From: Sphingobium indicum BiD32
Lineage (GTDB): Bacteria; Pseudomonadota; Alphaproteobacteria; Sphingomonadales; Sphingomonadaceae
DNA length: 64,000 nucleotides
Direction of reading: 5' to 3'
Assembly: GCF_000382885.1 (NCBI RefSeq)
Contig: NZ_CAVK010000250.1
Span: 1-64,000 of the forward strand
Part shown: positions 1-64,000 of the stretch, in pieces
Layout: the number at the start of each line of letters is the position of its first letter
Position numbering within the stretch: the first letter of the stretch is position 1
Translations under genes and position numbers: made by a program
Notes under the pieces: generated by a model
What the model was told of the DNA's origin: nothing
The model's input: the letters and a program-made list of their open reading frames with translations, nothing else
The model's database searches: none

Positions 1-21
1 CACTACTTTGGCAGAAGTGTG
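1..21. repeat. IS left terminal inverted repeat
   Basis: It starts CACTACTTTGG and is perfectly complementary to 1411-1431. It forms the outer edge of the IS. Confidence 0.9.
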
Positions 22-87
22 ATTTTTGGGATTCCCTGCAGGGGAGATGCGTGATTCATAGGAAGCCAGCTTTGATGGAGGCTGGCG

Positions 88-1344
88 ATGGAAGAGGATT
101 GGCAGCGGGATCTCGAGCATTGGCTTGAGCCGTATCTGCAGAAGTTGGGTAACAAGACGCGGCGGCGGATGTGCCCGGCCTATATCGCCGGCTTGATTGG
201 CCCGGGCGATCGCAAGAGCATCCAGCCCATGGCGGCCCGCGCAGACGCGCTCAGCTATGACCGGCTGCATCATTTCATCGGTGCCGGGATCTGGGACAGC
301 GCGCCGCTGGAGGCGACGTTGTGGCGGCAAGCGGATGAGTTGGTCGGTGGCGACAAGGCCTGGCTGATCATCGACGACACAGCCCTTCCCAAGAAGGGCA
401 AGGCCTCGGTCGGGGTCGCGCCCCAATATGCTACGGTACTGGGCAAGAACGCGAACTGCCAAACGCTCGTGTCGGTGACCCTGGCTTCGGGGGAGGTGCC
501 GGTCATGCTGGGTTTGCGGCTATACCTGCCGGAAAGCTGGACCAGCGACACGGCCCGGATGGAGAGGGCCGGCGTGCCCGAAGATTTCCGGGCCTATCGT
601 ACGAAGCCCGACATCGCCGTCGAGGAGATCGACCGCGTCATTGCTGCCGGCGTGCGCTTCGGCTGCATCCTGGCCGACGCCGGCTATGGCCTGTCAGCGC
701 CATTCCGCCAGGCGCTCAGCGCACGAGGCTTGCGCTGGGCCGTTGGTATTCCCCGGCACCAGAAGGTCTATCCCGCAGACGTGCAGTTGATCTTTCCGGT
801 GGCGGGGCGTGGGCGTCCGCGGGTTCGGCATGTGCCAGATGTCAAATCCCGAGCCGCCCATGCCATGCTTGAAGAGGTGAAGTGGCGGAAGGTCAGTTGG
901 CGCCGAGGAACCAAAGGCCGCCTGACGGCTCGCTTTGCCGCCATGCGTGTGCGTATTGCAGATGGCGCGCCACAGCGGATCGGCGCTGCTGGCGCACAGC
1001 ATATGCCAGGCGAAGAGGCTTGGCTGGTGGGTGAGCATCGCTCGAACGGCGAGCGAAAATACTATCTCTCCAACCTTCCCGCCGACACCGCGATCAAGGA
1101 CGTCGCCGGCGCCATCAAGGCGCGCTGGATTTGCGAACAGGCGCACCAGCAACTCAAGGAGGAACTTGGCCTCGACCATTTCGAAGGACGATCATGGACG
1201 GGGCTGCATCGCCACCTTCTCATGACAATGATGGCCTATGCCTTCCTGCAAACACGAAGGCTCGCGCAGGCGGGGCGGAAAAAAAAGAGTCTCCGGACCT
1301 CCGCCTCAACCGAGCATGCCCGCCATCCGACAAGCCATCATTGA
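88..1344 (+). CDS. IS701 family transposase, frame-broken near its C-terminus
   Basis: DDE transposase that would move the surrounding IS. The visible acidic motifs are LIIDDT (first Asp), ILADAGYG (second Asp) and QQLKEELGLDHF (Glu). The frame as written gives 418 residues and ends in a low-complexity tail. An A8 run lies at 1279-1286. Reading one base further on after this run gives a different C-terminus, up to 1429, containing PPPQPSMPAIRQAI and CPHCG, which looks like the normal end of this family (about 446 residues in total). Either an extra A has damaged the gene or slippage on the A-tract makes the full protein; the sequence alone cannot say which. Confidence 0.85.
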   Translation: MEEDWQRDLEHWLEPYLQKLGNKTRRRMCPAYIAGLIGPGDRKSIQPMAARADALSYDRLHHFIGAGIWDSAPLEATLWRQADELVGGDKAWLIIDDTALPKKGKASVGVAPQYATVLGKNANCQTLVSVTLASGEVPVMLGLRLYLPESWTSDTARMERAGVPEDFRAYRTKPDIAVEEIDRVIAAGVRFGCILADAGYGLSAPFRQALSARGLRWAVGIPRHQKVYPADVQLIFPVAGRGRPRVRHVPDVKSRAAHAMLEEVKWRKVSWRRGTKGRLTARFAAMRVRIADGAPQRIGAAGAQHMPGEEAWLVGEHRSNGERKYYLSNLPADTAIKDVAGAIKARWICEQAHQQLKEELGLDHFEGRSWTGLHRHLLMTMMAYAFLQTRRLAQAGRKKKSLRTSASTEHARHPTSHH

Positions 1345-1377
1345 CCGAATATCGCGACCTCCGCCAAACCAATGCCC

Positions 1378-2370
1378 TCACTGCGGTGAGAGCCTATCAG
1401 TCACGCATTCCACACTTCTGCCAAAGTAGTGCTTGGCCCTGGCGACAAAAGCCGCGATGTCCGCCAATATCTGGCTCGCGGTGCGGCCACTGCTCATGTC
1501 GTTGACCGACCAGTTGCACAATATATCGCTGACATAGGCGATGATCCCAATACGTAAGGCCGGTCGGGCAAAGCCGCTTGCGACGAAATCCTGGATCTTG
1601 GATCCGGACCGTGCCTGCATCGCGTGCGGAATGCCCGCCTGTTCCAGCGCCATGCGCGGCGGCCCGCCTGCCGTGCCTGTACCGGGGCCGGCATCGCCCG
1701 ATACGCCGTAAAAGCGACTGTCGCCGCCGACCAGCACCGTGGGACCATGATCGGTGGCAAGGCCGATCAGCACGCCCGGCGCACCATCGATTTGCGCCCT
1801 TGCTCCACCATCGGCGGGAAGCACGCCAGTCTGCATCAACCGGTCGATGCTGGTTGACGTACCCCTTTGATCTTCACCCTCAGGCGTGCCAGGCCCGGTC
1901 ATTGGAAAGTTGGCGCGGGTGTCACCGACCAGATTATCCTTCATGGATCGGTGCCACACCGTGGCACCAGGCGGGAATTCGGACAGGCCGAGCGCACCGG
2001 GTAAGACATCGTCCGACCATATCAGCCCTCCGCCGGGAATCGCGCCGATATCGCTGCCCGACCAGGTTACGCGCCCGACCGCCGGGCCGATTTCCAGCGC
2101 CCGTTGAATCAATTGCGGGCTGACTGCGGTTTCGGATTGGTCGGACCCGATGATGAATGCCGCATCGGCATAGCGCAGAGCGGTCATGTGCGCGTTGGAC
2201 AGCATATCCTTTATGCGCCCGCTGGTCCGCGCCGAATTCGACGTCGATACATTGCCGATGCCATAGGCGCTTTCCCCGGCGCGGATGGTGCCAAGGCGCC
2301 ATAGCGCTGCGGGGCGCGCGGTCACCGGGCCGCGCGCGCCGTGGCCAAAGCCATATCCCAGCCGCCCCAT
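1378..2370 (-). pseudogene. SGNH-like spike protein gene, 3' end cut off by the IS
   Basis: The 330-residue product resembles the prophage protein at 59893-61239. Both share a segment of the type GLS/F-PPGT-V-W-R-DN and an ND-x-TASQILAD block. An SGNH-hydrolase GDS motif (VGGDS) and an ND motif (SVNDM) are present, but the C-terminal DxxH block, seen as DGLH in the prophage copy, is missing. The last 17 codons come from the IS right end. The start overlaps the stop of the upstream spike-base gene by one base, suggesting co-translation. By position next to a GTA spike-base gene it probably encoded a receptor-binding head or tail spike. The truncated product is likely inactive as an enzyme. Confidence 0.7.
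1411..1431. repeat. IS right terminal inverted repeat
   Basis: A perfect 21-bp inverted copy of 1-21. The interrupted spike gene reads into this repeat on the minus strand and picks up 17 foreign residues before a stop at 1378. Confidence 0.9.
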
Positions 2371-2636
2371 CAGGCCAGCGCCACGATGTTCGCCGCCGTC
2401 GTTCCCGTGGCGCGGACGTAACGGGCGCGGACATCCAGGACCTGCCCGTCGGCGACATGAAGGAAGCTGACGTCTGCCGCCCCGTCGACTCCCCGCAGCA
2501 CGACCGTGCCGCCGGTGCCGACGTACAGCGCCTTTGGTACGACCGGCAATGCGTCACTGTCATGGGGAACGACGGCATAGGGCGCCCGCGCCGATGCAAT
2601 CGGATTATCGATGAAGCTGGTATAGGGATCGGTCAT
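2370..2636 (-). CDS. Spike base protein, RCAP_rcc01079-like
   Basis: An 88-residue protein with the pattern of the small spike-base family named after a Rhodobacter capsulatus GTA protein: an N-terminal DPYTSF segment, a central VPKALYVGTGG turn and a C-terminal RATGTTAANIVAL end. In R. capsulatus such proteins anchor head spikes that bind the recipient capsule; transfer of that role to this organism is inference. The gene directly precedes the truncated spike gene and overlaps its start. It could belong to a remnant prophage instead of a functional GTA. Confidence 0.65.
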   Translation of the reverse strand: MTDPYTSFIDNPIASARAPYAVVPHDSDALPVVPKALYVGTGGTVVLRGVDGAADVSFLHVADGQVLDVRARYVRATGTTAANIVALA

Positions 2637-2747
2637 CTTGCGCCTCCTGCGTAAAGAGGCGACTCACATATACCGGACCATGATCTGTAGGAAAGCAAAT
2701 AGGATAGATGTTCCGAACGAATATATCCTATTTGGTTCACACTGATT

Positions 2748-3254
2748 TTATTTCCAGGCTGGCGCTGCCGGGACCGGTCGCCGGACTGTGTCGCCGCGCC
2801 GGCGCGCCCGTTGCTCCTCGATGGCGATGACCTCGAACAATTCGTTAGGGAAGCGGCGCGCGCGTTGACGCAATATATCTATGCCCGACGACAGATAGAG
2901 CGCGACGATCAGGATCATCATCGCGGACATATCGCCCAGTCCGGCGATATCCCCGGTCGCGATCCGCGCGCCACCAGCGACGATGACCAGGATCAGCATC
3001 GCCGCAAGCAGATCGGATCGACGCGAGTGGGGAAACGCCACGAGTAGCGTCGGGAAAAGGACCGCAACCATGCTGAGCGAGAGCCAGGATATGGTGGAGG
3101 ACGACAAATGGGCCCGATCCGTTGCCAACATGACTCCAGCTACCAACAGAGCCAATGCCATCAGCCCAAGCGCGTAGCGCGTGGCCAGGATAAGGGATTT
3201 TGGATTGGGGAACATGCCAGTGCCTTCGTCGCCTTGTGATGCGGAAAACGGCAT
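2748..3254 (-). CDS. Small multi-spanning membrane protein, unknown function
   Basis: A 168-residue protein with about five hydrophobic helices, the first starting near LILATRYALGLMALALLVAG. It ends in a basic cytoplasmic tail (EEQRARRRGD) rich in Arg and Pro. An internal Met 14 residues in (position 3212) is an alternative start. I do not recognise a family. It stands alone between the spike genes and the TauE-type exporter on the other strand. Confidence 0.6.
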   Translation of the reverse strand: MPFSASQGDEGTGMFPNPKSLILATRYALGLMALALLVAGVMLATDRAHLSSSTISWLSLSMVAVLFPTLLVAFPHSRRSDLLAAMLILVIVAGGARIATGDIAGLGDMSAMMILIVALYLSSGIDILRQRARRFPNELFEVIAIEEQRARRRGDTVRRPVPAAPAWK

Positions 3255-3509
3255 AGGCTCGACTCCCTTAAACCCGAATCACTCGTTAGGGTTAATTAGT
3301 TGAAAACCACAAATTAGCTGGGCAAGGTGCCGACGCGCCGCGCCATATTCATGTATCGATTGGCTATTGGCCAAATTGATCGGTCGTCGAAGCAGGGAGA
3401 GAACCATTTCCGCGCGCGTCAATGCCAAGTTGCGCCTTCCCAAGCACAAGCCAATCGTGCATGTCCGACCAGTCGTCCGTCACTGAGCGGGCAAGGGGGA
3501 CGCGGATTG

Positions 3510-4295
3510 ATGATCGACTGGGTGCACAGCCTTGCTGGCCTGCTCGTGGGCTTGCTCGTTGGAATAACCGGCGTGGGCGGCGGGTCGCTGATGGCACCCA
3601 TCCTCATCCTGCTGGTAGGCGTCGTGCCGGCGACAGCCGTCGGGACCGACCTGTGGTTTGCTGCGATCACCAAAACCGTCGGTGGTGCCGTCCATCATCA
3701 TTTTGGCAAGCCGGACTGGAGTGTGGTGCGTCGCCTGTTGATGGGCAGCCTGCCTGCGTCCATCCTGACCATCGCCTTATTGTCCAAGCTGCCCCGCAGT
3801 TCGTTCCAGAGCGATCTTATCCTTTCCGCGTTGGGTGTGTTGCTGATCCTGACGGCGCTCGCAACGCTTTCGCGCCGGCGCATCCACGATTTTGCGCGCG
3901 ATTTGGAGCCTGAGCGCGCGCAGCGCATTCGGCGTATGCAATGGCCATTGACGGTGCTTGCCGGCTTCATCCTGGGCGTGCTTGTCACGCTGACGTCGGT
4001 GGGCGCGGGTGCCCTGGGGGCAACCATGCTGATCGCGCTCTATCCGATGCGCATGAAAGCGGCGCGCCTTGTGGGCACCGATATCATCCACGCCGTGCCG
4101 CTGACGGCCGTGGCCGGGCTGGGCCATCTGTGGATCGGCAATGTCGACTTCGCCCTGCTGGGTTCGCTTCTGGTCGGATCGATACCGGGTATCATCGCGG
4201 GATCGCTGCTGTCGTCCAAACTGCCCGATCGCCTGGTGCGGCCGGCGCTTGCGTTGGTGTTGTTGCTGGTCGGCATAAAGCTGCTGGCGGGTTAA
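3510..4295 (+). CDS. TauE/SafE-type sulfite/anion exporter family protein
   Basis: Inner-membrane protein of 261 residues with about eight helices in two repeats. Each repeat carries the small-residue signature of the family: GITGVGGGSLMAPIL near the N-terminus and TLTSVGAGALGATML in the second half. Family members are thought to export sulfite, sulfoacetate or related anions; the substrate here is unknown. The reading frame is open 61 codons upstream, but that part is Arg/Gln-rich and unlike a membrane start. The ATG at 3510 follows an AGGGGGA ribosome binding site and begins the conserved part. A glycosyltransferase gene starts 7 bp after its stop. Confidence 0.85.
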   Translation: MIDWVHSLAGLLVGLLVGITGVGGGSLMAPILILLVGVVPATAVGTDLWFAAITKTVGGAVHHHFGKPDWSVVRRLLMGSLPASILTIALLSKLPRSSFQSDLILSALGVLLILTALATLSRRRIHDFARDLEPERAQRIRRMQWPLTVLAGFILGVLVTLTSVGAGALGATMLIALYPMRMKAARLVGTDIIHAVPLTAVAGLGHLWIGNVDFALLGSLLVGSIPGIIAGSLLSSKLPDRLVRPALALVLLLVGIKLLAG

Positions 4296-4302
4296 ATCGC
4301 TC

Positions 4303-5430
4303 ATGCACGTCGCGACATTTCTTCAAGACCTGGCGGGCGGCGGCGCGGAGCGTGTGGCGGTCCTGCTGATGAACGGGCTGGTGGCACGGGGCGAACGGGT
4401 CACGCTGATCCTCGCGCGGCGGGAAGGTCCCTATCTCGACGATCTCGACCCCGCCATCGAACTGGTCGACCTTGGCAATCGCCGTTCGATTTCGAGCATT
4501 CGTCCGCTCGCCCGCTGGCTTCGTTCGGCGCGGCCGGATGTTCTCGTCAGCCATCTCACCCATGTTAATGTCGCGGCCGCGCTGGCCAACCGGCTCGCGC
4601 GGGCCGGCATCCCGCATGTGGCAGTCGAACATAACCAGATGGGGCAGAATTACGCGCTGCTGACCAACCGCTCGGTCAAGGTGGCCTATCGCCTGGCGCG
4701 GTTCGTTTATCCCGGCATTGCGCGAATTGTCAGCGTTTCGCAGGGTGTCGAGGCTGCTGTCCTGGCCTTCACGCGCGGGCGTGCGCATAATCATCAGGTG
4801 ATCCATAATCCGGTCGTCACTGACGGGCTGGTGGCGCTTTCCGGCGAAGCCCCCGAACATCGCTGGTTGGCCGACGGGGCAGACATACCCGTCTTGTTGG
4901 GCTGTGGGCGTCTGCACCATCAAAAGGGTTTCGACGTCCTGATCAGCGCCGTGCGCCAGGTGCTGGACGATCGCCCGGTCCGGCTGGTCATTCTGGGCGA
5001 AGGCCCGCTGCGCCCGCAATTGGAGGCGCAACTCAGCTCTCTGAACTTGGGCGATCATGTCGATCTGGCGGGGTTCAGCCGCAATCCGTTCGCGATGATG
5101 CGCGCTGCGGACGCCTTCATATTGTCGTCGCGTTGGGAAGGGTTGCCGACCGTATTGATCGAAGCACTTGCCTGCGGCGCCAATATCGTTGCGACCGATT
5201 GCCCCAGCGGCCCAATGGAAGTGCTGGAAGGGGGCAAGTTCGGACGGCTCGTCCCTGTCGATGACAGTGATGCCTTGGCCAAGGCGATATGCGCGGCGCT
5301 TGATGCACCGCTCGACAGTGCATCGGCCATGGCGCGCGCATCCGATTTCACCCTGGATCGCGCGGTCGATAATTACATGGCGCTGTTCGACCATTTGCAG
5401 CCACGGCGCGGAAAGCCGTCGAGGGGATAG
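4303..5430 (+). CDS. Family 4 (GT-B) glycosyltransferase
   Basis: A 375-residue retaining-type glycosyltransferase. The N-terminal acceptor domain begins HVATFLQDLAGGGAERV, a typical start for GT4 enzymes acting in polysaccharide or glycolipid synthesis. The C-terminal donor domain contains GCGRLHHQKGFDVLI and the E-x7-E region around residues 279-290 (WEGLPTVLIEALACG), which contacts the nucleotide sugar. There is no membrane segment, so it is probably cytoplasmic or peripheral. It is only 7 bp from the exporter gene and may share its transcript. No other sugar genes are nearby, so donor and acceptor cannot be named. Confidence 0.88.
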   Translation: MHVATFLQDLAGGGAERVAVLLMNGLVARGERVTLILARREGPYLDDLDPAIELVDLGNRRSISSIRPLARWLRSARPDVLVSHLTHVNVAAALANRLARAGIPHVAVEHNQMGQNYALLTNRSVKVAYRLARFVYPGIARIVSVSQGVEAAVLAFTRGRAHNHQVIHNPVVTDGLVALSGEAPEHRWLADGADIPVLLGCGRLHHQKGFDVLISAVRQVLDDRPVRLVILGEGPLRPQLEAQLSSLNLGDHVDLAGFSRNPFAMMRAADAFILSSRWEGLPTVLIEALACGANIVATDCPSGPMEVLEGGKFGRLVPVDDSDALAKAICAALDAPLDSASAMARASDFTLDRAVDNYMALFDHLQPRRGKPSRG

Positions 5431-5626
5431 TCTCCCATCGGCGGGGCCATTTGCCATGCTGCCCCATAGATAGCCGGCAACATGCCCAGGGCACCCATGG
5501 GTCGCGGACGGCGCCCGACATGACATTGCCGACAATCGCGCCGGATAACACCTGATCTTTCATGGGCTTTTACGATTTCTTAGGCCAATGCGTCCAAATT
5601 GCGGTCCCCGGCTATGGAGCCCGCCA

Positions 5627-6109
5627 ATGTCAGTTCGAGCGACCCTGTACAGCGATAATCGCGGCGCGCAGCGAATGCAGCTGGATCGCGCTTCTACCTT
5701 GCGCGATGATGACGATACGCCGTTCGACGTCCAGATCGAGGATATCTCGCTCACCGGCTTTCGCATGCAATTGCCTTTCGAGATTCTGCCCGATCAGGCG
5801 CTGACCATCGGCGTGCCGGGGGTAGGGATTCGACCGGTGCGGATCGTCCGCGTCGAAGGCGCGACCGCTGGCTGTATCTTCGTTCAGCCGCTCAATCCGG
5901 CAGAGCTCGACACGATTCTCCGCTTCGACAGTTCCGTCGTCCAGGAAAATTTCAATTATAAGCCCGGCCCTGCGAACATCGTGGAAAAAGACGGCTCGGC
6001 ATTGTCCGAAGAAGCCGTCGGGCTCAGTCCGCCCCAAAAATTGGCAATTGTCGCTGGAGCGGCATTGACCATTTGGCTGCTGATTGTGGCGGCCATTTCC
6101 CTCATTTAG
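5627..6109 (+). CDS. PilZ-domain protein with C-terminal membrane anchor
   Basis: A 160-residue protein with both c-di-GMP binding motifs of PilZ domains: RxxxR at residues 12-16 (RGAQR) and DxSxxG at 39-44 (DISLTG). The domain is followed by a linker and one hydrophobic helix near the C-terminus (LAIVAGAALTIWLLIVAAISLI). This suggests a c-di-GMP sensor tethered to the inner membrane. The ATG at 5627 leaves the domain directly at the N-terminus; the frame is open 13 codons further up. The 196 bp before it hold no convincing gene. The output pathway is unknown. Confidence 0.85.
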   Translation: MSVRATLYSDNRGAQRMQLDRASTLRDDDDTPFDVQIEDISLTGFRMQLPFEILPDQALTIGVPGVGIRPVRIVRVEGATAGCIFVQPLNPAELDTILRFDSSVVQENFNYKPGPANIVEKDGSALSEEAVGLSPPQKLAIVAGAALTIWLLIVAAISLI

Positions 6110-6345
6110 GGATACAGGCCGTTCAGTCCCCGCATTTGGTGGCACATTTTCAGCCAGGAATGGAAATATGCACGATGTACGTCGTGCCTGCGCAAATCGT
6201 GGCCTGCTCTGGGTGGCGGACTTTTTAGGGGAGCGGGCAGCTTTCGCCGCCCCGCGAACATCATCATCGCCGAATATCACCTCCCGCGCTTGCGCTTGAG
6301 AGATTTTCGGGCGTCCGACCCGGACGGCCCCTACTTCCGAAAATT

Positions 6346-6422
6346 TGGTCGGGACGAGAGGATTCGAACCTCCGACCCCCACACCCCCAGTGTGATGCGC
6401 TACCAGGCTGCGCTACGTCCCG
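6346..6422 (-). tRNA. tRNA-Pro(GGG)
   Basis: A full cloverleaf can be drawn on the minus strand. The acceptor begins CGGGACG and pairs with CGTCCCG before an encoded CCA. The D-stem is GCGC, the anticodon loop is CTGGGGG with anticodon GGG, and the T-arm is GGTTCGAATCC. The gene is 77 nt including CCA. The 236 bp between it and the PilZ gene show no gene I can support. Confidence 0.95.
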
Positions 6423-6622
6423 ACCGGAGGGCGGCCAATAGAGGCACATGGCGCAAGTTGCAAGGGATTCGATGCGGGCTTTTGCCAAGGCGTGCATTTC
6501 CCTAATCATATTGCCTCCCCGCCTGCATCTGTGGTAGCCGCCGCGGCTTGATCCGTGGGCGTTGCGTTCGTCCCGCGGCCGACAGAAACCAAGGCGCGAC
6601 CTGCTTCAGGAAAGTCCCACCC

Positions 6623-6958
6623 ATGTTCATATCGACAGCCTTTGCCCAGACTGCGGGCGGGCCAGCATCCGGCAGCGGCATATTGGTGCAGATGGCCCCG
6701 CTGGTCCTGATCTTCGTGGTATTCTATTTCCTGCTGATCCGTCCGCAGCAAAAGCGGATGAAGGCGCACAAGGCCAAGATCGACGCGGTGAAGAAGGGCG
6801 ACCAGGTCATCACCGGCGGCGGCCTGTTGGGCAAGGTGATGCGCGTGGACGAGATTTACGCCGAGCTTGAAATCGCGCCGGGCATGAAGGTGAAGGCGGT
6901 CAAGTCGACCCTGACCGACGTGATCGACCCGACCACCGCCAAGCCAGCGAACGACTGA
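6623..6958 (+). CDS. yajC: Sec translocon accessory protein YajC
   Basis: A 111-residue single-span inner-membrane protein of the SecDF-YajC complex, which assists SecYEG-dependent export. The helix APLVLIFVVFYFLLI is followed by the hallmark RPQQKRMKAHK and a cytoplasmic domain with GDQVITGGGLLGKV. The ATG at 6623 gives the usual family length; the open frame upstream is Arg-rich and unlikely to be translated. It is followed after 7 bp by secD, so the two are an operon. Confidence 0.96.
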   Translation: MFISTAFAQTAGGPASGSGILVQMAPLVLIFVVFYFLLIRPQQKRMKAHKAKIDAVKKGDQVITGGGLLGKVMRVDEIYAELEIAPGMKVKAVKSTLTDVIDPTTAKPAND

Positions 6959-6965
6959 TCCCACG

Positions 6966-8564
6966 ATGCTGAATTTTTCGCGCTGGGCGGTCTTTGCAAT
7001 CATCCTGCCGCTGGCAATCGGCGTGCTGTGCGCTGTTCCCAGCTTTCTGCCGGACTCGGTCGTCACCCGCTTGCCCGGTTTCATGCAGACCCGCGTGAAT
7101 CTGGGCCTCGACCTGTCGGGCGGCAGCCACTTGCTGCTGGAAGCCAGCACGCAGGATGTCGCCAAGCAGCGGCTGACCAATATGGAGGAGCAGGTTCGCA
7201 CCGAATTGCGCCGGGCTGATCCCCGCATCGCGATCGGCGACATCTCCAGCCGCGACGGGAAGCTGAGCTTCATGGTGCGCGAACCGTCCCAGGTGGACGC
7301 CGCGGTCGAGCGCATCCGCCAGCTGACGCAGGGCGCGGCACTGACCGGCCAGCGTGATTTCAATGTCGAGGTGGTCAACAGCTCCACCATCGTCATCACC
7401 CCGACCAGCGCGGGCATCAGCAACGCGGTCAAGAGCGCGATGGAAGTCGCGACTGAAGTGATCCGCAAGCGCATTGACGAAATGGGCACGCGCGAACCCA
7501 CGATCCAGCAGCAGGGCGACAATCGCATCGTCGTGCAGGTGCCGGGCCTGCAAGACCCCAAGGCGTTGAAGGATCTGCTGGGCCAGACCGCCAAGCTGGA
7601 ATTCAAGCTGGTCGATTTCACTGCCAACCCCGCCGAAGTGGCGCAGGGTCGCGCGCCGGTGGGCAGCGAAGTGCTGCCCTATCCCGACAATCCATCGGGC
7701 GTGCCGCTGATCGCGGTCAAGCGGCAGGTGATGGTGTCGGGCGAGGATCTGACCGACGCGACGCAGGGCTATGACCAGAGCAATCAGGCGATAGTCAATA
7801 TCCGCTTCAACGGCTCTGGCGGGCGCAAATTCGGGCAGGTGACGTCGCAAAATGTCAACCGCCCCTTCGCCATCATCCTGGACGGCAAGGTGCTGTCCGC
7901 CCCCAACATCAACGAACCGATCCTGGGCGGCAGCGCGCAGATCAGCGGCAATTTCACCGTCGAAAGCGCCAATCAGCTGGCGATCGCGTTGCGGTCGGGC
8001 AAGCTGCCGGTCGCGCTGACCGTGGTGGAGGAACGCACCGTCGGGCCGGGCCTGGGTGCCGATTCGATCCGCGCGGGGCTGATCGCGTCGATCATCGCGG
8101 TGGTCGCGGTCGCGATCTTCATGTTCGTGAGCTATGGCCGCTTTGGCATGTATGCCAATCTGGCGGTCGCCATCAACGTGGCGGTCATATTGGGCGTGAT
8201 GGGCATGTTGGGCGCAACCTTGACGCTGCCCGGTATCGCTGGCTTCGTGCTGACCATCGGTACAGCGGTGGACGCCAACGTGCTGATCTATGAGCGGATT
8301 CGCGAAGAACGGCGGCGCGGACGCAATGTCGTGCAGGCGATCGAACATGGCTATAAGGAAGCGAGCCGCACGATTTTCGAGGCGAACGTGACCCACGCCA
8401 TTGCGGGCGGCATCATGCTCGCGCTCGGCTCCGGCCCGGTCAAGGGCTTTGCCATCGTGCTGCTGATCGGCATCGCGACCAGCGTGTTCACCGCCGTCAC
8501 CTTCACCCGCATGGTCGTTGCCAACTGGGTGCGCCGCACCCGGCCGACGGACATCACGATATGA
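6966..8564 (+). CDS. secD: Protein translocase subunit SecD
   Basis: Proton-motive-force-driven partner of SecYEG, 532 residues. An N-terminal membrane helix is followed by a large periplasmic part beginning GLDLSGGSHLLLEA. Five C-terminal helices include the family block GTAVDANVLIYERIREERRRG and end with GPVKGFAIVLLIGI. Length and order fit the family. It is the second gene of yajC-secD-secF; secF starts 118 bp later, after an interspersed palindromic repeat. Confidence 0.97.
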   Translation: MLNFSRWAVFAIILPLAIGVLCAVPSFLPDSVVTRLPGFMQTRVNLGLDLSGGSHLLLEASTQDVAKQRLTNMEEQVRTELRRADPRIAIGDISSRDGKLSFMVREPSQVDAAVERIRQLTQGAALTGQRDFNVEVVNSSTIVITPTSAGISNAVKSAMEVATEVIRKRIDEMGTREPTIQQQGDNRIVVQVPGLQDPKALKDLLGQTAKLEFKLVDFTANPAEVAQGRAPVGSEVLPYPDNPSGVPLIAVKRQVMVSGEDLTDATQGYDQSNQAIVNIRFNGSGGRKFGQVTSQNVNRPFAIILDGKVLSAPNINEPILGGSAQISGNFTVESANQLAIALRSGKLPVALTVVEERTVGPGLGADSIRAGLIASIIAVVAVAIFMFVSYGRFGMYANLAVAINVAVILGVMGMLGATLTLPGIAGFVLTIGTAVDANVLIYERIREERRRGRNVVQAIEHGYKEASRTIFEANVTHAIAGGIMLALGSGPVKGFAIVLLIGIATSVFTAVTFTRMVVANWVRRTRPTDITI

Positions 8565-8587
8565 TCGTGCCACTCCCCCTCTCTGCC

Positions 8588-8669
8588 CGTCATCCTGACG
8601 AAAGTCAGGATCCAGAGCGCCACGCGCAGCGCTCCGGGCACTGGATCCCGGATCAATTCCGGGATGACG
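8588..8669. repeat. Interspersed palindromic repeat between secD and secF
   Basis: Two nested inverted repeats, a CGTCATCCTGA...TCAGGAT hairpin and a GGATCCCGG...CCGGGATGACG hairpin, form a long imperfect palindrome. Its left arm reappears, inverted, as the right arm of the repeat at 42058-42153, so the two belong to one repeat family. It lies inside an operon, so it may affect relative expression of secD and secF. Confidence 0.75.
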
Positions 8670-8682
8670 AAGGAAGCCTGCC

Positions 8683-9666
8683 ATGAAACTTCTCAAACTC
8701 GTCCCCGACAATACCAATATCGGCTTCGTTGTGATGCGGAAATGGGCGTTCGCGCTCACCGCCTTGCTGACGGTGCTGGCGGTTGGCGCGACGGCCTATA
8801 AGGGTCTCAACATGGGCGTCGATTTTGTCGGCGGCCTGATGATCGAGGCGAAATTTCCGCAGAATGTGGAAACCGACAAGGTCCGGGCGACCATCGGCAC
8901 GCTGGGCGTGGGTGAAAGCTCGCTCCAGCAATTTGGCGATCCCAAGACAGTGCAGATTCGCCTGCCCTTGCCCGAACAGGGCGGAGCTGGCGCGGCCAAT
9001 GCCGTGGTGGAAAAAACCCGTAACGCGATGACCGCGCAATTCCCCGGCGTCACCTTCTCCCGCTATGACACGGTGTCGGGCAAGGTGTCGGGTGAGCTGA
9101 TCCAGAATGGCGTGCTGGCCGTCGTGCTGGCGATCCTGGGCATCGCGGTGTTCAGCTGGTTCCGCTACGAATGGCAGTTCGGCGTCTCCACCTTCGTCGC
9201 GATCGTCCATGACGTGCTGATGACGCTGGGCTTTTTCGCGGTGACGCAGCTGGAGTTCGACCTCAATATCGTCGCCGCCGTGCTGACGATCGTGGGCTAT
9301 TCGATCAACGACAAGATGGTGATCGACGACCGTATCCGCGAAAACATGCGCAAATATCGCAAGATGGACATGAAGGCGCTGATCGACCTGTCGGTCAATG
9401 AAACGCTGCCGCGCACGGTGATGACGTCGGTGACGATCATGCTGGCGCTGGGCGCGCTGCTGCTGTTTGGCGGCCATGTGTTGCGTGGCTTCACCGCGGC
9501 GATGATGCTGGGCATTATCGTGGGCACGTACTCGTCGGTCTATGTGTCGTCCTCGCTGCTGATCTCGCTCGGCCTCACCCCGATGTCGTCGGAGAAGAAG
9601 GCGGGCAAGGCCAATATCGCTGCGCAGGCCGAACGGGTCGGCCCGCGTGACGGAGCGCAACCCTGA
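8683..9666 (+). CDS. secF: Protein translocase subunit SecF
   Basis: A 327-residue inner-membrane partner of SecD. Visible family features are the first helix followed by NMGVDFVGGLMIEAKF, the block GYSINDKMVIDDRIRENMRKYRK, and a C-terminal helix set with GGHVLRGFTAAMMLGI. The hydrophilic C-terminus ends in a stop that overlaps the next gene. It acts with SecD in late steps of export using the proton gradient. Confidence 0.97.
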   Translation: MKLLKLVPDNTNIGFVVMRKWAFALTALLTVLAVGATAYKGLNMGVDFVGGLMIEAKFPQNVETDKVRATIGTLGVGESSLQQFGDPKTVQIRLPLPEQGGAGAANAVVEKTRNAMTAQFPGVTFSRYDTVSGKVSGELIQNGVLAVVLAILGIAVFSWFRYEWQFGVSTFVAIVHDVLMTLGFFAVTQLEFDLNIVAAVLTIVGYSINDKMVIDDRIRENMRKYRKMDMKALIDLSVNETLPRTVMTSVTIMLALGALLLFGGHVLRGFTAAMMLGIIVGTYSSVYVSSSLLISLGLTPMSSEKKAGKANIAAQAERVGPRDGAQP

Positions 9667-10064
9667 GCCGCGACAAGCGCATCGGCATCGAACTGCGCCG
9701 CGACGATAGTGGCCAGGGTCCGATCGTCACCGGATTCCAGGCGCGCGGTTTTCGGGTGCGGGACGATGTATTCCCGACCGGGCTGCTGCTCAGTCCGCTA
9801 CGGGCGATGGCGTGGGACGACGCGCCAGCGATCGACGCGCTGACGCTGGGCGCGCTGGGCGATTTGTTCGATGGCGATCCGCGCCCTGAATTTCTGCTGC
9901 TCGGCACCGGCGCGGGATTGCGCCAGCCGCCCCGCACCTTCGTCCGCGCGGTCGAGGCGCTGGGGATCGGCGTCGAAGCGATGGACAGCCGCGCGGCCGC
10001 CCGCGCCTGGGGCGTGTTACGCGCCGAGGAACGGTGGATCGTCGCGGCGCTGCTGCCGCTCTGA
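9663..10064 (+). CDS. Mth938-like (NDUFAF3-type) domain protein with CTG start
   Basis: The 133-residue product has the Mth938/DUF498 fold signature: FQARGFRV near residue 27, then FPTGLLLSPLRAM, a central EFLLLGTGAG and the C-terminal MDSRAAARAWGVLRAEERWIVAALLPL. The N-terminal part upstream of the first ATG (9756) is clearly conserved-looking. A stop at 9648 limits the frame, leaving no ATG, GTG or TTG. The only near-start codon is the CTG at 9663, preceded by GGAG at 9652-9655 and overlapping the secF stop as CTGA. The role in bacteria is unclear; the eukaryotic relative assists complex I assembly. Linkage to secDF is common in alphaproteobacteria. Confidence 0.82.
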   Translation: MSRDKRIGIELRRDDSGQGPIVTGFQARGFRVRDDVFPTGLLLSPLRAMAWDDAPAIDALTLGALGDLFDGDPRPEFLLLGTGAGLRQPPRTFVRAVEALGIGVEAMDSRAAARAWGVLRAEERWIVAALLPL

Positions 10065-10073
10065 GCCGACTGC

Positions 10074-10487
10074 TCAGGCGGGATTGTCCGCCATATAGTC
10101 CCAGCTCTGCTGGATCAGCGCCTCCAGCACACCCATGTCGATGCCCGACAATCGCTTGATATAAAGACAGCCTTTGCCGCGCTTATGCTTGCCCAGCGGC
10201 ACGCAATCCTCGTCCGATATGCCCGATAAATAAAGGACCAGTTCCGCCTTGCGCGGGGAAAAGGCGATGCGGGTGGCGTCACCTTCGCGCCCGCTGTCAT
10301 AGCGATAATGATAGCTGCCAAAGCCGATGATCGAGGGTCCCCACAGCCGTGGCGGCTGCCCCGACACGGCCTGCATCAGCGCGGCCAGCCGCTCTCCATC
10401 CTCACGCCGTTCGGGCGGTTCGACCGCGGCCAGGAAGGTGGCCACGTCATTATCGGTCTCGATCGTCTTGTTGCCGTCCTTGCCCAT
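10074..10487 (-). CDS. DUF1801 domain protein
   Basis: A 137-residue soluble protein with the DUF1801 pattern: an N-terminal helix DVATFLAAVEPPERREDGERLAALM, then LWGPSIIGFGSYHYRYDSGREGD, a strand segment RIAFSPRKAELVLYLSG and KHKRGKGCLYIKRLSGID near the end. No catalytic function is established for the family. It is transcribed toward the Mth938-like gene, and the stops are 9 bp apart. Confidence 0.85.
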   Translation of the reverse strand: MGKDGNKTIETDNDVATFLAAVEPPERREDGERLAALMQAVSGQPPRLWGPSIIGFGSYHYRYDSGREGDATRIAFSPRKAELVLYLSGISDEDCVPLGKHKRGKGCLYIKRLSGIDMGVLEALIQQSWDYMADNPA

Positions 10488-10529
10488 GGCTTGCCATCCC
10501 TGCCCGCTTTGCGTAGAGGCTAGCGCGTC

Positions 10530-10650
10530 ATCTGGGGAGTAGCCAGCCGTTCCGACGCAAGGGAACGGGCCTTATGTCAACATATTTGGCCGAGAGGTCA
10601 TGGCATGGGGGACGCGGAATTTCTGCGTAAGGCGAGACCAATGGCATCGG
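10530..10650 (+). promoter_or_regulatory. yybP-ykoY (manganese) riboswitch
   Basis: The segment carries the conserved pieces of this class in order. GGGGAGTAGCC starts near 10534. A variable stem follows, then GTCAACATAT near 10575 (consensus GTCAACATAC) and the closing GGCGAGACCAATGGC near 10631. These pieces form the Mn2+ pocket in known members. The downstream gene is a GDT1/TMEM165-type transporter, a usual target of the class. A GC-rich inverted repeat follows at about 10659-10722 (GTCCGG-CCGGGCGG with its complement CCGCCCGG-CCCCGGAC). It abuts the start codon and is the likely expression platform. Confidence 0.85.
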
Positions 10651-10658
10651 CGCTTTTC

Positions 10659-10722
10659 TGTCCGGCCGGGCGGCGAGCGACGGTGGCATTGCGTCTATCA
10701 CTTCCGCCCGGCCCCGGACATT
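10659..10722 (+). promoter_or_regulatory. Expression-platform hairpin of the Mn riboswitch
   Basis: GTCCGGCCGGGCGG pairs with the segment CCGCCCGGCCCCGGAC a few bases before the GDT1 start, with a 2-nt bulge. There is no T-run after it, so control of ribosome access seems more likely than termination. This is inference from position. Confidence 0.55.
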
Positions 10723-10727
10723 TGCTG

Positions 10728-11306
10728 ATGGAAGCCCTTTCTACCTCCGCCGCGCTCGTCGCCCTTGCTGAAATGGGGGACAAGACGCAATTGCTGGCGA
10801 TGCTGCTGGCCACCCGCTTTCGCAAACCGGTGCCGATCATCTTCGGGATTTTGGTCGCGACGATCGCCAACCATTTCCTCGCCGCCCTGCTGGGTCACTC
10901 GATTGCGGGGGTGCTGACTCAGGACTGGTTCCGCTATGCCGTGGCCCTGAGCTTCATCGCCATGGCCGCCTGGACCTTGGTGCCCGACAAGATTGACGAG
11001 GATGCGCCGCTGAAGGCGCCATCGAAGGCGGGCGTGTTCGTGACCACATTGGTCGCCTTCTTCCTGGTCGAGATGGGCGACAAGACGCAGGTGGCGACGA
11101 TCGCGCTGGGCGCGCGCTTCGACAATCTGGTCGCGGTGACGATGGGGACGACGCTGGGCATGATGCTCGCCAATGTGCCCGCCGTGCTGTTCGGCGAAGC
11201 GCTGGCGAAGAAGGTGCCGATGCGCGCGTTGCAAGTCGGCGCGGCGTTGCTGTTCCTGCTGCTGGGCCTGTGGATGATCGCCGATCTGGCGGGCTGGATC
11301 GGGTAA
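10728..11306 (+). CDS. GDT1/TMEM165 (UPF0016) family Mn2+/Ca2+ transporter
   Basis: A 192-residue inner-membrane protein with two copies of the family signature ExGDKT: LAEMGDKTQLLAM near residue 15 and LVEMGDKTQVATI in the second half, each within a helix. Bacterial members export manganese and yeast Gdt1 carries Ca2+/Mn2+. Placement under a yybP-ykoY riboswitch supports Mn2+ efflux. The ATG at 10728 starts at the first helix. The frame is open to 10605, but that part lies in the riboswitch and is not expected to be translated. Confidence 0.9.
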   Translation: MEALSTSAALVALAEMGDKTQLLAMLLATRFRKPVPIIFGILVATIANHFLAALLGHSIAGVLTQDWFRYAVALSFIAMAAWTLVPDKIDEDAPLKAPSKAGVFVTTLVAFFLVEMGDKTQVATIALGARFDNLVAVTMGTTLGMMLANVPAVLFGEALAKKVPMRALQVGAALLFLLLGLWMIADLAGWIG

Positions 11307-11341
11307 GAGTCTTTTGGTGAATATGCTTTCGCACATTCGGA

Positions 11342-11421
11342 CCGTACCGGCCCGCTCCTCCACCCGACCGCCCAATTAGGATATACTGTGGGAGGTCGGG
11401 TGGAGGAGCAGGTCGGTGCGG
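11342..11421. repeat. Long hairpin with 16-bp perfect arms
   Basis: The 16-bp arms 11354-11369 and 11394-11409 are exact inverted copies (GCTCCTCCACCCGACC and its complement). The pairing continues outward with G-T pairs to 11342 and 11421. The loop is AT-rich and contains ATATACT. It follows the GDT1 gene by 36 bp and could be a terminator or a small miniature-element-like repeat. No U-run follows, so simple termination is not obvious. Confidence 0.7.
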
Positions 11422-11539
11422 ACTATAAAATGCGCTCTTTCGCGCATCTTCAAACAGTCTCTAAGCTGTTGTCAGCGCGGCGCGGCTGGGGCAAGGGAAT
11501 GGGCGGTATATTCCCTCTCAGACGAACGTGGGTCAGGTG

Positions 11540-12466
11540 ATGAAAGACTATCTGGTTACGATATTCGGCGGCGGCGGCTTTGTCGGTCGCCAGGTGGCGC
11601 AGGCGCTGCTGGCGCGCGGCGCACGGGTGCGGATCGCCCAGCGTAATCCATCCACTGCGCTGCGGGTCAAGCCGCTGGGTGGCCTTGGCCAGGTGCAGTT
11701 CATCGCCGCCGACATCCGCAATCCTGCGAGCGTCGCGCGCGCCGTGGCGGGCAGCGATGTGGTCATCAATCTGGTCGGTATATTGAAGGGCGATTTCGAC
11801 GCCTTTCACCATCGCGGCGCGGCCAATGTCGCGAAGGCGGCGGCGGAGGCTGATGTAGGCGCGCTGGTGCATATGTCGGCGATCGGCGCGGATGCCGACA
11901 GCCCGTCGGCCTATGGCCGGTCCAAGGCGGCGGGTGAAGCGGCGGTCAAGGCCGTTTTCCCAACCGCTACCATCATCCGTCCGTCGATCATCTTCGGCGC
12001 GGAGGATCAGTTCCTCAACCGCTTCGCCGAAATCATCGCTATGCTGCCGGTAGTACCGGTGATCGGCGCGGCAACCAGGTTTCAGCCGGTCTATGTCGCC
12101 GACGTCGCGCAGGCCATCGCCAATGCGGCCGAACAGCCGGGCGTCCATGGCGGCCAGACCTATGAGCTGGGTGGGCCGCAGGTACAGAGCATGAAGGATA
12201 TCAACCAGTGGATCGCCACGGCGACCGGCCGGGACAAGGCGCTGGTGGAGGTGCCGCATGCGGCGGCGAAACTGCTGGCGATGCTGCCGGGCGGGCCGAT
12301 CACCAGCGACCAGCTGGCGATGCTGGGGCGCGACAATGTCGTGGCGCCGGGAGCCAAGGGGCTGGACGCGCTGGGTGTCGTCGCCACGCCGATGGCCGGG
12401 GTCGCGGACAAGTGGATGGTGCGCTATCGGCGGCATGGCCGCTTCGCCGGACGCGCGAGCGCCTGA
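11540..12466 (+). CDS. NDUFA9-like complex I accessory / NAD(P)-binding protein
   Basis: A 308-residue short-chain-dehydrogenase-like protein of the atypical NDUFA9 type. The Rossmann motif VTIFGGGGFVGRQVAQ lies at the N-terminus. It continues with VVINLVGILKG, LVHMSAIGADADSPSAYGRSKAAGE and IIRPSIIFGAEDQFLNRF, all typical of the group annotated as complex I NDUFA9 subunit. The active-site Tyr-Lys pair is partly kept (YGRSK). The function in bacteria is unproven; a role in respiration or quinone metabolism is inferred. A GTG at 11528 is an alternative start. It is followed by a repeat and uppP. Confidence 0.85.
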   Translation: MKDYLVTIFGGGGFVGRQVAQALLARGARVRIAQRNPSTALRVKPLGGLGQVQFIAADIRNPASVARAVAGSDVVINLVGILKGDFDAFHHRGAANVAKAAAEADVGALVHMSAIGADADSPSAYGRSKAAGEAAVKAVFPTATIIRPSIIFGAEDQFLNRFAEIIAMLPVVPVIGAATRFQPVYVADVAQAIANAAEQPGVHGGQTYELGGPQVQSMKDINQWIATATGRDKALVEVPHAAAKLLAMLPGGPITSDQLAMLGRDNVVAPGAKGLDALGVVATPMAGVADKWMVRYRRHGRFAGRASA

Positions 12467-12475
12467 ATGGAATGA

Positions 12476-12600
12476 TCCTCCCCTGCAAGGGGAGGGGGAC
12501 CGTCGGTGTAGCTGATGGTGGAGGGGTGTCAGCCCATCGATAAGGCGACACTCCTCCGTCAGGGCTTCGCCCTGCCACCTCCCCTTGCCGGGGAAGGACT
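12476..12600. repeat. Intergenic GC-rich palindromic repeat
   Basis: The gap before uppP contains CCTCCCCTGCAAGGGGAGG, a central GGCTTCGCC hairpin, and CACCTCCCCTTGCCGGGG. These are pieces of an interspersed palindrome type widespread between genes of sphingomonads and other alphaproteobacteria. The outer arms are complementary to each other over the CCTCCCC/GGGGAGG cores. No coding sequence is seen. Confidence 0.65.
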
Positions 12601-12620
12601 GAACAGGAGCCTGCCTGCAT

Positions 12621-13427
12621 ATGGATCATTATCTGACCGTCATCCTGCTGGGTATTGTCGAAGGGCTGACCGAGTTTCTGCCGGTGTCCTCGACCGGGCA
12701 TCTCATTCTGGCCAGCGAATTGCTGGGCTATGATGCGTCAACCTGGGCGATGTTCAATGTCGTTATTCAGCTGGGCGCGATCCTGGCGGTCGTCGTGCTT
12801 TACTGGCGCACCTTCTGGGCGGTCGGCATGGGGCTGTTGCGGCGCGAGCCGGTAAGCTGGCGATTCCTGCGCAATCTGCTGATCGCCTTCATCCCTTCAG
12901 CTATTATCGGCCTCGCGCTCCACGACTATATCGAGATTTTGCTGGGCGCACCGCAAGTTGTCGCCTGGGCGCTGATCGTCGGCGGGGTGGCGATTCTGCT
13001 GATCGAGCGGGCGGTCAAGGAACAGCGTTTCCACGGCATCGCCGATATTCCCGCCATGCGGGTGCTGGGCATCGGCCTTGTCCAGTGTATTTCCATGATC
13101 CCCGGTGTCAGCCGGTCGGGCGCGACGATCATGGGCGCGCTGATGCTGGGCGTGGAGCGACGCACGGCGGCCGAGTTCAGCTTCTTCCTTGCTATTCCCA
13201 CCATGCTGGGTGCGACCGCGCTGGAACTGATCAAGAAGGGCGATCAGATCACCAGTGCGGCGGTCGGGTGGGACAGTATCGCGCTCGGCTTTGTGGTGTC
13301 CTTCATCGTCGCGCTGCTGGTGATCCGCTGGTTCGTCGGACTGGTGTCGAAACATGGATTCGCGCCCTTCGCCTGGTATCGAATCGTGGCGGGAATCGCG
13401 GCTCTGGTGTGGCTGGGGACGAGATAG
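12621..13427 (+). CDS. uppP: Undecaprenyl-diphosphatase UppP (BacA)
   Basis: A 268-residue polytopic membrane enzyme that dephosphorylates undecaprenyl diphosphate to recycle the carrier lipid for peptidoglycan and surface polysaccharides; it also gives bacitracin tolerance. Both family motifs are present: VEGLTEFLPVSSTGHLIL near residue 13 (the Glu-rich motif) and MIPGVSRSGATIM near residue 160 (the catalytic Ser/Arg segment). Length is typical. Confidence 0.97.
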   Translation: MDHYLTVILLGIVEGLTEFLPVSSTGHLILASELLGYDASTWAMFNVVIQLGAILAVVVLYWRTFWAVGMGLLRREPVSWRFLRNLLIAFIPSAIIGLALHDYIEILLGAPQVVAWALIVGGVAILLIERAVKEQRFHGIADIPAMRVLGIGLVQCISMIPGVSRSGATIMGALMLGVERRTAAEFSFFLAIPTMLGATALELIKKGDQITSAAVGWDSIALGFVVSFIVALLVIRWFVGLVSKHGFAPFAWYRIVAGIAALVWLGTR

Positions 13428-13460
13428 GGCCGAAACGGTCTATTTATACGGCCAGTTTTT
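13425..13460 (+). terminator. Putative rho-independent terminator after uppP
   Basis: GGCCG pairs with CGGCC about 17 nt later, followed by AGTTTTTG. The stem is short, and the uppP stop codon lies at its edge. Confidence 0.45.
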
Positions 13461-13592
13461 GCGATTGTTTCGCAACTAGGCACCATAAGGGCGATTAATT
13501 AGTCAGATATACTGTCCTATATGGCAGAATCCGCGTGACTCCGTGGGTCTTTATGCTATGCGCGCCTCTGCAACTTGAGTCAGGGGCGTATC

Positions 13593-15041
13593 ATGGCCGA
13601 CAATCCGATGCTGAAATTCGTAGGCAAGGGACAAGCCTATCCCGACAAGCGCGATGCCGATGCCCGCGCCGACGATTTTCTGGAAATCAGCCGCAGCTTC
13701 ATCCTGGACAAGGCGGAGGAGCAGGCGTCGCGCTGCTCGCAATGTGGTGTGCCTTATTGTTCAACTCACTGTCCGCTGCACAATCATATTCCCGACTGGC
13801 TGCGCCTGACCGCCGAAGGCCGCCTGCGCGAAGCCTATGAGCTGTCGAATCTGACCAGCACCATGCCCGAAATCTGCGGCCGCATCTGCCCGCAGGATCG
13901 GCTGTGCGAGGGTAATTGCGTCATCGAATTTTCCGGCCATGGTGCCGTGACCATCGGCAGCGTCGAAAAGTTCATCACCGACACCGCCTGGAAAGAAGGC
14001 TGGGTCGAACCGTTGGTCGCGGGCAAGTCGACCGGTCAGTCCATCGGCGTGATCGGCGCGGGACCGGCGGGGCTGACGACGGCGGAATATCTGCGCGCCG
14101 CGGGCCACGAAGTGCATGTCTATGACCGGCACGATCGCGCGGGCGGACTGCTGACCTATGGCATCCCCGGCTTCAAGCTGGAGAAGGACATTGTCATGCG
14201 CCGGGTCCAGCGATTGAAGGATGGCGGCATCGTCTTTCACGAAAATTTCGAGGTCGGCCGCGACGCGACGCTGGAAGCGCTGCGCGACAAGCATGACGCG
14301 ATCCTGATCGCCACCGGCGTGTACAAGCCGCGCGACATTCGTGCACCGGGCGTCGGCGCGCCGGGCGTGGTCAAGGCGCTCGACTATCTCACCGCCTCCA
14401 ACAAGGCGGGCTTTGGCGATGATGTGCCCGAACATGCCGACGGCACGCTGCTGGCGACGGGCAAGAATGTCGTCGTCATCGGCGGCGGCGATACCGCGAT
14501 GGACTGCGTCCGCACCGCGATCCGCCAAGGGGCGAAGTCGGTGAAGTGCCTCTACCGCCGCGACCGGGAAAATATGCCTGGATCGCAGCGCGAAGTCGCC
14601 AATGCCGAGGAAGAAGGCGTCGAATTCGTCTGGCTGACCGCCCCGATCGCCTTTGAAGGCACCGAGCATGTCACAGGCGTGAAGGTCACGAAGATGCGGC
14701 TGGGCGCGCCCGACGCATCGGGCCGCCGCGCGCCCGAACCCGATCCGGGCAGCGAACATACGCTGGAGGCCGATCTGGTCATCAAGGCGCTGGGCTATGA
14801 CCCCGAAGAACTGCCCAAGCTGTTCGGCGCGGACGACCTGTCGGTCACCCGCTGGGGCACGCTGCGCGTCGATCACAAGACGATGATGACCAGCGTGGAC
14901 GGCGTGTTCGCAGCAGGCGACATCGTGCGCGGTGCATCGCTGGTGGTGTGGGCGATCCGCGACGGGCGCGACGTGACCGAGCATATGCACCGTTATTTGA
15001 AGGCGAAGGCCAAGGTGGCGGGCGAGAGGGTTGCGGCGTGA
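13593..15041 (+). CDS. gltD: Glutamate synthase (NADPH) small subunit
   Basis: A 482-residue beta subunit of GOGAT. It passes electrons from NADPH through FAD to the large subunit for synthesis of two glutamates from glutamine and 2-oxoglutarate. The N-terminal cysteines for Fe-S clusters are visible (CSQCGVPYCSTHCP and CGRICPQDRLCEGNC). An FAD Rossmann motif GVIGAGPAGLTTAEYL and an NADPH motif VIGGGDTAMDCVRTA follow. The ATG at 13593 has a CAGGGGCG binding site; the frame is open six codons further up. The stop overlaps the next gene by 4 bp. Confidence 0.97.
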   Translation: MADNPMLKFVGKGQAYPDKRDADARADDFLEISRSFILDKAEEQASRCSQCGVPYCSTHCPLHNHIPDWLRLTAEGRLREAYELSNLTSTMPEICGRICPQDRLCEGNCVIEFSGHGAVTIGSVEKFITDTAWKEGWVEPLVAGKSTGQSIGVIGAGPAGLTTAEYLRAAGHEVHVYDRHDRAGGLLTYGIPGFKLEKDIVMRRVQRLKDGGIVFHENFEVGRDATLEALRDKHDAILIATGVYKPRDIRAPGVGAPGVVKALDYLTASNKAGFGDDVPEHADGTLLATGKNVVVIGGGDTAMDCVRTAIRQGAKSVKCLYRRDRENMPGSQREVANAEEEGVEFVWLTAPIAFEGTEHVTGVKVTKMRLGAPDASGRRAPEPDPGSEHTLEADLVIKALGYDPEELPKLFGADDLSVTRWGTLRVDHKTMMTSVDGVFAAGDIVRGASLVVWAIRDGRDVTEHMHRYLKAKAKVAGERVAA

Positions 15042-15574
15042 GACGGATACCACTTCTCACAGCGTCAGCGCTAATCGCGGCAATGAGCGTGCCTGCTATG
15101 GTCGTGCCAAGTATTGCCCAAACCGCGAAGGCTGACGACGATAGCGCTGCACGCACCGCCATGGCATCCCGATTGACCTCAGCGATGCAATTAGATCGAC
15201 AGTTCGAGGCAGTCATTCCCTCAATCGTTGGGATCATTATGCCGCTGGTCATCAAAGACAATGGCGGCAAGGAGCAGCAGCTTCGCCAGATCATAACCGA
15301 AGAAATGAACAGCGCGTTCGTCGGTCGTAAGCAAGATTTGGTCGACAGCGCACGAGATGTTTATGCGGAAAGCTTCACATTGGGCGAACTGACCGACATG
15401 CTCACTTTCTACACTTCACCCACCGGCAAAGTGTTCGTCGACAAAATGCCCGCCATCACCATGCAACAAATGCAGCGCGGCGGAGTCATCGGCCAGAAAG
15501 CGGCCGCCGACGCACTGCCAAAGATTTTCGACCGTATGCGCGCCGCGCAAATGACAGTCCCCAAAGGGGTTTGA
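15038..15574 (+). CDS. DUF2059 domain exported protein between gltD and gltB
   Basis: A 178-residue protein with an N-terminal signal peptide (RRIPLLTASALIAAMSVPAMVVPSIAQTAKA) and a DUF2059-type C-terminal region (LVDSARDVYAESFTLGELTDMLTFYTSPTGKVFVDKMPAI). It starts with a GTG whose last two bases are shared with the gltD stop (GTGA), which strongly supports this start and translational coupling. gltB begins 4 bp after its stop. The family function is unknown. Why a secreted protein sits inside a glutamate synthase operon is unclear. Confidence 0.85.
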   Translation: MRRIPLLTASALIAAMSVPAMVVPSIAQTAKADDDSAARTAMASRLTSAMQLDRQFEAVIPSIVGIIMPLVIKDNGGKEQQLRQIITEEMNSAFVGRKQDLVDSARDVYAESFTLGELTDMLTFYTSPTGKVFVDKMPAITMQQMQRGGVIGQKAAADALPKIFDRMRAAQMTVPKGV

Positions 15575-15578
15575 CGCC

Positions 15579-18500
15579 ATGACAAACGAAGCTGAACGCG
15601 CCCGCATTGCCGAAGTCGGCATGTACCGCCCTGAATTTGAAGGCGACGCCTGTGGCGTGGGCCTTGTCGCCGCCACCGATGGCCGCCCGTCGCGCCGCGT
15701 GGTGGCCTCCGCGATCGACGCGCTCAAGGCGGTGTGGCACCGTGGCGCGGTGGACGCCGATGGCAAGACCGGCGATGGCGCAGGGATCCATGTCGATCTG
15801 CCGGTGCGCTTCTTTGACGATGCGATTGCGGACTCCGGCCACAAGCCGTTGCCCAACCGCCTTGCCGTTGGCATGATCTTCCTGCCGCGCACGGACCTCA
15901 GCGCCCAGGAAACCTGCCGCACCATCGTCGAGAGCGAGATCATCGACGCGGGCTATACCATCTATGGCTGGCGGCAGGTGCCGGTGGACGTGTCGGTCAT
16001 CGGCGAGAAAGCGCAGCGCACCCGCCCCGAAATCGAACAGATCATGATCGCCGGGCCAATGCCCGAAATTCGCGATCAGGCCGAGTTTGAGAAGGATCTC
16101 TATCTGATCCGCCGCCGGATCGAAAAGCAGGTGATCGCGGCGCAGATCAATGATTTTTACGTCTGTTCGCTGTCGTGCCGCTCGATCATCTACAAGGGGC
16201 TGTTCCTGGCCGAATCGCTGTCGGTTTTCTATCCCGACCTGCAGGATGAGCGGTTCGAGAGCCGGGTAGCGATCTTCCACCAGCGCTATTCGACCAACAC
16301 TTTCCCGCAATGGTGGCTGGCCCAGCCGTTCCGCACGCTGGCCCATAATGGCGAGATCAACACGATCCGCGGCAACAAGAACTGGATGAAGAGCCACGAG
16401 ATCAAGATGGCCAGCCTCGCCTTTGGCGAGCAGTCGGAAGATATCAAGCCGGTGATCCCGGCGGGCGCGTCCGATACCGCTGCACTGGATGCCGTGTTCG
16501 AGGCGATCTGCCGGTCGGGGCGCGACGCGCCCACCGCCAAGCTGATGCTGGTGCCCGAAGCGTGGCAGGCCGACAGCGGCGAATTGCCCAAGGCGCATCG
16601 CGACATGTACGACTATCTCGCCTCCGTCATGGAGCCGTGGGACGGCCCCGCCGCGCTGGCGATGACCGACGGGCGCTGGGTCGTGGCCGGGGTGGATCGC
16701 AATGCGCTGCGCCCGCTGCGCTACACGCTGACCGGCGACAATCTGCTGATCGTCGGGTCGGAAACCGGCATGGTCGTGGTTCCCGAAACGACGATCGTGC
16801 GGAAGGGCCGCATGGGTCCGGGCCAGATGATCGCGATCGATCTGCAGGAAGGCGAAATCTATGATGACGCCGCGATCAAGGACCGGATTGCCGGTGAACG
16901 CCCCTATGGCGAGCTGATCAAGGATTTCATGGCGATCGGCGACCTGACCGATGCGCCGACCGCCCTGCCCGGCTGGGACAAGGCGGAACTGACGCGGCGG
17001 CAGGTGGCGGCCAATCTGACGCTGGAGGATCTGGAACTGATTCTGGCGCCGATGGTCGAGGACGCCAAGGAAGCGATCGGCTCCATGGGTGATGACACGC
17101 CGCTGGCGGTCATTTCCGACAAGCCGCGCACGATCAGCCATTTCTTCCGCCAGAATTTCAGCCAGGTCACCAACCCGCCGATCGACCCGTTGCGCGAACG
17201 GCACGTGATGAGCCTGAAAACCCGCTTTTCCAACCTGCATAATATATTGGAGCAGGATGCGCAGAACAGCCATGTGCTGGTGCTGGAATCGCCGGTGCTG
17301 ACCAGTGCCGAATGGGCGCGGCTGAAGGCGCATTTCGGCCCGGCCGTGGCGGAAATCGACTGCACCTTCCCCGCGACCGGCGGGCAGGAACAGCTGCGCG
17401 CGGCCATATCCCGCATCCGCGAGGAAGCCGAACAGGCGGTGCGCGAGGGGCGGACCGAAATTTTCCTGACCGATGAAGGCGTCAGCGAGGCACGCGCCGC
17501 GATTGCCGGCGTACTGGCTGCTGCCGCGGTGCATACCCATCTGGTGCGCAAGGGGCTGCGTTCCTATGCGTCGATCAATGTGCGCTGTGCCGAAGCGCTC
17601 GACACCCATTATTTCGCGGTGCTGATCGGCGTGGGCGCAACCACGGTGAACGCCTATCTGGCCGAAGCGAGCATCGCTGATCGCCATACGCGCGGCCTGT
17701 TCGGATCGCTCGATCTGGAGGCCTGTTTCGAGCGCTATCGCGTTGCGATCAACGAAGGCCTGCTCAAGATCATGTCCAAAATGGGCATTGCGGTCATCAG
17801 CAGCTATCGCGGCGGATATAATTTCGAGGCGGTCGGCCTGTCCCGCGCGCTGGTCAATGATCTGTTCCCCGGTATGCCGGCGAAGATTTCGGGCGAAGGC
17901 TATGCCTCGCTCCATTACAGCGCGATCCTGCGCCATCAGCAGGCCTATGACGCATCGGTCGTGCGGCTGCCGATCGGCGGCTTCTATCGCCAGCGTAACG
18001 GCGGGGAGGCGCACGCCTATTCGGCGCAGCTGATGCACCTGTTGCAGACGGCGGTGGCGACCGACAGCTACTCCACCTATCTGCAATTTTCGCGCGGCGT
18101 GCGCGATTTGCCGCCGGTCTATCTGCGCGACCTGATGGAGTTCAACTTCGCCCGCGAAGCCGTGCCGATCGACGAGGTGGAAGCCACCACCGAGATCCGC
18201 AAACGCTTCGTGACGCCGGGCATGTCGCTGGGGGCGCTCAGCCCCGAAGCGCATGAAACGCTGGCGATCGCCATGAACCGGATCGGGGCGAAGGCAGTGT
18301 CGGGCGAAGGCGGCGAGGATGCCGCGCGTTTCAAGCCCTATGAAAATGGCGACAATGCCAACAGCGTGATCAAGCAGATCGCGTCGGGTCGTTTCGGCGT
18401 CCATGCCGAATATCTGGCATCGGCCGAGGAGATCGAGATCAAGGTCGCCCAGGGTGCCAAGCCCGGCGAAGGCGGGCAGCTCCCCGGTTTCAAGGTGACC

Positions 18501-20099
18501 GAGTTCATCGCCAGGCTGCGCCATTCAACGCCCGGCGTGACGCTGATTTCGCCGCCGCCCCATCACGACATCTATTCGATCGAGGATCTGGCGCAGCTCA
18601 TCTATGACTGCAAGCAGATCAACCCGCGCGCGCGTGTCTGCGTCAAGCTGGTGAGCCAGGCCGGGATCGGCACGGTGGCGGCGGGCGTGGCGAAGGCCCA
18701 TGCCGACGTCATCCTGATCGCTGGCCATGTCGGCGGCACCGGGGCGTCGCCCCAGACGTCGATCAAATATGCTGGCACCCCTTGGGAAATGGGCCTGTCG
18801 GAAGCCAATCAGGTGCTGACCCTCAACGGGCTGCGGCATCGGGTGAAGCTGCGCACCGATGGCGGTCTGAAAACCGGGCGCGACATCGTGATCGCCGCGA
18901 TACTGGGCGCGGAGGAATATGGCATCGGCACATTGTCGCTCGTCGCCATGGGCTGCATCATGGTGCGCCAGTGCCACAGCAACACCTGCCCCGTGGGCGT
19001 GTGCGTGCAGGATGAAAAGCTGCGCGCCAAATTCACCGGCACGCCGGAAAAGGTCATCAATCTGATGACCTTCATCGCCGAGGAAGTGCGCGAAGTGCTG
19101 GCACGGCTGGGCTTCCGCAGCCTGGACGAGGTGATCGGACGGACCGAGCTGCTCAAGCAGGTCAATCGCGGCGCGGAACATCTCGACGACCTCGATCTCA
19201 ACCCGATCCTGGCCAAGGTGGATGCTCCCGACGACCAGCGCCGCTTCAGCCTGAAGCAATGGCGCAACGACGTGCCCGACAGCCTGGACGCGCAGATGAT
19301 GCGCGACGCGAAGGCGGTGTTCGAGCGGGGCGAGAAAATGCAACTGACCTATACGGTGCGCAACACGCACCGCGCGGTCGGTACGCGCCTGTCGTCGGCG
19401 GTGACCGACAAGTTCGGCATGTCCACCCTGGCCGACGGGCATCTGACCGTGCGGCTGCGCGGGTCTGCGGGCCAGTCGCTGGGCGCTTTCCTGTGCAAGG
19501 GTATCACGCTGGAAATTTTCGGCGACGCCAACGACTATGTTGGTAAAGGCTTGTCGGGCGGCATCATCACGGTGCGTACCACCGTCTCCAGCCCCCTGTC
19601 ATCCAAGGACAATACGATCATCGGCAACACCGTCCTCTATGGCGCGACCAGCGGTAAGCTGTTCGCGGCGGGGCAGGCTGGCGAACGTTTTGCCGTCCGC
19701 AATTCGGGCGCGCAGGTGGTGGTCGAGGGCTGTGGTGCCAATGGCTGCGAATATATGACCGGCGGCACGGCGGTCATCCTGGGCAAGACCGGCGCGAATT
19801 TCGGCGCGGGCATGACCGGCGGCATGGCCTTCATCCTTGACGAGGATGGCAGCTTCCCGTCGCGCGCCAACCCCGAAGGGATCGTCTGGCAGCGGCTGGA
19901 AAGCGAGCATTGGGAGGCGCAGGTCAAGGATCTGATCGCGCAGCATGCCAAGGCGACCGACAGCAAATGGTCCGGTACGATCCTGGAGGATTGGGACCGC
20001 TGGCGGCGCTATATCTGGCAGGTCTGCCCCAAGGAGATGCTCACCCGCTTGGCCCATCCATTGAGCGATGCACAGGCGGAGGTCGTCGCCGCCGAATGA
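15579..20099 (+). CDS. gltB: Glutamate synthase (NADPH) large subunit
   Basis: The 1506-residue alpha subunit. The glutaminase nucleophile is Cys25 after a short propeptide (EFEGDACGVGLV), as in Azospirillum GOGAT. The amidotransferase domain contains RFSTNTFPQW-like RYSTNTFPQWWLAQPFRTLAHNGEINT. The FMN synthase domain has HHDIYSIEDLAQLIYD and GGTGASPQTSIKYAGTPWE. The 3Fe-4S cysteines appear in QCHSNTCPVGVC. A C-terminal GXGXG beta-helix domain includes GGTAVILG and GMTGGMAFI. It works with GltD in nitrogen assimilation. Confidence 0.97.
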   Translation: MTNEAERARIAEVGMYRPEFEGDACGVGLVAATDGRPSRRVVASAIDALKAVWHRGAVDADGKTGDGAGIHVDLPVRFFDDAIADSGHKPLPNRLAVGMIFLPRTDLSAQETCRTIVESEIIDAGYTIYGWRQVPVDVSVIGEKAQRTRPEIEQIMIAGPMPEIRDQAEFEKDLYLIRRRIEKQVIAAQINDFYVCSLSCRSIIYKGLFLAESLSVFYPDLQDERFESRVAIFHQRYSTNTFPQWWLAQPFRTLAHNGEINTIRGNKNWMKSHEIKMASLAFGEQSEDIKPVIPAGASDTAALDAVFEAICRSGRDAPTAKLMLVPEAWQADSGELPKAHRDMYDYLASVMEPWDGPAALAMTDGRWVVAGVDRNALRPLRYTLTGDNLLIVGSETGMVVVPETTIVRKGRMGPGQMIAIDLQEGEIYDDAAIKDRIAGERPYGELIKDFMAIGDLTDAPTALPGWDKAELTRRQVAANLTLEDLELILAPMVEDAKEAIGSMGDDTPLAVISDKPRTISHFFRQNFSQVTNPPIDPLRERHVMSLKTRFSNLHNILEQDAQNSHVLVLESPVLTSAEWARLKAHFGPAVAEIDCTFPATGGQEQLRAAISRIREEAEQAVREGRTEIFLTDEGVSEARAAIAGVLAAAAVHTHLVRKGLRSYASINVRCAEALDTHYFAVLIGVGATTVNAYLAEASIADRHTRGLFGSLDLEACFERYRVAINEGLLKIMSKMGIAVISSYRGGYNFEAVGLSRALVNDLFPGMPAKISGEGYASLHYSAILRHQQAYDASVVRLPIGGFYRQRNGGEAHAYSAQLMHLLQTAVATDSYSTYLQFSRGVRDLPPVYLRDLMEFNFAREAVPIDEVEATTEIRKRFVTPGMSLGALSPEAHETLAIAMNRIGAKAVSGEGGEDAARFKPYENGDNANSVIKQIASGRFGVHAEYLASAEEIEIKVAQGAKPGEGGQLPGFKVTEFIARLRHSTPGVTLISPPPHHDIYSIEDLAQLIYDCKQINPRARVCVKLVSQAGIGTVAAGVAKAHADVILIAGHVGGTGASPQTSIKYAGTPWEMGLSEANQVLTLNGLRHRVKLRTDGGLKTGRDIVIAAILGAEEYGIGTLSLVAMGCIMVRQCHSNTCPVGVCVQDEKLRAKFTGTPEKVINLMTFIAEEVREVLARLGFRSLDEVIGRTELLKQVNRGAEHLDDLDLNPILAKVDAPDDQRRFSLKQWRNDVPDSLDAQMMRDAKAVFERGEKMQLTYTVRNTHRAVGTRLSSAVTDKFGMSTLADGHLTVRLRGSAGQSLGAFLCKGITLEIFGDANDYVGKGLSGGIITVRTTVSSPLSSKDNTIIGNTVLYGATSGKLFAAGQAGERFAVRNSGAQVVVEGCGANGCEYMTGGTAVILGKTGANFGAGMTGGMAFILDEDGSFPSRANPEGIVWQRLESEHWEAQVKDLIAQHAKATDSKWSGTILEDWDRWRRYIWQVCPKEMLTRLAHPLSDAQAEVVAAE

Positions 20100-20103
20100 G
20101 CGC

Positions 20104-20601
20104 TTAGGGGAGGGAGCCGCCTGCTGCCGTCGCGACGGCAGCAGGGAAGCGCTCCACCTGGGTGGGTTGCAGAACCGGGGGAGGCGTAGCGGCTTCTCCG
20201 GCGGCGAAGCGTGCAATCGGCTGGGGCAATTGATGGACCGGCGATGGCGGCGGTGGTGCGGGGACGGCCGTGTCCGCCTCCGCCTCTTGCGCCAGATAGT
20301 CGCGCACCACCGGATCGCTCATGCCATCGATCATGCCGTCGACGTCCAGCCCCGCCATATCCAAAGCACTGCGCCGTTCGGCCAGGCTGGGACCACAACC
20401 GGTACAGCGGATTTCGCTGGGACCGTGATCGGCCGGATTGAAGGCATAATCCGACGCGTCGTTGTCACCGGTCTCCGCATAGACGGCGCCCCCATCGCCG
20501 GGCAGGGCGGAGGATTGCGGGCTGGTGACATAGGCACCAAGGCCCAGCCCCATGACCGTCGCGGCGGCCAGTGTCATGCCCGATAGCATCCAATGATGCA
20601 T
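20104..20601 (-). CDS. Membrane-anchored proline-rich protein, unknown
   Basis: About 165 residues from the chosen ATG at 20601. A single N-terminal helix (LSGMTLAAATVMGLGLGAYV) probably anchors the protein with the rest in the periplasm. A CxxC-like RCTGCGPSLAERR lies mid-protein and a proline-rich stretch (VPAPPPPSPVHQLPQP) near the end. I recognise no domain. The frame is open to 20664, but the segment before this Met is Arg-rich. It converges on gltB with only 4 bp between the stops. Confidence 0.6.
   Translation of the reverse strand: MHHWMLSGMTLAAATVMGLGLGAYVTSPQSSALPGDGGAVYAETGDNDASDYAFNPADHGPSEIRCTGCGPSLAERRSALDMAGLDVDGMIDGMSDPVVRDYLAQEAEADTAVPAPPPPSPVHQLPQPIARFAAGEAATPPPVLQPTQVERFPAAVATAAGGSLP
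20121..20144. repeat. Perfect 24-bp palindrome at the convergent gene ends
   Basis: CTGCTGCCGTCG is followed directly by its reverse complement, with no loop. It lies inside the last codons of the minus-strand gene and 22 bp after the gltB stop. It could form a hairpin in either transcript, possibly as a bidirectional terminator lacking a T-run. Confidence 0.6.
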
Positions 20602-20770
20602 GGTCCTGCCTTCCATCCTCTCGCGCGTCGCTGCCAGCCCTTCGGCGCACCGCATCCAGCCCACTGATCAATCATAACGCAGATGCAGATCGGTTGTTGC
20701 ATGGGATAAAAGCCTTTGCTAATGGCCAGCGCCTACCAGATGCCGGTCCTGCCGGTTTCCCTTTGAATGT

Positions 20771-20857
20771 GCGGCCATGGCGGAATTGGTAGACGCGCAA
20801 CGTTGAGGTCGTTGTGGGCGAAAGCCCGTGGAAGTTCGAGTCTTCTTGGCCGCACCA
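20771..20857 (+). tRNA. tRNA-Leu(GAG)
   Basis: A class II tRNA of 87 nt. The acceptor GCGGCCA pairs with TGGCCGC before A and an encoded CCA. The anticodon arm is CAACG-TTGAGGT-CGTTG with anticodon GAG, followed by a long variable arm (GGGCGAAAGCCC) and a GTTCGAGTC T-loop. The minus-strand reading frame across it is a shadow. Confidence 0.95.
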
Positions 20858-21020
20858 TTCACCTGCTGACACGCAGGATCAGTCAAAATTAATCAGCCCC
20901 CGTCCCCGCAAGGGTCGGGATCGTCGCGCGCGGGTGCAAGGGCTTGCGGGATCGTGGTCCGACCGCCTATCTGGCGCAGGTGCGCGGGATTGCCCCGCCT
21001 GACGATGAAAGGATGCCGCC

Positions 21021-21260
21021 ATGTCCCCCATAGATTGGGACCAGCCAGCCACCATGATCGACCTGGACGGCAAAGCGCCGCTGATCGGCACGATTCGCCA
21101 GTGCGCGCAGCATTTCGCGATTTTCAAGGCCGAAGCCAAGGCGCAGGCGCGGGTGCTGCTGACCCAGCCAGTCCATCGGGAGGGCCGCCGGACGCGCACC
21201 TGGCTGCTGGAGCCGGATGAAATCGCGCAACTGGTTGAACGCCTGCGCGCGGAAGGCTGA
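21021..21260 (+). CDS. Small hypothetical protein
   Basis: A 79-residue soluble protein beginning SPIDWDQPATMIDLDGKAPLIG and ending EPDEIAQLVERLRAEG. I recognise no family. It lies between tRNA-Leu and the GTA-type lysis pair, 114 bp before the endolysin gene, and may belong to that unit. A weak GGATG-like binding site precedes the ATG. Confidence 0.5.
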   Translation: MSPIDWDQPATMIDLDGKAPLIGTIRQCAQHFAIFKAEAKAQARVLLTQPVHREGRRTRTWLLEPDEIAQLVERLRAEG

Positions 21261-21374
21261 TCGATCCGACTTTAAGGATGAGCAGCCTGCGCCGTAACAG
21301 CCGGATATTTCCCTGTCCTACAACAAACCATATGGGATAAATGATTCGCCTCGTTCCACCCAGGGAGGCGCAGC

Positions 21375-21914
21375 ATGGATATCCATACGCTCATCGACGA
21401 AGTCATCGCCCGCGAAGGGGGCTATAGCGACCATCCTGCCGATCGCGGCGGGGCAACCAACTGGGGGATAACCCGCGCGGTGGCGCGGGACTATGGCTAT
21501 GTCGGGGATATGCGGGCGCTGCCGCGCGCCACGGCGGTGGCGATCTACCGGCGGCTTTACTGGGATCAGCCGGGCTATGCCTTTGTCGCAGAAATCGCGC
21601 CTTCCATTGCGGCTGAACTGTTCGACACCGGCGTCAACATGGGCGTCGCCACCGCGACCGGCTTTCTCCAGCGCGCGCTCAATGCGCTTAACCGCAACCA
21701 GCGCGATTATTCTGACCTGACGCTCGATCGGGCGATCGGCGCGCGGACGCTCTCGGCGTTGCGCGCCTTCCGGGCGTTGCGGGGCAAGGCGGGTGAGGCG
21801 GTACTCTTGAAGGCGATCGAGGCGATGCAGGGCGAACGCTATATCGCGCTGGCCGAAAACCGTCCGGCCAATGAAACGTTCCTCTACGGCTGGCTGGCCA
21901 ACCGGATCGGTTAG
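21375..21914 (+). CDS. GH108-type endolysin (N-acetylmuramidase), GTA lysis-like
   Basis: A 179-residue peptidoglycan hydrolase of glycoside hydrolase family 108. The catalytic region is REGGYSDHPADRGGATNWGITRAVAR, with Glu at about residue 14 in EGGY, and the C-terminal half contains ELFDTGVNMGVATATGFLQRALN. It has no signal peptide, so export depends on a holin, and a 3TM-holin-like gene follows 87 bp later. In Rhodobacter capsulatus an endolysin/holin pair of these families releases GTA particles by lysis of a subset of cells. The same job here is inferred, as no GTA structural cluster lies in the window. Confidence 0.85.
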   Translation: MDIHTLIDEVIAREGGYSDHPADRGGATNWGITRAVARDYGYVGDMRALPRATAVAIYRRLYWDQPGYAFVAEIAPSIAAELFDTGVNMGVATATGFLQRALNALNRNQRDYSDLTLDRAIGARTLSALRAFRALRGKAGEAVLLKAIEAMQGERYIALAENRPANETFLYGWLANRIG

Positions 21915-22001
21915 ACGGCGGTGAATTCGTGCAGAATTCTCCACCCCGGGAACAGTGTGAACTTCGCCCGAAATTGCCCTTTCAGTCAGGATATACACCC
22001 C

Positions 22002-22265
22002 ATGACAACCGACACCACAGCCACCGATCCCTGGGCCACCCGCGCCCGGCCTGCCTTTCTCTACGTCATCTATGCGCTGCTGCTCTGGTCGCTGCCGATG
22101 GGGCTGATCGCGGGCTGGCGGCCCGACATTGCGGCGGCGATTACGGCAGGGATGCGTGACTATCTCAACGCCCTGCCCGAACCGCTCTATGCGCTGTTTG
22201 GCACCGGCTATCTGGGCTACACCGCCGCGCGCGCCTGGGGCAAGGCGAAGGGGGCTGAACGGTAG
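22002..22265 (+). CDS. 3TM holin, GTA-release type
   Basis: An 87-residue membrane protein with two to three hydrophobic segments: LYVIYALLLWSLPMGLIAGW, a middle amphipathic part around ALPEPLYALFGTGYLGYTAARAW, and a short basic tail. The pattern matches the family described as holin of 3TMs for gene-transfer release. The ATG at 22002 is chosen because the open frame upstream lacks family character. It follows the GH108 endolysin on the same strand. Together they form a two-gene lysis cassette. Confidence 0.75.
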   Translation: MTTDTTATDPWATRARPAFLYVIYALLLWSLPMGLIAGWRPDIAAAITAGMRDYLNALPEPLYALFGTGYLGYTAARAWGKAKGAER

Positions 22266-22268
22266 CGC

Positions 22269-22700
22269 TTACGTCGTCACGCCGCAGGCCGCCCCCACTA
22301 CATCGCCATCTTCCTTGACGAAGGGGGTAGGCAGCGGATGGGGCAGCAGGTCCAGTACCGCTTCGGATGGACGGCACAGCCGCACCCCCTTGGGCGAGAC
22401 CACCAGCGGGCGGTTGATCAGGATCGGGTGCGCCATCATCGCGTCGATCAGCGCCGCGTCGGAAAGGCTCTCGTCGGCCAGGCCCAGTTCGCCAAAGGGC
22501 GTCCCCTTCTGCCGCAACAGGGCGCGGGGCGTGATGCCGGCGCGGGCTATGAGATGTTCCAGCAACGCCCGTGACGGAGGCGTCTGGAGATATTCCACGA
22601 CATGCGGCTCGATCCCGGCATGGCGGATGATCGCCAGCGTGTTGCGCGACGTGCCGCAGGCGGGGTTGTGATAGATGATGATGTCGGTGGCGAAGGATAT
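22269..22700 (-). CDS. arsC: Arsenate reductase (ArsC), start codon unclear
   Basis: A glutaredoxin-coupled type arsenate reductase of about 143 residues. The active-site loop HNPACGTSRNT, with its catalytic Cys, lies near residue 15. VEYLQTPPSRALL and a C-terminal ILINRPLVVSPKGVRLCRP follow, with the conserved Arg. This N-terminal part lies upstream of the first GTG (22598) and is plainly coding. In frame, between the upstream stop and the conserved TDIIIYHN block, there is no ATG, GTG, TTG or CTG. An ATA at 22700, or a TTC at 22694 after an AAAGGA site, is where a start would be expected. Either a rare start is used or the start codon has mutated. Confidence 0.85.
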   Translation of the reverse strand: MSFATDIIIYHNPACGTSRNTLAIIRHAGIEPHVVEYLQTPPSRALLEHLIARAGITPRALLRQKGTPFGELGLADESLSDAALIDAMMAHPILINRPLVVSPKGVRLCRPSEAVLDLLPHPLPTPFVKEDGDVVGAACGVTT

Positions 22701-22710
22701 GTCCTTTGCG

Positions 22711-23043
22711 TCAGCAACAGGGGGTGAGTTCGGCGATCAGCGGGGCGCAGACATCTGCGTTGCCGCCACAGCAATCCTTGAGCAGGAACAAGGTCAGCGC
22801 GCCCAGCACGTCAAGGTCTGCTCGATAATGGACCGACCGGCTATGCCGCTCCGACTGCACGAGGCCCGCGCGGGACAGGATGGCCAGATGGGAGGACATG
22901 GTATTTTGCGGCACCCCTACCAGCCGGGCAATCTCGCCAGCGGGCAGGCCGTCGGGTTCATGGCGCACGAGCAGCCGAAAACTGTCGAGCCGCGTGGATT
23001 GGGCAAGGGCGGCCAAAGCGGCGATGGCAGGCTCATTTTCCAT
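22711..23043 (-). CDS. ArsR-family transcriptional repressor
   Basis: A 110-residue winged-helix regulator. The helix-turn-helix region is GLPAGEIARLVGVPQNTMSSHLAILSRAGLV, followed by a wing with RHSRSVHYRAD. The classic ArsR CVC motif is not seen at the recognition helix. The C-terminus instead carries DCCGG, DVCAPL and a terminal CC, possible metalloid ligands as in some alternative ArsR types. arsC follows 10 bp downstream on the same strand. No arsenite pump gene lies nearby, so any pump must be elsewhere. Confidence 0.9.
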   Translation of the reverse strand: MENEPAIAALAALAQSTRLDSFRLLVRHEPDGLPAGEIARLVGVPQNTMSSHLAILSRAGLVQSERHSRSVHYRADLDVLGALTLFLLKDCCGGNADVCAPLIAELTPCC

Positions 23044-23064
23044 ATATCCAGATTAATGGATATA
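23043..23064. promoter_or_regulatory. Putative ArsR operator
   Basis: An 8-bp inverted repeat, TATATCCA-6 nt-TGGATATA, lies directly before the arsR start codon. Its position and AT-rich dyad fit autoregulation by the ArsR-type repressor. Confidence 0.6.
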
Positions 23065-23511
23065 TTGGGTGAAGCAAGCGGATATGCGAAATCAGGCATG
23101 ATGGAGGAAAAAAAACGCAAATGAGAGGGGCCGCCGGGTCGAAGCCCGACGGCCCATCATGTGCATGGTCAGCGGCCGGAAGTGCCGCCCAGGGGAAACG
23201 AAGGTCGCGCTATCTTCTCCACATGGAGACGGCCTGTATGTCGGCGCGCTTTATCTCGCGATGTGGAGGAAGATCGACGGTGATGCGTCGCTCAGCGGCG
23301 CGTTCCCCGAATGGACTTGACCGACCCCATTGCTGAACCATGAGACATCGGATCACCTCCTTTCGCTATGTTGAAGCCCGTTATGACCGACTTCGACTGC
23401 GTCATCGTGCGGCCACGGGATGGAATGTGAATCAGACGCGCGGCATGATCAAGACTTGTATTATTCTTTTTTTGAATCATACTTTCGCGTCCGCAAGTCG
23501 GATCCGCGTCG
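23065..23511. other. 447-bp gap: short ORF with strong ribosome binding site and minus-strand terminator
   Basis: No ordinary gene is seen. On the minus strand an ideal AAGGAGGTGATC site precedes an ATG at 23348 that opens an 18-codon frame (MSHGSAMGSVKSIRGTRR) ending at 23292. Further down the same strand a GC hairpin (23127-23155) is followed, 10-12 nt later, by a T8 run at about 23109-23116, which looks like a terminator. This may be a small transcript or a leader peptide. On the plus strand a 53-codon frame (23159-23320, ending SGAFPEWT) is also open, but nothing supports its translation. Confidence 0.45.
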
Positions 23512-24063
23512 CTATCCGCGACAATCCTCGATCACCCGCGCAATTTCTGGCCAGGCTGGAACGATCAGCGGCTCCAATCCGGCCGCCTCGACCGCGAATT
23601 TGCCCCGGCTATAGGCGATCTGATCCAGCGCCGTGTCGGCAGCAGCGCGGATCGCGACGGTCTGCGGTACGGACGCAGCGGCGGTCGCAGGCCAGCTGGT
23701 CGCGCCATAGCTGGTCCGCAGCGTCATGGCACCTTGGCCCGCGCCGGTACGGATGATGCTGATCCGTCGCACGGCCCGGTCGCAGCGTATCGTCAGTTTC
23801 GTGTCGGCGGCAGTCGGACCGAACCGGGCAACCGACATGGCCGCGTCGGATTGCCAGCGCCAGTCGCCCGGCGCAGCGGGGCGATCCTGCCATTCGCTGG
23901 CCAGCGGTGCGGCGGGGCTGGCGGACTGCGCGGGCGCCGGGGTTGGCGTCGGTCGGGGCGCAGGGGTCGGCGCTGGACCGGCCTGGCGTGGTGCAGGTCC
24001 GACGCAGGAGCCAAGCAGGATGAGGAAAGGCGCGGCGAAGGCAAGGGGCTGGATAAGGCGCAT
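23512..24063 (-). CDS. Lipoprotein of unknown function
   Basis: About 183 residues from the ATG at 24063. A signal peptide ends in the lipobox LLGSC, so Cys at about residue 19 would be lipidated. A proline/alanine-rich linker (PAPTPAPRPTPTPAPAQ) follows, then a globular domain with WRWQSDAAMSVARFG, TKLTIRCD and RAAADTALDQIAYSRGKFAVE. The domain looks like one seen in small alphaproteobacterial periplasmic proteins, but I cannot name it. The frame is open 20 codons further upstream without signal-peptide character. Confidence 0.7.
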   Translation of the reverse strand: MRLIQPLAFAAPFLILLGSCVGPAPRQAGPAPTPAPRPTPTPAPAQSASPAAPLASEWQDRPAAPGDWRWQSDAAMSVARFGPTAADTKLTIRCDRAVRRISIIRTGAGQGAMTLRTSYGATSWPATAAASVPQTVAIRAAADTALDQIAYSRGKFAVEAAGLEPLIVPAWPEIARVIEDCRG

Positions 24064-24352
24064 CCTGCCTCCATGCCCAAGCATGGCGGGCGGCTCAACC
24101 GGAAAAGGGTGAGTAGAAGGCATGGCGGGCTAAGGTCGCGATGCGGCGCTGCCGATATTGACACCGCGCGCCCGAATCGCTAGGGCGCGGACATCCCGAC
24201 ACGCTGGTGAGCGGCAGTGCTTCGCGCACTGGCCGTCTTTTTTGCGTCCGGGGGTATACATCGGTTGCGCATCCACGCCAAGGACCGCGCAGCCCTGACG
24301 CTTTGAGATGGGGTGACGCCAATCGCCCCGTGGAGCAGGAGATTTATTGACC

Positions 24353-24721
24353 ATGGCACGTATTGCGGGTGTTAACATCCCGACCAACAAGCGCGTAATC
24401 ATCGCGCTCACCTACATTCACGGCATCGGCCGCAAGACCGCCGTCGACATCGCCACGAAGCTGGGCATCGACCACAGCCGTCGTGTGCAGGACCTGTCGG
24501 ACGCCGAAGTGCTCCAGATACGTGAAACGATCGACGCCGACCTGACCGTCGAGGGTGATCTTCGCCGCAACACCGCGATGAACATCAAGCGCCTGATGGA
24601 TCTGGCCTGCTATCGCGGCCTGCGTCATCGCAAGGGGCTGCCGGTTCGTGGCCAGCGCACGCACACCAATGCCCGTACCCGCAAGGGCAAGGCCAAGGCG
24701 ATCGCCGGTAAGAAGAAGTAA
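24353..24721 (+). CDS. rpsM: 30S ribosomal protein S13
   Basis: A 122-residue S13 of the small-subunit head. It begins [14 protein letters not shown], has the helix-two-turns region [10 protein letters not shown], and ends with [19 protein letters not shown] and a lysine-rich tail. Met at 24353 is used because the preceding two codons are outside the family start. It heads the rpsM-rpsK-rpoA-rplQ block. Confidence 0.98.
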
Positions 24722-24794
24722 GCGCCAGAGGGCGGGGCTAACAGCTTCGCTCTCCCGACTTCTTTTTTCAGTATTTCGAGTAGGATAGAGCAAA

Positions 24795-25184
24795 ATGGCA
24801 CGCGAACCCCAGCGCATTAAGCGCCGTGAGCGCAAGAACATCTCGGCGGGCGTGGCACATGTCAACGCCAGCTTCAACAACACCATGGTGACCATCACCG
24901 ACGCCCAGGGCAACGCGATTTCCTGGTCCTCGGCCGGCATGATGGGCTTCAAGGGCAGCCGCAAATCGACCCCCTACGCCGCTCAGGTGTGTGCGGAAGA
25001 TGCCGGTCGCAAAGCCGCCGAACATGGCGTCCGCACCCTGGAAGTCGAAGTCAAGGGTCCGGGTTCGGGTCGTGAATCGGCCCTGCGCGCCCTTCAGGCC
25101 GTGGGTTTCCACATCACCTCCATCCGCGACGTGACGCCGATCCCGCATAACGGTGTGCGTCCGTCCAAGCGCCGCCGCGTCTAA
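24795..25184 (+). CDS. rpsK: 30S ribosomal protein S11
   Basis: A 129-residue S11 of the platform, binding 16S rRNA near the mRNA exit site. Family markers are [34 protein letters not shown] and the C-terminal [18 protein letters not shown]. It lies 73 bp after rpsM. Confidence 0.98.
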
Positions 25185-25303
25185 ACACGGCTGAGCGATA
25201 TGGCGGGCGGCGGACGCGCCGCCCGTTACCCGTCTGCATCGGCCGCAACGTCCTGTCGGGTCCAGGATCATAAGCGTTTCGGCCACATCCCCAGGGGAAT
25301 TAC

Positions 25304-26368
25304 ATGACTGTCAACATGAAGAACTGGCAGGAATTGAAGAAGCCCAACGCGCTGGAAATCAAGCCAACCAGCGACGGCAAGCGCAAGGCGACCTTCGTTG
25401 CCGAGCCACTAGAGCGCGGCTTCGGCCTGACGCTTGGCAACGCGCTACGCCGGGTTCTTCTTTCCTCGCTTCAGGGCGCGGCGGTCACCTCGATCAAGAT
25501 CGAGAACGTCCTGCATGAATTCTCGTCGCTCGCCGGCGTGCGTGAAGATGTCACCGACATCGTCCTCAACATCAAGCAGGTCGCGCTGCGGATGGAAGGC
25601 GATGGTCCCAAGCGGCTCCAGCTGTCGGCCACCGGCCCGGCTGTGGTCAAGGCTGGCGACATCAGCGTTGTTGGCGACATCGAAGTGATGAACCCGGACC
25701 TGGTGATCTGTCACCTCGATCAGGGCGCAACGCTGAACATGGAACTGACCGCTGACGTCGGCAAGGGCTATGTCCCCGCCGTCGCCAACCGTCCGGCAGA
25801 CGCGCCCATCGGCCTCATTCCGATCGACGCGCTCTACTCGCCGGTGCGTCAGGTTGCCTATAAGGTGGACAATACCCGCGTCGGCCAGGAACTGGACTAT
25901 GACAAGCTGTCGCTGACCGTCGAAACCGACGGCACCGTCACGCCGGAAGACGCGGTCGCATTTGCCGCGCGCATCCTGCAGGACCAGCTCCAGCTGTTCG
26001 TCCATTTCGAGGACGCGCTGCCCACCGCCGCGCCGTCGCAGGGCGGCCATGCGGTCGCATCGGCATCGGAAGGCGAAAGCGACACCAACCAGATCAATCG
26101 CTACCTCCTCAAGAAGGTGGACGAGCTGGAACTGTCGGTCCGCAGCGCCAACTGCCTCAAGAACGACAACATCATCTATATCGGCGATCTGGTCCAAAAG
26201 ACCGAAGCCGAGATGCTGCGCACCCCCAATTTCGGCCGCAAGTCGCTGAACGAAATCAAGGAAGTGCTGTCGTCCATGGGTCTGCGCCTGGGCATGGACA
26301 TCCCCGGCTGGCCGCCTGAGAATATCGAGGAAATGGCCAAGAAGCTCGAACAAGAGCTGCTGGGGTAA
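25304..26368 (+). CDS. rpoA: DNA-directed RNA polymerase alpha subunit
   Basis: A 354-residue alpha subunit. The N-terminal domain contains [23 protein letters not shown] for dimerisation and assembly. A linker follows ([12 protein letters not shown]). The C-terminal domain carries [19 protein letters not shown] and [17 protein letters not shown], which contacts UP elements and regulators. Length is typical for alphaproteobacteria. Confidence 0.98.
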
Positions 26369-26574
26369 GTCGGAGCGAGCCGCGCAGCGCAGCAGCGCGG
26401 CGGTTCGCAACGCGAACGCGCACGACCGGCCAGCGGCGCATAGCGCCGACTGACGTCACGGGATTTACTCCCGTGACGGTTGCCGGGAGACAGAATGGGT
26501 GTCGGCGGTGGCCCTATATCACCGCCTGGTCTGGGCTACCTGAAACGGGCCCTTAACGAACGAAGGAATGAAAT

Positions 26575-27000
26575 ATGCGTCATAGAATGGGTCAACGTCG
26601 TCTTCAGCGCGCCACCGGCCATCGCGTCGCCCTGCTGCGCAACCTCGCCGCCTCGCTGATCAAGCATGAGCAGATCCTGACCACCACGCCCAAGGCGAAG
26701 GAACTGCGTCCCTATGTCGAAAAGCTGATCACGCTGGCTAAGAAGGGTGGCCTGTCCAACCGTCGCCTGGCCGACGCCCGGCTGAAGGACGATGCGCAGC
26801 TGGCCAAGCTGTTTGAAGTCCTGGCCGAGCGCTACAAGGATCGCAACGGCGGCTATACCCGCGTGATCAAGGCCGGTATCCGCGCATCGGACGCCGCACC
26901 GATCGCGATCATCGAACTGGTCGACCGCGACGTCAGCGCCAAGGGTCAGGACAGCGGCCCGGTGCAGAGCGCCGACGAGGATGAATACGAAGCTGCCTGA
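26575..27000 (+). CDS. rplQ: 50S ribosomal protein L17
   Basis: A 141-residue L17 beginning [25 protein letters not shown], with [21 protein letters not shown] and [27 protein letters not shown]. The acidic C-terminal tail is usual in alphaproteobacteria. The 206-bp gap from rpoA holds a GTCACGGGA...TCCCGTGAC hairpin (about 26454-26476) and no gene. Confidence 0.98.
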
Positions 27001-27040
27001 TTGGTGCGGTCCTCCCCGCGAGGACTGGATGCTTTACCGA

Positions 27041-27079
27041 CAGGCCGTGGCTCTTTAGGAGCCACGGCCTGTTCTGTTT
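27041..27079 (+). terminator. Rho-independent terminator of the ribosomal protein block
   Basis: A perfect 13-bp stem (27041-27053 with 27059-27071, CAGGCCGTGGCTC) with loop TTTAG, followed by TTCTGTTTG. Confidence 0.85.
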
Positions 27080-27100
27080 GATAAAAGAGAATGAAAGAGG

Positions 27101-29272
27101 ATGCGCGTTACGGCTCGCCTGTTCCTGCTGCCGCTGTTGTTGGCGGCCAGCCCGGTCGTTGCGGGGCCGGAGGTGGCTGCCATCGACGCGGCCGGGCAGG
27201 GCTTGCGCTATCCGGCGGCCAGGCGTCTCGACCTGATTGAGGATCATTTCGGCGTGAAGGTCGCCGATCCCTATCGCTGGCTGGAAAATGACCTGCGCGC
27301 GGATCCTGCTGTACAGGACTGGGTCGCTCAGGAAAATGCGCTGACCCGCCGCTATATCGACGGACTGCCGGGCCGCACGGCGCTCAAGGCGCGGATGCAG
27401 GCATTGCTCTCGCATGGCCGTTATACCGTGCCGCGCAAGGCGGGCGGGCGCTATTTTTACGGCTATAACAAGGGGTTGCAGAACCAGACCCCACTTTATA
27501 TGCGCGAAGGGCTGGACGGCCCGCAGCGGTTGCTGATCGACCCCAATGAATGGGCGAAGGACGGCGCGAGCGCGCTGGCCGAGTGGACCCCGTCCCCAAA
27601 CGGCCGCTATCTTGCCTTTGCGGTGCAGGAGGCCGGCAGCGACTGGCGCACGCTTCGGCTGCTGGACGTGGATACCGGCCGGGTGCTCGATGACCGGATC
27701 GATTGGGTCAAATTCTCGACCATGGCCTGGGATGGGCGTGGGGAGGGCTTCTTCTATTCCCGCTATCCCGCGCCGCAGGGGGATATGGCATTTCGGTCGG
27801 CCAATGAGGACCAGCAGCTTTTCTATCATCGCGTCGGCACAGCGCAGGCGCAGGACCAGCTCATCTATGCCACGCCAGATCGCCCGAAACTGAGCCATAC
27901 CGCGCAGGTTACCAATGACGGGCGCTGGCTCATCATCAACTCCTTCCAGGGGATCGACTCGCGCCGCGAAATTCACGTCGCTCCGCTCGACGGTGGGCCA
28001 GTCACGCCCCGCCGTCTGGTCAAGGGACCGACGCAGGACTGGCGGCTGATCGGCAGTCGGGGGGCGACTCTTTATTTCATCACCGACGATCATGCCCCAG
28101 GGTCGCGCGTGGTGACGCTGGACGCAGCAAATCCCAGGCGCAAGCCGCAACCGGTGGTAGCAGAGCGTCCAGAGACGCTGGCGGGCGGTTCGCTGGTCGG
28201 CAACCGCCTGATCCTGGCCTATATGAACCAGGCTGAAACCATCGCCGAACTGGTCGAGCTGGATGGGCGCAAAGTTGGCGACGTGCCCTTGCCCGGCATG
28301 GGGACGGCAGCGGGCTTTGGCGGGCGCGATGGCGATCCGGAGACATTTTTCAGCTTTTCGGGCTTTACCACCCCGTCCAGCATCTACCGCTTTGATACCT
28401 CGACCCTGCAAAGCCAATTGTTCGCGCAGCCCGAACTGCCTTTCAATCCCGACGAATACGGGGTGGAGCAGATCAGCTATCTGTCCAGGGATGGCACCCG
28501 CGTGCCGATGACGGTCATCCGCAAGAAAGCGCTGGCTGACCGGGCGATCGCGGCACCGACGATCCTTTACGGCTATGGCGGCTTCAACATCAGCCTGACG
28601 CCGGGCTATTCGGCGACGCGGCTGGCCTGGCTGGAACAGGGCGGGGTCTATGCCATCGCCAATCTGCGCGGCGGCGGCGAGTTCGGCAAGGCGTGGCATG
28701 ACGCCGGACGTGGCCCCAACAAGCAGAATGTGTTCGACGATTTCATCGCGGCGGCCGAATATCTCAAGGCCAATGGCTATAGCACCCCCGATGGTCTGGC
28801 GATCGAGGGCCGCTCCAATGGCGGCCTGCTCGTCGGTGCCGTGGTCAACCAGCGGCCCGACCTGTTCGCCGCCGCCCTGCCTGCCGTCGGGGTCATGGAC
28901 ATGCTGCGCTTTGATCGTTTCACCGCCGGACGCTATTGGGTCGACGATTATGGATCGCCGGGCCGGGCCGAGGATTTTCCGCTGTTGTACGGCTATTCGC
29001 CCTATCACAACATCCTGTCCGGCAAGGATTATCCCGCGATCCTCGTCACCACCGCCGACACCGACGACCGGGTCGTTCCTGCCCACAGCTTCAAATATGC
29101 CGCCGCCCTGCAGGCCGCGAATGTGGGGAGCCGACCCCGGCTGCTGCGCGTCGAAACGCGCGCGGGCCATGGCGCCGGCAAGCCGATCGACAAGCTGATC
29201 GACGAATATGCCGACAGCTATGCCTTTCTGGCGTCCTTCACGGGTTTGCAGATCAAGGCGGATCCGCAATAG
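27101..29272 (+). CDS. Prolyl oligopeptidase family serine peptidase (S9A)
   Basis: A 723-residue exported peptidase. A signal peptide is followed by the S9 entry motif DPYRWLEND, a seven-blade propeller region, and a C-terminal alpha/beta-hydrolase domain. The catalytic Ser is in EGRSNGGLL (about residue 572), the Asp in TADTDDRVVP (about 655) and the His in RAGHGAGKP (about 690). Such enzymes cleave after proline in short peptides. Export suggests periplasmic peptide breakdown. Confidence 0.95.
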   Translation: MRVTARLFLLPLLLAASPVVAGPEVAAIDAAGQGLRYPAARRLDLIEDHFGVKVADPYRWLENDLRADPAVQDWVAQENALTRRYIDGLPGRTALKARMQALLSHGRYTVPRKAGGRYFYGYNKGLQNQTPLYMREGLDGPQRLLIDPNEWAKDGASALAEWTPSPNGRYLAFAVQEAGSDWRTLRLLDVDTGRVLDDRIDWVKFSTMAWDGRGEGFFYSRYPAPQGDMAFRSANEDQQLFYHRVGTAQAQDQLIYATPDRPKLSHTAQVTNDGRWLIINSFQGIDSRREIHVAPLDGGPVTPRRLVKGPTQDWRLIGSRGATLYFITDDHAPGSRVVTLDAANPRRKPQPVVAERPETLAGGSLVGNRLILAYMNQAETIAELVELDGRKVGDVPLPGMGTAAGFGGRDGDPETFFSFSGFTTPSSIYRFDTSTLQSQLFAQPELPFNPDEYGVEQISYLSRDGTRVPMTVIRKKALADRAIAAPTILYGYGGFNISLTPGYSATRLAWLEQGGVYAIANLRGGGEFGKAWHDAGRGPNKQNVFDDFIAAAEYLKANGYSTPDGLAIEGRSNGGLLVGAVVNQRPDLFAAALPAVGVMDMLRFDRFTAGRYWVDDYGSPGRAEDFPLLYGYSPYHNILSGKDYPAILVTTADTDDRVVPAHSFKYAAALQAANVGSRPRLLRVETRAGHGAGKPIDKLIDEYADSYAFLASFTGLQIKADPQ

Positions 29273-29333
29273 TCGTTCAGCCGTGCGACAGCCGGACGTG
29301 GATAGAGACCGTTTGACCGCAGGAGGAACAGGC

Positions 29334-29921
29334 ATGGGCAAGTCGCGCTGGATGACAGGATCGCTGGTTGGGCTTGCACTGCTGGTTAGCAGTATCACCC
29401 CGGCGCAGGCGCGCCCGCGCTATGATCGCGGCCATGATCGTGGCTGGGGCCATCATCATCGTGATCGCGGCAATGGCTTCGGCTTTGGCGATGCCGTGGG
29501 TGTAGTCGCGCTGATCGGCGCGGTGGCGATCGTCGCTTCCTCCATGTCGAAGGACAAGAAGGCCGCGCGCAATAGTGACGGAACCGCACCCCCGCCCGCT
29601 AGCGGGACCGATTATGGTGCCGATGTCAGAAGCGACGATGATTTTTCCGATGTTGCCGCGACACATGGCGATCAGGACCAGATGACCGACGCCTGCGCGG
29701 TCGCCGCGCGCGATGAGGCGCAGGGTCAGAATGGCGGCTATGCCGAGGTACGGCGCATGGACGAACCGCGTGCCGCACAGGACGGCTATAATATTGACGG
29801 TGAGGTCGAATCCCGCGCCAGTTATCGCGCCGCAACCGGCACGACCCGCCGCTTCACCTGCACGATCAAGGACGGCCGTGTCGCCCAGGTCTATCTGAGC
29901 CGTGATGTCGTAATGCGCTGA
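29334..29921 (+). CDS. Exported hypothetical protein with central hydrophobic segment
   Basis: A 195-residue protein. A signal peptide (SLVGLALLVSSITPAQA) is followed by a His/Arg/Gly-rich stretch (RGHDRGWGHHHRDRGNG), a hydrophobic segment (GVVALIGAVAIVASSM) and an acidic domain ending VESRASYRAATGTTRRFTCTIKDGRVAQVYL. The C-terminal part looks like a small beta domain that may sit in the periplasm. The ATG at 29334 has an AGGAGGA site upstream. The next gene starts 10 bp after its stop. Confidence 0.75.
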   Translation: MGKSRWMTGSLVGLALLVSSITPAQARPRYDRGHDRGWGHHHRDRGNGFGFGDAVGVVALIGAVAIVASSMSKDKKAARNSDGTAPPPASGTDYGADVRSDDDFSDVAATHGDQDQMTDACAVAARDEAQGQNGGYAEVRRMDEPRAAQDGYNIDGEVESRASYRAATGTTRRFTCTIKDGRVAQVYLSRDVVMR

Positions 29922-29931
29922 GGCCGCAGCG

Positions 29932-30585
29932 ATGCGCCGTCACCCACCGTCGCGCCATGTCCTGGCTTTTGGCCTGGCGGCGCTGGCAGGGATGGTCGAT
30001 GCTTTGGGGCTACTCAAGCTGGGCGGGCTGTTCGTGTCCTTCATGAGCGGCAATTCGACCCGGATGGCGGTCGGCATCGCGACCCAGCCCGCGCTGGCAT
30101 GGGCCGCAATTGGGCTGATCGGGGCATTTGTCGGCGGGGTATTTGCCGGTGCATTGCTGGCGCGGGCGGCCGGGCGGTGGCGCAAACAGGCGGTGCTGGG
30201 ACTGGTGCTGGCGCTGTTGACCATGGCCGCAGCGCTGGCCGGATCGGCCGGGGATGGCCTCACCTTGCTGATGGCGGCGGCGATGGGCGCGGTGAACAAT
30301 GTATTCCAGCGCGATGGCGAAGTGAGCATAGGCGTCACCTATATGACCGGTGCGCTGGTGAAGTTGGGGCAGGCACTGGCCAGCACAGTGACCGGCGGAC
30401 CGCTTCTTGGCTGGGTGCCTCATTTGCTGCTCTGGCTGGGTCTGGTTGCGGGCGCAGTGGCGGGCGCTCTGCTGTTTGGACGGATGGACCTTGGCGCCTT
30501 GTGGGTCGCGTGCGGCTGGTGCGTGTTGCTGTTGCTGTGGAGCGCCTGGCTGGGGCCGCTGCCGCGCCCTGATCGCTTGGCATGA
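29932..30585 (+). CDS. YoaK/DUF1275 family membrane protein
   Basis: A 217-residue polytopic protein with about six helices and the DUF1275 signature GMVDALGLLKLGGLFVSFMSGNSTRMAVG near the N-terminus, and MGAVNNVFQRDGEVSIGVTYMTGALVKLGQAL in the middle. The transported substrate is unknown. An MFS transporter gene follows closely on the same strand. Confidence 0.88.
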   Translation: MRRHPPSRHVLAFGLAALAGMVDALGLLKLGGLFVSFMSGNSTRMAVGIATQPALAWAAIGLIGAFVGGVFAGALLARAAGRWRKQAVLGLVLALLTMAAALAGSAGDGLTLLMAAAMGAVNNVFQRDGEVSIGVTYMTGALVKLGQALASTVTGGPLLGWVPHLLLWLGLVAGAVAGALLFGRMDLGALWVACGWCVLLLLWSAWLGPLPRPDRLA

Positions 30586-30612
30586 TCATGCTTGCGCTCT
30601 AGGCGGTTGCCT

Positions 30613-31845
30613 ATGCCCGCCACCATCCTGCCCCGCCGCAACGCGGCCATTGCCTTCATCCTGGTGACGGCACTGCTCGACGTCATGTCGATGGGGATCA
30701 TCATCCCGGTGCTGCCGCAACTCATCCAATCGCTGTCCGGCTCCAGCAGCGCGGCGGGCCTGTGGAACGGCGTATTCGTGGCGCTGTGGGCGGGGATGCA
30801 GTTCATCTGCTCGCCGATCATCGGGTCCTTGTCCGACCGTTTCGGGCGGCGGCCCGTTATCCTCGTGTCGGTCTGCGGCCTCGCGCTCGACTATGTGCTG
30901 ATGGCGGTGGCACCCAATTTATGGTGGCTGGCGCTGGGGCGGATATTGGCGGGGGTTACGTCATCCAGTTTCACCTCGGTCTTTGCCTATATGGCCGACA
31001 TCACCCGGCCCGAAGAGCGCGCGCGCGGCTATGGCCTGATTGGTGCCGCGTTCAGCGGCGGCTTCGTCGCCGGGCCGTTGCTGGGCGGCATATTGGGCGA
31101 GATTTCGTTGCGCGCTCCCTTCTGGGCAGCGGCGAGCCTGTCGGGGCTGGCCTTTCTCTATGGCCTGATCGTCCTGCCCGAATCCTTGCCGCGCAAAAAG
31201 CGGATGGCCTTTTCATGGGCGCGGGCCAATCCGTTCGGCGCGCTGACGCTGCTGCGGTCCCACCCGGAACTGTCGAGCCTGGCGATCGTCAATTTCCTGC
31301 TCTATTTCGCCCATCACCTCTTCTCCGCCGTGTTCGTCCTCTACGCCGGGGATCGTTATGGCTGGGGGGCTTGGCAGGTCGGCAGCCTGCTCGCCATGGT
31401 CGGACTGCTTGACATGATGGTGCAGGGTCTGCTGGTCGGGCCGGTGGTGAAGCGGTTGGGCGATCGGACCACGATGGTGACGGGTCTGGCCTTTGGCGCA
31501 GTCGGCATCGCCTGCATGGGCCTGGCACCGACCGGCTGGTTATTCGTCGCGGCCATGCTGCCCAATGCCTTATGGGGGCTGGCGATGCCGACGATCCAGT
31601 CGCTGATGACGCGGCGCGTGTCCGAATCCGAACAGGGCCAGTTGCAGGGTGCCAACAACAGCGTTGGCAGCATTGCAGGGATTGTGTCGCCACTCTTTTT
31701 CGGTGGCGTCTATGCGCTGTCGGTCGGCGGCAATCCGACATTGCCCTTCATCGGCAGCGCTTTCCTGATGGCGGCGGGCGTGCTGGCTGGCGCGGCGATT
31801 TTGGGCTGGGCGGCCGGGCGCGGACTGGAGGCCGACACGGCATAG
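30613..31845 (+). CDS. TetA-like major facilitator superfamily efflux transporter
   Basis: A 410-residue, 12-helix transporter. MFS motif A is clear (GSLSDRFGRRPVIL), and the first helix has DVMSMGIIIPVLPQL as in TetA/Tet(A)-type drug:H+ antiporters. A motif-C-like segment (GAAFSGGFVAGPLLGGILG) lies in helix 5, typical of exporters. The ATG at 30613 is preferred over a start seven codons up. The substrate cannot be told; tetracycline resistance should not be assumed. Confidence 0.88.
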   Translation: MPATILPRRNAAIAFILVTALLDVMSMGIIIPVLPQLIQSLSGSSSAAGLWNGVFVALWAGMQFICSPIIGSLSDRFGRRPVILVSVCGLALDYVLMAVAPNLWWLALGRILAGVTSSSFTSVFAYMADITRPEERARGYGLIGAAFSGGFVAGPLLGGILGEISLRAPFWAAASLSGLAFLYGLIVLPESLPRKKRMAFSWARANPFGALTLLRSHPELSSLAIVNFLLYFAHHLFSAVFVLYAGDRYGWGAWQVGSLLAMVGLLDMMVQGLLVGPVVKRLGDRTTMVTGLAFGAVGIACMGLAPTGWLFVAAMLPNALWGLAMPTIQSLMTRRVSESEQGQLQGANNSVGSIAGIVSPLFFGGVYALSVGGNPTLPFIGSAFLMAAGVLAGAAILGWAAGRGLEADTA

Positions 31846-31924
31846 GTCGCGAAAACTGGACATACGGGCAAGGGGCGACTAACCGGACGCGAATCCCTTC
31901 CCTCGGTCACATAAAGGCGATTCG

Positions 31925-33484
31925 ATGACGCTGCCCCTTCAGGATTCCATCCTTATCGTGGACTTCGGCAGCCAGGTGACCCAGCTCATCGCCCGGCGCG
32001 TGCGCGAAGCGGGCGTCTATTCCGAGATCGCGCCCTTCAACAGCGCTGCTGAAGCCTTCGCCCGGATGCAGCCCAAGGGCGTGATCCTGTCGGGCGGGCC
32101 ATCCTCGGTCATGTGGGACGATTCGCCCCGCGCACCGCAGGCGATTTTCGACGCGGGGGTGCCGGTGCTGGGCATCTGCTATGGCCAGCAGACGATGATG
32201 CAGCAGCTGGGTGGCAATGTCGAAGGCGGCGAGAGCGGCGAGTTCGGCCGTGCCTTCATCGAGGTGCAAAAGCCCTGCGCGCTATTCGACGGATTGTGGG
32301 CGCCGGGCGAAAAGCATCAGGTGTGGATGAGCCATGGCGACAAGGTGACGCAGCTGGCCGACGGGTTCGAGGTCGTCGCGACGAGTGAGGGCGCGCCCTT
32401 TGCCGTCACCGCCAACGAAGCAAAACGCTTCTACGCCACCCAGTTCCACCCAGAAGTCGTCCACACCCCCGATGGCGGCAAGCTGCTCGCCAATTTTGTC
32501 CGCCATGTCTGCGGCTTGGCGGGCGACTGGACCATGGCGGAGTTCCGCGCGACCAAGATTGCCGACATTCGCGCGCAGGTGGGCCAGGGTCGAGTGATTT
32601 GCGGTCTATCTGGCGGGGTCGACAGCGCGGTCGCGGCCGTACTGATCCATGAAGCGATCGGCGACCAGTTGACCTGCGTGTTCGTCGACCATGGCCTGAT
32701 GCGGCTGGGCGAGGCCGAGCAGGTCGTCACCCTGTTCCGTGAACATTATGGCATCAAACTGGTCCATGTGAATGCCGAGGATCGCTTCCTGGGTGGCCTC
32801 GCGGGCCTCACTGACCCCGAAAAGAAGCGCAAATTCATCGGCGGCGAATTTATCGCGGTGTTCGAGGAAGAAGCTGCGAAGATCGGTGGTGCGGACTTCC
32901 TGGCGCAGGGGACGCTCTATCCCGACGTGATCGAAAGCGTCAGCTTCACCGGCGGACCCAGCGTGACGATCAAGTCGCACCATAATGTCGGCGGCCTGCC
33001 CGAACGCATGAACATGAAGCTGGTCGAGCCGTTGCGCGAACTGTTCAAGGACGAAGTGCGCGTGCTGGGTCGGGAACTGGGCCTGCCGGAGATTTTCGTC
33101 GGCCGTCATCCCTTCCCCGGACCCGGCCTCGCCATCCGTATTCCAGGTGAAGTCACCAAGGAACGCTGCGACATTTTGCGCAAGGCGGACGCGGTCTATC
33201 TGGAGGAAATCCGCAATGCGGGCCTCTACGACGCGATCTGGCAGGCTTTTGCGGTGCTGCTGCCCGTCCGCACGGTTGGCGTGATGGGCGACATGCGCAC
33301 CTATGACAGCGTGTGCGCGCTGCGCGCGGTTACCTCGACCGACGGCATGACGGCGGACATCTACCCGTTCGACGCGGCGTTCTTGAGCCGGGTGTCCACG
33401 CGCATCATCAATGAGGTCAAGGGCATTAACCGCGTGGTCTATGACTATACGTCCAAGCCGCCGGGAACCATTGAGTGGGAGTAA
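31925..33484 (+). CDS. guaA: GMP synthase (glutamine-hydrolysing)
   Basis: The 519-residue enzyme that converts XMP to GMP with glutamine and ATP. The N-terminal class I amidotransferase domain has the nucleophile in GICYGQQTM and the His/Glu in [10 protein letters not shown]. The ATP-pyrophosphatase P-loop is [12 protein letters not shown]. The C-terminal dimerisation domain ends [17 protein letters not shown]. Confidence 0.98.
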
Positions 33485-33526
33485 ATCGGATAAAATGGCC
33501 GTCCGGGGGACGGCCATCCGATTTAC
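33481..33526 (+). terminator. Terminator hairpin after guaA
   Basis: A 10-bp outer stem (33481-33490 with 33517-33526) and a 10-bp inner stem (ATGGCCGTCC with its complement) form a long hairpin that begins at the guaA stop codon. There is no strong T-run. Confidence 0.65.
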
Positions 33527-33580
33527 TCAGCCGCGCAAGCGGCTGCCGCGGCACTCGACCATCCTGTGATGGAGTTGGCC

Positions 33581-34774
33581 ATGCTTGATCCAGCCTTCGG
33601 CCACCCCGTCTATCGGGACATGCCGACCACCATTTTCGAGCATATGTCCGCGCTCGCGCGCGAGACCGGGTCGATCAATCTGGGACAGGGCTTCCCCGAT
33701 GCGCCGGGGCCGCCCGACATTTTGAACATGGCGGCCCAGGCGCTGCTGACCCGCTCCAATCAATATCCGCCGATGGCAGGCCTGCCGGAATTGCGGGCGG
33801 CGGTAGCAAGCCATTATGCGCTGCATCAGGGGCTGGACCTGACCCCGCAGGAGGTGATCGTCACATCTGGCGCGACCGAGGCGATTGCCGCGACCTTGCT
33901 GGCGCTGGTGCAGCCGGGCCACGAGGTTCTGCTGCTGGCCCCGCTTTACGATGCCTATCTGCCGCTGATCGAGCGGGCGGGTGGCGTGGCCAAGGTCGTG
34001 CGTCTGACCCCGCCCGAATGGCGGATCACGCAAGCCGCGCTCGAGGCCGCTGCCTCGCCGCGCACGCGATTTCTGCTGATGAACAACCCGGTCAATCCCA
34101 CCGGCATCGTCCTGCGCGAGGAGGAATTGGCGCTGCTCGCGCGCTTCTGCGTCGAACGCGACCTGATCGCCATTTGTGACGAAGTGTGGGAGCATCTGAC
34201 CTATGATGGCGTGCGGCATCACCCGCTGATGGCGCAACCGGGGATGCGCGAACGGACGGTGAAGATCGGGTCGGCGGGCAAGATTTTCTCGCTCACCGGC
34301 TGGAAGGTCGGCTGGATGTGTGCCGCTCCGCCGGTCGCGACGCTGCTGGCGCGGGCGCATCAATTCCTGACCTTCACCACCCCGCCCAACCTGCAATGGG
34401 CGGTGGCCAAGGGGCTGGCCAAGCCGGTCGAATGGTTCGACGCGATGCGCGCGGATTATCAGGCGTCGCGCGACCGGCTGGTCGCGGGATTGACCAAGGC
34501 GGGATTCCTCCTGCTGCCCAGCCAGGCGACATGGTTCGTCTGCGTCGATCTGCCGGCCAGCGGCATCGCCATGGACGATGCCGAATTTTGTGAGCGGATC
34601 GTTCATGAGGCCGGGGTCGCGGCGATCCCGATTTCCGCTTTCTATCCCGATGACCCTGTCACCCATCTGGTCCGGCTATGCTTTTCCAAGGCGGATGATG
34701 TGCTGGATGAGGCGGTGGCGCGGCTGGCCGAGTTTCGGCGACGGGCAGTTGCGGCGGATGGCGAAGCCCGCTAA
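33581..34774 (+). CDS. PLP-dependent class I aminotransferase
   Basis: A fold-type I aminotransferase of 397 residues, close in pattern to methionine/kynurenine aminotransferases (YbdL-like). Markers are INLGQGFPDAPGP, TSGATEAIAATLLAL, NNPVNPTGIVL, CDEVWEHLTYDG and the PLP lysine in GSAGKIFSLTGWKVGW. A C-terminal Arg region (HLVRLCFSK) binds the carboxylate. A GGAG six bases before the ATG at 33581 decides the start over GTG 33566 and ATG 33569. Substrate preference is inferred only. rmuC follows 29 bp later. Confidence 0.9.
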   Translation: MLDPAFGHPVYRDMPTTIFEHMSALARETGSINLGQGFPDAPGPPDILNMAAQALLTRSNQYPPMAGLPELRAAVASHYALHQGLDLTPQEVIVTSGATEAIAATLLALVQPGHEVLLLAPLYDAYLPLIERAGGVAKVVRLTPPEWRITQAALEAAASPRTRFLLMNNPVNPTGIVLREEELALLARFCVERDLIAICDEVWEHLTYDGVRHHPLMAQPGMRERTVKIGSAGKIFSLTGWKVGWMCAAPPVATLLARAHQFLTFTTPPNLQWAVAKGLAKPVEWFDAMRADYQASRDRLVAGLTKAGFLLLPSQATWFVCVDLPASGIAMDDAEFCERIVHEAGVAAIPISAFYPDDPVTHLVRLCFSKADDVLDEAVARLAEFRRRAVAADGEAR

Positions 34775-34803
34775 GTTCCCTTTTCGTTCCGGAAGGGCTG
34801 TTC

Positions 34804-36258
34804 ATGGAAATTCTGCCGATCCTGTTGATTATTGTCGCATTGCTGGTCGGACTTGGCGTCGGCTGGCTGCTGCGCGGCAAGGCGCTTGGGCCATTGCTGG
34901 CGGAGAAGGCGGAGCTTGTGGGACGGCTGGACCTGACCACCAGCCAGCGCAATAGCGCGATCAGCGAACTGGCGGTGGAGAAGGAGCGGGTCGCGCAGGC
35001 TGCAGCGACGGCGCTACGGCTGGAAACGGCGCAGGCGGCGCTGACCCAGCGGCTCGACGCGGTGCAGGGGGAGCGGGAGGCGGCGTTGCGCGAACTGGCG
35101 GCGCTCCAGTCCGATACGCAGGCGCGGGCAGAAGCGTTCGAGGCGCAGATTGTGGCGTTGCGCGACGCCAAGGAGCAATTGTCCGCCCAGTTCAGCGAGA
35201 TTGGCGGCAAGCTGTTGGGGGAAGCGCAAAAGACCTTTCTCGATCGCGCCGACCAGCGCTTCGCCCAGGCGAACGAGAAGAGCGAGGCGCAGCTCAAGAC
35301 CTTGCTCTCGCCGGTCGAAACGACGCTCAAACGCTATGAGGAAGGGTTGCAGCGGGTCGAGAAGGACCGCGTCGGCAGCTATGCCGAGCTGCGTGAGGCG
35401 GTAAGTCAGGTCCAGCTGGGTCAGGGGCAGGTGCGCGACGAGACCGCCAAGCTGGTCAACGCGCTGCGCGCCGCGCCCAAGACGCGGGGGCGCTGGGGCG
35501 AACAGCAGTTCAAGAATCTGATCGAGACGGCGGGCCTGTCGCCCTTCGTCGATTTCAGCGAGGAAGTGTCGGTGACGGTCGAGGATGGCCGGTTGCGGCC
35601 CGACTTCATCATCCGCCTGCCCGGCGACCAGCAGATGGTGGTCGACGTCAAATGCTCGCTGGTCGCCTATCTCAATGCCGTCGATCAGGTCGATCCGGCA
35701 ATCCGCGACGCGCATATGGCCGATCATGCCCGCGCGATGCGGACCCATGCCGACGCGCTGGGGCGCAAGGCCTATTGGGAACAGTTCGACAAGGCGCCCG
35801 ATTTCGTCATCATGTATGTGCCGGGCGATAATTTCGTCACCGCCGCGCTGGAGGCGGACATGGACCTGTGGGAACGGGCGGCCAAGAACCGGGTCATCAT
35901 CTGCGGCCCTGCGACCTTCCTGCCGTTGGCGCGGACGCTGGCGGGGCATTGGCGGCAGGCCAAGTTGCAGGATCAGTCGCGGCAGATCGGGCAACTGGGC
36001 AAGGAATTATATGAGCGGCTGGCGGCGGCGGCGGGCTCGCTCAAGAAGCTGGGCAACCGGCTGCACGGCGCGGTGGGCGATTATAACGCCTTTGTCGGCA
36101 GCTTCGAGAGCCGGGTGCTGGTGACCGGGCGCAAGCTGCGCGACCTCAATATCGAGACGGGTGGCAAGGAGCTGGAGGAGTTGGCACCGGTGGATGCACT
36201 GGTGCGCGATCCGGCTTCGGCGGAGGCGCTGCGAGCGCTGCCGGATGCGGTGGAATAG
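34804..36258 (+). CDS. rmuC: DNA recombination protein RmuC
   Basis: A 484-residue protein with an N-terminal membrane helix (LPILLIIVALLVGLGVGWLL) and a long coiled-coil region (about residues 35-220, rich in Ala/Glu/Arg). The nuclease-like RmuC domain shows RGRWGEQQFKNLIE, RPDFIIRLPGDQQMVVDVKCSLVAY and VIMYVPGDNFVTAALEAD. It limits inversions at short inverted repeats in E. coli. The D-x-K motif (VVDVKCS) fits a PD-(D/E)xK nuclease fold. Confidence 0.95.
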   Translation: MEILPILLIIVALLVGLGVGWLLRGKALGPLLAEKAELVGRLDLTTSQRNSAISELAVEKERVAQAAATALRLETAQAALTQRLDAVQGEREAALRELAALQSDTQARAEAFEAQIVALRDAKEQLSAQFSEIGGKLLGEAQKTFLDRADQRFAQANEKSEAQLKTLLSPVETTLKRYEEGLQRVEKDRVGSYAELREAVSQVQLGQGQVRDETAKLVNALRAAPKTRGRWGEQQFKNLIETAGLSPFVDFSEEVSVTVEDGRLRPDFIIRLPGDQQMVVDVKCSLVAYLNAVDQVDPAIRDAHMADHARAMRTHADALGRKAYWEQFDKAPDFVIMYVPGDNFVTAALEADMDLWERAAKNRVIICGPATFLPLARTLAGHWRQAKLQDQSRQIGQLGKELYERLAAAAGSLKKLGNRLHGAVGDYNAFVGSFESRVLVTGRKLRDLNIETGGKELEELAPVDALVRDPASAEALRALPDAVE

Positions 36259-36287
36259 CGTTATCGGATAATCACGCCTCCGTTCGT

Positions 36288-36809
36288 TCAGCGATTCGCC
36301 GACGCCCCGCCGGCCGCCCGTACCCCCGCCCGGTTGCGGCGGGCGAGTTCGCGTTTTAGATCCTCCGGGCGCGGGGCGACGAGGAAGCCGAAGCTGACCG
36401 TGCCCTCCTTGGTCTCCACGACATGGTGCAGCCGGTGCGCCTGGACGATGCGCTTCATATAGGGGGAGCGGGCGACGTAGCGGTTCTTCACCCGCTGGTG
36501 GACGATGATGTCGTGGAAGCCCAGGTAAATCGCGCCATAGGCCGCGATCCCCGCGCCGCAGGCGGTGGCCAGACTGCCCCAGCCCCATTGCACCCCACCC
36601 AGCAACAGGATGATCGAGGGCAGGGCGAAGATCACGAAATAGAGGTCATTAGCCTCCCAGTTGCCCTTGCGCGGGCGATGGTGGCTGGCGTGCAGGAACC
36701 AGCCCGGCCCGTGCATGACCCAGCGGTGCATGACATAGGCAAAGCCCTCCATCGCGGCGACGGTCGCGAGAAAGACGAGGGCTGGCAGCAGGATCGACAT
36801 GGCATCCAT
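36288..36809 (-). CDS. crtZ: Beta-carotene hydroxylase CrtZ
   Basis: A 173-residue di-iron membrane hydroxylase. The four histidine motifs of the family are all visible: HRWVMH, HASHH, HDIIVHQR and HRLHH. It adds 3-hydroxyl groups to beta-ionone rings, turning beta-carotene to zeaxanthin, a precursor of the yellow nostoxanthin-type pigments of sphingomonads. The ATG at 36809 is used; a TTG four codons up and another Met at 36800 are possible. No other carotenoid genes are nearby. Confidence 0.92.
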   Translation of the reverse strand: MDAMSILLPALVFLATVAAMEGFAYVMHRWVMHGPGWFLHASHHRPRKGNWEANDLYFVIFALPSIILLLGGVQWGWGSLATACGAGIAAYGAIYLGFHDIIVHQRVKNRYVARSPYMKRIVQAHRLHHVVETKEGTVSFGFLVAPRPEDLKRELARRNRAGVRAAGGASANR

Positions 36810-36844
36810 ATAGGCGGGCAAGGGCGACGGCGCGACCCGTAAAG

Positions 36845-38125
36845 CTACGGGGTGGCCGAAAGGTCGGGACGGGGGGGCGACACGGGCGCTGGCGCGGCAT
36901 GGATCACCCGCTGGGGATAGGGGATGATGATGCCATTATCCCTGAACAGGTGCCAAAGCCGGTTGAGGACGTCCGACTTCACATTGCTGACGCCGCCCTC
37001 CGGGTCGCTGATCCACACCAATATCTCATGATCGACACGGCTGTCGCCAAAGCCGATCAGCCAGACATTGGGTTCGGGCTCGCGCAGCACCCGCTGGCAA
37101 TCCAGCGCGGCCTGCCGCATCAGGCTTTGCGCCAGCGTCAGGTCGCAATCATAGCCCACCCCCACCGGGATGCGGACGCGGACATTGCGGTCGGAATAGG
37201 ACCAGTTCTCCACCTCCTGCGTCATCAGATTCTCGTTGGGGATCAGATGCTCCTTGCCGTCGCGGGTGATGACGCTGACGGCGCGGACGCCGATCTTGTT
37301 CACCCAGCCGAAACTGTCGCCCACGACGATGACGTCGCCCGGCTTGATCGACCGGTCCATCAGCAGGATGATCCCGGCGATGAGGTTACCGAAGGTCTTT
37401 TGCAGGCCAAAGCCGACGGCCAGACCCAGCGCGCCGGAAAAGACGGCAAAGGCGGTGAGGTCGATGCCGAGCAGATCGACGCCGATGAAGAAGGCGGCGA
37501 CGATCACGGCGATGGCGGCGAGTTTTTGCGCCAGCAGCTTCTGGGTCGGATCGAAGCCGTCGGTATGGTCGATCGACCGGCCGATCAGCCGGTTGGCGAG
37601 GCGGACGAGGGCGAAGAGGGCGACGCAGGTGGCCGCGATCGACAGTAGACCGAGCAGGGTGACGCGCCGTTTGCCCAGGCTGATGCCGACCGTATCGAGC
37701 ATCGCGCCGACCGGGGCCAGGCCGCCGCTGGTGCCCGACACGATGCTGAGGAACAGCAGCAGGGCGAGCGGCAACGCTGCCCAGCGCGGGATGGCGAGGG
37801 TGCGCAGCGCATAGGCGGCAAGCAGGGCGACCGAGAGGCCAAGGCCGATGCCCAGGATCAGGTGGCCGACCGAGGCGTGGGGCCAGAAGGCGGCGGCGAT
37901 GCCGATCAGCAGCGCCGACAGCGCATAGCGCAGCATCGCCCGCAGCCGCTGGGTGAAGGCTGGACCCATGACATGGGTACGCGGATGCAGGCGGGGGGCG
38001 ATGAAGCGGGCGAAACCGGCCGCAGCGAGATGGAGCAGCAGGGCAAATGCCAGCGCGATCAGCGGATGGATGATGCCGCTGTCGTCGGGCACATGGGCCA
38101 GAAGCCAGTCGATGCCGGGCATCAT
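36845..38125 (-). CDS. MscS-family mechanosensitive channel
   Basis: A 426-residue protein with about six N-terminal helices. The MscS core follows: a glycine/alanine-rich pore helix (AFAVFSGALGLAVGFGLQKTFGNLIAGIILLMDRSI), the beta domain KPGDVIVVGDSFGWVNKIGVRAVSVITRDGKEHLIPNE, and a C-terminal alpha/beta domain ending FRDNGIIIPYPQRVIH. It would open on membrane tension to release solutes. The start is 4 bp from the metC stop, so it probably closes the sseA-metC-mscS operon. Confidence 0.93.
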   Translation of the reverse strand: MMPGIDWLLAHVPDDSGIIHPLIALAFALLLHLAAAGFARFIAPRLHPRTHVMGPAFTQRLRAMLRYALSALLIGIAAAFWPHASVGHLILGIGLGLSVALLAAYALRTLAIPRWAALPLALLLFLSIVSGTSGGLAPVGAMLDTVGISLGKRRVTLLGLLSIAATCVALFALVRLANRLIGRSIDHTDGFDPTQKLLAQKLAAIAVIVAAFFIGVDLLGIDLTAFAVFSGALGLAVGFGLQKTFGNLIAGIILLMDRSIKPGDVIVVGDSFGWVNKIGVRAVSVITRDGKEHLIPNENLMTQEVENWSYSDRNVRVRIPVGVGYDCDLTLAQSLMRQAALDCQRVLREPEPNVWLIGFGDSRVDHEILVWISDPEGGVSNVKSDVLNRLWHLFRDNGIIIPYPQRVIHAAPAPVSPPRPDLSATP

Positions 38126-38128
38126 CCC

Positions 38129-39349
38129 CTAGCCCCCGTCGCGGACGGCGCGGAAGCGGGCGAGGCCCGCGTCGAGATCGGTGATCAGGTCGGCGGGATC
38201 TTCCAGCCCGATATGAAGGCGGACGGCCGGGCCTTGCGCCTCCCACTTCGTCGCGCTGCGGTAGCGGGCGGGGTCGATGGGGAGGGCGAGGCTTTCAAAG
38301 CCGCCCCAGCTATAGCCGATGCCGAAATGGGCAAGCCCGTCGATCAGCGCGGCGCGGGCGGCGTCGTCTCCACCGCTGAGAACGAAGCTGAACAGGCCGG
38401 TCGCTCCGCTGAAATCGCGTTGCCAGATTGCGTGGCCGGGGCAGTCGGGCAAAGCGGGGTGGAGGACGCGGGCGACCTCTGGCTGGTCCTTCAGCCAATG
38501 GGCGATGGCAAGGGCGCTGTCCTGATGCTGCTTCAGGCGCACGCCCAGAGTGCGCAGGCCGCGCGAGGCGAGCCAGGCGTCGTCGGGGCTGACCATCTGG
38601 CCCAGCAGATAGGCGGTCTGGCGTATCTTGGCGAACCAATGGTCATTGGCGGTGACGCTGCCCATCATGACGTCGCTATGGCCGACAATATATTTGGTAC
38701 AGGCCAGGATGGCGATATCGACGCCGTGGGACAGGGCCGGGAAAAAGAGCGGGGTCGCCCATGTATTGTCAGCCAGGGTGACGACGCCATGCTGGCGGGC
38801 CAGCGCGGTGATGGCGGGGATGTCCTGCACCTCGAAGGTCAGGCTGCCGGGGCTTTCCAGGAAGAGGGCGCGGACCTTCTCATCGGCTAAGCCGACACTG
38901 AGCTGGACAATGTCACAGGAATCGTAAAATATCGTTTCGATACCGTAATTATCCAGCATTTGCGTGCAGAAATTGCGGGTCGGGTCATAGGCGCTGTCGA
39001 CCATCAACAATTTGTCGCCCGGTTTCAGTACCGCCATCAACGCGCAGGCAATGGCCGCGACGCCCGACGGGAACAGCATCGTGCCCGCCGCGCCCGGCTC
39101 CATTTCGGTGAGCGCGTCGGCCAGGCTCCAGGCAGTCGGCGTCCCCTTGCGCCCGTAGAAGAGCCGTTCATGCGTGCTGCTGCCCGCCGCGCGGCGCAGA
39201 TGGGCGACGTCATCATAGAGGATGGTCGATGCGCGCCAGACCGGCGGGCTGACGATCGCGCCGGGCTGGCCGGGCATACCGGTCCATTCGGGCTTGCGCC
39301 CCGCCTGCGCCAATTTGGTCAGCGGCTTGCGGTCATCGCTATCGCTCAT
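38129..39349 (-). CDS. metC: Cystathionine beta-lyase (MetC type)
   Basis: A 406-residue Cys/Met metabolism PLP enzyme. The PLP lysine is in ILACTKYIVGHSDVMMG, with YGRKGTPTAWSLADALTEME (substrate/PLP contacts) and SGVAAIACALMAVLKPGDKLL upstream. It splits cystathionine to homocysteine, pyruvate and ammonia in methionine synthesis. The ATG overlaps the sseA stop by 4 bp (ATGA), so the two are translationally coupled. Confidence 0.93.
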   Translation of the reverse strand: MSDSDDRKPLTKLAQAGRKPEWTGMPGQPGAIVSPPVWRASTILYDDVAHLRRAAGSSTHERLFYGRKGTPTAWSLADALTEMEPGAAGTMLFPSGVAAIACALMAVLKPGDKLLMVDSAYDPTRNFCTQMLDNYGIETIFYDSCDIVQLSVGLADEKVRALFLESPGSLTFEVQDIPAITALARQHGVVTLADNTWATPLFFPALSHGVDIAILACTKYIVGHSDVMMGSVTANDHWFAKIRQTAYLLGQMVSPDDAWLASRGLRTLGVRLKQHQDSALAIAHWLKDQPEVARVLHPALPDCPGHAIWQRDFSGATGLFSFVLSGGDDAARAALIDGLAHFGIGYSWGGFESLALPIDPARYRSATKWEAQGPAVRLHIGLEDPADLITDLDAGLARFRAVRDGG

Positions 39350-40191
39350 GCCGGGCCGGTCGCCTTGGGCGTGGCGGGATCAAAGCCCCATTCCGACCAG
39401 CTGCCGTCATAGAGGGTGACGTCGCGCTGCCCCAGCAGTTCGAGGCCCGCCAGCAGGATGGCGGCGGTGACGCCGCTGCCGCAGGTGGTGATGACCGGGC
39501 GGCCGAGGTCGATCCCGGCATCCGTGACCAGCTGGCGCAGGGCGTCGCCGGTTTTCATACTGTTGTCCGGGTTGAACAGGGCGGAGGAGGGCAGGTTGCG
39601 CGATCCGGGGATATGGCCCGATGCCATGCCGGGTCGGGGTTCGGCTTCCTCCCCGGTAAAGCGCCCTGCACCACGGGCGTCCAGCGCCTGGGCTTCGTGG
39701 GTCGCGAGATTGGCGATCAGGTCGGCTTTGCTGCGGACCTGTCCGGGCGCGCGGCGGGCGATGGCGTTGCCGGGCGTAGGCGTGACTGGAGCGGTTTCGG
39801 TAGCACGGCCCTCCGCCACCCATTTGGGCAACCCGCCGTCCAGGATCGCGGCGGACGCGCCCAGACCGTAGAGCCGCATCATCCACCAGCCGCGCGCGGC
39901 GCTGTGGGTGGGGCTGTTGTCATAGACGATGATGCGGCTGTCGGCGTTGATGCCCAGCGCCTGCGCGCGCTGGGTCATCAGCGCGTCTGGCGGCAGCATC
40001 CCCGGCGTCGGATCGTCGGGATCGTTGAGGCTGGGCAGGTCCATGAAGGTCGCGCCGGGGATATGGGCGGCGTCAAATTCGGCGCGCGGGTCGCGCGGGG
40101 TGCCGGGCAGGAACAGGCTGGCGTCCAGGATGCACAGGTCCGGCTTGCCCAGTTCTGCGGCCAGCCAGTCGGTTGAAACGAGAATATCCAT
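39346..40191 (-). CDS. sseA: 3-Mercaptopyruvate/thiosulfate sulfurtransferase
   Basis: A 281-residue two-domain rhodanese. The catalytic loop is TCGSGVTA (Cys near residue 235), as in mercaptopyruvate sulfurtransferases. The N-terminal inactive domain has LDASLFLPG and HIPGATFMDL, and the C-terminal domain LDARGAGRFTGEE with HIPGSRNLP. The ATG at 40191 gives the usual length; the open frame above it is low-complexity. Linked metC suggests a shared role in sulfur amino acid metabolism. Confidence 0.94.
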   Translation of the reverse strand: MDILVSTDWLAAELGKPDLCILDASLFLPGTPRDPRAEFDAAHIPGATFMDLPSLNDPDDPTPGMLPPDALMTQRAQALGINADSRIIVYDNSPTHSAARGWWMMRLYGLGASAAILDGGLPKWVAEGRATETAPVTPTPGNAIARRAPGQVRSKADLIANLATHEAQALDARGAGRFTGEEAEPRPGMASGHIPGSRNLPSSALFNPDNSMKTGDALRQLVTDAGIDLGRPVITTCGSGVTAAILLAGLELLGQRDVTLYDGSWSEWGFDPATPKATGPA

Positions 40192-40264
40192 GCAATGCCC
40201 TTTGGCCTGATTTCCTGCGCTACAGCCTGTTAGTAGGACGCACAGCCAAGGCTGGAAAGGGGGA

Positions 40265-41488
40265 TCAGGATGGAACCAGTTCGCCCGCGGTGCGGGTGGC
40301 GGCGCGGCGATATTGGCGCGGCCCCTGGTCAAGGCGGAAGGGGGCGAGCCGGTCGGCGGGTGGTTCCTGTTCCTGCCCCAATATGAATGCGCGGGCGGTG
40401 CGGCCATGATCTCGTGGCTCAGCCTCCTCCGGTCCCCAGCGATAGCTGGCGTCAAAGGCGGCAAGCGGGATCAGCAGGCTGCGCTGGCCCATGGTCACCG
40501 GCACGATCTGGTCGGGCATCAGCCGCAGTTCGCCGGTCAGCCGCCTTGTTTCGCCGGGCATGATCGACACGGCGGCATGGAGTGGCAGGCCGCTCTGCCG
40601 GGCGAAGAAGGACTGGAGCAGCGTCTGCTGCTCTGCCCCGGCATTGCCTATGATGCCGCGCACCAGCACGTCCTGCGCCGGGGTGTCGCCGCGATTGTGG
40701 AGCAGCAATGTGTAGCCGATGGTCATGCCCATCAGCGAATAGCGCGCCTGAGTGATGTCCAGCGCCATGTCGAGCCACGGGCGGTCAGGCGCGTCGGGGA
40801 TGGCGGTGACGGGCGCGGGTTCGGGCGGCGCGGTATTTGGGGCGGGAGCAGGTTCGGGCGGGATTGGAACGGCGACCGGTGCGGGCGGCGCGATCTCTAC
40901 ATCGGCTTCGTCCTGCGCTGGCTGGCGACGCCGGCGCAGCAGGCGCGCTGCGGCGAGCGCCAGCAGCGCGAGCGCACCGCCGATGATCAAGGGCCAGGGC
41001 GTGGCGCCGGTGGGGGCGGTGGCGGGCGAAAGCGGCGCTTCCTCTGGCGCGGGAGCGGCAGGGGTGGGCGCAGGTTCCGGTACGGGCCGTGGCACTTGCG
41101 CAGGGGCCGTGACCAGGCTGCTTTGGTTATCGGGTGCTGCGCGTTCCGCTTGTGCCGCCGGGCGTGGGGCAGGCTGTGCCGGGGTGGCGCGTGGCGCAGG
41201 TGCAGGCGTGGGAGCAGCGCGCTGGGCCGGTGCTTGTCGTGCAGGCTGGACGGGCGCGGGCGTCGGGGTCGGCGTGATTGTCGGCGCGACGACCGGCGGT
41301 GGTGCTGTAGTCGTCGCGGGCGCGCGGAACACGTCAAGTTCCGGGCCTTGCTGGCGGGGATTGGCGGGCTGCGGCGGGCTGGAAGGGGGCAGGGTAAAGA
41401 CCGGCGCGGCCTCCTCCGCCTGCTGGGCGTGGGCTGGCAGCGTCAGCAGCAACGACGCGGCGAAAAGAAACGAACGATGATACCCCAT
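40265..41488 (-). CDS. Exported Pro/Ala-rich membrane-anchored protein, unknown
   Basis: A 407-residue protein. A signal peptide (RSFLFAASLLLTLPAHAQ) is followed by about 130 residues of Pro/Ala-rich linker, a membrane helix (WPLIIGGALALLALAAARLLRRRRQP), a second Pro-rich linker and a C-terminal beta-rich domain (LDITQARYSLMGMTIGYTLLLHNRGDTPAQDVLVRGII). The layout would put the linker outside and the beta domain in the cytoplasm. I recognise no named family. The ATG at 41488 gives the signal peptide. Confidence 0.75.
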   Translation of the reverse strand: MGYHRSFLFAASLLLTLPAHAQQAEEAAPVFTLPPSSPPQPANPRQQGPELDVFRAPATTTAPPPVVAPTITPTPTPAPVQPARQAPAQRAAPTPAPAPRATPAQPAPRPAAQAERAAPDNQSSLVTAPAQVPRPVPEPAPTPAAPAPEEAPLSPATAPTGATPWPLIIGGALALLALAAARLLRRRRQPAQDEADVEIAPPAPVAVPIPPEPAPAPNTAPPEPAPVTAIPDAPDRPWLDMALDITQARYSLMGMTIGYTLLLHNRGDTPAQDVLVRGIIGNAGAEQQTLLQSFFARQSGLPLHAAVSIMPGETRRLTGELRLMPDQIVPVTMGQRSLLIPLAAFDASYRWGPEEAEPRDHGRTARAFILGQEQEPPADRLAPFRLDQGPRQYRRAATRTAGELVPS

Positions 41489-41577
41489 GGGCTGAGCCAA
41501 GGCACAAGACGGGCTGAACGGCAAGTGAACAATGAGAAGCCGATGACACCAGCCGTGCAATCGCGTAGGGCAGCGGC

Positions 41578-42039
41578 ATGACCGACCCTGCCATGACCCC
41601 GCTCCATCTGGGCCAGACCAGCGCCCTGCCCACCCGCCCCGAAGAGGCGGTGCTGGATTATGTCCCCAACCCCCGCCCCGGCCGCACCTATCTGGTGCGC
41701 TTTGCCGTACCGGAATTTACTTCGCTCTGCCCGGTGACGGGCCAGCCCGATTTCGCTCATCTGGTGATCGACTATGCGCCCGGCGACACGATCGTCGAAT
41801 CCAAGTCGCTGAAACTGTTTCTGGGGTCGTTCCGCAACCATGCCGCCTTTCACGAAGATTGCACCGTGGGGATCGGCGAACGGCTGTTTACCGAGATGAA
41901 GCCGGTGTGGCTGCGCATCGGCGGCTACTGGTATCCGCGCGGGGGCATCCCCATCGATGTGTTCTGGCAATCGGGCGCACCGCCGCAGGATTTGTGGCTG
42001 CCCTCACAGGATGTGCCGGGCTATCGCGGGCGGGGGTGA
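41578..42039 (+). CDS. queF: preQ0 reductase QueF (short, type I)
   Basis: A 153-residue NADPH-dependent 7-cyano-7-deazaguanine reductase that makes preQ1 for queuosine in tRNA. The active-site Cys is in [15 protein letters not shown]. The QueF motif is [15 protein letters not shown], with FHEDCTVGI giving the conserved Asp/Glu region and [19 protein letters not shown]. Its length is that of the unimodular bacterial type. No preQ1 riboswitch is seen upstream. Confidence 0.97.
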
Positions 42040-42057
42040 GGTTGCCATCTTGCACGT

Positions 42058-42153
42058 CGTCATCCTGAACTTGTTTCAGGATCCATTGGCGCAAGCGTCG
42101 TTCAAATGGGCCAAAGCTAGCGCGAATGGATCCTGACTTTCGTCAGGATGACG
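42058..42153. repeat. Interspersed palindromic repeat, second copy
   Basis: CGTCATCCTGA begins the left arm and TCAGGATGACG ends the right. Each arm is itself a small hairpin (TCCTGA...TCAGGA) next to GGATCC. The right arm equals the reverse complement of the left arm of 8588-8669. The remaining 178 bp up to the aminopeptidase show no gene. Confidence 0.75.
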
Positions 42154-42331
42154 AGGATATAAAGCATCACTTGTGTTTCCTGTTGGACGAACGGTCAACA
42201 GGGTTCGACCAGCGACATTGTAATACCATATCATGGCGTGACCGATGCAGCGAAACGGGCTATTTGACGTTTCATCACGGTGCCGGTCCGATCGGGCGGT
42301 GCCTGCCTGACGTGTCGGAGTCTGAAACCCT

Positions 42332-44983
42332 ATGTCGCTTGCCAAAATCCTGCCGCTGCTGATCGCGGCCGCGCCCATCGCCCTTGCCACCCCTGTGCTG
42401 GCACAAGCTGGCCCTTTGGCTGGTCCGGCGGCGGGCATCACCACCCAATTGCCGCGCGGCGCGGCGCCGGGCCATTATGCGATTGAAGTGACGCCCGATG
42501 CGGCGAACCTTACATTCACCGGCAAGGTGACGATCGACGTCATGGTCAGCACGGCGATGCCCGCGCTGGTCCTCAACGCCGCCGATTTGACTTTCGGCGA
42601 CGTCATGTTGACCCCGGCCAAGGGGAAGCCGATCAAGGGCATGGCGAAGGTCGATGCCGATGCGCAGACGGTGACGCTGGATTTCGGCAAGCCTCTGGTT
42701 CCGGGCCAATATAAGCTCGCCATCGCCTATGCCGGTGTCATCAACACGCAGGCGAACGGGCTGTTCGCGCTCGACTACACCAATAATGAAGGCCAGGCGA
42801 AGCGCGCGCTGTTCACCCAGTTTGAGGCACCCGACGCCCGCCGCTTCGTGCCGAGCTGGGACGAGCCAAGCTATAAGGCGACGTTCGACCTGAGCGCGAT
42901 CATCCCGACCGGCGAACTGGCGGTCGGCAATATGCCGGTCAAGACGACCAAGGATCTGGGCGGCGGCAAGACCCAGGTGACGTTCGGCACGTCCCCGAAA
43001 ATGTCCTCCTATCTGCTCTTCTTCGGCCTGGGCGAACTGGAGCGCGCGACCAAAATGTCGGGCGCGACCGAAGTGGGCGTGATCACCGGCAAGGGCAATA
43101 GCGGCAAGGCGGCGCTGGCGTTTGATGCGTCCGCCAGCATCCTCCCCTGGTTCAACGATTATTTCGGCACCCCTTATCCGCTGCCCAAGCTCGACAATGT
43201 CGCGGGGCCGGGCCAGAGCCAGTTTTTCAGCGCGATGGAGAATTGGGGCGCGATCTTCACCTTCGAGCGCGCCTTGCTGGTCGATCCACGCTTCACATCC
43301 GAAGCGACCAAGCGGCGCATCTATGAAACCGTCGCGCATGAAATGGCGCATCAGTGGTTCGGCGATCTGGTGACGATGGCCTGGTGGGACGATCTGTGGC
43401 TGAATGAAGGGTTCGCCAGCTGGATGGCGACCAAGGTGACCGACAAGCTGCAACCGGGCTGGGAAATGCTGCTGACCCGCGTTGACGGGCGCGAGGCAGC
43501 GATGAGCCTCGATTCGCTGGCGACCACCCACGCGGTGGTGCAGAAAATCACCACCGTCGATCAGGTCAATCAGGCGTTCGATGCCATCACCTATCAGAAG
43601 GGTGAAGCCGTCATCACCATGCTGGAGGGCTTTGCGGGTGAGGATGTGTGGAAGAACGGCATCCGCAGCTATATGAAGGCGCACGCCTATGGCAACACGG
43701 TGACCGACGATCTGTGGAAGGCGGTCGAGGGCGCGGGGGCCAAGGGGCTGGTGTCGATCGCCCACGACTTTACCAGCCAGCCGGGCATCCCGCTGGTGAC
43801 GGTAGACAGCGCCCAATGTCAGGGTGGTCAGACCGTGTTGAGCCTGTCGCAGGGCGAGTATAGCCGCGATGCGAAGGGCAAGGCGCCGCTCAAATGGAAT
43901 GTGCCGGTGATGGCGCAGACGATAGGCGGCGCGCCGCAGCGGCTGATCTTGCAGGGCAAGGGGCAGATGACGCTGCCGGGCTGCGGTGCCTATGTCGTCA
44001 ATGCCGGGCAGACGGGCTATTATCGCTCACTCTATCCCGCCGCCAATGTGCAGGCGCTGGCCAAGGATTTCACCAGGCTGGCCAGCATCGACCAGACCGG
44101 CCTGCTGGCGGATAATTTCCAGTTGGGTCTGGGTGGCTATCAGCCGATCGGGCTGGCGCTGGACCTGATCGACGCGGTGCCGGTGACGGCGTCGCCCGCC
44201 GTGCTGGCGGAGGTGCCGGGTTATCTGGACAGTGCCTATGTCATGCTGGAAAGCGACAAGGCGGCACAGGGCCGGGTTGCGGCCTATGCGTCGGCCAAGC
44301 TGACCCCGGCGCTGAGCGCGATCGGCTATGACGCGAAGGGCGGGGAAGGGCCACAGGTGCCGGTGCTGCGGTCCGCACTGGTGTCCACGCTGGGCGACAT
44401 GGGCGACAAGGCGGTGGTGGCGGAGGCCGACCGGCGTTTTGCCGCGCTGGCGAGCGATCCCGCCGCGCTCGACGGGCCGCTGCGCAATGTCTGGCTGGCG
44501 ATCATTGCCAAGAACGCGGATCAGGCGACCTGGGACAAGCTGCGGGTAATGGCCAAGGGCGCGAAGAGCGATCTGGAAAAGAGCAGCCTGTTCGCCCTGC
44601 TGGGCGCGGCGAAGGATGAGAAGCTGGGTCAGCAAGCGCTCGATCTGGCGCTGACCGACGAGCCGGGCAAGACGACCAGCGCGGCGATCATCGCGCAGGT
44701 CGGGGCCGAGCATCCGATGCTGGCGGTCGATTATGTGCTGGCGCATCGGGCGCAATATGAGGCGCTGATCGACGTGTCGGCGCGGAGCCAGGCATTGGCG
44801 CGGCTGGGCGGCGGATCGGCCGATCCGGCGATGGCGACCAAGCTGGACGCCTATGCGACCCAATATCTGACCCCCGAATCGCGCAAGGTGGTGGACCGCG
44901 CGATCGCCGCGATCAAGACGCGGATCGAGACGCGCAGCCGGTTGAAGGCACCGCTGGCGGCCTGGTTTACGGGGAAGAAGTAA
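42332..44983 (+). CDS. M1 family metallo-aminopeptidase (exported)
   Basis: An 883-residue zinc aminopeptidase with a signal peptide (LIAAAPIALATPVLA). The exopeptidase motif is FSAMENWG (GxMEN variant). The zinc site is HEMAHQWFGDLV with the downstream Glu in NEGFASWMA. A long C-terminal ERAP1-like helical domain follows. It removes N-terminal residues from peptides, here probably in the periplasm. Confidence 0.95.
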   Translation: MSLAKILPLLIAAAPIALATPVLAQAGPLAGPAAGITTQLPRGAAPGHYAIEVTPDAANLTFTGKVTIDVMVSTAMPALVLNAADLTFGDVMLTPAKGKPIKGMAKVDADAQTVTLDFGKPLVPGQYKLAIAYAGVINTQANGLFALDYTNNEGQAKRALFTQFEAPDARRFVPSWDEPSYKATFDLSAIIPTGELAVGNMPVKTTKDLGGGKTQVTFGTSPKMSSYLLFFGLGELERATKMSGATEVGVITGKGNSGKAALAFDASASILPWFNDYFGTPYPLPKLDNVAGPGQSQFFSAMENWGAIFTFERALLVDPRFTSEATKRRIYETVAHEMAHQWFGDLVTMAWWDDLWLNEGFASWMATKVTDKLQPGWEMLLTRVDGREAAMSLDSLATTHAVVQKITTVDQVNQAFDAITYQKGEAVITMLEGFAGEDVWKNGIRSYMKAHAYGNTVTDDLWKAVEGAGAKGLVSIAHDFTSQPGIPLVTVDSAQCQGGQTVLSLSQGEYSRDAKGKAPLKWNVPVMAQTIGGAPQRLILQGKGQMTLPGCGAYVVNAGQTGYYRSLYPAANVQALAKDFTRLASIDQTGLLADNFQLGLGGYQPIGLALDLIDAVPVTASPAVLAEVPGYLDSAYVMLESDKAAQGRVAAYASAKLTPALSAIGYDAKGGEGPQVPVLRSALVSTLGDMGDKAVVAEADRRFAALASDPAALDGPLRNVWLAIIAKNADQATWDKLRVMAKGAKSDLEKSSLFALLGAAKDEKLGQQALDLALTDEPGKTTSAAIIAQVGAEHPMLAVDYVLAHRAQYEALIDVSARSQALARLGGGSADPAMATKLDAYATQYLTPESRKVVDRAIAAIKTRIETRSRLKAPLAAWFTGKK

Positions 44984-44992
44984 GGGTTGATA

Positions 44993-45020
44993 TCTCCCCT
45001 CCCGCTTGCGGGAGGGGAGA
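44993..45020. terminator. Bidirectional terminator hairpin
   Basis: A near-perfect 12-13-bp stem TCTCCCCTCCCGC with its complement lies between the convergent aminopeptidase and phytase genes. Confidence 0.65.
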
Positions 45021-45029
45021 CAAGATTGC

Positions 45030-46118
45030 TTAAAGCCCCATTGCCTTTACGATATCGCCCCACGCCACCAGCTTGAAATTCTGCGCTGCTGCCGCATTGT
45101 GACCGTCCTGCGCCACAAACAGTCCGCCGGGATAGTTGGGGCCGAAATCGCCGAGCATCAGGTCGATGCCGTCGGTTTCCTCCGACCCGCCAATCGCGCC
45201 GTCAACCACGCGGAAGCGGCCGACATAGGCGTCGTCGGACAGGCGGTAGGCGACATAGGCATTGTCGCCCTGGCTGGAGACGAGGACATAGCCGTCCTTC
45301 TCGCCCATCGGCGCGATGGCGACGCCTTCGGCATCCATGACCAGATTCTTGCCGTCGGCGGCTGCGATCTGGACCGGGGTGGTCGGGCCGGTTGCGCGCG
45401 CGTCGAAGCGCCAGAGGCCGACATCTTCCTCCGCCACATACAAGCGCCCGGTGCGATCATCGACGGCGCAGCCTTCCGACTGGGTGCCGAGTTTCAGGGT
45501 GCGGACGATGCGGCCGGTGGGTGTCGCGCCGGACGTGTCGAGCGCGACCTGATTGATCGTGCCATCCTTCAGCACGATGAAGGCATAGAGGCCTGCCGCG
45601 TCGGACCCCATGCAAATGCCATAGGCTTCGCCCGCACCGCCATCGACCGTGCCCAGCGCGGTCAGTTTGGCGGTGGCGGGGTCGAGCCGGAATAGCGCGA
45701 TCTTGGCGCTGGTGACGGCATTGCGGTCACTGGCCGCGACCAGAATGCCGCGCTGGCCATTGATGGTGACGCCATCCTTCAGGTCGACATTATTGACCCG
45801 CCCCGCGTCCAGGAAGTCGCGCACCTTGCCGTCAAGGCCATAGACATAAAGACCCGCCTTCTTGTCGGTCCCAACGATCAGGCTGGCGGCAGGGTCAGCC
45901 GGGTTGCTCCAGATCGCAGGATCGTCCGCCGCATCGGCATTGGTGGTGCCGACAGGCGTGGTTTCACCGCGCGCCGTGACGGAGACGGCGGGCGTGGCAT
46001 TGGCGATACGGACAGCGACCGGGATTTCGGTTTGGGCAGTGGTGCAGGCCGATAATGCAATAAAACTGCAATAACAAATCATGGAACTGTAATATTTGTT
46101 TCGCGATATAGTCACCAT
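45030..46118 (-). CDS. Beta-propeller phytase, lipoprotein
   Basis: A 362-residue BPP-type 3-phytase that releases phosphate from phytate with calcium. A signal peptide ends in a lipobox-like LSACTT. The family motifs are DAADDPAIWSNPADP near residue 65, DLKDGV and an extended run of propeller strands with DAEGVAIAPMGEKDGYVLVSSQGDNAY and GPNYPGGLFVAQDGHN. The TonB-dependent receptor gene is divergent, 84 bp away, which suggests shared control and a phytate/inositol phosphate uptake unit. Confidence 0.93.
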   Translation of the reverse strand: MVTISRNKYYSSMICYCSFIALSACTTAQTEIPVAVRIANATPAVSVTARGETTPVGTTNADAADDPAIWSNPADPAASLIVGTDKKAGLYVYGLDGKVRDFLDAGRVNNVDLKDGVTINGQRGILVAASDRNAVTSAKIALFRLDPATAKLTALGTVDGGAGEAYGICMGSDAAGLYAFIVLKDGTINQVALDTSGATPTGRIVRTLKLGTQSEGCAVDDRTGRLYVAEEDVGLWRFDARATGPTTPVQIAAADGKNLVMDAEGVAIAPMGEKDGYVLVSSQGDNAYVAYRLSDDAYVGRFRVVDGAIGGSEETDGIDLMLGDFGPNYPGGLFVAQDGHNAAAAQNFKLVAWGDIVKAMGL

Positions 46119-46202
46119 TGCCTCCTAGCGGCCCATTATGCCGGGCTAGATACAAGAGATAGCCCACTGGTCAATGTATCTGTTAAATAACAGGGGGAAT
46201 AT

Positions 46203-48533
46203 ATGGTCGCGAATAAGTGGCTGATGCTGGGTTGTGCTTCGCTTGCACTGGTGTCGGCGCCCGCCGGTGCGCAGGCGCCTGCCGCCGCCGATGACATCGC
46301 CAAGACGGACGGGCCGATTACCCAGGCGGCGGACATCGTCGTCATCGCCGGGATCGGCTATCGCGACCGCACCGACACGCCCGAACCCGTGTTGAAATAT
46401 GGCACCGAATATTTCCAGCGCTTCGAGCCGCTGACCGCCGGTGATGCGCTCAAGCGGGTGCCGTCCGTCACCTTCCTGTCCGACGTCATAGAAAGCGATG
46501 CGCCGCGCCTGCGCGGCCTGCCGCCCGGTTACACCCAGATATTGATCAATGGCGAGCGCGTGCCGGGCGCCAGCGCCGATCGCAGCTTCTTCCTCGATCG
46601 CATCCCCGCCGAACTGATCTCCAGCGTCGAAATCGTCCGCTCCTCCTCCGCCCGCCGCACCGGCGATGCGGTCGCGGGGACGCTCAACATCAATCTGCGC
46701 GACGGTTATGAGCTGAACGGCGGCTATGTCCGCGCGGGCGGGCTTTATTATGATGACAAGGAAATCGAGCCGAGCCTGGGTCTGGTCTGGGGCGGTCAGG
46801 TCGGTCCGGGCCGCCTGCTGCTGGGCGCGAATTTGCAGGGGCGTCATAACCCCAAGCAGAAGAAGAGCCTGCGCTATGGCGATTCGCCCGAAAACAACGC
46901 CGATTATGCGACCGACGATTTCGACAATCGCGAGGATCAGAGCGACACCCGCGACGGCAAGGATTACAGCTTTAACGGCAGCTATGAAATCGACGCGGGC
47001 GACACCAATTTCAAGCTCAATGGCTTTTATGTAAAAACCGACCGGACGGAGACCGAACGCAGCTTTGAATATGATGATCCCACCGCCACCACCGGCCCGG
47101 TGCCGATCGGCAATCTGCTGAGCGACAATGCCAATGTCGCAAAGATCGACCAGGAGAATTTCTCGGTCGATGGCAAGCTGACGCAGCAATGGGCGGCGGG
47201 CAAGACGTCGGTGCGCGTGGGTTATGCTCAGTTTATCGAGGACCGGAATGAAACCGAATATGAGATCGGCTTCGACGTCGATGAAGGGGATGAGCCGGAA
47301 TTTGAAGGTGCTCTCACCAGCACAGCGATCAAGGACCGGGAATTTTCGGTCAAGTTGGAGCATGAGGTTCCGCTCAATGACAGCGTGAAATTCATGTTCG
47401 GTGGCTTCTATCAGGACAAGAATCGCCGCACCGGCATCTTCGAGGCCGAACAGGAAGGCACCGGCAGCTTCGTGTGGGACCAGTTCAGCCAGAACCCCAC
47501 CGATCTTGCCACCGCTTTTGACAAAGTCGAAGCGATCGACGGCGGCGACAACCGTATCAAGGAAAAGCGTCGCGACGCCTTTGCTCTGGTCGAAGGTGAC
47601 AGCGGCAACCTGAAATGGGAAGCAGGTCTGCGCTACGAGCATACGAAGGTCCGCATCAGCGACTTCACCGTCGCCGCGGCCATCGCCGATCAGGAAAGCG
47701 ACTATGACGCCTTCCTGCCGTCCGCGTCGTTCAAATATTCACTGACCGACCATGATCGGATCATCGGTTCGGTTGCGCGCACGCTGCGCCGCCCGGAATT
47801 CAACTATCTGACGCCAGCCGTGCTGGAAGAGGAAGTGGGCGACAGCGACCTGCTCGGCAATCCGCAGCTTGGCCCGGAAACAGCCTGGGGCTTTGACATC
47901 GGCTATGAACATCGCATGGGATCGGGCGGCATTTTCGGCGTCAATGTATTCTATCGCGACGTCAAGGATCTGATTGAGCTGACCAATACCGGTGAAGAAG
48001 GGTCAGAAGGCGAAGGCACCTTCGTCTATCAGCCGATGAATGTCGGCGACGGCAAGGTGTGGGGCGTGGAGTTCGACCTGTCCACCGACCTGGGCTTTGT
48101 CGGCCTGCCCAACACCGGCATTTTCGGCAATCTCTCGCTGCTCGACAGCAAGATCACCGATGTTCTGGGCAAGCGCCGGTTCAACGACCAGTCGAAATAT
48201 GTCTATAATTTCGGCTTCATCCAGGACTTCCCGCAGGCGGGCGCGGCATTCGGTGCGACCTATCGCAAACAGGGCAGCGCCTATGGCCGGGTGATCGCGG
48301 AGGAAGTGACCACCCGCTATGGCGCGGACCTCGAAATCTTCGTGGAAAAGCGGATCGGCAAGACCTTCACGATCCGCGCGGTCGGGTCAAACCTGCTGAA
48401 CGGCGCCAAGCGCGAGACGTTCAACAAGTTCGACAATCTGGCCGACCAGATCGACCGCGATTTCGACGAATATGAACTGGAAAGCGAAAAGGCGGGGCCC
48501 GTGTTCCAGATCATGGCGCGCTACGCCTTCTGA
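46203..48533 (+). CDS. TonB-dependent outer membrane receptor
   Basis: A 776-residue receptor. A signal peptide is followed by a plug domain (GDALKRVPSVTF, LRGLPPGYTQILINGERVPG, IPAELISSVEIVRSSSARRTGDAVAGTLNI) and a long beta-barrel ending in the aromatic terminus IMARYAF. The TonB box cannot be pinned. Pairing with a phytase suggests inositol phosphates or released products as ligands, which is inference. Acidic barrel segments (FDVDEGDEPEFEG) would fit Ca2+ or loops. Confidence 0.9.
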   Translation: MVANKWLMLGCASLALVSAPAGAQAPAAADDIAKTDGPITQAADIVVIAGIGYRDRTDTPEPVLKYGTEYFQRFEPLTAGDALKRVPSVTFLSDVIESDAPRLRGLPPGYTQILINGERVPGASADRSFFLDRIPAELISSVEIVRSSSARRTGDAVAGTLNINLRDGYELNGGYVRAGGLYYDDKEIEPSLGLVWGGQVGPGRLLLGANLQGRHNPKQKKSLRYGDSPENNADYATDDFDNREDQSDTRDGKDYSFNGSYEIDAGDTNFKLNGFYVKTDRTETERSFEYDDPTATTGPVPIGNLLSDNANVAKIDQENFSVDGKLTQQWAAGKTSVRVGYAQFIEDRNETEYEIGFDVDEGDEPEFEGALTSTAIKDREFSVKLEHEVPLNDSVKFMFGGFYQDKNRRTGIFEAEQEGTGSFVWDQFSQNPTDLATAFDKVEAIDGGDNRIKEKRRDAFALVEGDSGNLKWEAGLRYEHTKVRISDFTVAAAIADQESDYDAFLPSASFKYSLTDHDRIIGSVARTLRRPEFNYLTPAVLEEEVGDSDLLGNPQLGPETAWGFDIGYEHRMGSGGIFGVNVFYRDVKDLIELTNTGEEGSEGEGTFVYQPMNVGDGKVWGVEFDLSTDLGFVGLPNTGIFGNLSLLDSKITDVLGKRRFNDQSKYVYNFGFIQDFPQAGAAFGATYRKQGSAYGRVIAEEVTTRYGADLEIFVEKRIGKTFTIRAVGSNLLNGAKRETFNKFDNLADQIDRDFDEYELESEKAGPVFQIMARYAF

Positions 48534-48594
48534 TCCTGGGTCTGCCGGACGGCAAGAAGATGGGGCTGCGGCGGACGCGGCCCCCCTTTTTGCG

Positions 48595-48777
48595 TCAGGA
48601 TGCGGTGTTGAGATAGGCAGCGACAGCATCGACACTGTCGCCGACCGTCTCGACCGCTTCCTCCAGTTCCTCGCGCGACACGTCGAACCGGCGGGTCCAA
48701 TAATCGATCGCTTCGGCATCATCCAGACAGACATGGCTGGCGTCCGGCGGCCCTGCCCGGCTTTGGTGGTCGTTCAT
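48595..48777 (-). CDS. DUF3606 small protein
   Basis: A 60-residue protein with the DUF3606 core: an acidic HVCLDDAEAIDYWTRRFDVSREELEEAVETVGDSVDAVAAYL. The family function is unknown; members are often short and stress-linked. It lies alone between the receptor and the OPT transporter. Confidence 0.8.
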   Translation of the reverse strand: MNDHQSRAGPPDASHVCLDDAEAIDYWTRRFDVSREELEEAVETVGDSVDAVAAYLNTAS

Positions 48778-48848
48778 CGTTGCGCCCGTCTGCTGATTCT
48801 TCTCAAAGCATCAGCAATGCACAAAATGCGATGATTTTCTGCTTCCCT

Positions 48849-50816
48849 TTAGGACAGGGGTGCCGACGCCCAGCGCCGCAATTTGGCATAGAGGCCGCCG
48901 ATCACGAGCGCGAAGATGAGGATGGAGAGGGGGACGGCCCAGTGGCTTTCCCCGACCAGCGCCAGCGGCGCGTCGCTGTCGGTCGCCGCCACTATCCCTG
49001 CAAAGGCGACGCCGAACAGGCTTTCGCCCACGATGAAGCCGGTGGCCATCAGCACGCCCATGCGCTCGGCAAATTCGGGGTGCGACTGGCGCAGTGCCCA
49101 GCGATTATAGAGATGGCCGATGACCGCGCCGACCGGGATCAGCAGGGTCAGCGCCATCGGCAGGTAGATGCCCATGCCCACGGCGAGCGGGGGCAGGCGC
49201 AGCTTGCCCGCCTTGCCCAGCAATTCGTCCACCAGCACCACGACCGCGCCGATGCCGGCGCCGATGCCGATCAACCCCCAGTCAAGATCGCCGCCCAGCA
49301 CGCCCTTGGCCAGCGCGGAGATGAGCGCGGCCTGTGGCGCGGGCAGGGCGTTGGGTCCGGCACCCGGAGCGCCCGCAAAACCGAAGGCGCTGTTGAGGAG
49401 GTCCAGCACCGGCGGGATGACCAGCGCGCCGAACAGCACGCCCAGGATCAGCGCGATCTGCTGCTTCCACGGGGTTGCGCCGACCAGCTGGCCGGTTTTC
49501 AGGTCCTGCAGATTGTCGTTGGAAATGGTGGCGATGCCGAACACGATGGCGGTGGTGAACAGGGCATAGGCGACCAGAGCCTGGGCACGATCCGGGTCGC
49601 CGCCCGATCCGTAGATCGCCGCCAGCATCAGCGACGCACCCAGCACGGCCAGGATGCCGACGCCCGAAATCGGGCTGTTCGACGCGCCGATCAGGCCCGC
49701 CATATAGCCGCAGACCGAGGCGATGACGATGCCCGCGACCAGCACATAGGCCAAAGTCAGCGCGATCACTGGAATGGGGTTGGCGGCGATCGGGCCACCC
49801 TGCGCAAAGATCCACAGCAGGACGCCGATGGGCAGCATCGACGCGATGATGGTGCCGCCGACAATGCCGATCGGCAGGTCACGCTCGGTCAGTTCCAGCA
49901 GCCCGGCATTGCCCGCCTTGCGCGTCGCGTTGGCGACAAGGGCGGAGCGGATGCCGCTGATGATGGGGCCAAGGATTTTGAGCAGGGTCCAGATCGCCGC
50001 GACGCCGATCGTCCCCGCGCCGATGAAGCGCGCCTTCATGCGGAAAGTCGTGCCGACGAGGTCCGCCAGGTCCGCGCCAGCCGGAACGGGCGTCGTCAGA
50101 TAGGGGACGATGCCGACCCAGCTGATCAGCAGGCCTACGAACATGGCGACGCCGACCGACAGGCCGACCAGATGACCGACGCCGATCAGGGCCATGGAAA
50201 AGCTGGTCGACATGCTGGTCGCGCCGGTGCCGAATTTGAAGAAGGTGGCGGCTTCTTCGGCCAGCAGCTTGGTCTTGGCGACGATGGAGAAGGCGGCGGC
50301 GGCCAGCGCGCTCAGCAGGATGGCGGACAGGCCGCGCTTATTCTCTTCCTCGCCCAGCCGCGACCCGGCACCGACTTTGAGCACTTCGGCGGCAGCGACG
50401 CCTTCGGGATAGGGCAGGTCCGATCCGGTGACGAGCGCGCGGCGCAGCGGGACGGAATACATGACTCCCAATATGCCGCCCAGCGCGATGGTGCAGGCGC
50501 TCAGCCAATAGGGAAAGCCCTGCCACCAGCCGATGATGACGAGGCCCGGCAGCACGAAGATGATGGCGGACAATGTGCCTGCGGCCGACGCGATGGTCTG
50601 GACGATGTTGTTTTCCAGGATCGTGCCGGTGGCAAACAGCCGCAATACCGCCATGGAAATGACCGCGGCGGGAATCGAGGTGGCGAAGGTAAGCCCGATC
50701 TTGAGGCCCAGATAGACGTTCGCCGCCGTGAAGATGAGGGTGATGAGCGCGCCGAGGATGACCCCGCGCAGCGTCAGTTCGGCCATCGCGCTGGCCTGTG
50801 CCTTCTCCATTGTCAC
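48849..50816 (-). CDS. OPT family oligopeptide transporter
   Basis: A 655-residue polytopic transporter with about 14-16 helices. The N-terminal ELTLRGVILGALITLIFTAANVYLGLKIGLTFATSIPAAVISM and the GSDLPYPEGVAAAEVLK block are hallmarks of the bacterial OPT group. Small peptides or metal-peptide complexes are the expected cargo. The nearby peptidases are far away and give no specific hint. Confidence 0.95.
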   Translation of the reverse strand: MTMEKAQASAMAELTLRGVILGALITLIFTAANVYLGLKIGLTFATSIPAAVISMAVLRLFATGTILENNIVQTIASAAGTLSAIIFVLPGLVIIGWWQGFPYWLSACTIALGGILGVMYSVPLRRALVTGSDLPYPEGVAAAEVLKVGAGSRLGEEENKRGLSAILLSALAAAAFSIVAKTKLLAEEAATFFKFGTGATSMSTSFSMALIGVGHLVGLSVGVAMFVGLLISWVGIVPYLTTPVPAGADLADLVGTTFRMKARFIGAGTIGVAAIWTLLKILGPIISGIRSALVANATRKAGNAGLLELTERDLPIGIVGGTIIASMLPIGVLLWIFAQGGPIAANPIPVIALTLAYVLVAGIVIASVCGYMAGLIGASNSPISGVGILAVLGASLMLAAIYGSGGDPDRAQALVAYALFTTAIVFGIATISNDNLQDLKTGQLVGATPWKQQIALILGVLFGALVIPPVLDLLNSAFGFAGAPGAGPNALPAPQAALISALAKGVLGGDLDWGLIGIGAGIGAVVVLVDELLGKAGKLRLPPLAVGMGIYLPMALTLLIPVGAVIGHLYNRWALRQSHPEFAERMGVLMATGFIVGESLFGVAFAGIVAATDSDAPLALVGESHWAVPLSILIFALVIGGLYAKLRRWASAPLS

Positions 50817-50905
50817 CCACTATCCCCTTGGCTTTGGCGCTTGTCGCTCGAACTTGTAATAATGTTGCTTGGCTGTGGATCAATCGGAAAGTGCGATCGG
50901 GTGAC

Positions 50906-51655
50906 TCAGCTGGCCTTTCTTGCCGCATTCGCCGCAGGCGCGACCTGATCGAGCCAGTTGTCGATCAACTGCGTCCAGCGCTGATAGCCCTGTGGATTCA
51001 TATGCAGCCCGTCGGGACGAAAGAGCGAGGCGTCGGGCAGGCCGTCCCGCGCCAGCAGCACCTGGCCGACATCGAGATAGGTGAAGCGATCGGCCCCGGC
51101 GCGATCGGCGATCGCCTGATTGACCGCCGCCATTTTGGGCCACAGCGTCCAGCGGATCGGGCTGGGCTTCAGGGAGAGGAAGGCGATCGGCGCGCGCGGA
51201 TAGTCGGCGCGCAGGCGCTTGAGCAGGGTCAGGATGTCGTCGGCGACCTCATCCGGGCTGGTGCCTGCGGCCAGATCATTTTCGCCGACATAGACGACGA
51301 TCGTGCGCGGCTGGATCGGCGGCAACAGGCGGCGATAGTGGCGCAGCACATCGGGCGTGCTGGCCCCGCCAAAGCCGCGTTTGAGGGTGGGGATGTCGGC
51401 AAAGCTACCCGCTATGTTCCACAGGCGAATGCTGGAACTGCCCAGGAACAGGGTGGCGCCTTCGATCGGGGGGCTGGCAGCATTGGCCTTGGCAAAGGCC
51501 TCGATCTCCCGCGCGAAGGGGAAGGCCGGGTCGGCATTGGGCGGCCGGTCCTGCGCCTGTGCGCCGCCCGTGCCGGGCAGCGCGAACGCCAGCAGCAGAG
51601 CAGTGGCGGCCTTAATGGCGATGGAGCGGGCGCAGGCGATATTTGCCGTCCGCAT
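50906..51655 (-). CDS. SGNH/GDSL-type hydrolase, exported
   Basis: About 249 residues with a signal peptide (AIKAATALLLAFALPGTGGAQA). SGNH blocks: FLGSSSIRLW (block I, with Ser in place of the Asp of GDS), RGFGGAST (block II), VGENDLAAG (block III, ND) and DGLHMNPQGY (block V, DxxH). An esterase acting on acylated sugars or lipids is likely. The chosen ATG at 51655 lies inside the end of hspQ; the frame is open up to 51715. Confidence 0.85.
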   Translation of the reverse strand: MRTANIACARSIAIKAATALLLAFALPGTGGAQAQDRPPNADPAFPFAREIEAFAKANAASPPIEGATLFLGSSSIRLWNIAGSFADIPTLKRGFGGASTPDVLRHYRRLLPPIQPRTIVVYVGENDLAAGTSPDEVADDILTLLKRLRADYPRAPIAFLSLKPSPIRWTLWPKMAAVNQAIADRAGADRFTYLDVGQVLLARDGLPDASLFRPDGLHMNPQGYQRWTQLIDNWLDQVAPAANAARKAS

Positions 51656-51983
51656 AGGCACCGAACATGCCGGTGATGGCGGGGTGATCGACCGGTTCAT
51701 CGCTGTCGTCGGCAATTAGATTCTGCTGGCTGACATAGGCGACATAGCTGGATTCGCCATTTTCGGCGAGCAGATGGTAGAAGGGCTGTTCCTTGTCCGG
51801 CCGGGCATGTTCGGGAATGGCGTCATACCATTCCTCGCTATTGGCGAACACCGGATCAATGTCGAACACGACGCCGCGAAAGCCGAACAGGCGATGCTTG
51901 ACGACATCGCCGATGCTGAAATGGGCATGGACGATCGGCGGGGCATTGATACCGGCACCGAAAATCTGAATCGTGTCTCTCAT
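51612..51983 (-). CDS. hspQ: Heat shock protein HspQ
   Basis: A 123-residue YccV-type hemimethylated-DNA-binding/HspQ domain protein: HFSIGDVVKHRLFGFRGVVFDIDPVFANSEEWYDAIPEHARPDKEQPFYHLLAENGESSYVAYVSQQNL. In E. coli HspQ is a Lon specificity factor. It ends inside the 5' part of the SGNH gene. Confidence 0.93.
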   Translation of the reverse strand: MRDTIQIFGAGINAPPIVHAHFSIGDVVKHRLFGFRGVVFDIDPVFANSEEWYDAIPEHARPDKEQPFYHLLAENGESSYVAYVSQQNLIADDSDEPVDHPAITGMFGAYADGKYRLRPLHRH

Positions 51984-52131
51984 ATGACCAATTTAGGAGC
52001 CTTCGCCCGCCACACAAGAAAAATACCGACAAGGCTGCTTGGCAAGGCGGGAATCATTCGCTAATGGCCGCGCTCGACCCGGTCGAGACGGGCTTTTCCT
52101 GTGCGAAAAGCCGCATGTCCCGGCCTTCTGC

Positions 52132-52221
<90 letters not shown>

Positions 52222-52379
52222 ATTACCCCTATTCAACTAATATCATACCCTCTCAAAGGGGCTGATTTCCATGCGTCTTCCTGCTATGTTCTCTCTCATG
52301 TTCTCTCACGGGACCGCGTCTAAGCGCGGGGTATTTGGGGGCATCATGTGGGGTACGACTAGCAAGGTAGGGGTATCAA

Positions 52380-53663
52380 ATGCTCACGGACGCTATGGCG
52401 CGAAATGCAGCGCCGAAGGACAAGCCATATAAGCTCGCCGATTCTGGCGGGCTATATCTCTATGTCGCCCCGACGGGCCTGCGATCGTGGCGAATGAAGT
52501 TCCGGTTTCAAGGCAAGGAAAAGCTCCTGACCTTTGGGCCGTACCCCGATGTACCCCTATCCAAGGCCCGGCAGAAGCGGGACGAGGCGCGCCGACAGTT
52601 GCGCGAGCATGACGATCCGTCCGGGGCGCGCAAGAAGTCAAAGGAGGCCAAGGAGGCGGAGCGGATCGCGCGCGCCCAAAAGATGACCTTCGAGCAGTTC
52701 GCCCGGACATGGCATGAAGTGCAAGCGCCGCGATGGGCACCTGTGCACGCCAAAGATGTGATCACCAGCCTAGACCGTGACGTGTTCCCCGACCTTGGTC
52801 CGCTCGCGATGGATGAGATTGATGCCCCGACGGTTCTGGCCACCTTGCGTAAGATCGAGGCGCGCGGATCGATCGAGACCGCCCGCCGCATGAGGCAGCG
52901 CATATCCGCTGTGTTTTCCTATGCCATATCGGAAGGCGTCGCCACCTACGACCCGGCTGCCATTGTGATGAAGGCGCTGAAGCCACTTCCGAAAAAAGGA
53001 AAGCAGCCAGCCCTGACCCGGCTGGACGATCTGCGCGGCGTTCTCCTCGCCGCTGAGGCTTCAGGCGCTACACCCGTGACCAAGCTGGCGTCGCGCCTGC
53101 TGGCGTTGACGAGCGTTCGCCCCGCCGTCGTGCGGGGTGTCGAGTGGGCAGAGTTCGAGGAGATCGACTGGACGGGCGATTTCATCGGCCCGATGCTTCC
53201 GATCTGGCGCGTGCCAGCCGCCCGTATGAAACTGATACTTGACCGCAAGGACGAGGAGGCTTTCGATCATGTGGTGCCTCTTTCGCACCAAGCCGTGGAT
53301 GTTCTGCGGCAGGTCCGCCGCCTCACCGGACGCGGCAAGCTGGTGTTTCCCGGCCAGCGGCACGCACATCGGCCCCTCAGTGAAAACGCGATCGGCTATC
53401 TGTATAATCGGGTAGGCTATCACGGGAGGCATGTTCCGCACGGCTGGCGCGCTGCGTTCAGCACGATCATGAACGAGCGGCACCGGCCCGACCGCGCGAT
53501 TATCGACATGATGCTGGCCCATGTCCCTAAGGACAAGGTTGAAGCCGCCTACAATCGAGCGCAACACATGGCGCGTCGGCGGGCGCTGGCGCAGGATTGG
53601 GCAGATATGTTGATGGAGGGATTACCGCCAGCTGGCGCGCTACTCGACGGCCCGCGCAGGTGA
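52380..53663 (+). CDS. Phage tyrosine integrase (P4-like, DUF4102 arm-binding)
   Basis: A 427-residue integrase. An N-terminal arm-type binding domain (DSGGLYLYVAPTGLRSWRMKFRFQGKEK) is followed by a core-binding domain and a catalytic domain with Arg in LTSVRPAVVRG, HGWRAAFST (His-x-x-Arg) and LAHVPKDKVEAAYNR (His and the Tyr nucleophile). It would insert the phage at the adjacent tRNA-Ser. Confidence 0.95.
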   Translation: MLTDAMARNAAPKDKPYKLADSGGLYLYVAPTGLRSWRMKFRFQGKEKLLTFGPYPDVPLSKARQKRDEARRQLREHDDPSGARKKSKEAKEAERIARAQKMTFEQFARTWHEVQAPRWAPVHAKDVITSLDRDVFPDLGPLAMDEIDAPTVLATLRKIEARGSIETARRMRQRISAVFSYAISEGVATYDPAAIVMKALKPLPKKGKQPALTRLDDLRGVLLAAEASGATPVTKLASRLLALTSVRPAVVRGVEWAEFEEIDWTGDFIGPMLPIWRVPAARMKLILDRKDEEAFDHVVPLSHQAVDVLRQVRRLTGRGKLVFPGQRHAHRPLSENAIGYLYNRVGYHGRHVPHGWRAAFSTIMNERHRPDRAIIDMMLAHVPKDKVEAAYNRAQHMARRRALAQDWADMLMEGLPPAGALLDGPRR

Positions 53664-53854
53664 CAACGCCTGATCGTCTCATACGCCTAAAAGAAGTTTG
53701 CGAGATCACCGGCCTCAGCAAAACGATGATCTACAAATTGCTTAAGCAAGGGAATTTCCCGGTCCAGTATAAGCCTGGAGGCTTCTCTAGCCGCTGGGAC
53801 GAGGCCGAGGTCCGGGCGTGGCGACAGGCGCAACGTCCGGACCCCAAAACATGA
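53660..53854 (+). CDS. AlpA-family helix-turn-helix regulator
   Basis: A 64-residue MerR-like DNA-binding protein, RLKEVCEITGLSKTMIYKLLKQGNFPVQYKPGGFSSRWDEAEVRAWRQAQ, typical of AlpA regulators that control excision genes in P4-type elements. It starts with a GTG that overlaps the integrase stop (GTGA), so coupling to the integrase is expected. Confidence 0.85.
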   Translation: MTTPDRLIRLKEVCEITGLSKTMIYKLLKQGNFPVQYKPGGFSSRWDEAEVRAWRQAQRPDPKT

Positions 53855-53884
53855 TATAGTCGGGCGAATCGCAGGGAACCGATA

Positions 53885-54106
53885 ATGCAGGAAAACGAAC
53901 ATGGCGAGACGTTCGGCGCGTGGCTGCTCAAACAGACCAAGCGTGATGACTGGATCGGGCCGCTGGCGAAGTCCGCGAAGGCCGATCCCAAGTTCCGGGC
54001 GGCCATGTCCCCGGACGACCTGCGCAAGAAGCTGCACGAGGCCGGTGCCGAGGGGGATGCCTTCGAAGCGCTGGATGATGCCGAGGCCGAATGGCAGAGC
54101 CAATGA
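53885..54106 (+). CDS. YozE-like (SAM-like fold) small protein
   Basis: A 73-residue protein: TFGAWLLKQTKRDDWIGPLAKSAKADPKF resembles the YozE SAM-like domain (F-WL-Q--R-D-IGDLA-D). The role is unknown. An early gene of the prophage, it overlaps the next start by 4 bp. Confidence 0.6.
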   Translation: MQENEHGETFGAWLLKQTKRDDWIGPLAKSAKADPKFRAAMSPDDLRKKLHEAGAEGDAFEALDDAEAEWQSQ

Positions 54107-54351
54107 GCGCCCTCGATTCCCCAACTTCGATACCCTTGAAGGACCGCTACCTGCTCGCGATTGCCTACATGGAGCAATATGGGGAGTATGTCGGGAATTT
54201 CCTTCTGGGCGCGCTTCAGGAAGCCATGGATAGCCGCGACCAAGGGAAGGCCGCCAATTGGATGGCCATCAGCGAGTGCGTGGACGAATTGAACGGTGGC
54301 CGGACGATCATTCAGCGCGATCCGCCTGATGGAATACTCTTCGTGCAGTGA
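54103..54351 (+). CDS. Small hypothetical early phage protein
   Basis: 82 residues from an ATG sharing bases with the previous stop (ATGA). Helical sequence LKDRYLLAIAYMEQYGEYVGNFLLGALQEAM, ending GRTIIQRDPPDGILFVQ. Not recognised. It is coupled to its neighbours on both sides. Confidence 0.6.
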   Translation: MSALDSPTSIPLKDRYLLAIAYMEQYGEYVGNFLLGALQEAMDSRDQGKAANWMAISECVDELNGGRTIIQRDPPDGILFVQ

Positions 54352-54352
54352 C

Positions 54353-54559
54353 ATGCCCCTGACCGATTGGGAGATATGGGCCTGCGCGCAGCAGGTGATC
54401 AAACAGCACAAGGCCAAGGCCCCGCTGCATTGCGCCCTGCGCGTCGCCGAGCTGGCGACCGGCGGGGATCAGGAAGGAGTGCAGACCTGGCAGGCTATCG
54501 CCGCCAAGGTCGACCAGTTGATGGACTATCGGAGCGGGCGGCCGCTTAGTCGGCAGTGA
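54353..54559 (+). CDS. DUF6961-like small protein
   Basis: 68 residues from ATG 54353, two bases after the previous stop: DWEIWACAQQVIKQHKAKAPLHCALRVAELATGGDQEGVQTWQAIAAKVDQLM. The pattern resembles small sphingomonad proteins with an ACA-hVL-QH core that are classed as DUF6961. Function unknown. Its end overlaps the convergent PIN gene by 14 bp. Confidence 0.55.
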   Translation: MPLTDWEIWACAQQVIKQHKAKAPLHCALRVAELATGGDQEGVQTWQAIAAKVDQLMDYRSGRPLSRQ

Positions 54560-55106
54560 TATCAAGATCCTGCGAGGGGCGATCTCCGGCCGCGTTCCAG
54601 TCGATTGAGATTTGAAGATCTTGTGCGGGGACGGGCAACTCGCCGATCCCCCGGACCAACATCCTATCACCTGCGAGCGCCCTAATATCACTGTCGTCTG
54701 ACAGAATTTCGTCGGCCTGCTCGACCAGCGCTATAGCCACGATCTGCTCATCGAACTTCACTTTTCGTTTCGTGTAGCCTTCGCGCCTTGGTCCGGCTTC
54801 GATCCGCTTCTTCGCCATGACCGCGCACTCGACCGCTGCCAACTGATCGAAATCGGCAATGCGGCAGTATTTTGTGTTCGATAGCACGCTAAGCCAGTTG
54901 GGTGCGGCATCGCCAGCATAAACGAGTATCTCGGACAACGCCGGGGCAGGAATGATTATGGTCGCCTTGGCTTTCTGAAGCTCGCTAATAAGCAGGGTTA
55001 TACGCTCACGGCACAGTGCAACGGGAACCCCCGAAGCATCGAGCGGCGGGGCGGCCTCGGCATCAAAAAAGTATGCCAAAACAGTGGCATCGATGGCGAC
55101 CTTCAA
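54546..55106 (-). CDS. PIN-domain protein (putative ribonuclease)
   Basis: A 186-residue PIN-like protein. Acidic residues expected in the active site are seen at MKVAIDATVLAYFF (first Asp), PALSEILVY (Glu) and KVKFDEQIVAIALVEQADEILSDDSDI (last Asp cluster). A second strand-helix pattern supports the fold. It is coupled by a 4-bp ATGA overlap to the upstream 250-residue gene. VapC-type RNase toxins share this fold, but the partner is far larger than a usual VapB antitoxin. Confidence 0.75.
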   Translation of the reverse strand: MKVAIDATVLAYFFDAEAAPPLDASGVPVALCRERITLLISELQKAKATIIIPAPALSEILVYAGDAAPNWLSVLSNTKYCRIADFDQLAAVECAVMAKKRIEAGPRREGYTKRKVKFDEQIVAIALVEQADEILSDDSDIRALAGDRMLVRGIGELPVPAQDLQISIDWNAAGDRPSQDLDITAD

Positions 55107-55855
55107 TGCCTGCTCTCCATACCGCTTCGGTCATCAAGAAGCTGGCTTACTGGCGAAGAAAGCGCCCGTAAGTCGCTCGGCACTTTCCGCAATCGATCAA
55201 TCACTTCGCTCAGTGGGGCGTCATCCAGCACATCAAAGTCTTTAACTTTGAAGGTTCGCAATTCCCATTCGCCATCAGCATGACGATACCATGTCCCGGT
55301 GCCATGAAAGCGGATCTGCCCGCTAAAGGCATGATGCCGCAGCTCTAGAGCGACGGCCTCACTCGTGACGAGATTATATTCGCGCTTGCCGTCGCGGATG
55401 CCGACATGTTTTGTCTCATCCTTGCCGCCTATCCGATAGACTTCGCCGTCCAGCGTTCCCTCCTTCTTAAAGGGGCCAAACGCAGGCTCCGGGGGACGCC
55501 GCTTTCCTGGAAAAGGAATGATAACCGCGCCTTCGACTCCTCCGTCGCCCTCTGTCAGGGTGCCGTAGGCGTTATCCTTCCGAAGCATTTCGTCAATTAC
55601 TTCGAAGGCCCGAACCGCATCGACCGGCGCATCTCCAGCCCTGATCGCTGAAACGCGAGCAAACACCTTGGGTTGTGCAGGGCTGTCAACATTCGCCCGC
55701 AGCGCGGTCGAAGCATTGAATACATCTGAAAAATGAACGTTCGCTGTTTCGCCAAGCAGCTTGGCAAGCGCGCCCATATACTCAGCTAGGCGTTCCATAG
55801 GTATGGTCGCGGGGGTGTAGCTTTCGCTAATGTGAAAGACGTATTGGTCGGCCAT
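55103..55855 (-). CDS. Partner of the PIN gene, unknown function
   Basis: A 250-residue soluble protein. The N-terminal part has IPMERLAEYMGALAKLLGETANVHFSDV. A central linker (GAVIIPFPGKRRPPEPAFGPFKKEG) precedes a beta-rich C-terminal domain with GEVYRIGGKDETKHVGIRDG and IRFHGTGTWYRHADGEWELRTFKVKDFDVLDD. I recognise no named family. The tight overlap with the PIN gene suggests one functional module, such as a toxin-antitoxin or anti-phage pair, but this is inference. Confidence 0.6.
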   Translation of the reverse strand: MADQYVFHISESYTPATIPMERLAEYMGALAKLLGETANVHFSDVFNASTALRANVDSPAQPKVFARVSAIRAGDAPVDAVRAFEVIDEMLRKDNAYGTLTEGDGGVEGAVIIPFPGKRRPPEPAFGPFKKEGTLDGEVYRIGGKDETKHVGIRDGKREYNLVTSEAVALELRHHAFSGQIRFHGTGTWYRHADGEWELRTFKVKDFDVLDDAPLSEVIDRLRKVPSDLRALSSPVSQLLDDRSGMESRH

Positions 55856-55952
55856 CGCTCACATCCCCATATTGGCTCGCGTATATGCAAAGCATGAACA
55901 GGTCAATTACGGATGAACGCTCCGAGGGCGGTTGCGGCCCCCGAACATCGCG

Positions 55953-56369
55953 CTAAATCCCCCCGAAGTCATCCCTCGGCTCACGCGGTGGCCAGTCGTC
56001 ATCCACCCCGCAATCGCCACCGTGAGGCGGGCGCTCGGGCTTTGGCTTGATGACTGGCAGCACCGGCTCGCTTCCATCGAAAGTGACGCGGATCACGGGG
56101 CCGAACGTGTCGGCACGTTGGAATATCGCGCGAACGGTCGGCAGGAGGCTGCCGATCCATTGTGCCTGTTCGGCAGGCACATAGCCCAGCTGGACATTGC
56201 GTTCAGAATATACGGCGATGGCGCGACTGTCAGCCGGGTTATTAGGCTCGCGCCGCAGATGCACACGCTCCCCTGGCAGGCATAGCGCCATCTCGAAGCG
56301 CCGAGCCGGGCCGCGCTTGTTCGGGTAATCCGCGCCCATGACGGCGATCGATTGGGCTGGTCGGGCCAT
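55953..56369 (-). CDS. Stand-alone HIRAN-domain protein
   Basis: A 138-residue protein with a HIRAN domain (SIAVMGADYPNKRGPARRFEMALCLPGERVHLRREPNNPADSRAIAVYSERNVQLGYVPAEQAQWIG), which in larger proteins recognises DNA 3' ends and damaged DNA. A proline-rich acidic tail follows (VIKPKPERPPHGGD). It sits between the PIN pair and the Mom gene, same strand as both. Confidence 0.8.
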   Translation of the reverse strand: MARPAQSIAVMGADYPNKRGPARRFEMALCLPGERVHLRREPNNPADSRAIAVYSERNVQLGYVPAEQAQWIGSLLPTVRAIFQRADTFGPVIRVTFDGSEPVLPVIKPKPERPPHGGDCGVDDDWPPREPRDDFGGI

Positions 56370-56533
56370 GGGCTAGAGATATGGCCCGACCGGAAATCCC
56401 ACAAGAGGTGATGTCAAGCGCGAACCGGTAGCCAGCGACGATTGAGGTCGTGTGGATGTCGCAGCCACCGGAACCGTCCTCCGATGGTCGGACGGTGGCT
56501 GCATAGTGCCGCCTCAAAACATGCGAGGTGACT

Positions 56534-56737
56534 ATGGCGTTCGATTGGGCTGACGATAAGGAGCGAGCGGAAGAGGCTAAGCGCTGCCGCGATGCTAAGC
56601 GCAGGTGGTTTTGGCCAGCGGAAAAGGTGGAGCGGCCCGACGGGGTCGCACCGTCCTCGCACGCGGGGGAACCGCGCTCGTCCGATGGACGGGCCGCTCT
56701 GATGCAGTGCCTCTGGTTGGCGGGAACTGCAAGGTAA
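56534..56737 (+). CDS. Small charged protein, doubtful
   Basis: 67 residues: AFDWADDKERAEEAKRCRDAKRRWFWPAEKVERPDG and a C-terminal tail. An AGGTGA lies just before the ATG. Not recognised. It could be a minor early gene or a chance frame. A longer minus-strand frame (56242-56787) across it has no supporting feature. Confidence 0.35.
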   Translation: MAFDWADDKERAEEAKRCRDAKRRWFWPAEKVERPDGVAPSSHAGEPRSSDGRAALMQCLWLAGTAR

Positions 56738-56769
56738 GATAACGATCCGTTCGAAATAGGAGAATCATC

Positions 56770-56982
56770 ATGGATGACAGCGCCCAAGCAGCCCTGCGGG
56801 CAATCATCCGGGCGCTAGTTAGCAGCGCGCCGGACATCATTTTGCCCGACGCGCTGACGCAAAGCCTCTACGAGATGGAGACGGAGTTGCAGAGCAACTC
56901 TAGGCCAGCCGAAGCCAGAGATGTGGGCCGTTTGGCCACATTTGCTGGTGAGCTTCGGAACGCCCGCCTCAATCGACGCTGA
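56770..56982 (+). CDS. Small hypothetical protein
   Basis: A 70-residue helical protein: DDSAQAALRAIIRALVSSAPDIILPDALTQSLYEMETELQSN. AGGAGA precedes the ATG by about nine bases, a good ribosome binding site. Not recognised. Its 3' end overlaps the convergent Mom gene by 14 bp. Confidence 0.5.
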   Translation: MDDSAQAALRAIIRALVSSAPDIILPDALTQSLYEMETELQSNSRPAEARDVGRLATFAGELRNARLNRR

Positions 56983-57706
56983 CACCATAGTCCGGCTTCG
57001 GGAACGGCAGCACCGGATATCTGCACCCCTTGGCGAACCGGGGCTTGAGGAACCGCAGATAGCGGAACTGGCGCAGCTTGTGCCGGGTCGCCCGGTCAAG
57101 TCCGGCTCTGATCGTTTGAGCGCGCGGCCCTTTGCTTTTCGAATTGGTGACGAGGCTGTTGTGATAGAAATCGCCGTCCAGTTCCCAGAAGATTCCTAGA
57201 TGCTCGCCGTGGAAGGTGAAGCCAGCCGCCTGATAAACGGTGCCGAATAGGCCGCAGCGCTGATCAGCGAACGACTGTATCCATTTCACGGGTGGGCGGA
57301 TGCGCCGGATCAACCGGATCGAGAAGGCAAGCGCCTTGCTCTCGCTGTTTCGCGGCGCGGCGTCGGAAAGCCACATTCGGTTCAGTTCGAGATATTCGGA
57401 CATGCCGGTGCCTGCGACCACGCTATCAGCGCTGGCCGGGTTCATGGCGAAGCCGTATTGCAGAACGCCGACCATCTCCACGCCTATGAAGACGCCGAGG
57501 TGAAGCGTGGAGGCGGAATAGACGCGCCTGCTGTAGTGGTTCGCCTTGATGATCCGGTTGGCGATGTCGCGATCGATAATTGCGACGCTGAAGGCGGCGT
57601 TGCCAAAGCCGATCGCGTCTCGATTGTTCGGCAGATCGAGGTTGAACAGATAGCCGGTATCCTCGCCTGCGACGCCGAAAGGCGTCTGGCCCGTTAATAA
57701 CTCCAT
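56969..57706 (-). CDS. Mom-family DNA modification protein
   Basis: A 245-residue protein of the phage Mom type (GNAT fold). Family-like blocks are ANHYSRRVYSASTLHLGVFIG, LELNRMWLSDAAPRNSESKALAFSIRLIRR, KWIQSFADQRCGLFGTVYQAAGFTFHGEH and FWELDGDFYHNSL. Mu Mom makes N6-methylcarbamoyl adenine, which shields phage DNA from host restriction. Expression of mom is tightly held in Mu because it harms the cell. Here no Shine-Dalgarno is seen before the ATG (the upstream bases are CTTCCCCTT), and the leader is strongly structured. Confidence 0.8.
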   Translation of the reverse strand: MELLTGQTPFGVAGEDTGYLFNLDLPNNRDAIGFGNAAFSVAIIDRDIANRIIKANHYSRRVYSASTLHLGVFIGVEMVGVLQYGFAMNPASADSVVAGTGMSEYLELNRMWLSDAAPRNSESKALAFSIRLIRRIRPPVKWIQSFADQRCGLFGTVYQAAGFTFHGEHLGIFWELDGDFYHNSLVTNSKSKGPRAQTIRAGLDRATRHKLRQFRYLRFLKPRFAKGCRYPVLPFPKPDYGVSVD

Positions 57707-57727
57707 AAGGGGAAGGTCTCACAAGAA

Positions 57728-57851
57728 CCCCGCCTGTTGCGCAGGTGCGGGGGCGATGCGGCTACGCGAGCCGCTAGTGACGGATGCTAGTCCGTCGGTT
57801 GCCGTGTTACAGCACGGCACCCCCGCTCGCGATATCGGAAGGCCGATATCG
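57728..57851 (-). ncRNA. Structured leader (cloverleaf) upstream of the Mom gene
   Basis: In the direction of the Mom gene: a 9-bp hairpin (57830-57851, CGATATCGG), then GCGGGGG (57820-57826, call a), then three perfect hairpins: TGCCGTG (57800-57819), GACGGA (57779-57796) and GCGGCT (57758-57774). After these come CCCCCGC (57747-57753, b) and GCGGGG (57728-57733, c). Segment a pairs with b over 7 bp and closes the three hairpins into a cloverleaf. b can instead pair with c, which excludes a-b. The ATG of the Mom gene lies 22 bp further on. It lacks the TTCGA T-loop of a tRNA. Confidence 0.7.
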
Positions 57852-57904
57852 ATGCGGACGTGTCTTTAAAATGATCGTTTGGCGCGACGTGGGCGAGGGA
57901 GTGA

Positions 57905-58549
57905 TCAGACCAGCGCCGGACCGTCCGTGCCTTTCTTGCGAAACCATGGCGCGTCGGTTGCATCGACCTCCAGCCGGTCCGCCGGATAGGGCCGGTCGAA
58001 CCGATACAGATCGGCAAGCGGTGCGGTCAGCCATGCGTCCCAATCCTGCGGATCGAGGATCACGGGCGATCGATCATGGATATGGGCAAGCTCCGGCGCA
58101 TTGTCGGTCATGACCCCGGTATAGACCGCGCCCCATTCGTCGCTCTGTGTCCACAGGCCCGCCCAGGCGAAGATCGGCTGTTTCTTCACCGACAGCCATG
58201 TTTCGGTCATGCGGCCCGGTTCGCCCACGGCCTCCGCAAAGCGCGCCGTAGGGATCAGGCATCGCTGGCGCGGCTCGGCCGCCCATCGCTTCCAGAACGA
58301 CCCCAGCTTGTCGAAACGGGCATTGTTGACGGGCTTTGGCTTAAGCGGCTGCCCCGCCTTACCCCGCAGGGAAACGGGAAAGCCCCATGTCATCTGCTCC
58401 AGCACCAGACCATCGTCGCCCATGCGCACGACGCTGCCCGGCGATTTGGGATGCACCTGCAACGGCCCCTCATTGAACCGCGCGCCCAGCTGCGCGCCGA
58501 ACAGCTTCAGCACCTTTTGCGTGTCGCCCCGTTCAGCCCGATTGCACAT
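57905..58549 (-). CDS. SOS response-associated peptidase (SRAP, YedK/HMCES)
   Basis: 214 residues from ATG 58549, so that Cys2 (MCNRAERG) is exposed after Met removal. That Cys crosslinks abasic sites in single-stranded DNA. Further markers are WGFPVSL, NARFDKLGSFWKRWAAEPRQRCLIPTARFAEAVG, WAGLWTQS and the His in ELAHIHDRSPVIL. It protects abasic sites and so fits a DNA-protection block. A LexA box lies 62 bp upstream. Confidence 0.9.
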   Translation of the reverse strand: MCNRAERGDTQKVLKLFGAQLGARFNEGPLQVHPKSPGSVVRMGDDGLVLEQMTWGFPVSLRGKAGQPLKPKPVNNARFDKLGSFWKRWAAEPRQRCLIPTARFAEAVGEPGRMTETWLSVKKQPIFAWAGLWTQSDEWGAVYTGVMTDNAPELAHIHDRSPVILDPQDWDAWLTAPLADLYRFDRPYPADRLEVDATDAPWFRKKGTDGPALV

Positions 58550-58610
58550 GCATGCGAAGGTGGTTTGCGACCGCCCGCCTGTCAACGCGCTTGACCCGAC
58601 TCGTGTCTAT

Positions 58611-58625
58611 GTTCTCATTACGTTC
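58611..58625. promoter_or_regulatory. LexA box (GTTC-N7-GTTC)
   Basis: GTTC at 58611-58614 and GTTC at 58622-58625 with seven bases between is the alphaproteobacterial LexA site. It lies between the divergent SRAP gene (minus) and the gene at 58628 (plus), whose ATG starts 2 bases after it. Confidence 0.7.
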
Positions 58626-58627
58626 TT

Positions 58628-58915
58628 ATGAGCAAGGCGACCATCATCTACGATCCCTTCATCGTGCGGCAATGGACGCTACCCACCGAAGCCTATTCTA
58701 TCGCTCACCTTTTCAGAGAAGGGCTGCTGGGCGAAGCCTATCCCGAAGAAAGGGGCATAATCCGTATCGAACTGGAGCCGGACGTTCCTGTCGTCCTCCC
58801 CGTCGACTGGGTCGACAGACTGCTGAAAATCGCGATCGATCGCGGGGCGAGGAATTCTGCCGAGCGGCGGCTGTTTGAATATATCGCGCATGAAATTGGC
58901 AAAGTGAAGGATTAG
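58628..58915 (+). CDS. Small hypothetical protein under a LexA-like site
   Basis: A 95-residue soluble protein: SKATIIYDPFIVRQWTLPTEAYSIAHLFREGLLG, then EERGIIRIELEPDVPVVLPVDWVDRLLKIAIDRGARN. I recognise no family. Divergent from SRAP across a LexA box. It may be a DNA-damage-induced factor such as an antirepressor, but that is a guess. Confidence 0.6.
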   Translation: MSKATIIYDPFIVRQWTLPTEAYSIAHLFREGLLGEAYPEERGIIRIELEPDVPVVLPVDWVDRLLKIAIDRGARNSAERRLFEYIAHEIGKVKD

Positions 58916-58936
58916 TCTGGCACGGATAGCCGTTGG

Positions 58937-59722
58937 TCAGCCATAGACTTCGACCAGCCGCGCCATCTGCCCCTTGGCGCGCTTCGTCGTCGTCAACCTG
59001 TTGTCGCGCAGCAGCTGCGCCACGTCCGCATCCGCACCCTTCGCCAGAGCGATCGGGTTGCCGGTGACCGCTATGTCATTATTGACGATGGTGATGCGCT
59101 CAGCGCTGCGCTCGGTCCATGGTGCCTGCCAGCGCGGGGCGGTGCGTTCGCCGTAGTGGATGCCATCGACACACGCGCGGATATCATTGGCCCTGATCTC
59201 GATCGCCTGTGTGCCGCCCTTGCAGGTGATAGCACAGGTCGCGCCCCCGAACGCCGATCGCCGGATACTCCCGCGCTGGATGCCGAGGAAGTCCACAATC
59301 TGGTCACGACCGCCGCGCCCAGAACACAGGTTCATATGCGCCTCGCGACCGCCATTGAATTTGAAACAGTCATCGACCGGATCGGCGGCATGGCAATCGG
59401 TCAGATAGATCTGCTCGATCATGCTGGCCGGGTCATACGCATCGCCATTCTGGCTGAACTGAAACCCGTTCAGCCCGCCGACCGTGGCGATACCGCGCAG
59501 CCACAGCCATTTGCACCCGCCACCCCCGAGCGCCGCCTTCCGGTTGTCCTGGGCGATGATGCGCGTGCGCTCTCCTCCCCGGATCATGATCGGCCTGCCT
59601 TTCGCCCCGGACAATGCGCGTGGCAGGACGATATTGCCGATGATGTCCCCGTCCGGCAGCACAAACGTGTCGCCCGGCCTGAGCGCCGCCAGCGCGCGGG
59701 ACAGGGAGGCCGCGATGGTCAT
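58937..59722 (-). CDS. Beta-helix (pectate-lyase-like) phage protein
   Basis: 261 residues from an ATG that overlaps the upstream stop as ATGA. A parallel beta-helix pattern is visible (GDTFVLPDGDIIGNIVLP, PIMIRGGERTRIIAQDN, WLWLRGIATVGGLNGFQF). Such folds serve as tailspikes that bind or cut surface polysaccharide. A Met 13 codons further up was rejected because the overlap decides the start. Confidence 0.75.
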   Translation of the reverse strand: MTIAASLSRALAALRPGDTFVLPDGDIIGNIVLPRALSGAKGRPIMIRGGERTRIIAQDNRKAALGGGGCKWLWLRGIATVGGLNGFQFSQNGDAYDPASMIEQIYLTDCHAADPVDDCFKFNGGREAHMNLCSGRGGRDQIVDFLGIQRGSIRRSAFGGATCAITCKGGTQAIEIRANDIRACVDGIHYGERTAPRWQAPWTERSAERITIVNNDIAVTGNPIALAKGADADVAQLLRDNRLTTTKRAKGQMARLVEVYG

Positions 59723-59883
59723 TCCGCACTGGTCCATGTTGCGAATTCCGCCGCCGAACACTGGCCCTGCTGCGGATCTTCGCCTGTCTGTTCGAGATAG
59801 TCGACCACATCACCCGCCACCGCCAGCACCTCACGCACATCGCCGCTGGCGTTGGTGTAAAGCTGCCCATATTCGATCTGCAT
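59719..59883 (-). CDS. Small phage protein (54 aa)
   Basis: MQIEYGQLYTNASGDVREVL starts after a perfect AGGAGG site; the protein ends AAEFATWTSAE and overlaps the beta-helix gene by 4 bp. Not recognised. The spacing and site strongly support translation. Confidence 0.7.
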   Translation of the reverse strand: MQIEYGQLYTNASGDVREVLAVAGDVVDYLEQTGEDPQQGQCSAAEFATWTSAE

Positions 59884-59892
59884 CTTGCCCTC

Positions 59893-61239
59893 CTAGGCTG
59901 CCATGTCTGCTTGCAGCGGCGCTTTCATCAACAGGTACATCGCCGATGTCGGGTGCAGGCCATCCGCACTGCCCGGTGACCCGGCAATTTGCGCGATGCG
60001 ATCGGTCAGGGTCGCGTCGGACATGGCATTGGTGGATGTATCGACCACCGAAGCGATGCCATGTGTGCCGATCGCCGCGACCAGCCCGTTGTTCACATCG
60101 GTGCGCCCGCCAACGTCGCCCGTGGCATAGCCCCCAAAAGGCACCTGAGAGGCGGGAGCAAGCGAATAGGTGCCTGCGGAAACGCGCGGCGTCATCATGA
60201 TGGGATGAATGGTCGCGGTCGGGTTCACGGCCAATATCTGGTCGTACATCGTCATGCGATCGGCGAGTATCTGCGTTGCCGTCCGCGCGCTGCCGGTCGA
60301 TGTGTTGGTGTTGCCTAGGTCGTTGGTGCCGTAGCCGTCATAAACCCTGCGGAAATAGGGATAGAGCAGTGACCGCTTGGCATTGCGCGGCACGCCACTG
60401 TCCGACATGATATAGGCCGAAACCGATGTGGCCGGCCGCGCAACCGACGTCCATGGCAGACCAAGTGCAAAGGCCGCCTTGCGCAAAGCCCCGCCCTGGA
60501 ACTCGCCATCGTTCGCACCAAGCAGACCTTCGCCCTGACCGTAGCCGATGCTGTTGGCGATGAAGAGGAGGGACTTCCCATGCGTGCTGGAAAGGCCGTT
60601 AAGCAGTAACGGCATGTAGAGATTGGTGTTTGCGCCGCCGCCCGTGGGCAGCGTCAACGCGCCGGTGCCCATATGCTGGTCAGTACCAGCGCCGCTATTG
60701 GGGCATGTATAGGCGCTTTCGCCGGTCACGCTGCCAACGGTCCCGTTGAATACGCGGAGATCGCCATTTACATTATCGCGAATGGCCCGCAGCCAGAAAA
60801 CGGTCCCGGCAGCAAAGGTCGAAAGGCCGAACTGCGCAGGCAGGATATCGTCGCTCTCGACCCATGCCGCGCCGCCCGCCATGACCACGCTGCCCGCGCC
60901 AGACCATTTGACTTCGACCGTCTGGGTCGGCGCACCGGGTATCTCCATACCGACGATCAGCGTAGCGGCTGCGACCGCACCATCTTCCCTGTTCCTCGTC
61001 CCGACGAAATAATTGGCATAGACCAGCCGAAATCCGAAATAGGTGCCCGGACCCATGACGTGGCGGGTGCGGCACATGAAACGCGGATTCGCCCCGGTCG
61101 ATCCGGTCGAGGTCGCAACCTCGCCCCGCGTTGCCGCCGCCATCCACGTCGGCGCAGGATCAGGCGTTGCACCCGCCACCCCCAGAACGCCGAGCTGGCC
61201 GAGCATGAGCGCACCCGCGTCGCCCAGACAGCCGAGCAT
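59893..61239 (-). CDS. SGNH-like phage spike protein
   Basis: A 448-residue relative of the IS-truncated gene at 1378-2370. Shared blocks are VKWSGAGSV, DDILPAQFGLSTFAAGTVFWLRAIRDN and NDLGNTNTSTGSARTATQILAD. Block III (GTND) and block V (ADGLHP) of SGNH hydrolases are kept; block I shows ANSIGYGQG, with Asn in place of the Asp of GDS. Probably a receptor-acting spike or deacetylase-like tail protein. Confidence 0.75.
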   Translation of the reverse strand: MLGCLGDAGALMLGQLGVLGVAGATPDPAPTWMAAATRGEVATSTGSTGANPRFMCRTRHVMGPGTYFGFRLVYANYFVGTRNREDGAVAAATLIVGMEIPGAPTQTVEVKWSGAGSVVMAGGAAWVESDDILPAQFGLSTFAAGTVFWLRAIRDNVNGDLRVFNGTVGSVTGESAYTCPNSGAGTDQHMGTGALTLPTGGGANTNLYMPLLLNGLSSTHGKSLLFIANSIGYGQGEGLLGANDGEFQGGALRKAAFALGLPWTSVARPATSVSAYIMSDSGVPRNAKRSLLYPYFRRVYDGYGTNDLGNTNTSTGSARTATQILADRMTMYDQILAVNPTATIHPIMMTPRVSAGTYSLAPASQVPFGGYATGDVGGRTDVNNGLVAAIGTHGIASVVDTSTNAMSDATLTDRIAQIAGSPGSADGLHPTSAMYLLMKAPLQADMAA

Positions 61240-61562
61240 CAGACGGCATCCATGATGGCGACTTTCTCGCCCGCCGCCGTCACCGCAAAGGATCGCGGCT
61301 GATTGGCCAGCACAAGGTGCCCGGTGTCGCTGTTGGCAGTGGGATCAGACCCGAACTTGACCCAGACGTCGCCCTTTGGCGCGATCGTCCAGAAGCGCGG
61401 CTTCAGCAGCACCGGCCCATCCGCCACGATCGACGATTGCGCGCTGGTGCCAGAGCTTGTCATCGTGTCCGCTGCGCCTTCGACGCTGTCGGGAATAGGC
61501 ATCGTCGCGCCGGTATCGGCACGCGCCTGCACATTGCAGAGCGTGATATGGACTAGGGCCAT
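61239..61562 (-). CDS. Phage structural protein near spike
   Basis: A 107-residue beta-rich protein (LVHITLCNVQARADTGATMPIPDSVEG, PRFWTIAPKGDVWVKFGSDPTA, LVLANQPRSFAVTAAGEKVAI). It occupies the place of the spike-base gene in the 2370-2636 pair. One-base stop-start overlap with the spike gene. No family recognised; a spike base or collar piece is a guess. Confidence 0.65.
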   Translation of the reverse strand: MALVHITLCNVQARADTGATMPIPDSVEGAADTMTSSGTSAQSSIVADGPVLLKPRFWTIAPKGDVWVKFGSDPTANSDTGHLVLANQPRSFAVTAAGEKVAIMDAV

Positions 61563-61593
61563 GAATATGTCCTTTCAGGGGAGGCGGTGAAAC

Positions 61594-61734
61594 TTAGCGG
61601 ACGTCCATCGGGCAAACCCGCGCGACGACGCGCTCGGCCAGCGCCAGGGCCGCCTTGGCGTTGGGGCAGCTGGCATAGGGGCGGACCGTGGCGCAGCCGC
61701 TCAGCAGCAGCATCAGGGGGAGCAGGCGGATCAC
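61594..61734 (-). CDS. Tiny lipoprotein (possible o-spanin)
   Basis: 46 residues from GTG 61734: IRLLPLMLLLSGCATVRPYASC. The lipobox LLSGC makes it a lipoprotein. GTG overlaps the previous stop (GTGA). Located in a lysis block, it may be an Rz1-like outer-membrane spanin subunit, though a partner with the Rz layout is not clear. Confidence 0.6.
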   Translation of the reverse strand: MIRLLPLMLLLSGCATVRPYASCPNAKAALALAERVVARVCPMDVR

Positions 61735-61841
61735 CAGTCCACCCCCTGCCTGATGGCGCGATAGACGAAGGGCGCGGCCCCCGCGATGATCATCAGCAGA
61801 AAGCTGACAAACCCGGCGATGAATATCCCGATATTCGCCAT
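61731..61841 (-). CDS. Very small membrane protein
   Basis: 36 residues: MANIGIFIAGFVSFLLMIIAG then APFVYRAIRQGVDW. One helix. It overlaps both neighbours (TGATG with the holin, GTGA with the lipoprotein). Possibly part of the lysis set. Confidence 0.55.
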   Translation of the reverse strand: MANIGIFIAGFVSFLLMIIAGAAPFVYRAIRQGVDW

Positions 61842-62026
61842 CACTTTTGCGCCAGCCTGCGGGTGCTGATCTGCCCCCACACCAGCGGAACGACGACCAG
61901 CGCGACCGCGCCCAGCATCTCGACCGTATCCGCGGCCAGCCAGCCCTTGCCGATGGCATAGCCGCCCACGATCAGCACGATCTGGCGCACGCCTGCTGCA
62001 ATCTGTGTGGTAGTGACGTCGTTCAT
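61841..62026 (-). CDS. Small phage holin (Pam3-gp28-like)
   Basis: A 61-residue membrane protein: TTQIAAGVRQIVLIVGGYAIGKGWLAADTVEMLGAVALVVVPLVWGQIS. Two helices. The pattern fits putative small holins of the Pam3-gp28 type. Neighbours include a muramidase, so it probably makes the hole for it. Confidence 0.75.
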   Translation of the reverse strand: MNDVTTTQIAAGVRQIVLIVGGYAIGKGWLAADTVEMLGAVALVVVPLVWGQISTRRLAQK

Positions 62027-62367
62027 TTTTCGTCCTTTCCGTCAAATACAGGGATGTCGACCGTCTGACCCGCGAATGCGTGGGTGCAATCGGTCAGGAA
62101 CTGGATGCGACCATCGGTGACGAACGAGTGACAGACCTCTGGAGGATCGCCTTCCTCCCACTCGTAGGAAGGGTCGACGGCTCGGCCCGTTCGGACAAGG
62201 ATGGAGGGCGTGAAGGTCGGCTTGTCGGCGTCGCCATTCCAGCGCCAGCGAGTCCGTTCGTCATGATCAACATTCACCCCGTGCCAATATCGGCAACCAG
62301 GGCACATGAAGAAAAGCTGATGGTCGCTGCGGCTCAGAATGGGGGAAAGCGCTATAAATCCGCTCAT
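62023..62367 (-). CDS. DUF6527 family protein
   Basis: A 114-residue protein with CPGCRYWHGVNVDHDERTRWRWNGDADKPTFTPSILV and CHSFVTDGRIQFLTDCTHAFAGQTVDIP. The Cys/His set suggests a zinc site. It is common in phage lysis-region operons. Function unknown. Overlaps flanking genes by 4 bp. Confidence 0.8.
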   Translation of the reverse strand: MSGFIALSPILSRSDHQLFFMCPGCRYWHGVNVDHDERTRWRWNGDADKPTFTPSILVRTGRAVDPSYEWEEGDPPEVCHSFVTDGRIQFLTDCTHAFAGQTVDIPVFDGKDEK

Positions 62368-63056
62368 CGCGATGCACTCCTATGTGCGTCCGCAATATGG
62401 ACGTGGTGGTTGTTCAGTGCGTATCCGGTGCCGTTGTAACCCCGCGAAAAGGGTCGGCAGGTTTCCGGGTCGCTGCTGATCCGACGGAAGGCGGCTTTCA
62501 GCCCGCGACCCTCGACGAAGCGAACGAATGCTTCGACCTGGTCGCCTTCGGTCTGTGCCTGCCGCCAGGCGAACGACCATGGATCATGCGCGCCGCACAC
62601 CGCATAATTCTCGCCCAGGATCTGGAAGCCGCCATAGCTGGCCGACATGAACCCGGCATCCACATCCAGGGCGACTGCATCGAGCAGCTGCTTCCACCTG
62701 CCCGCCTGGCTGCCGGGATAGAGCTTCTTGTTCCACGACCGAGACGACAGATGCGGGTGGCTCTTGTCATAGCGATGATCGGTCGATCGGCTGAACCGAT
62801 GCGGCTCGAACAGGATCGAGGGCCGCCCGTCGATAAAAGCGTCGCCCGACGATTCCGCACGATACACCGCCCACACCTGCGCGGCCGTCCCGCCCAGCAT
62901 CGCGGCTGCCTGGTCGATGTCGAACTGGGTGATGGCATGGTCGGGGCCGCGCGTCAGCTCATCATAGACAGCGGCGCGCATCAACGGTCCCCAGCCGGGC
63001 TTGCCTGTATCGTGGCCAAGCGTCGACAGCCGCCGCTGCAAATCAGCGTGGTTCAT
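62364..63056 (-). CDS. Phage N-acetylmuramidase (DUF3380) endolysin
   Basis: A 230-residue lysin. VWAVYRAESSGDAFIDGRPSILFEPHRFSRST shows the family start and likely Glu; SASYGGFQILGENYAVCG and FVRFVEGRGLKAAFRR follow. No signal peptide. Unlike the GH108 lysin at 21375 it serves the prophage. Confidence 0.9.
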   Translation of the reverse strand: MNHADLQRRLSTLGHDTGKPGWGPLMRAAVYDELTRGPDHAITQFDIDQAAAMLGGTAAQVWAVYRAESSGDAFIDGRPSILFEPHRFSRSTDHRYDKSHPHLSSRSWNKKLYPGSQAGRWKQLLDAVALDVDAGFMSASYGGFQILGENYAVCGAHDPWSFAWRQAQTEGDQVEAFVRFVEGRGLKAAFRRISSDPETCRPFSRGYNGTGYALNNHHVHIADAHRSASR

Positions 63057-63082
63057 ATCATCCTCCGGTAAAAGGGGTGCGG

Positions 63083-63499
63083 CTATTCGCCGCCCATCGG
63101 GCGTTTGCCGACGGCGATATCGGAAAGGGTGCGCTCCGCGCTCAACTCCGTCTGCATCTCTTCGCGAATGGCCGACTTGCGGCGCACAGCCTCATCGATC
63201 ATCAGGTCGCTGACCCCGCGCACGAAGCGGTCAGTATAGAGTTTGACGATGCGATCTGCGCCCACGGTCGCCCCGGCCGTGATCAGCGCAGCACCCTCGC
63301 CACGCACCCCCGCCTGACTGACCAGCCAATAGGCGATCAGCGCCACCATCGGCAGGATGAGAATGTCCGCCAGCACCAGCGCGGGCTTGATCCTGACCCC
63401 TCGCTTGATCAGCAGCGCATATTTCGCGAAAAACCCGAACGTCAGCCCGACCCATATCCATCCATATTTGACGACAAGCGCCTCACCCCATGGCGACAT
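63083..63499 (-). CDS. Phage membrane protein, holin-like
   Basis: From ATG 63499 (GGGAG eight bases before) about 138 residues; the frame is open to 63592. Two helices (WIWVGLTFGFFAKYALLI and ADILILPMVALIAYWLV) and a helical C-terminus (GVSDLMIDEAVRRKSAIREEMQTEL). Possibly a holin or a spanin-like partner. Not firmly assigned. Confidence 0.6.
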   Translation of the reverse strand: MSPWGEALVVKYGWIWVGLTFGFFAKYALLIKRGVRIKPALVLADILILPMVALIAYWLVSQAGVRGEGAALITAGATVGADRIVKLYTDRFVRGVSDLMIDEAVRRKSAIREEMQTELSAERTLSDIAVGKRPMGGE

Positions 63500-63598
63500 C
63501 GCCGCTGCTCCCTGCTCTTGATAGATCGCATCCATTGAAAAGCCGCGCGAAAGGCTGGATCCGCCGACGATGATGTGAGGCGCTTGCTTCATGTCGCA

Positions 63599-64000
63599 TC
63601 AGATCCCGTAATAGGCGCGCATCGCCGCAATCTCGCGGTCGAGCAGCGGGAGATAGGCCGGGTCGTTATAGGAGCGGTCCATGATCAGCGCGCGGCCGAT
63701 CCTTCCATCCCAGCCCGATGAGCCATATTGATAGAGGCCACCGATCGCGATCTGTGTGTCATCGTCAATGGTCGGAGGTGTGCTGGTGTGGGTCAGGGTC
63801 GCAAGGGGCGTGGCGCTGTTCAGGAATATCGTGCTTGTCCGCGTGGGCCGGTCATAGGTGAGGGCCGTGATGAACGGCACGTCGCCAGCGGGCATGTCGA
63901 TCGTCGGCAATAGCAGCGGCGTGCCGCCTGCTGCATAATTCTCCATGAACTGGAGGCGGTCATCGGAATTGCGCCAGGACAGCGCATATTTGGCCGTCGA
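63599..64000 (-). CDS. Tail fibre/LamG-like protein, 5' part outside window
   Basis: The frame continues to the window end. The C-terminus GGLYQYGSSGWDGRIGRALIMDRSYNDPAYLPLLDREIAAMRAYYGI resembles concanavalin/LamG domains common in tail fibres. The first Met in the window (63946) is internal because the frame upstream stays open. Confidence 0.7.
   Translation of the reverse strand, partial: STAKYALSWRNSDDRLQFMENYAAGGTPLLLPTIDMPAGDVPFITALTYDRPTRTSTIFLNSATPLATLTHTSTPPTIDDDTQIAIGGLYQYGSSGWDGRIGRALIMDRSYNDPAYLPLLDREIAAMRAYYGI

Follow-up and report, generated by a model that had tools for sequence, protein, structure and literature searches.

A covarying leader with two mutually exclusive pairings upstream of DNA-modification genes in sphingomonad phages

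The leader that precedes the Mom gene of Sphingobium indicum BiD32, within the 64,000-nt stretch of DNA analyzed here (the window), is almost certainly a real conserved structure. Relatives of this element were found mostly ahead of D12-class adenine methylase genes, and also ahead of mom and of a Com gene followed by a C5-cytosine methylase, which makes it a shared leader of phage DNA-modification genes and not a Mom-specific substitute for Com. The explanation that in our judgment best accounts for the whole, and that we consider probable on comparative grounds, is a bistable cis-acting leader that would tune translation of these phage genes.

The locus in the window comprises the following features.

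52132-53663, plus strand: tRNA-Ser (cga), then a tyrosine integrase
55953-56369, minus strand: HIRAN domain gene, flanking the Mom gene
56969-57706, minus strand: Mom gene, 245 aa, start codon at 57704-57706 (PF25680, E 5e-64; phrog_1384)
about 57866 to 57707, minus strand: putative mom 5′ leader, between the SRAP-domain gene and mom
57905-58585, minus strand: SRAP-domain gene, flanking the Mom gene on the other side of the leader

The tRNA-Ser (cga) and tyrosine integrase at 52132-53663 are likely the attachment end of a prophage. SRAP-like ORFs were also seen by eye close to the element at three other loci (L126, L035 and L172). We found no sigma-70-type promoter at window positions 57600-58000, and we infer that the leader is transcribed together with its gene. 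Elsewhere in the window, a Mn2+ riboswitch (yybP-ykoY, 50 bits) lies at 10521-10713 on the plus strand.

The original prediction described five hairpins upstream of mom, three of them closed by a 7-bp stem, and a rival pairing that would exclude this stem, and we found each of these in the sequence. The stem (GCGGGGG at 57747-57753 with CCCCCGC at 57820-57826) encloses the hairpins at 57800-57819, 57779-57796 and 57758-57774, and one further hairpin lies outside it on each side (57830-57851 and 57733-57745). The rival strand, CCCCGC at 57728-57733, can bind 57747-57752 instead of the stem. The parts of the leader, in the direction of the gene, are as follows.

57854-57864, minus strand: 5′ box RACACGUCCGC, whose CCGC end can pair with the P1 5′ strand (P0-long)
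57830-57851, minus strand: hairpin P0, taken from the fold; sequence and length vary among loci (comparison by eye)
57820-57826, minus strand: P1 5′ strand, GCGGGGG in RNA sense, with 57747-57753 or the 5′ box as partner
57800-57819, minus strand: hairpin P2, both-side changes in 6/6 pairs
57779-57796, minus strand: hairpin P3, both-side changes in 6/6 pairs; many A-C cells
57758-57774, minus strand: hairpin P4, both-side changes in 6/6 pairs; 89% of cells paired
57747-57753, minus strand: P1 3′ strand, common to P1 and P5-long; 97.5% of P1 cells paired
57733-57745, minus strand: hairpin P5, short form, both-side changes in 4/4 pairs
57728-57733, minus strand: P5-long partner of 57747-57752; 86% of cells paired (A3), one covarying pair
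57718-57722, minus strand: weak SD-like GUGAG, its GAG 11 nt ahead of the AUG
57717-57833, minus strand: core matched by covariance model R1, 113 bits

The minimum free energy of the minus strand was -75.3 kcal/mol (z -3.93), and none of 200 dinucleotide shuffles folded as low. The plus strand of the same stretch folds equally stably (z -3.96), so the strand is not given by energy alone. At the element, Rfam 15 returned no family at its gathering score, either in the window or in four relatives, with weak matches far below that score. A genomic repeat was ruled out, the element being single copy in its own genome. A third state suggested by single folds, in which 5′ GGCCGAGC pairs with the P4 5′ strand, was also rejected, since on A2 none of its pairs had both-side changes and 76% of its cells were paired.

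To find relatives, Mom homologues were taken from IMG/VR (the best 80 of 211 as loci), and among these the same leader recurs with many letter changes. Model R1, built from 21 leaders aligned with MAFFT without use of structure (alignment A2), matched 17 of these best 80 of 211 Mom loci and, within the host family, 25 of the 397 genomes searched. Run under stricter Infernal filters over 385 genomes of the class, four other host-family members among them, it matched the element's own genome only. Pattern scans added viral contigs and 19 stretches from species genomes, which were titled Sphingomonas, Sphingobium, Novosphingobium, Rhizorhabdus and Altericroceibacterium, plus two outliers known from their titles alone (Microvirga, L166; Roseisolibacter, L181, a 3,974-base contig). 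Together, the viral contigs and sphingomonad genomes gave 82 model matches, which reduced to 70 distinct cores including that of the window; 14 of the 70 came via the Mom search and so precede Mom by construction, and 56 came via RNA or pattern searches. A second model, R2, matched in 11 of 296 genomes of the order and contributed five new loci (L183-L187). A DNA similarity search of phages and plasmids gave no match to the element. Divergence extends to what the models barely detect, as in the Mom leader L033 (15.9 bits, E 0.45), which has the same architecture built from other P1 letters.

The original prediction had named covariation as the check on this structure, and the fold covaries strongly. 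In A2 (21 rows), which was not fitted to a model, 10 of 28 pairs showed changes on both sides, in 40 cells, compared with means of 6.0 and 10.8 in shuffled alignments. The larger alignments A3 and A5 were fitted to a model and therefore lean toward the structure; A3 (60 distinct rows) gave both-side changes in 23 pairs and 161 cells (shuffles, 10.4 and 36.5), and A5 (82 distinct rows) in 25 of 28 pairs and 284 cells (shuffles, 15.5 and 59.3). A5 includes diverged D12 leaders and has 84 rows, one of which (L117) is a spurious opposite-strand row that was left out of the strand and P5-long pair counts on A5 (81 rows). Seven weak loci (L116, L122, L124, L126, L128, L129 and L130) were left out of A5, of the mutual-information test and of the A3 G-U test, and L033, L233 and L237, for which model matches are poor or lacking, also lie outside A5. 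In A5, 95.3% of cells were paired, compared with at most 52% in slid versions, and P2, P3, P4 and P5 had both-side changes at every pair. P1 was nearly invariant, with both-side changes in 3 of 6 pairs. Ranked by APC-corrected mutual information, the first nine column pairs were all predicted base pairs.

Alongside this, the alignments support two mutually exclusive pairings, both of them apparently conserved. P5-long, at 86% of cells paired on A3, was marginal against shuffles (43 of 500 reached it). At its variable pair (A5, 81 rows), U-A occurred in 9 of 19 rows with U, versus C-A in 2 of 61 (Fisher p 1.7e-5), and the other 10 rows with U have G opposite in 7 and no partner in 3. P1 holds that same U as G-U in 17 of 82 rows. 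On the other side of the stem, the ACAC of the 5′ box was anchored in 53 of 62 leaders, the following G, T, C, C and G being present in 44-50 of those 53, and the region upstream of about -8 was little conserved across the 62. When P5-long was enforced, at least 3 of the 6 letters of the P1 5′ strand paired upstream in 39 of 44 folds, and in L107, L134, L154 and L109 the 5′ box and the P1 stem vary together by eye. The proposed competition of the 5′ box for the P1 5′ strand (P0-long) rests on energies and on the changes seen by eye.

Constrained energies for 44 leaders, with 16 of 60 excluded because they have no anchor letters, placed the open state lower in 37 and the closed state lower in 6, with one tie. 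The open-closed difference averaged -3.8 kcal/mol (sd 3.8) and was smaller than 5 in absolute value in 27 of them. The window leader, against the majority of the 44, favors the closed state by 3.5 kcal/mol, so the two folds may be out of balance in vivo. We infer that the leader may switch between the two.

A static leader, whose hairpins protect the mRNA or insulate a weak ribosome site and give steady low expression with no switching, strikes us as unlikely, albeit as the most credible of the alternatives. It would account for the hairpins P2-P5 being the best-supported parts, for the near invariance of P1, for P5-long covariation coming mainly from one pair, and for the lack of covariation in a terminal hairpin that would hide the SD, a candidate we rejected on that ground. 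Against it, diverged members keep both partners of the P1 3′ strand, as the rows with U show, and the AACC junction is invariant in the 21 A2 leaders, though it varies in diverged ones. We continue to prefer the bistable leader.

Covariation and wobble pairs alone do not fix the strand. In the paired columns of an RNA, G-U is expected to exceed A-C. Over all helices in A5 (81 rows), we counted 40 G-U and 60 A-C among 2,240 cells, and A3 without its weak rows gave 17 G-U versus 33 A-C (15 versus 20 changes by parsimony). As a control, the TPP riboswitch of the host family (30 of its matches; MAFFT and RNAalifold) gave 10 G-U versus 5 A-C, and the difference between the two had p 0.09. Split by helix post hoc, P1, P2 and P5 of A5 had 32 G-U versus 11 A-C, and P3 and P4 had 8 versus 49 (2 to 29 in P3, 6 to 20 in P4). 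An A-C in P3 or P4 would read as G-U on the opposite strand, the reverse of P1, P2 and P5.

These counts bear on the reading that selection for pairing acts on the DNA itself or on an RNA of the opposite strand, the sequence serving, say, as a site where modification cassettes are exchanged or a protein binds. The absence of an overall G-U excess, the ratios in P3 and P4, the equally stable plus-strand fold and the fact that non-homologous genes lie behind one element would all suit it. Against it stand the G-U excess in P1, P2 and P5 (with the caveat of a post hoc split), the distance that the element shares to the start codons of co-directional genes, and the presence of one element per locus (63 matches in 63 of 64 sources), which means that there is no flanking pair of sites. 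We regard this reading as very unlikely, and chose the minus strand, that of a leader RNA, because the distance to co-directional genes is shared.

That distance is short and consistent. The first ATG lies 10-11 nt past the model end in 43 of 60 loci and 5-15 nt past it in 54 of 60, and the start context ATGGAGTC is common to 32 of the 70 cores, though the proteins are non-homologous. Behind the 70 distinct cores, the next gene was a D12-class adenine methylase in 38, Mom in 20, Com in 2 and none of these in 10. Setting aside the 14 cores fetched through Mom, the remaining 56, window included, gave 38 D12, 6 Mom, 2 Com and 10 with none, so that a DNA-modification gene follows 60 of 70 cores, or 46 of 56. 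Pfam searches of representatives matched PF02086 in four D12 proteins and PF25680 in one Mom, and at L118 and L155 the element is followed by a PF10122 Com gene that has, in place of mom, a PF00145 C5-cytosine methylase directly after it. In the new R2 loci L183-L187, a D12 methylase was behind the element in 5 of 5.

The reverse test started from 32 D12 matches, spread over 26 of the 199 family genomes searched, and 30 of these matches yielded loci. A model match (E <=0.05) lay directly upstream on the gene strand in 24 of these 30, of which 10 were already known from the RNA side and 14 were new. The six without a model match were L241 and L245, which have a different leader, L243, L247, and L233 and L237, which by eye carry diverged elements. 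The ten cores with no modification gene next comprised L103 (a transposase-like ORF next, by eye), L148 (which ends at the element) and eight others: L114 at 79 bits, L116 at 67 bits, and six below 60 bits (L122, L124, L126, L128, L129 and L130), and these six may be chance matches or remote relatives. Two of the six, L128 and L129 (1501-1617; 58 and 56 bits), have by eye a YebC-like gene nearby and no evident phage context.

The shared start-codon spacing and start context also weigh against the possibility that the leader controls transcription, targeting RNA polymerase or Rho as either an attenuator or a put-like antitermination RNA, since such control would need neither. Terminator-like features do occur: one such match in the window overlaps P5, and L023 and L144 have, by eye, a terminator-like hairpin and U run just upstream of the leader. 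A U run after P5 is absent, however, from most of 54 leaders (by eye), and we think control of this kind improbable.

The classic example of a modification gene with unusual, layered control is Mu mom, for which a single protein, Com, accounts for the control exerted on translation. The original prediction held that Com is absent here and that the element replaces it for Mom, and these two claims fared differently. Com absence was borne out, PF10122 being unmatched in the window's genome assembly (estimated 93% complete) and in 24 of 25 element-bearing genomes, the exception being the genome with com behind the element. Replacement of Com was not: the element mostly precedes D12 genes (38 of 70), two elements precede com itself, and most of the Mom loci examined show neither. 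Among the best 80 of 211 Mom loci, 17 had an R1 match and no Com-like ORF, L042 had Com and no element, and 62 had neither, although L033 and L041 among these 62 carry diverged elements and some Mom contigs end within a few hundred bases upstream of mom, too close to judge. The Com search over these 80 loci (best 80 of 211), based on profiles extended from three seeds, picked up L042 alone, and the Pfam Com model, run on 43 of the 80 Mom-bearing virus records, some of them fragments, matched in 1 of the 43.

Homologous Mom genes without the pairing, which the original prediction had set as evidence against itself, do exist among distant relatives. Close relatives behave as predicted, with the element in 19 of the 20 Mom loci at >=70% identity (from the best 80 of 211); 17 match R1, L041 matches R2 (34.5 bits), L033 has a matching fold, and only L031 lacks it. 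Because Com is rare near mom and most of these 80 loci show neither, the element is typical of one phage/gene clade and is not a general Com replacement.

Unrelated methylases (D12 and C5) carrying the same element speak against a further reading, in which Mom itself would employ the cloverleaf as an RNA that acts in trans or resembles a tRNA. Its cloverleaf shape is all that recommends it, and neither ARAGORN nor Rfam (RF00005) sees a tRNA at the element in the window. We consider this extremely improbable.

The statement that the Mom start has no Shine-Dalgarno was nearly right, although a weak word remains, which in the window is GUGA. At -18 to -5, 51 of 54 leaders had a longest complement to the anti-SD of 3-4 nt, two had one of 5 nt and one had none. 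The conserved helices of the fold in the window stop short of the start codon, and a weak 4-bp hairpin touches the AUG. The proposed role as a cis-acting control element seems likely given a conserved, covarying leader directly before the start in which two exclusive pairings are kept, and we are fairly confident that the leader would act in cis on the expression of its gene.

In the mechanism we propose, the leader RNA would take one of two forms, a cloverleaf closed by P1 or an open hairpin array, and the balance between them would be shifted by a host factor, a phage factor or folding kinetics. This balance would then decide how well ribosomes initiate at the weak site a few nucleotides downstream, so that the genome-modifying enzyme could be kept low in the lysogen and allowed to rise late in lytic growth. 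We put forward tentatively, as a model that could well prove wrong, the step in which the equilibrium between these folds determines translation. The restriction to one host family, together with the several gene types, suggests that the signal is a host factor or a phage-stage cue and not a widespread metabolite like SAM. Methylases use SAM, and Mom is not known to do so.

A second, unrelated conserved leader was seen during this work, with ACUCAGCGCGCGUAGCCGACGUGCU following a variable hairpin, ahead of D12 methylases and one Mom without a cloverleaf (L031, L241, L245, L248, L249, L251-L255, L259, L260, L262, L264, L266, L268 and L270). Its core sits about 45-60 nt or slightly more before the gene, and its CUCAGC could pair with GCUGAG adjoining the start. 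For its 16-base core, a D12 or Mom gene was next in 14 of 23 viral stretches (alignment A6). Upstream of it in L248 (1266-1357, minus strand) lies a sub-threshold match to sRNA-Xcc1, at 31.9 bits versus 53.

The element belongs to a family of structured leaders of sphingomonad phages that we did not find described in Rfam 15 or in the literature searched, and its novelty rests on these two sources. A search of the openly accessible literature, outside which lies the 2017 survey with its 224 candidate RNAs, turned up no leader shared by phage DNA-modification genes, and the main text of PMC2864571 does not contain "methyltransferase," "methylase," "restriction" or "Sphingo." It is conceivable, though we would not presume it, that the element represents a novel kind of RNA switch that senses a ligand or a protein and is dedicated to DNA modification, a portable leader over Mom, m6A and m5C enzymes. 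If so, the phage genomes of one bacterial family's temperate phages would be marked only at the right stage, and the second, unrelated leader would make such control a strategy reached more than once. The wider set of phage modification genes with a shared leader constitutes a testable regulon, one RNA over three enzyme chemistries and mostly without Com. It offers a defined element through which to study the timing of DNA modification by phages, as well as a portable, covariation-supported RNA whose structure and ligands can be investigated.

Among known systems, the nearest is com-mom of phage Mu. According to PMC6483171, the zinc-finger protein Com recognizes CC(N)2-3GAG within the loop of a hairpin and presumably opens a translation-inhibition structure of the mom mRNA. 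As there, the element is a structured mRNA region right before the Mom start and belongs to a temperate-phage DNA-modification gene (PMC6483171). By eye, the Com motif resembles the last loop in some leaders (L034, L029 and L154 among them), and it is not seen in the window (UCUUGUGAG). Unlike Mu com-mom, the element is larger, with four covarying hairpins and a closing stem, it is shared by D12 and C5 methylases and in two loci lies ahead of com, and no Com was found in 24 of 25 genomes that bear it. It resembles the RNAs of a 2010 survey (PMC2864571) in resting on comparative evidence and in that some of those (manA, wcaG) are phage-carried. With the riboswitches and cis-regulatory leaders of Rfam 15, it has in common a conserved, covarying 5′-leader fold and a seemingly conserved, mutually exclusive alternative pairing next to a translation start. 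It differs from the riboswitches among them in being tied to DNA modification and not to a metabolite pathway.
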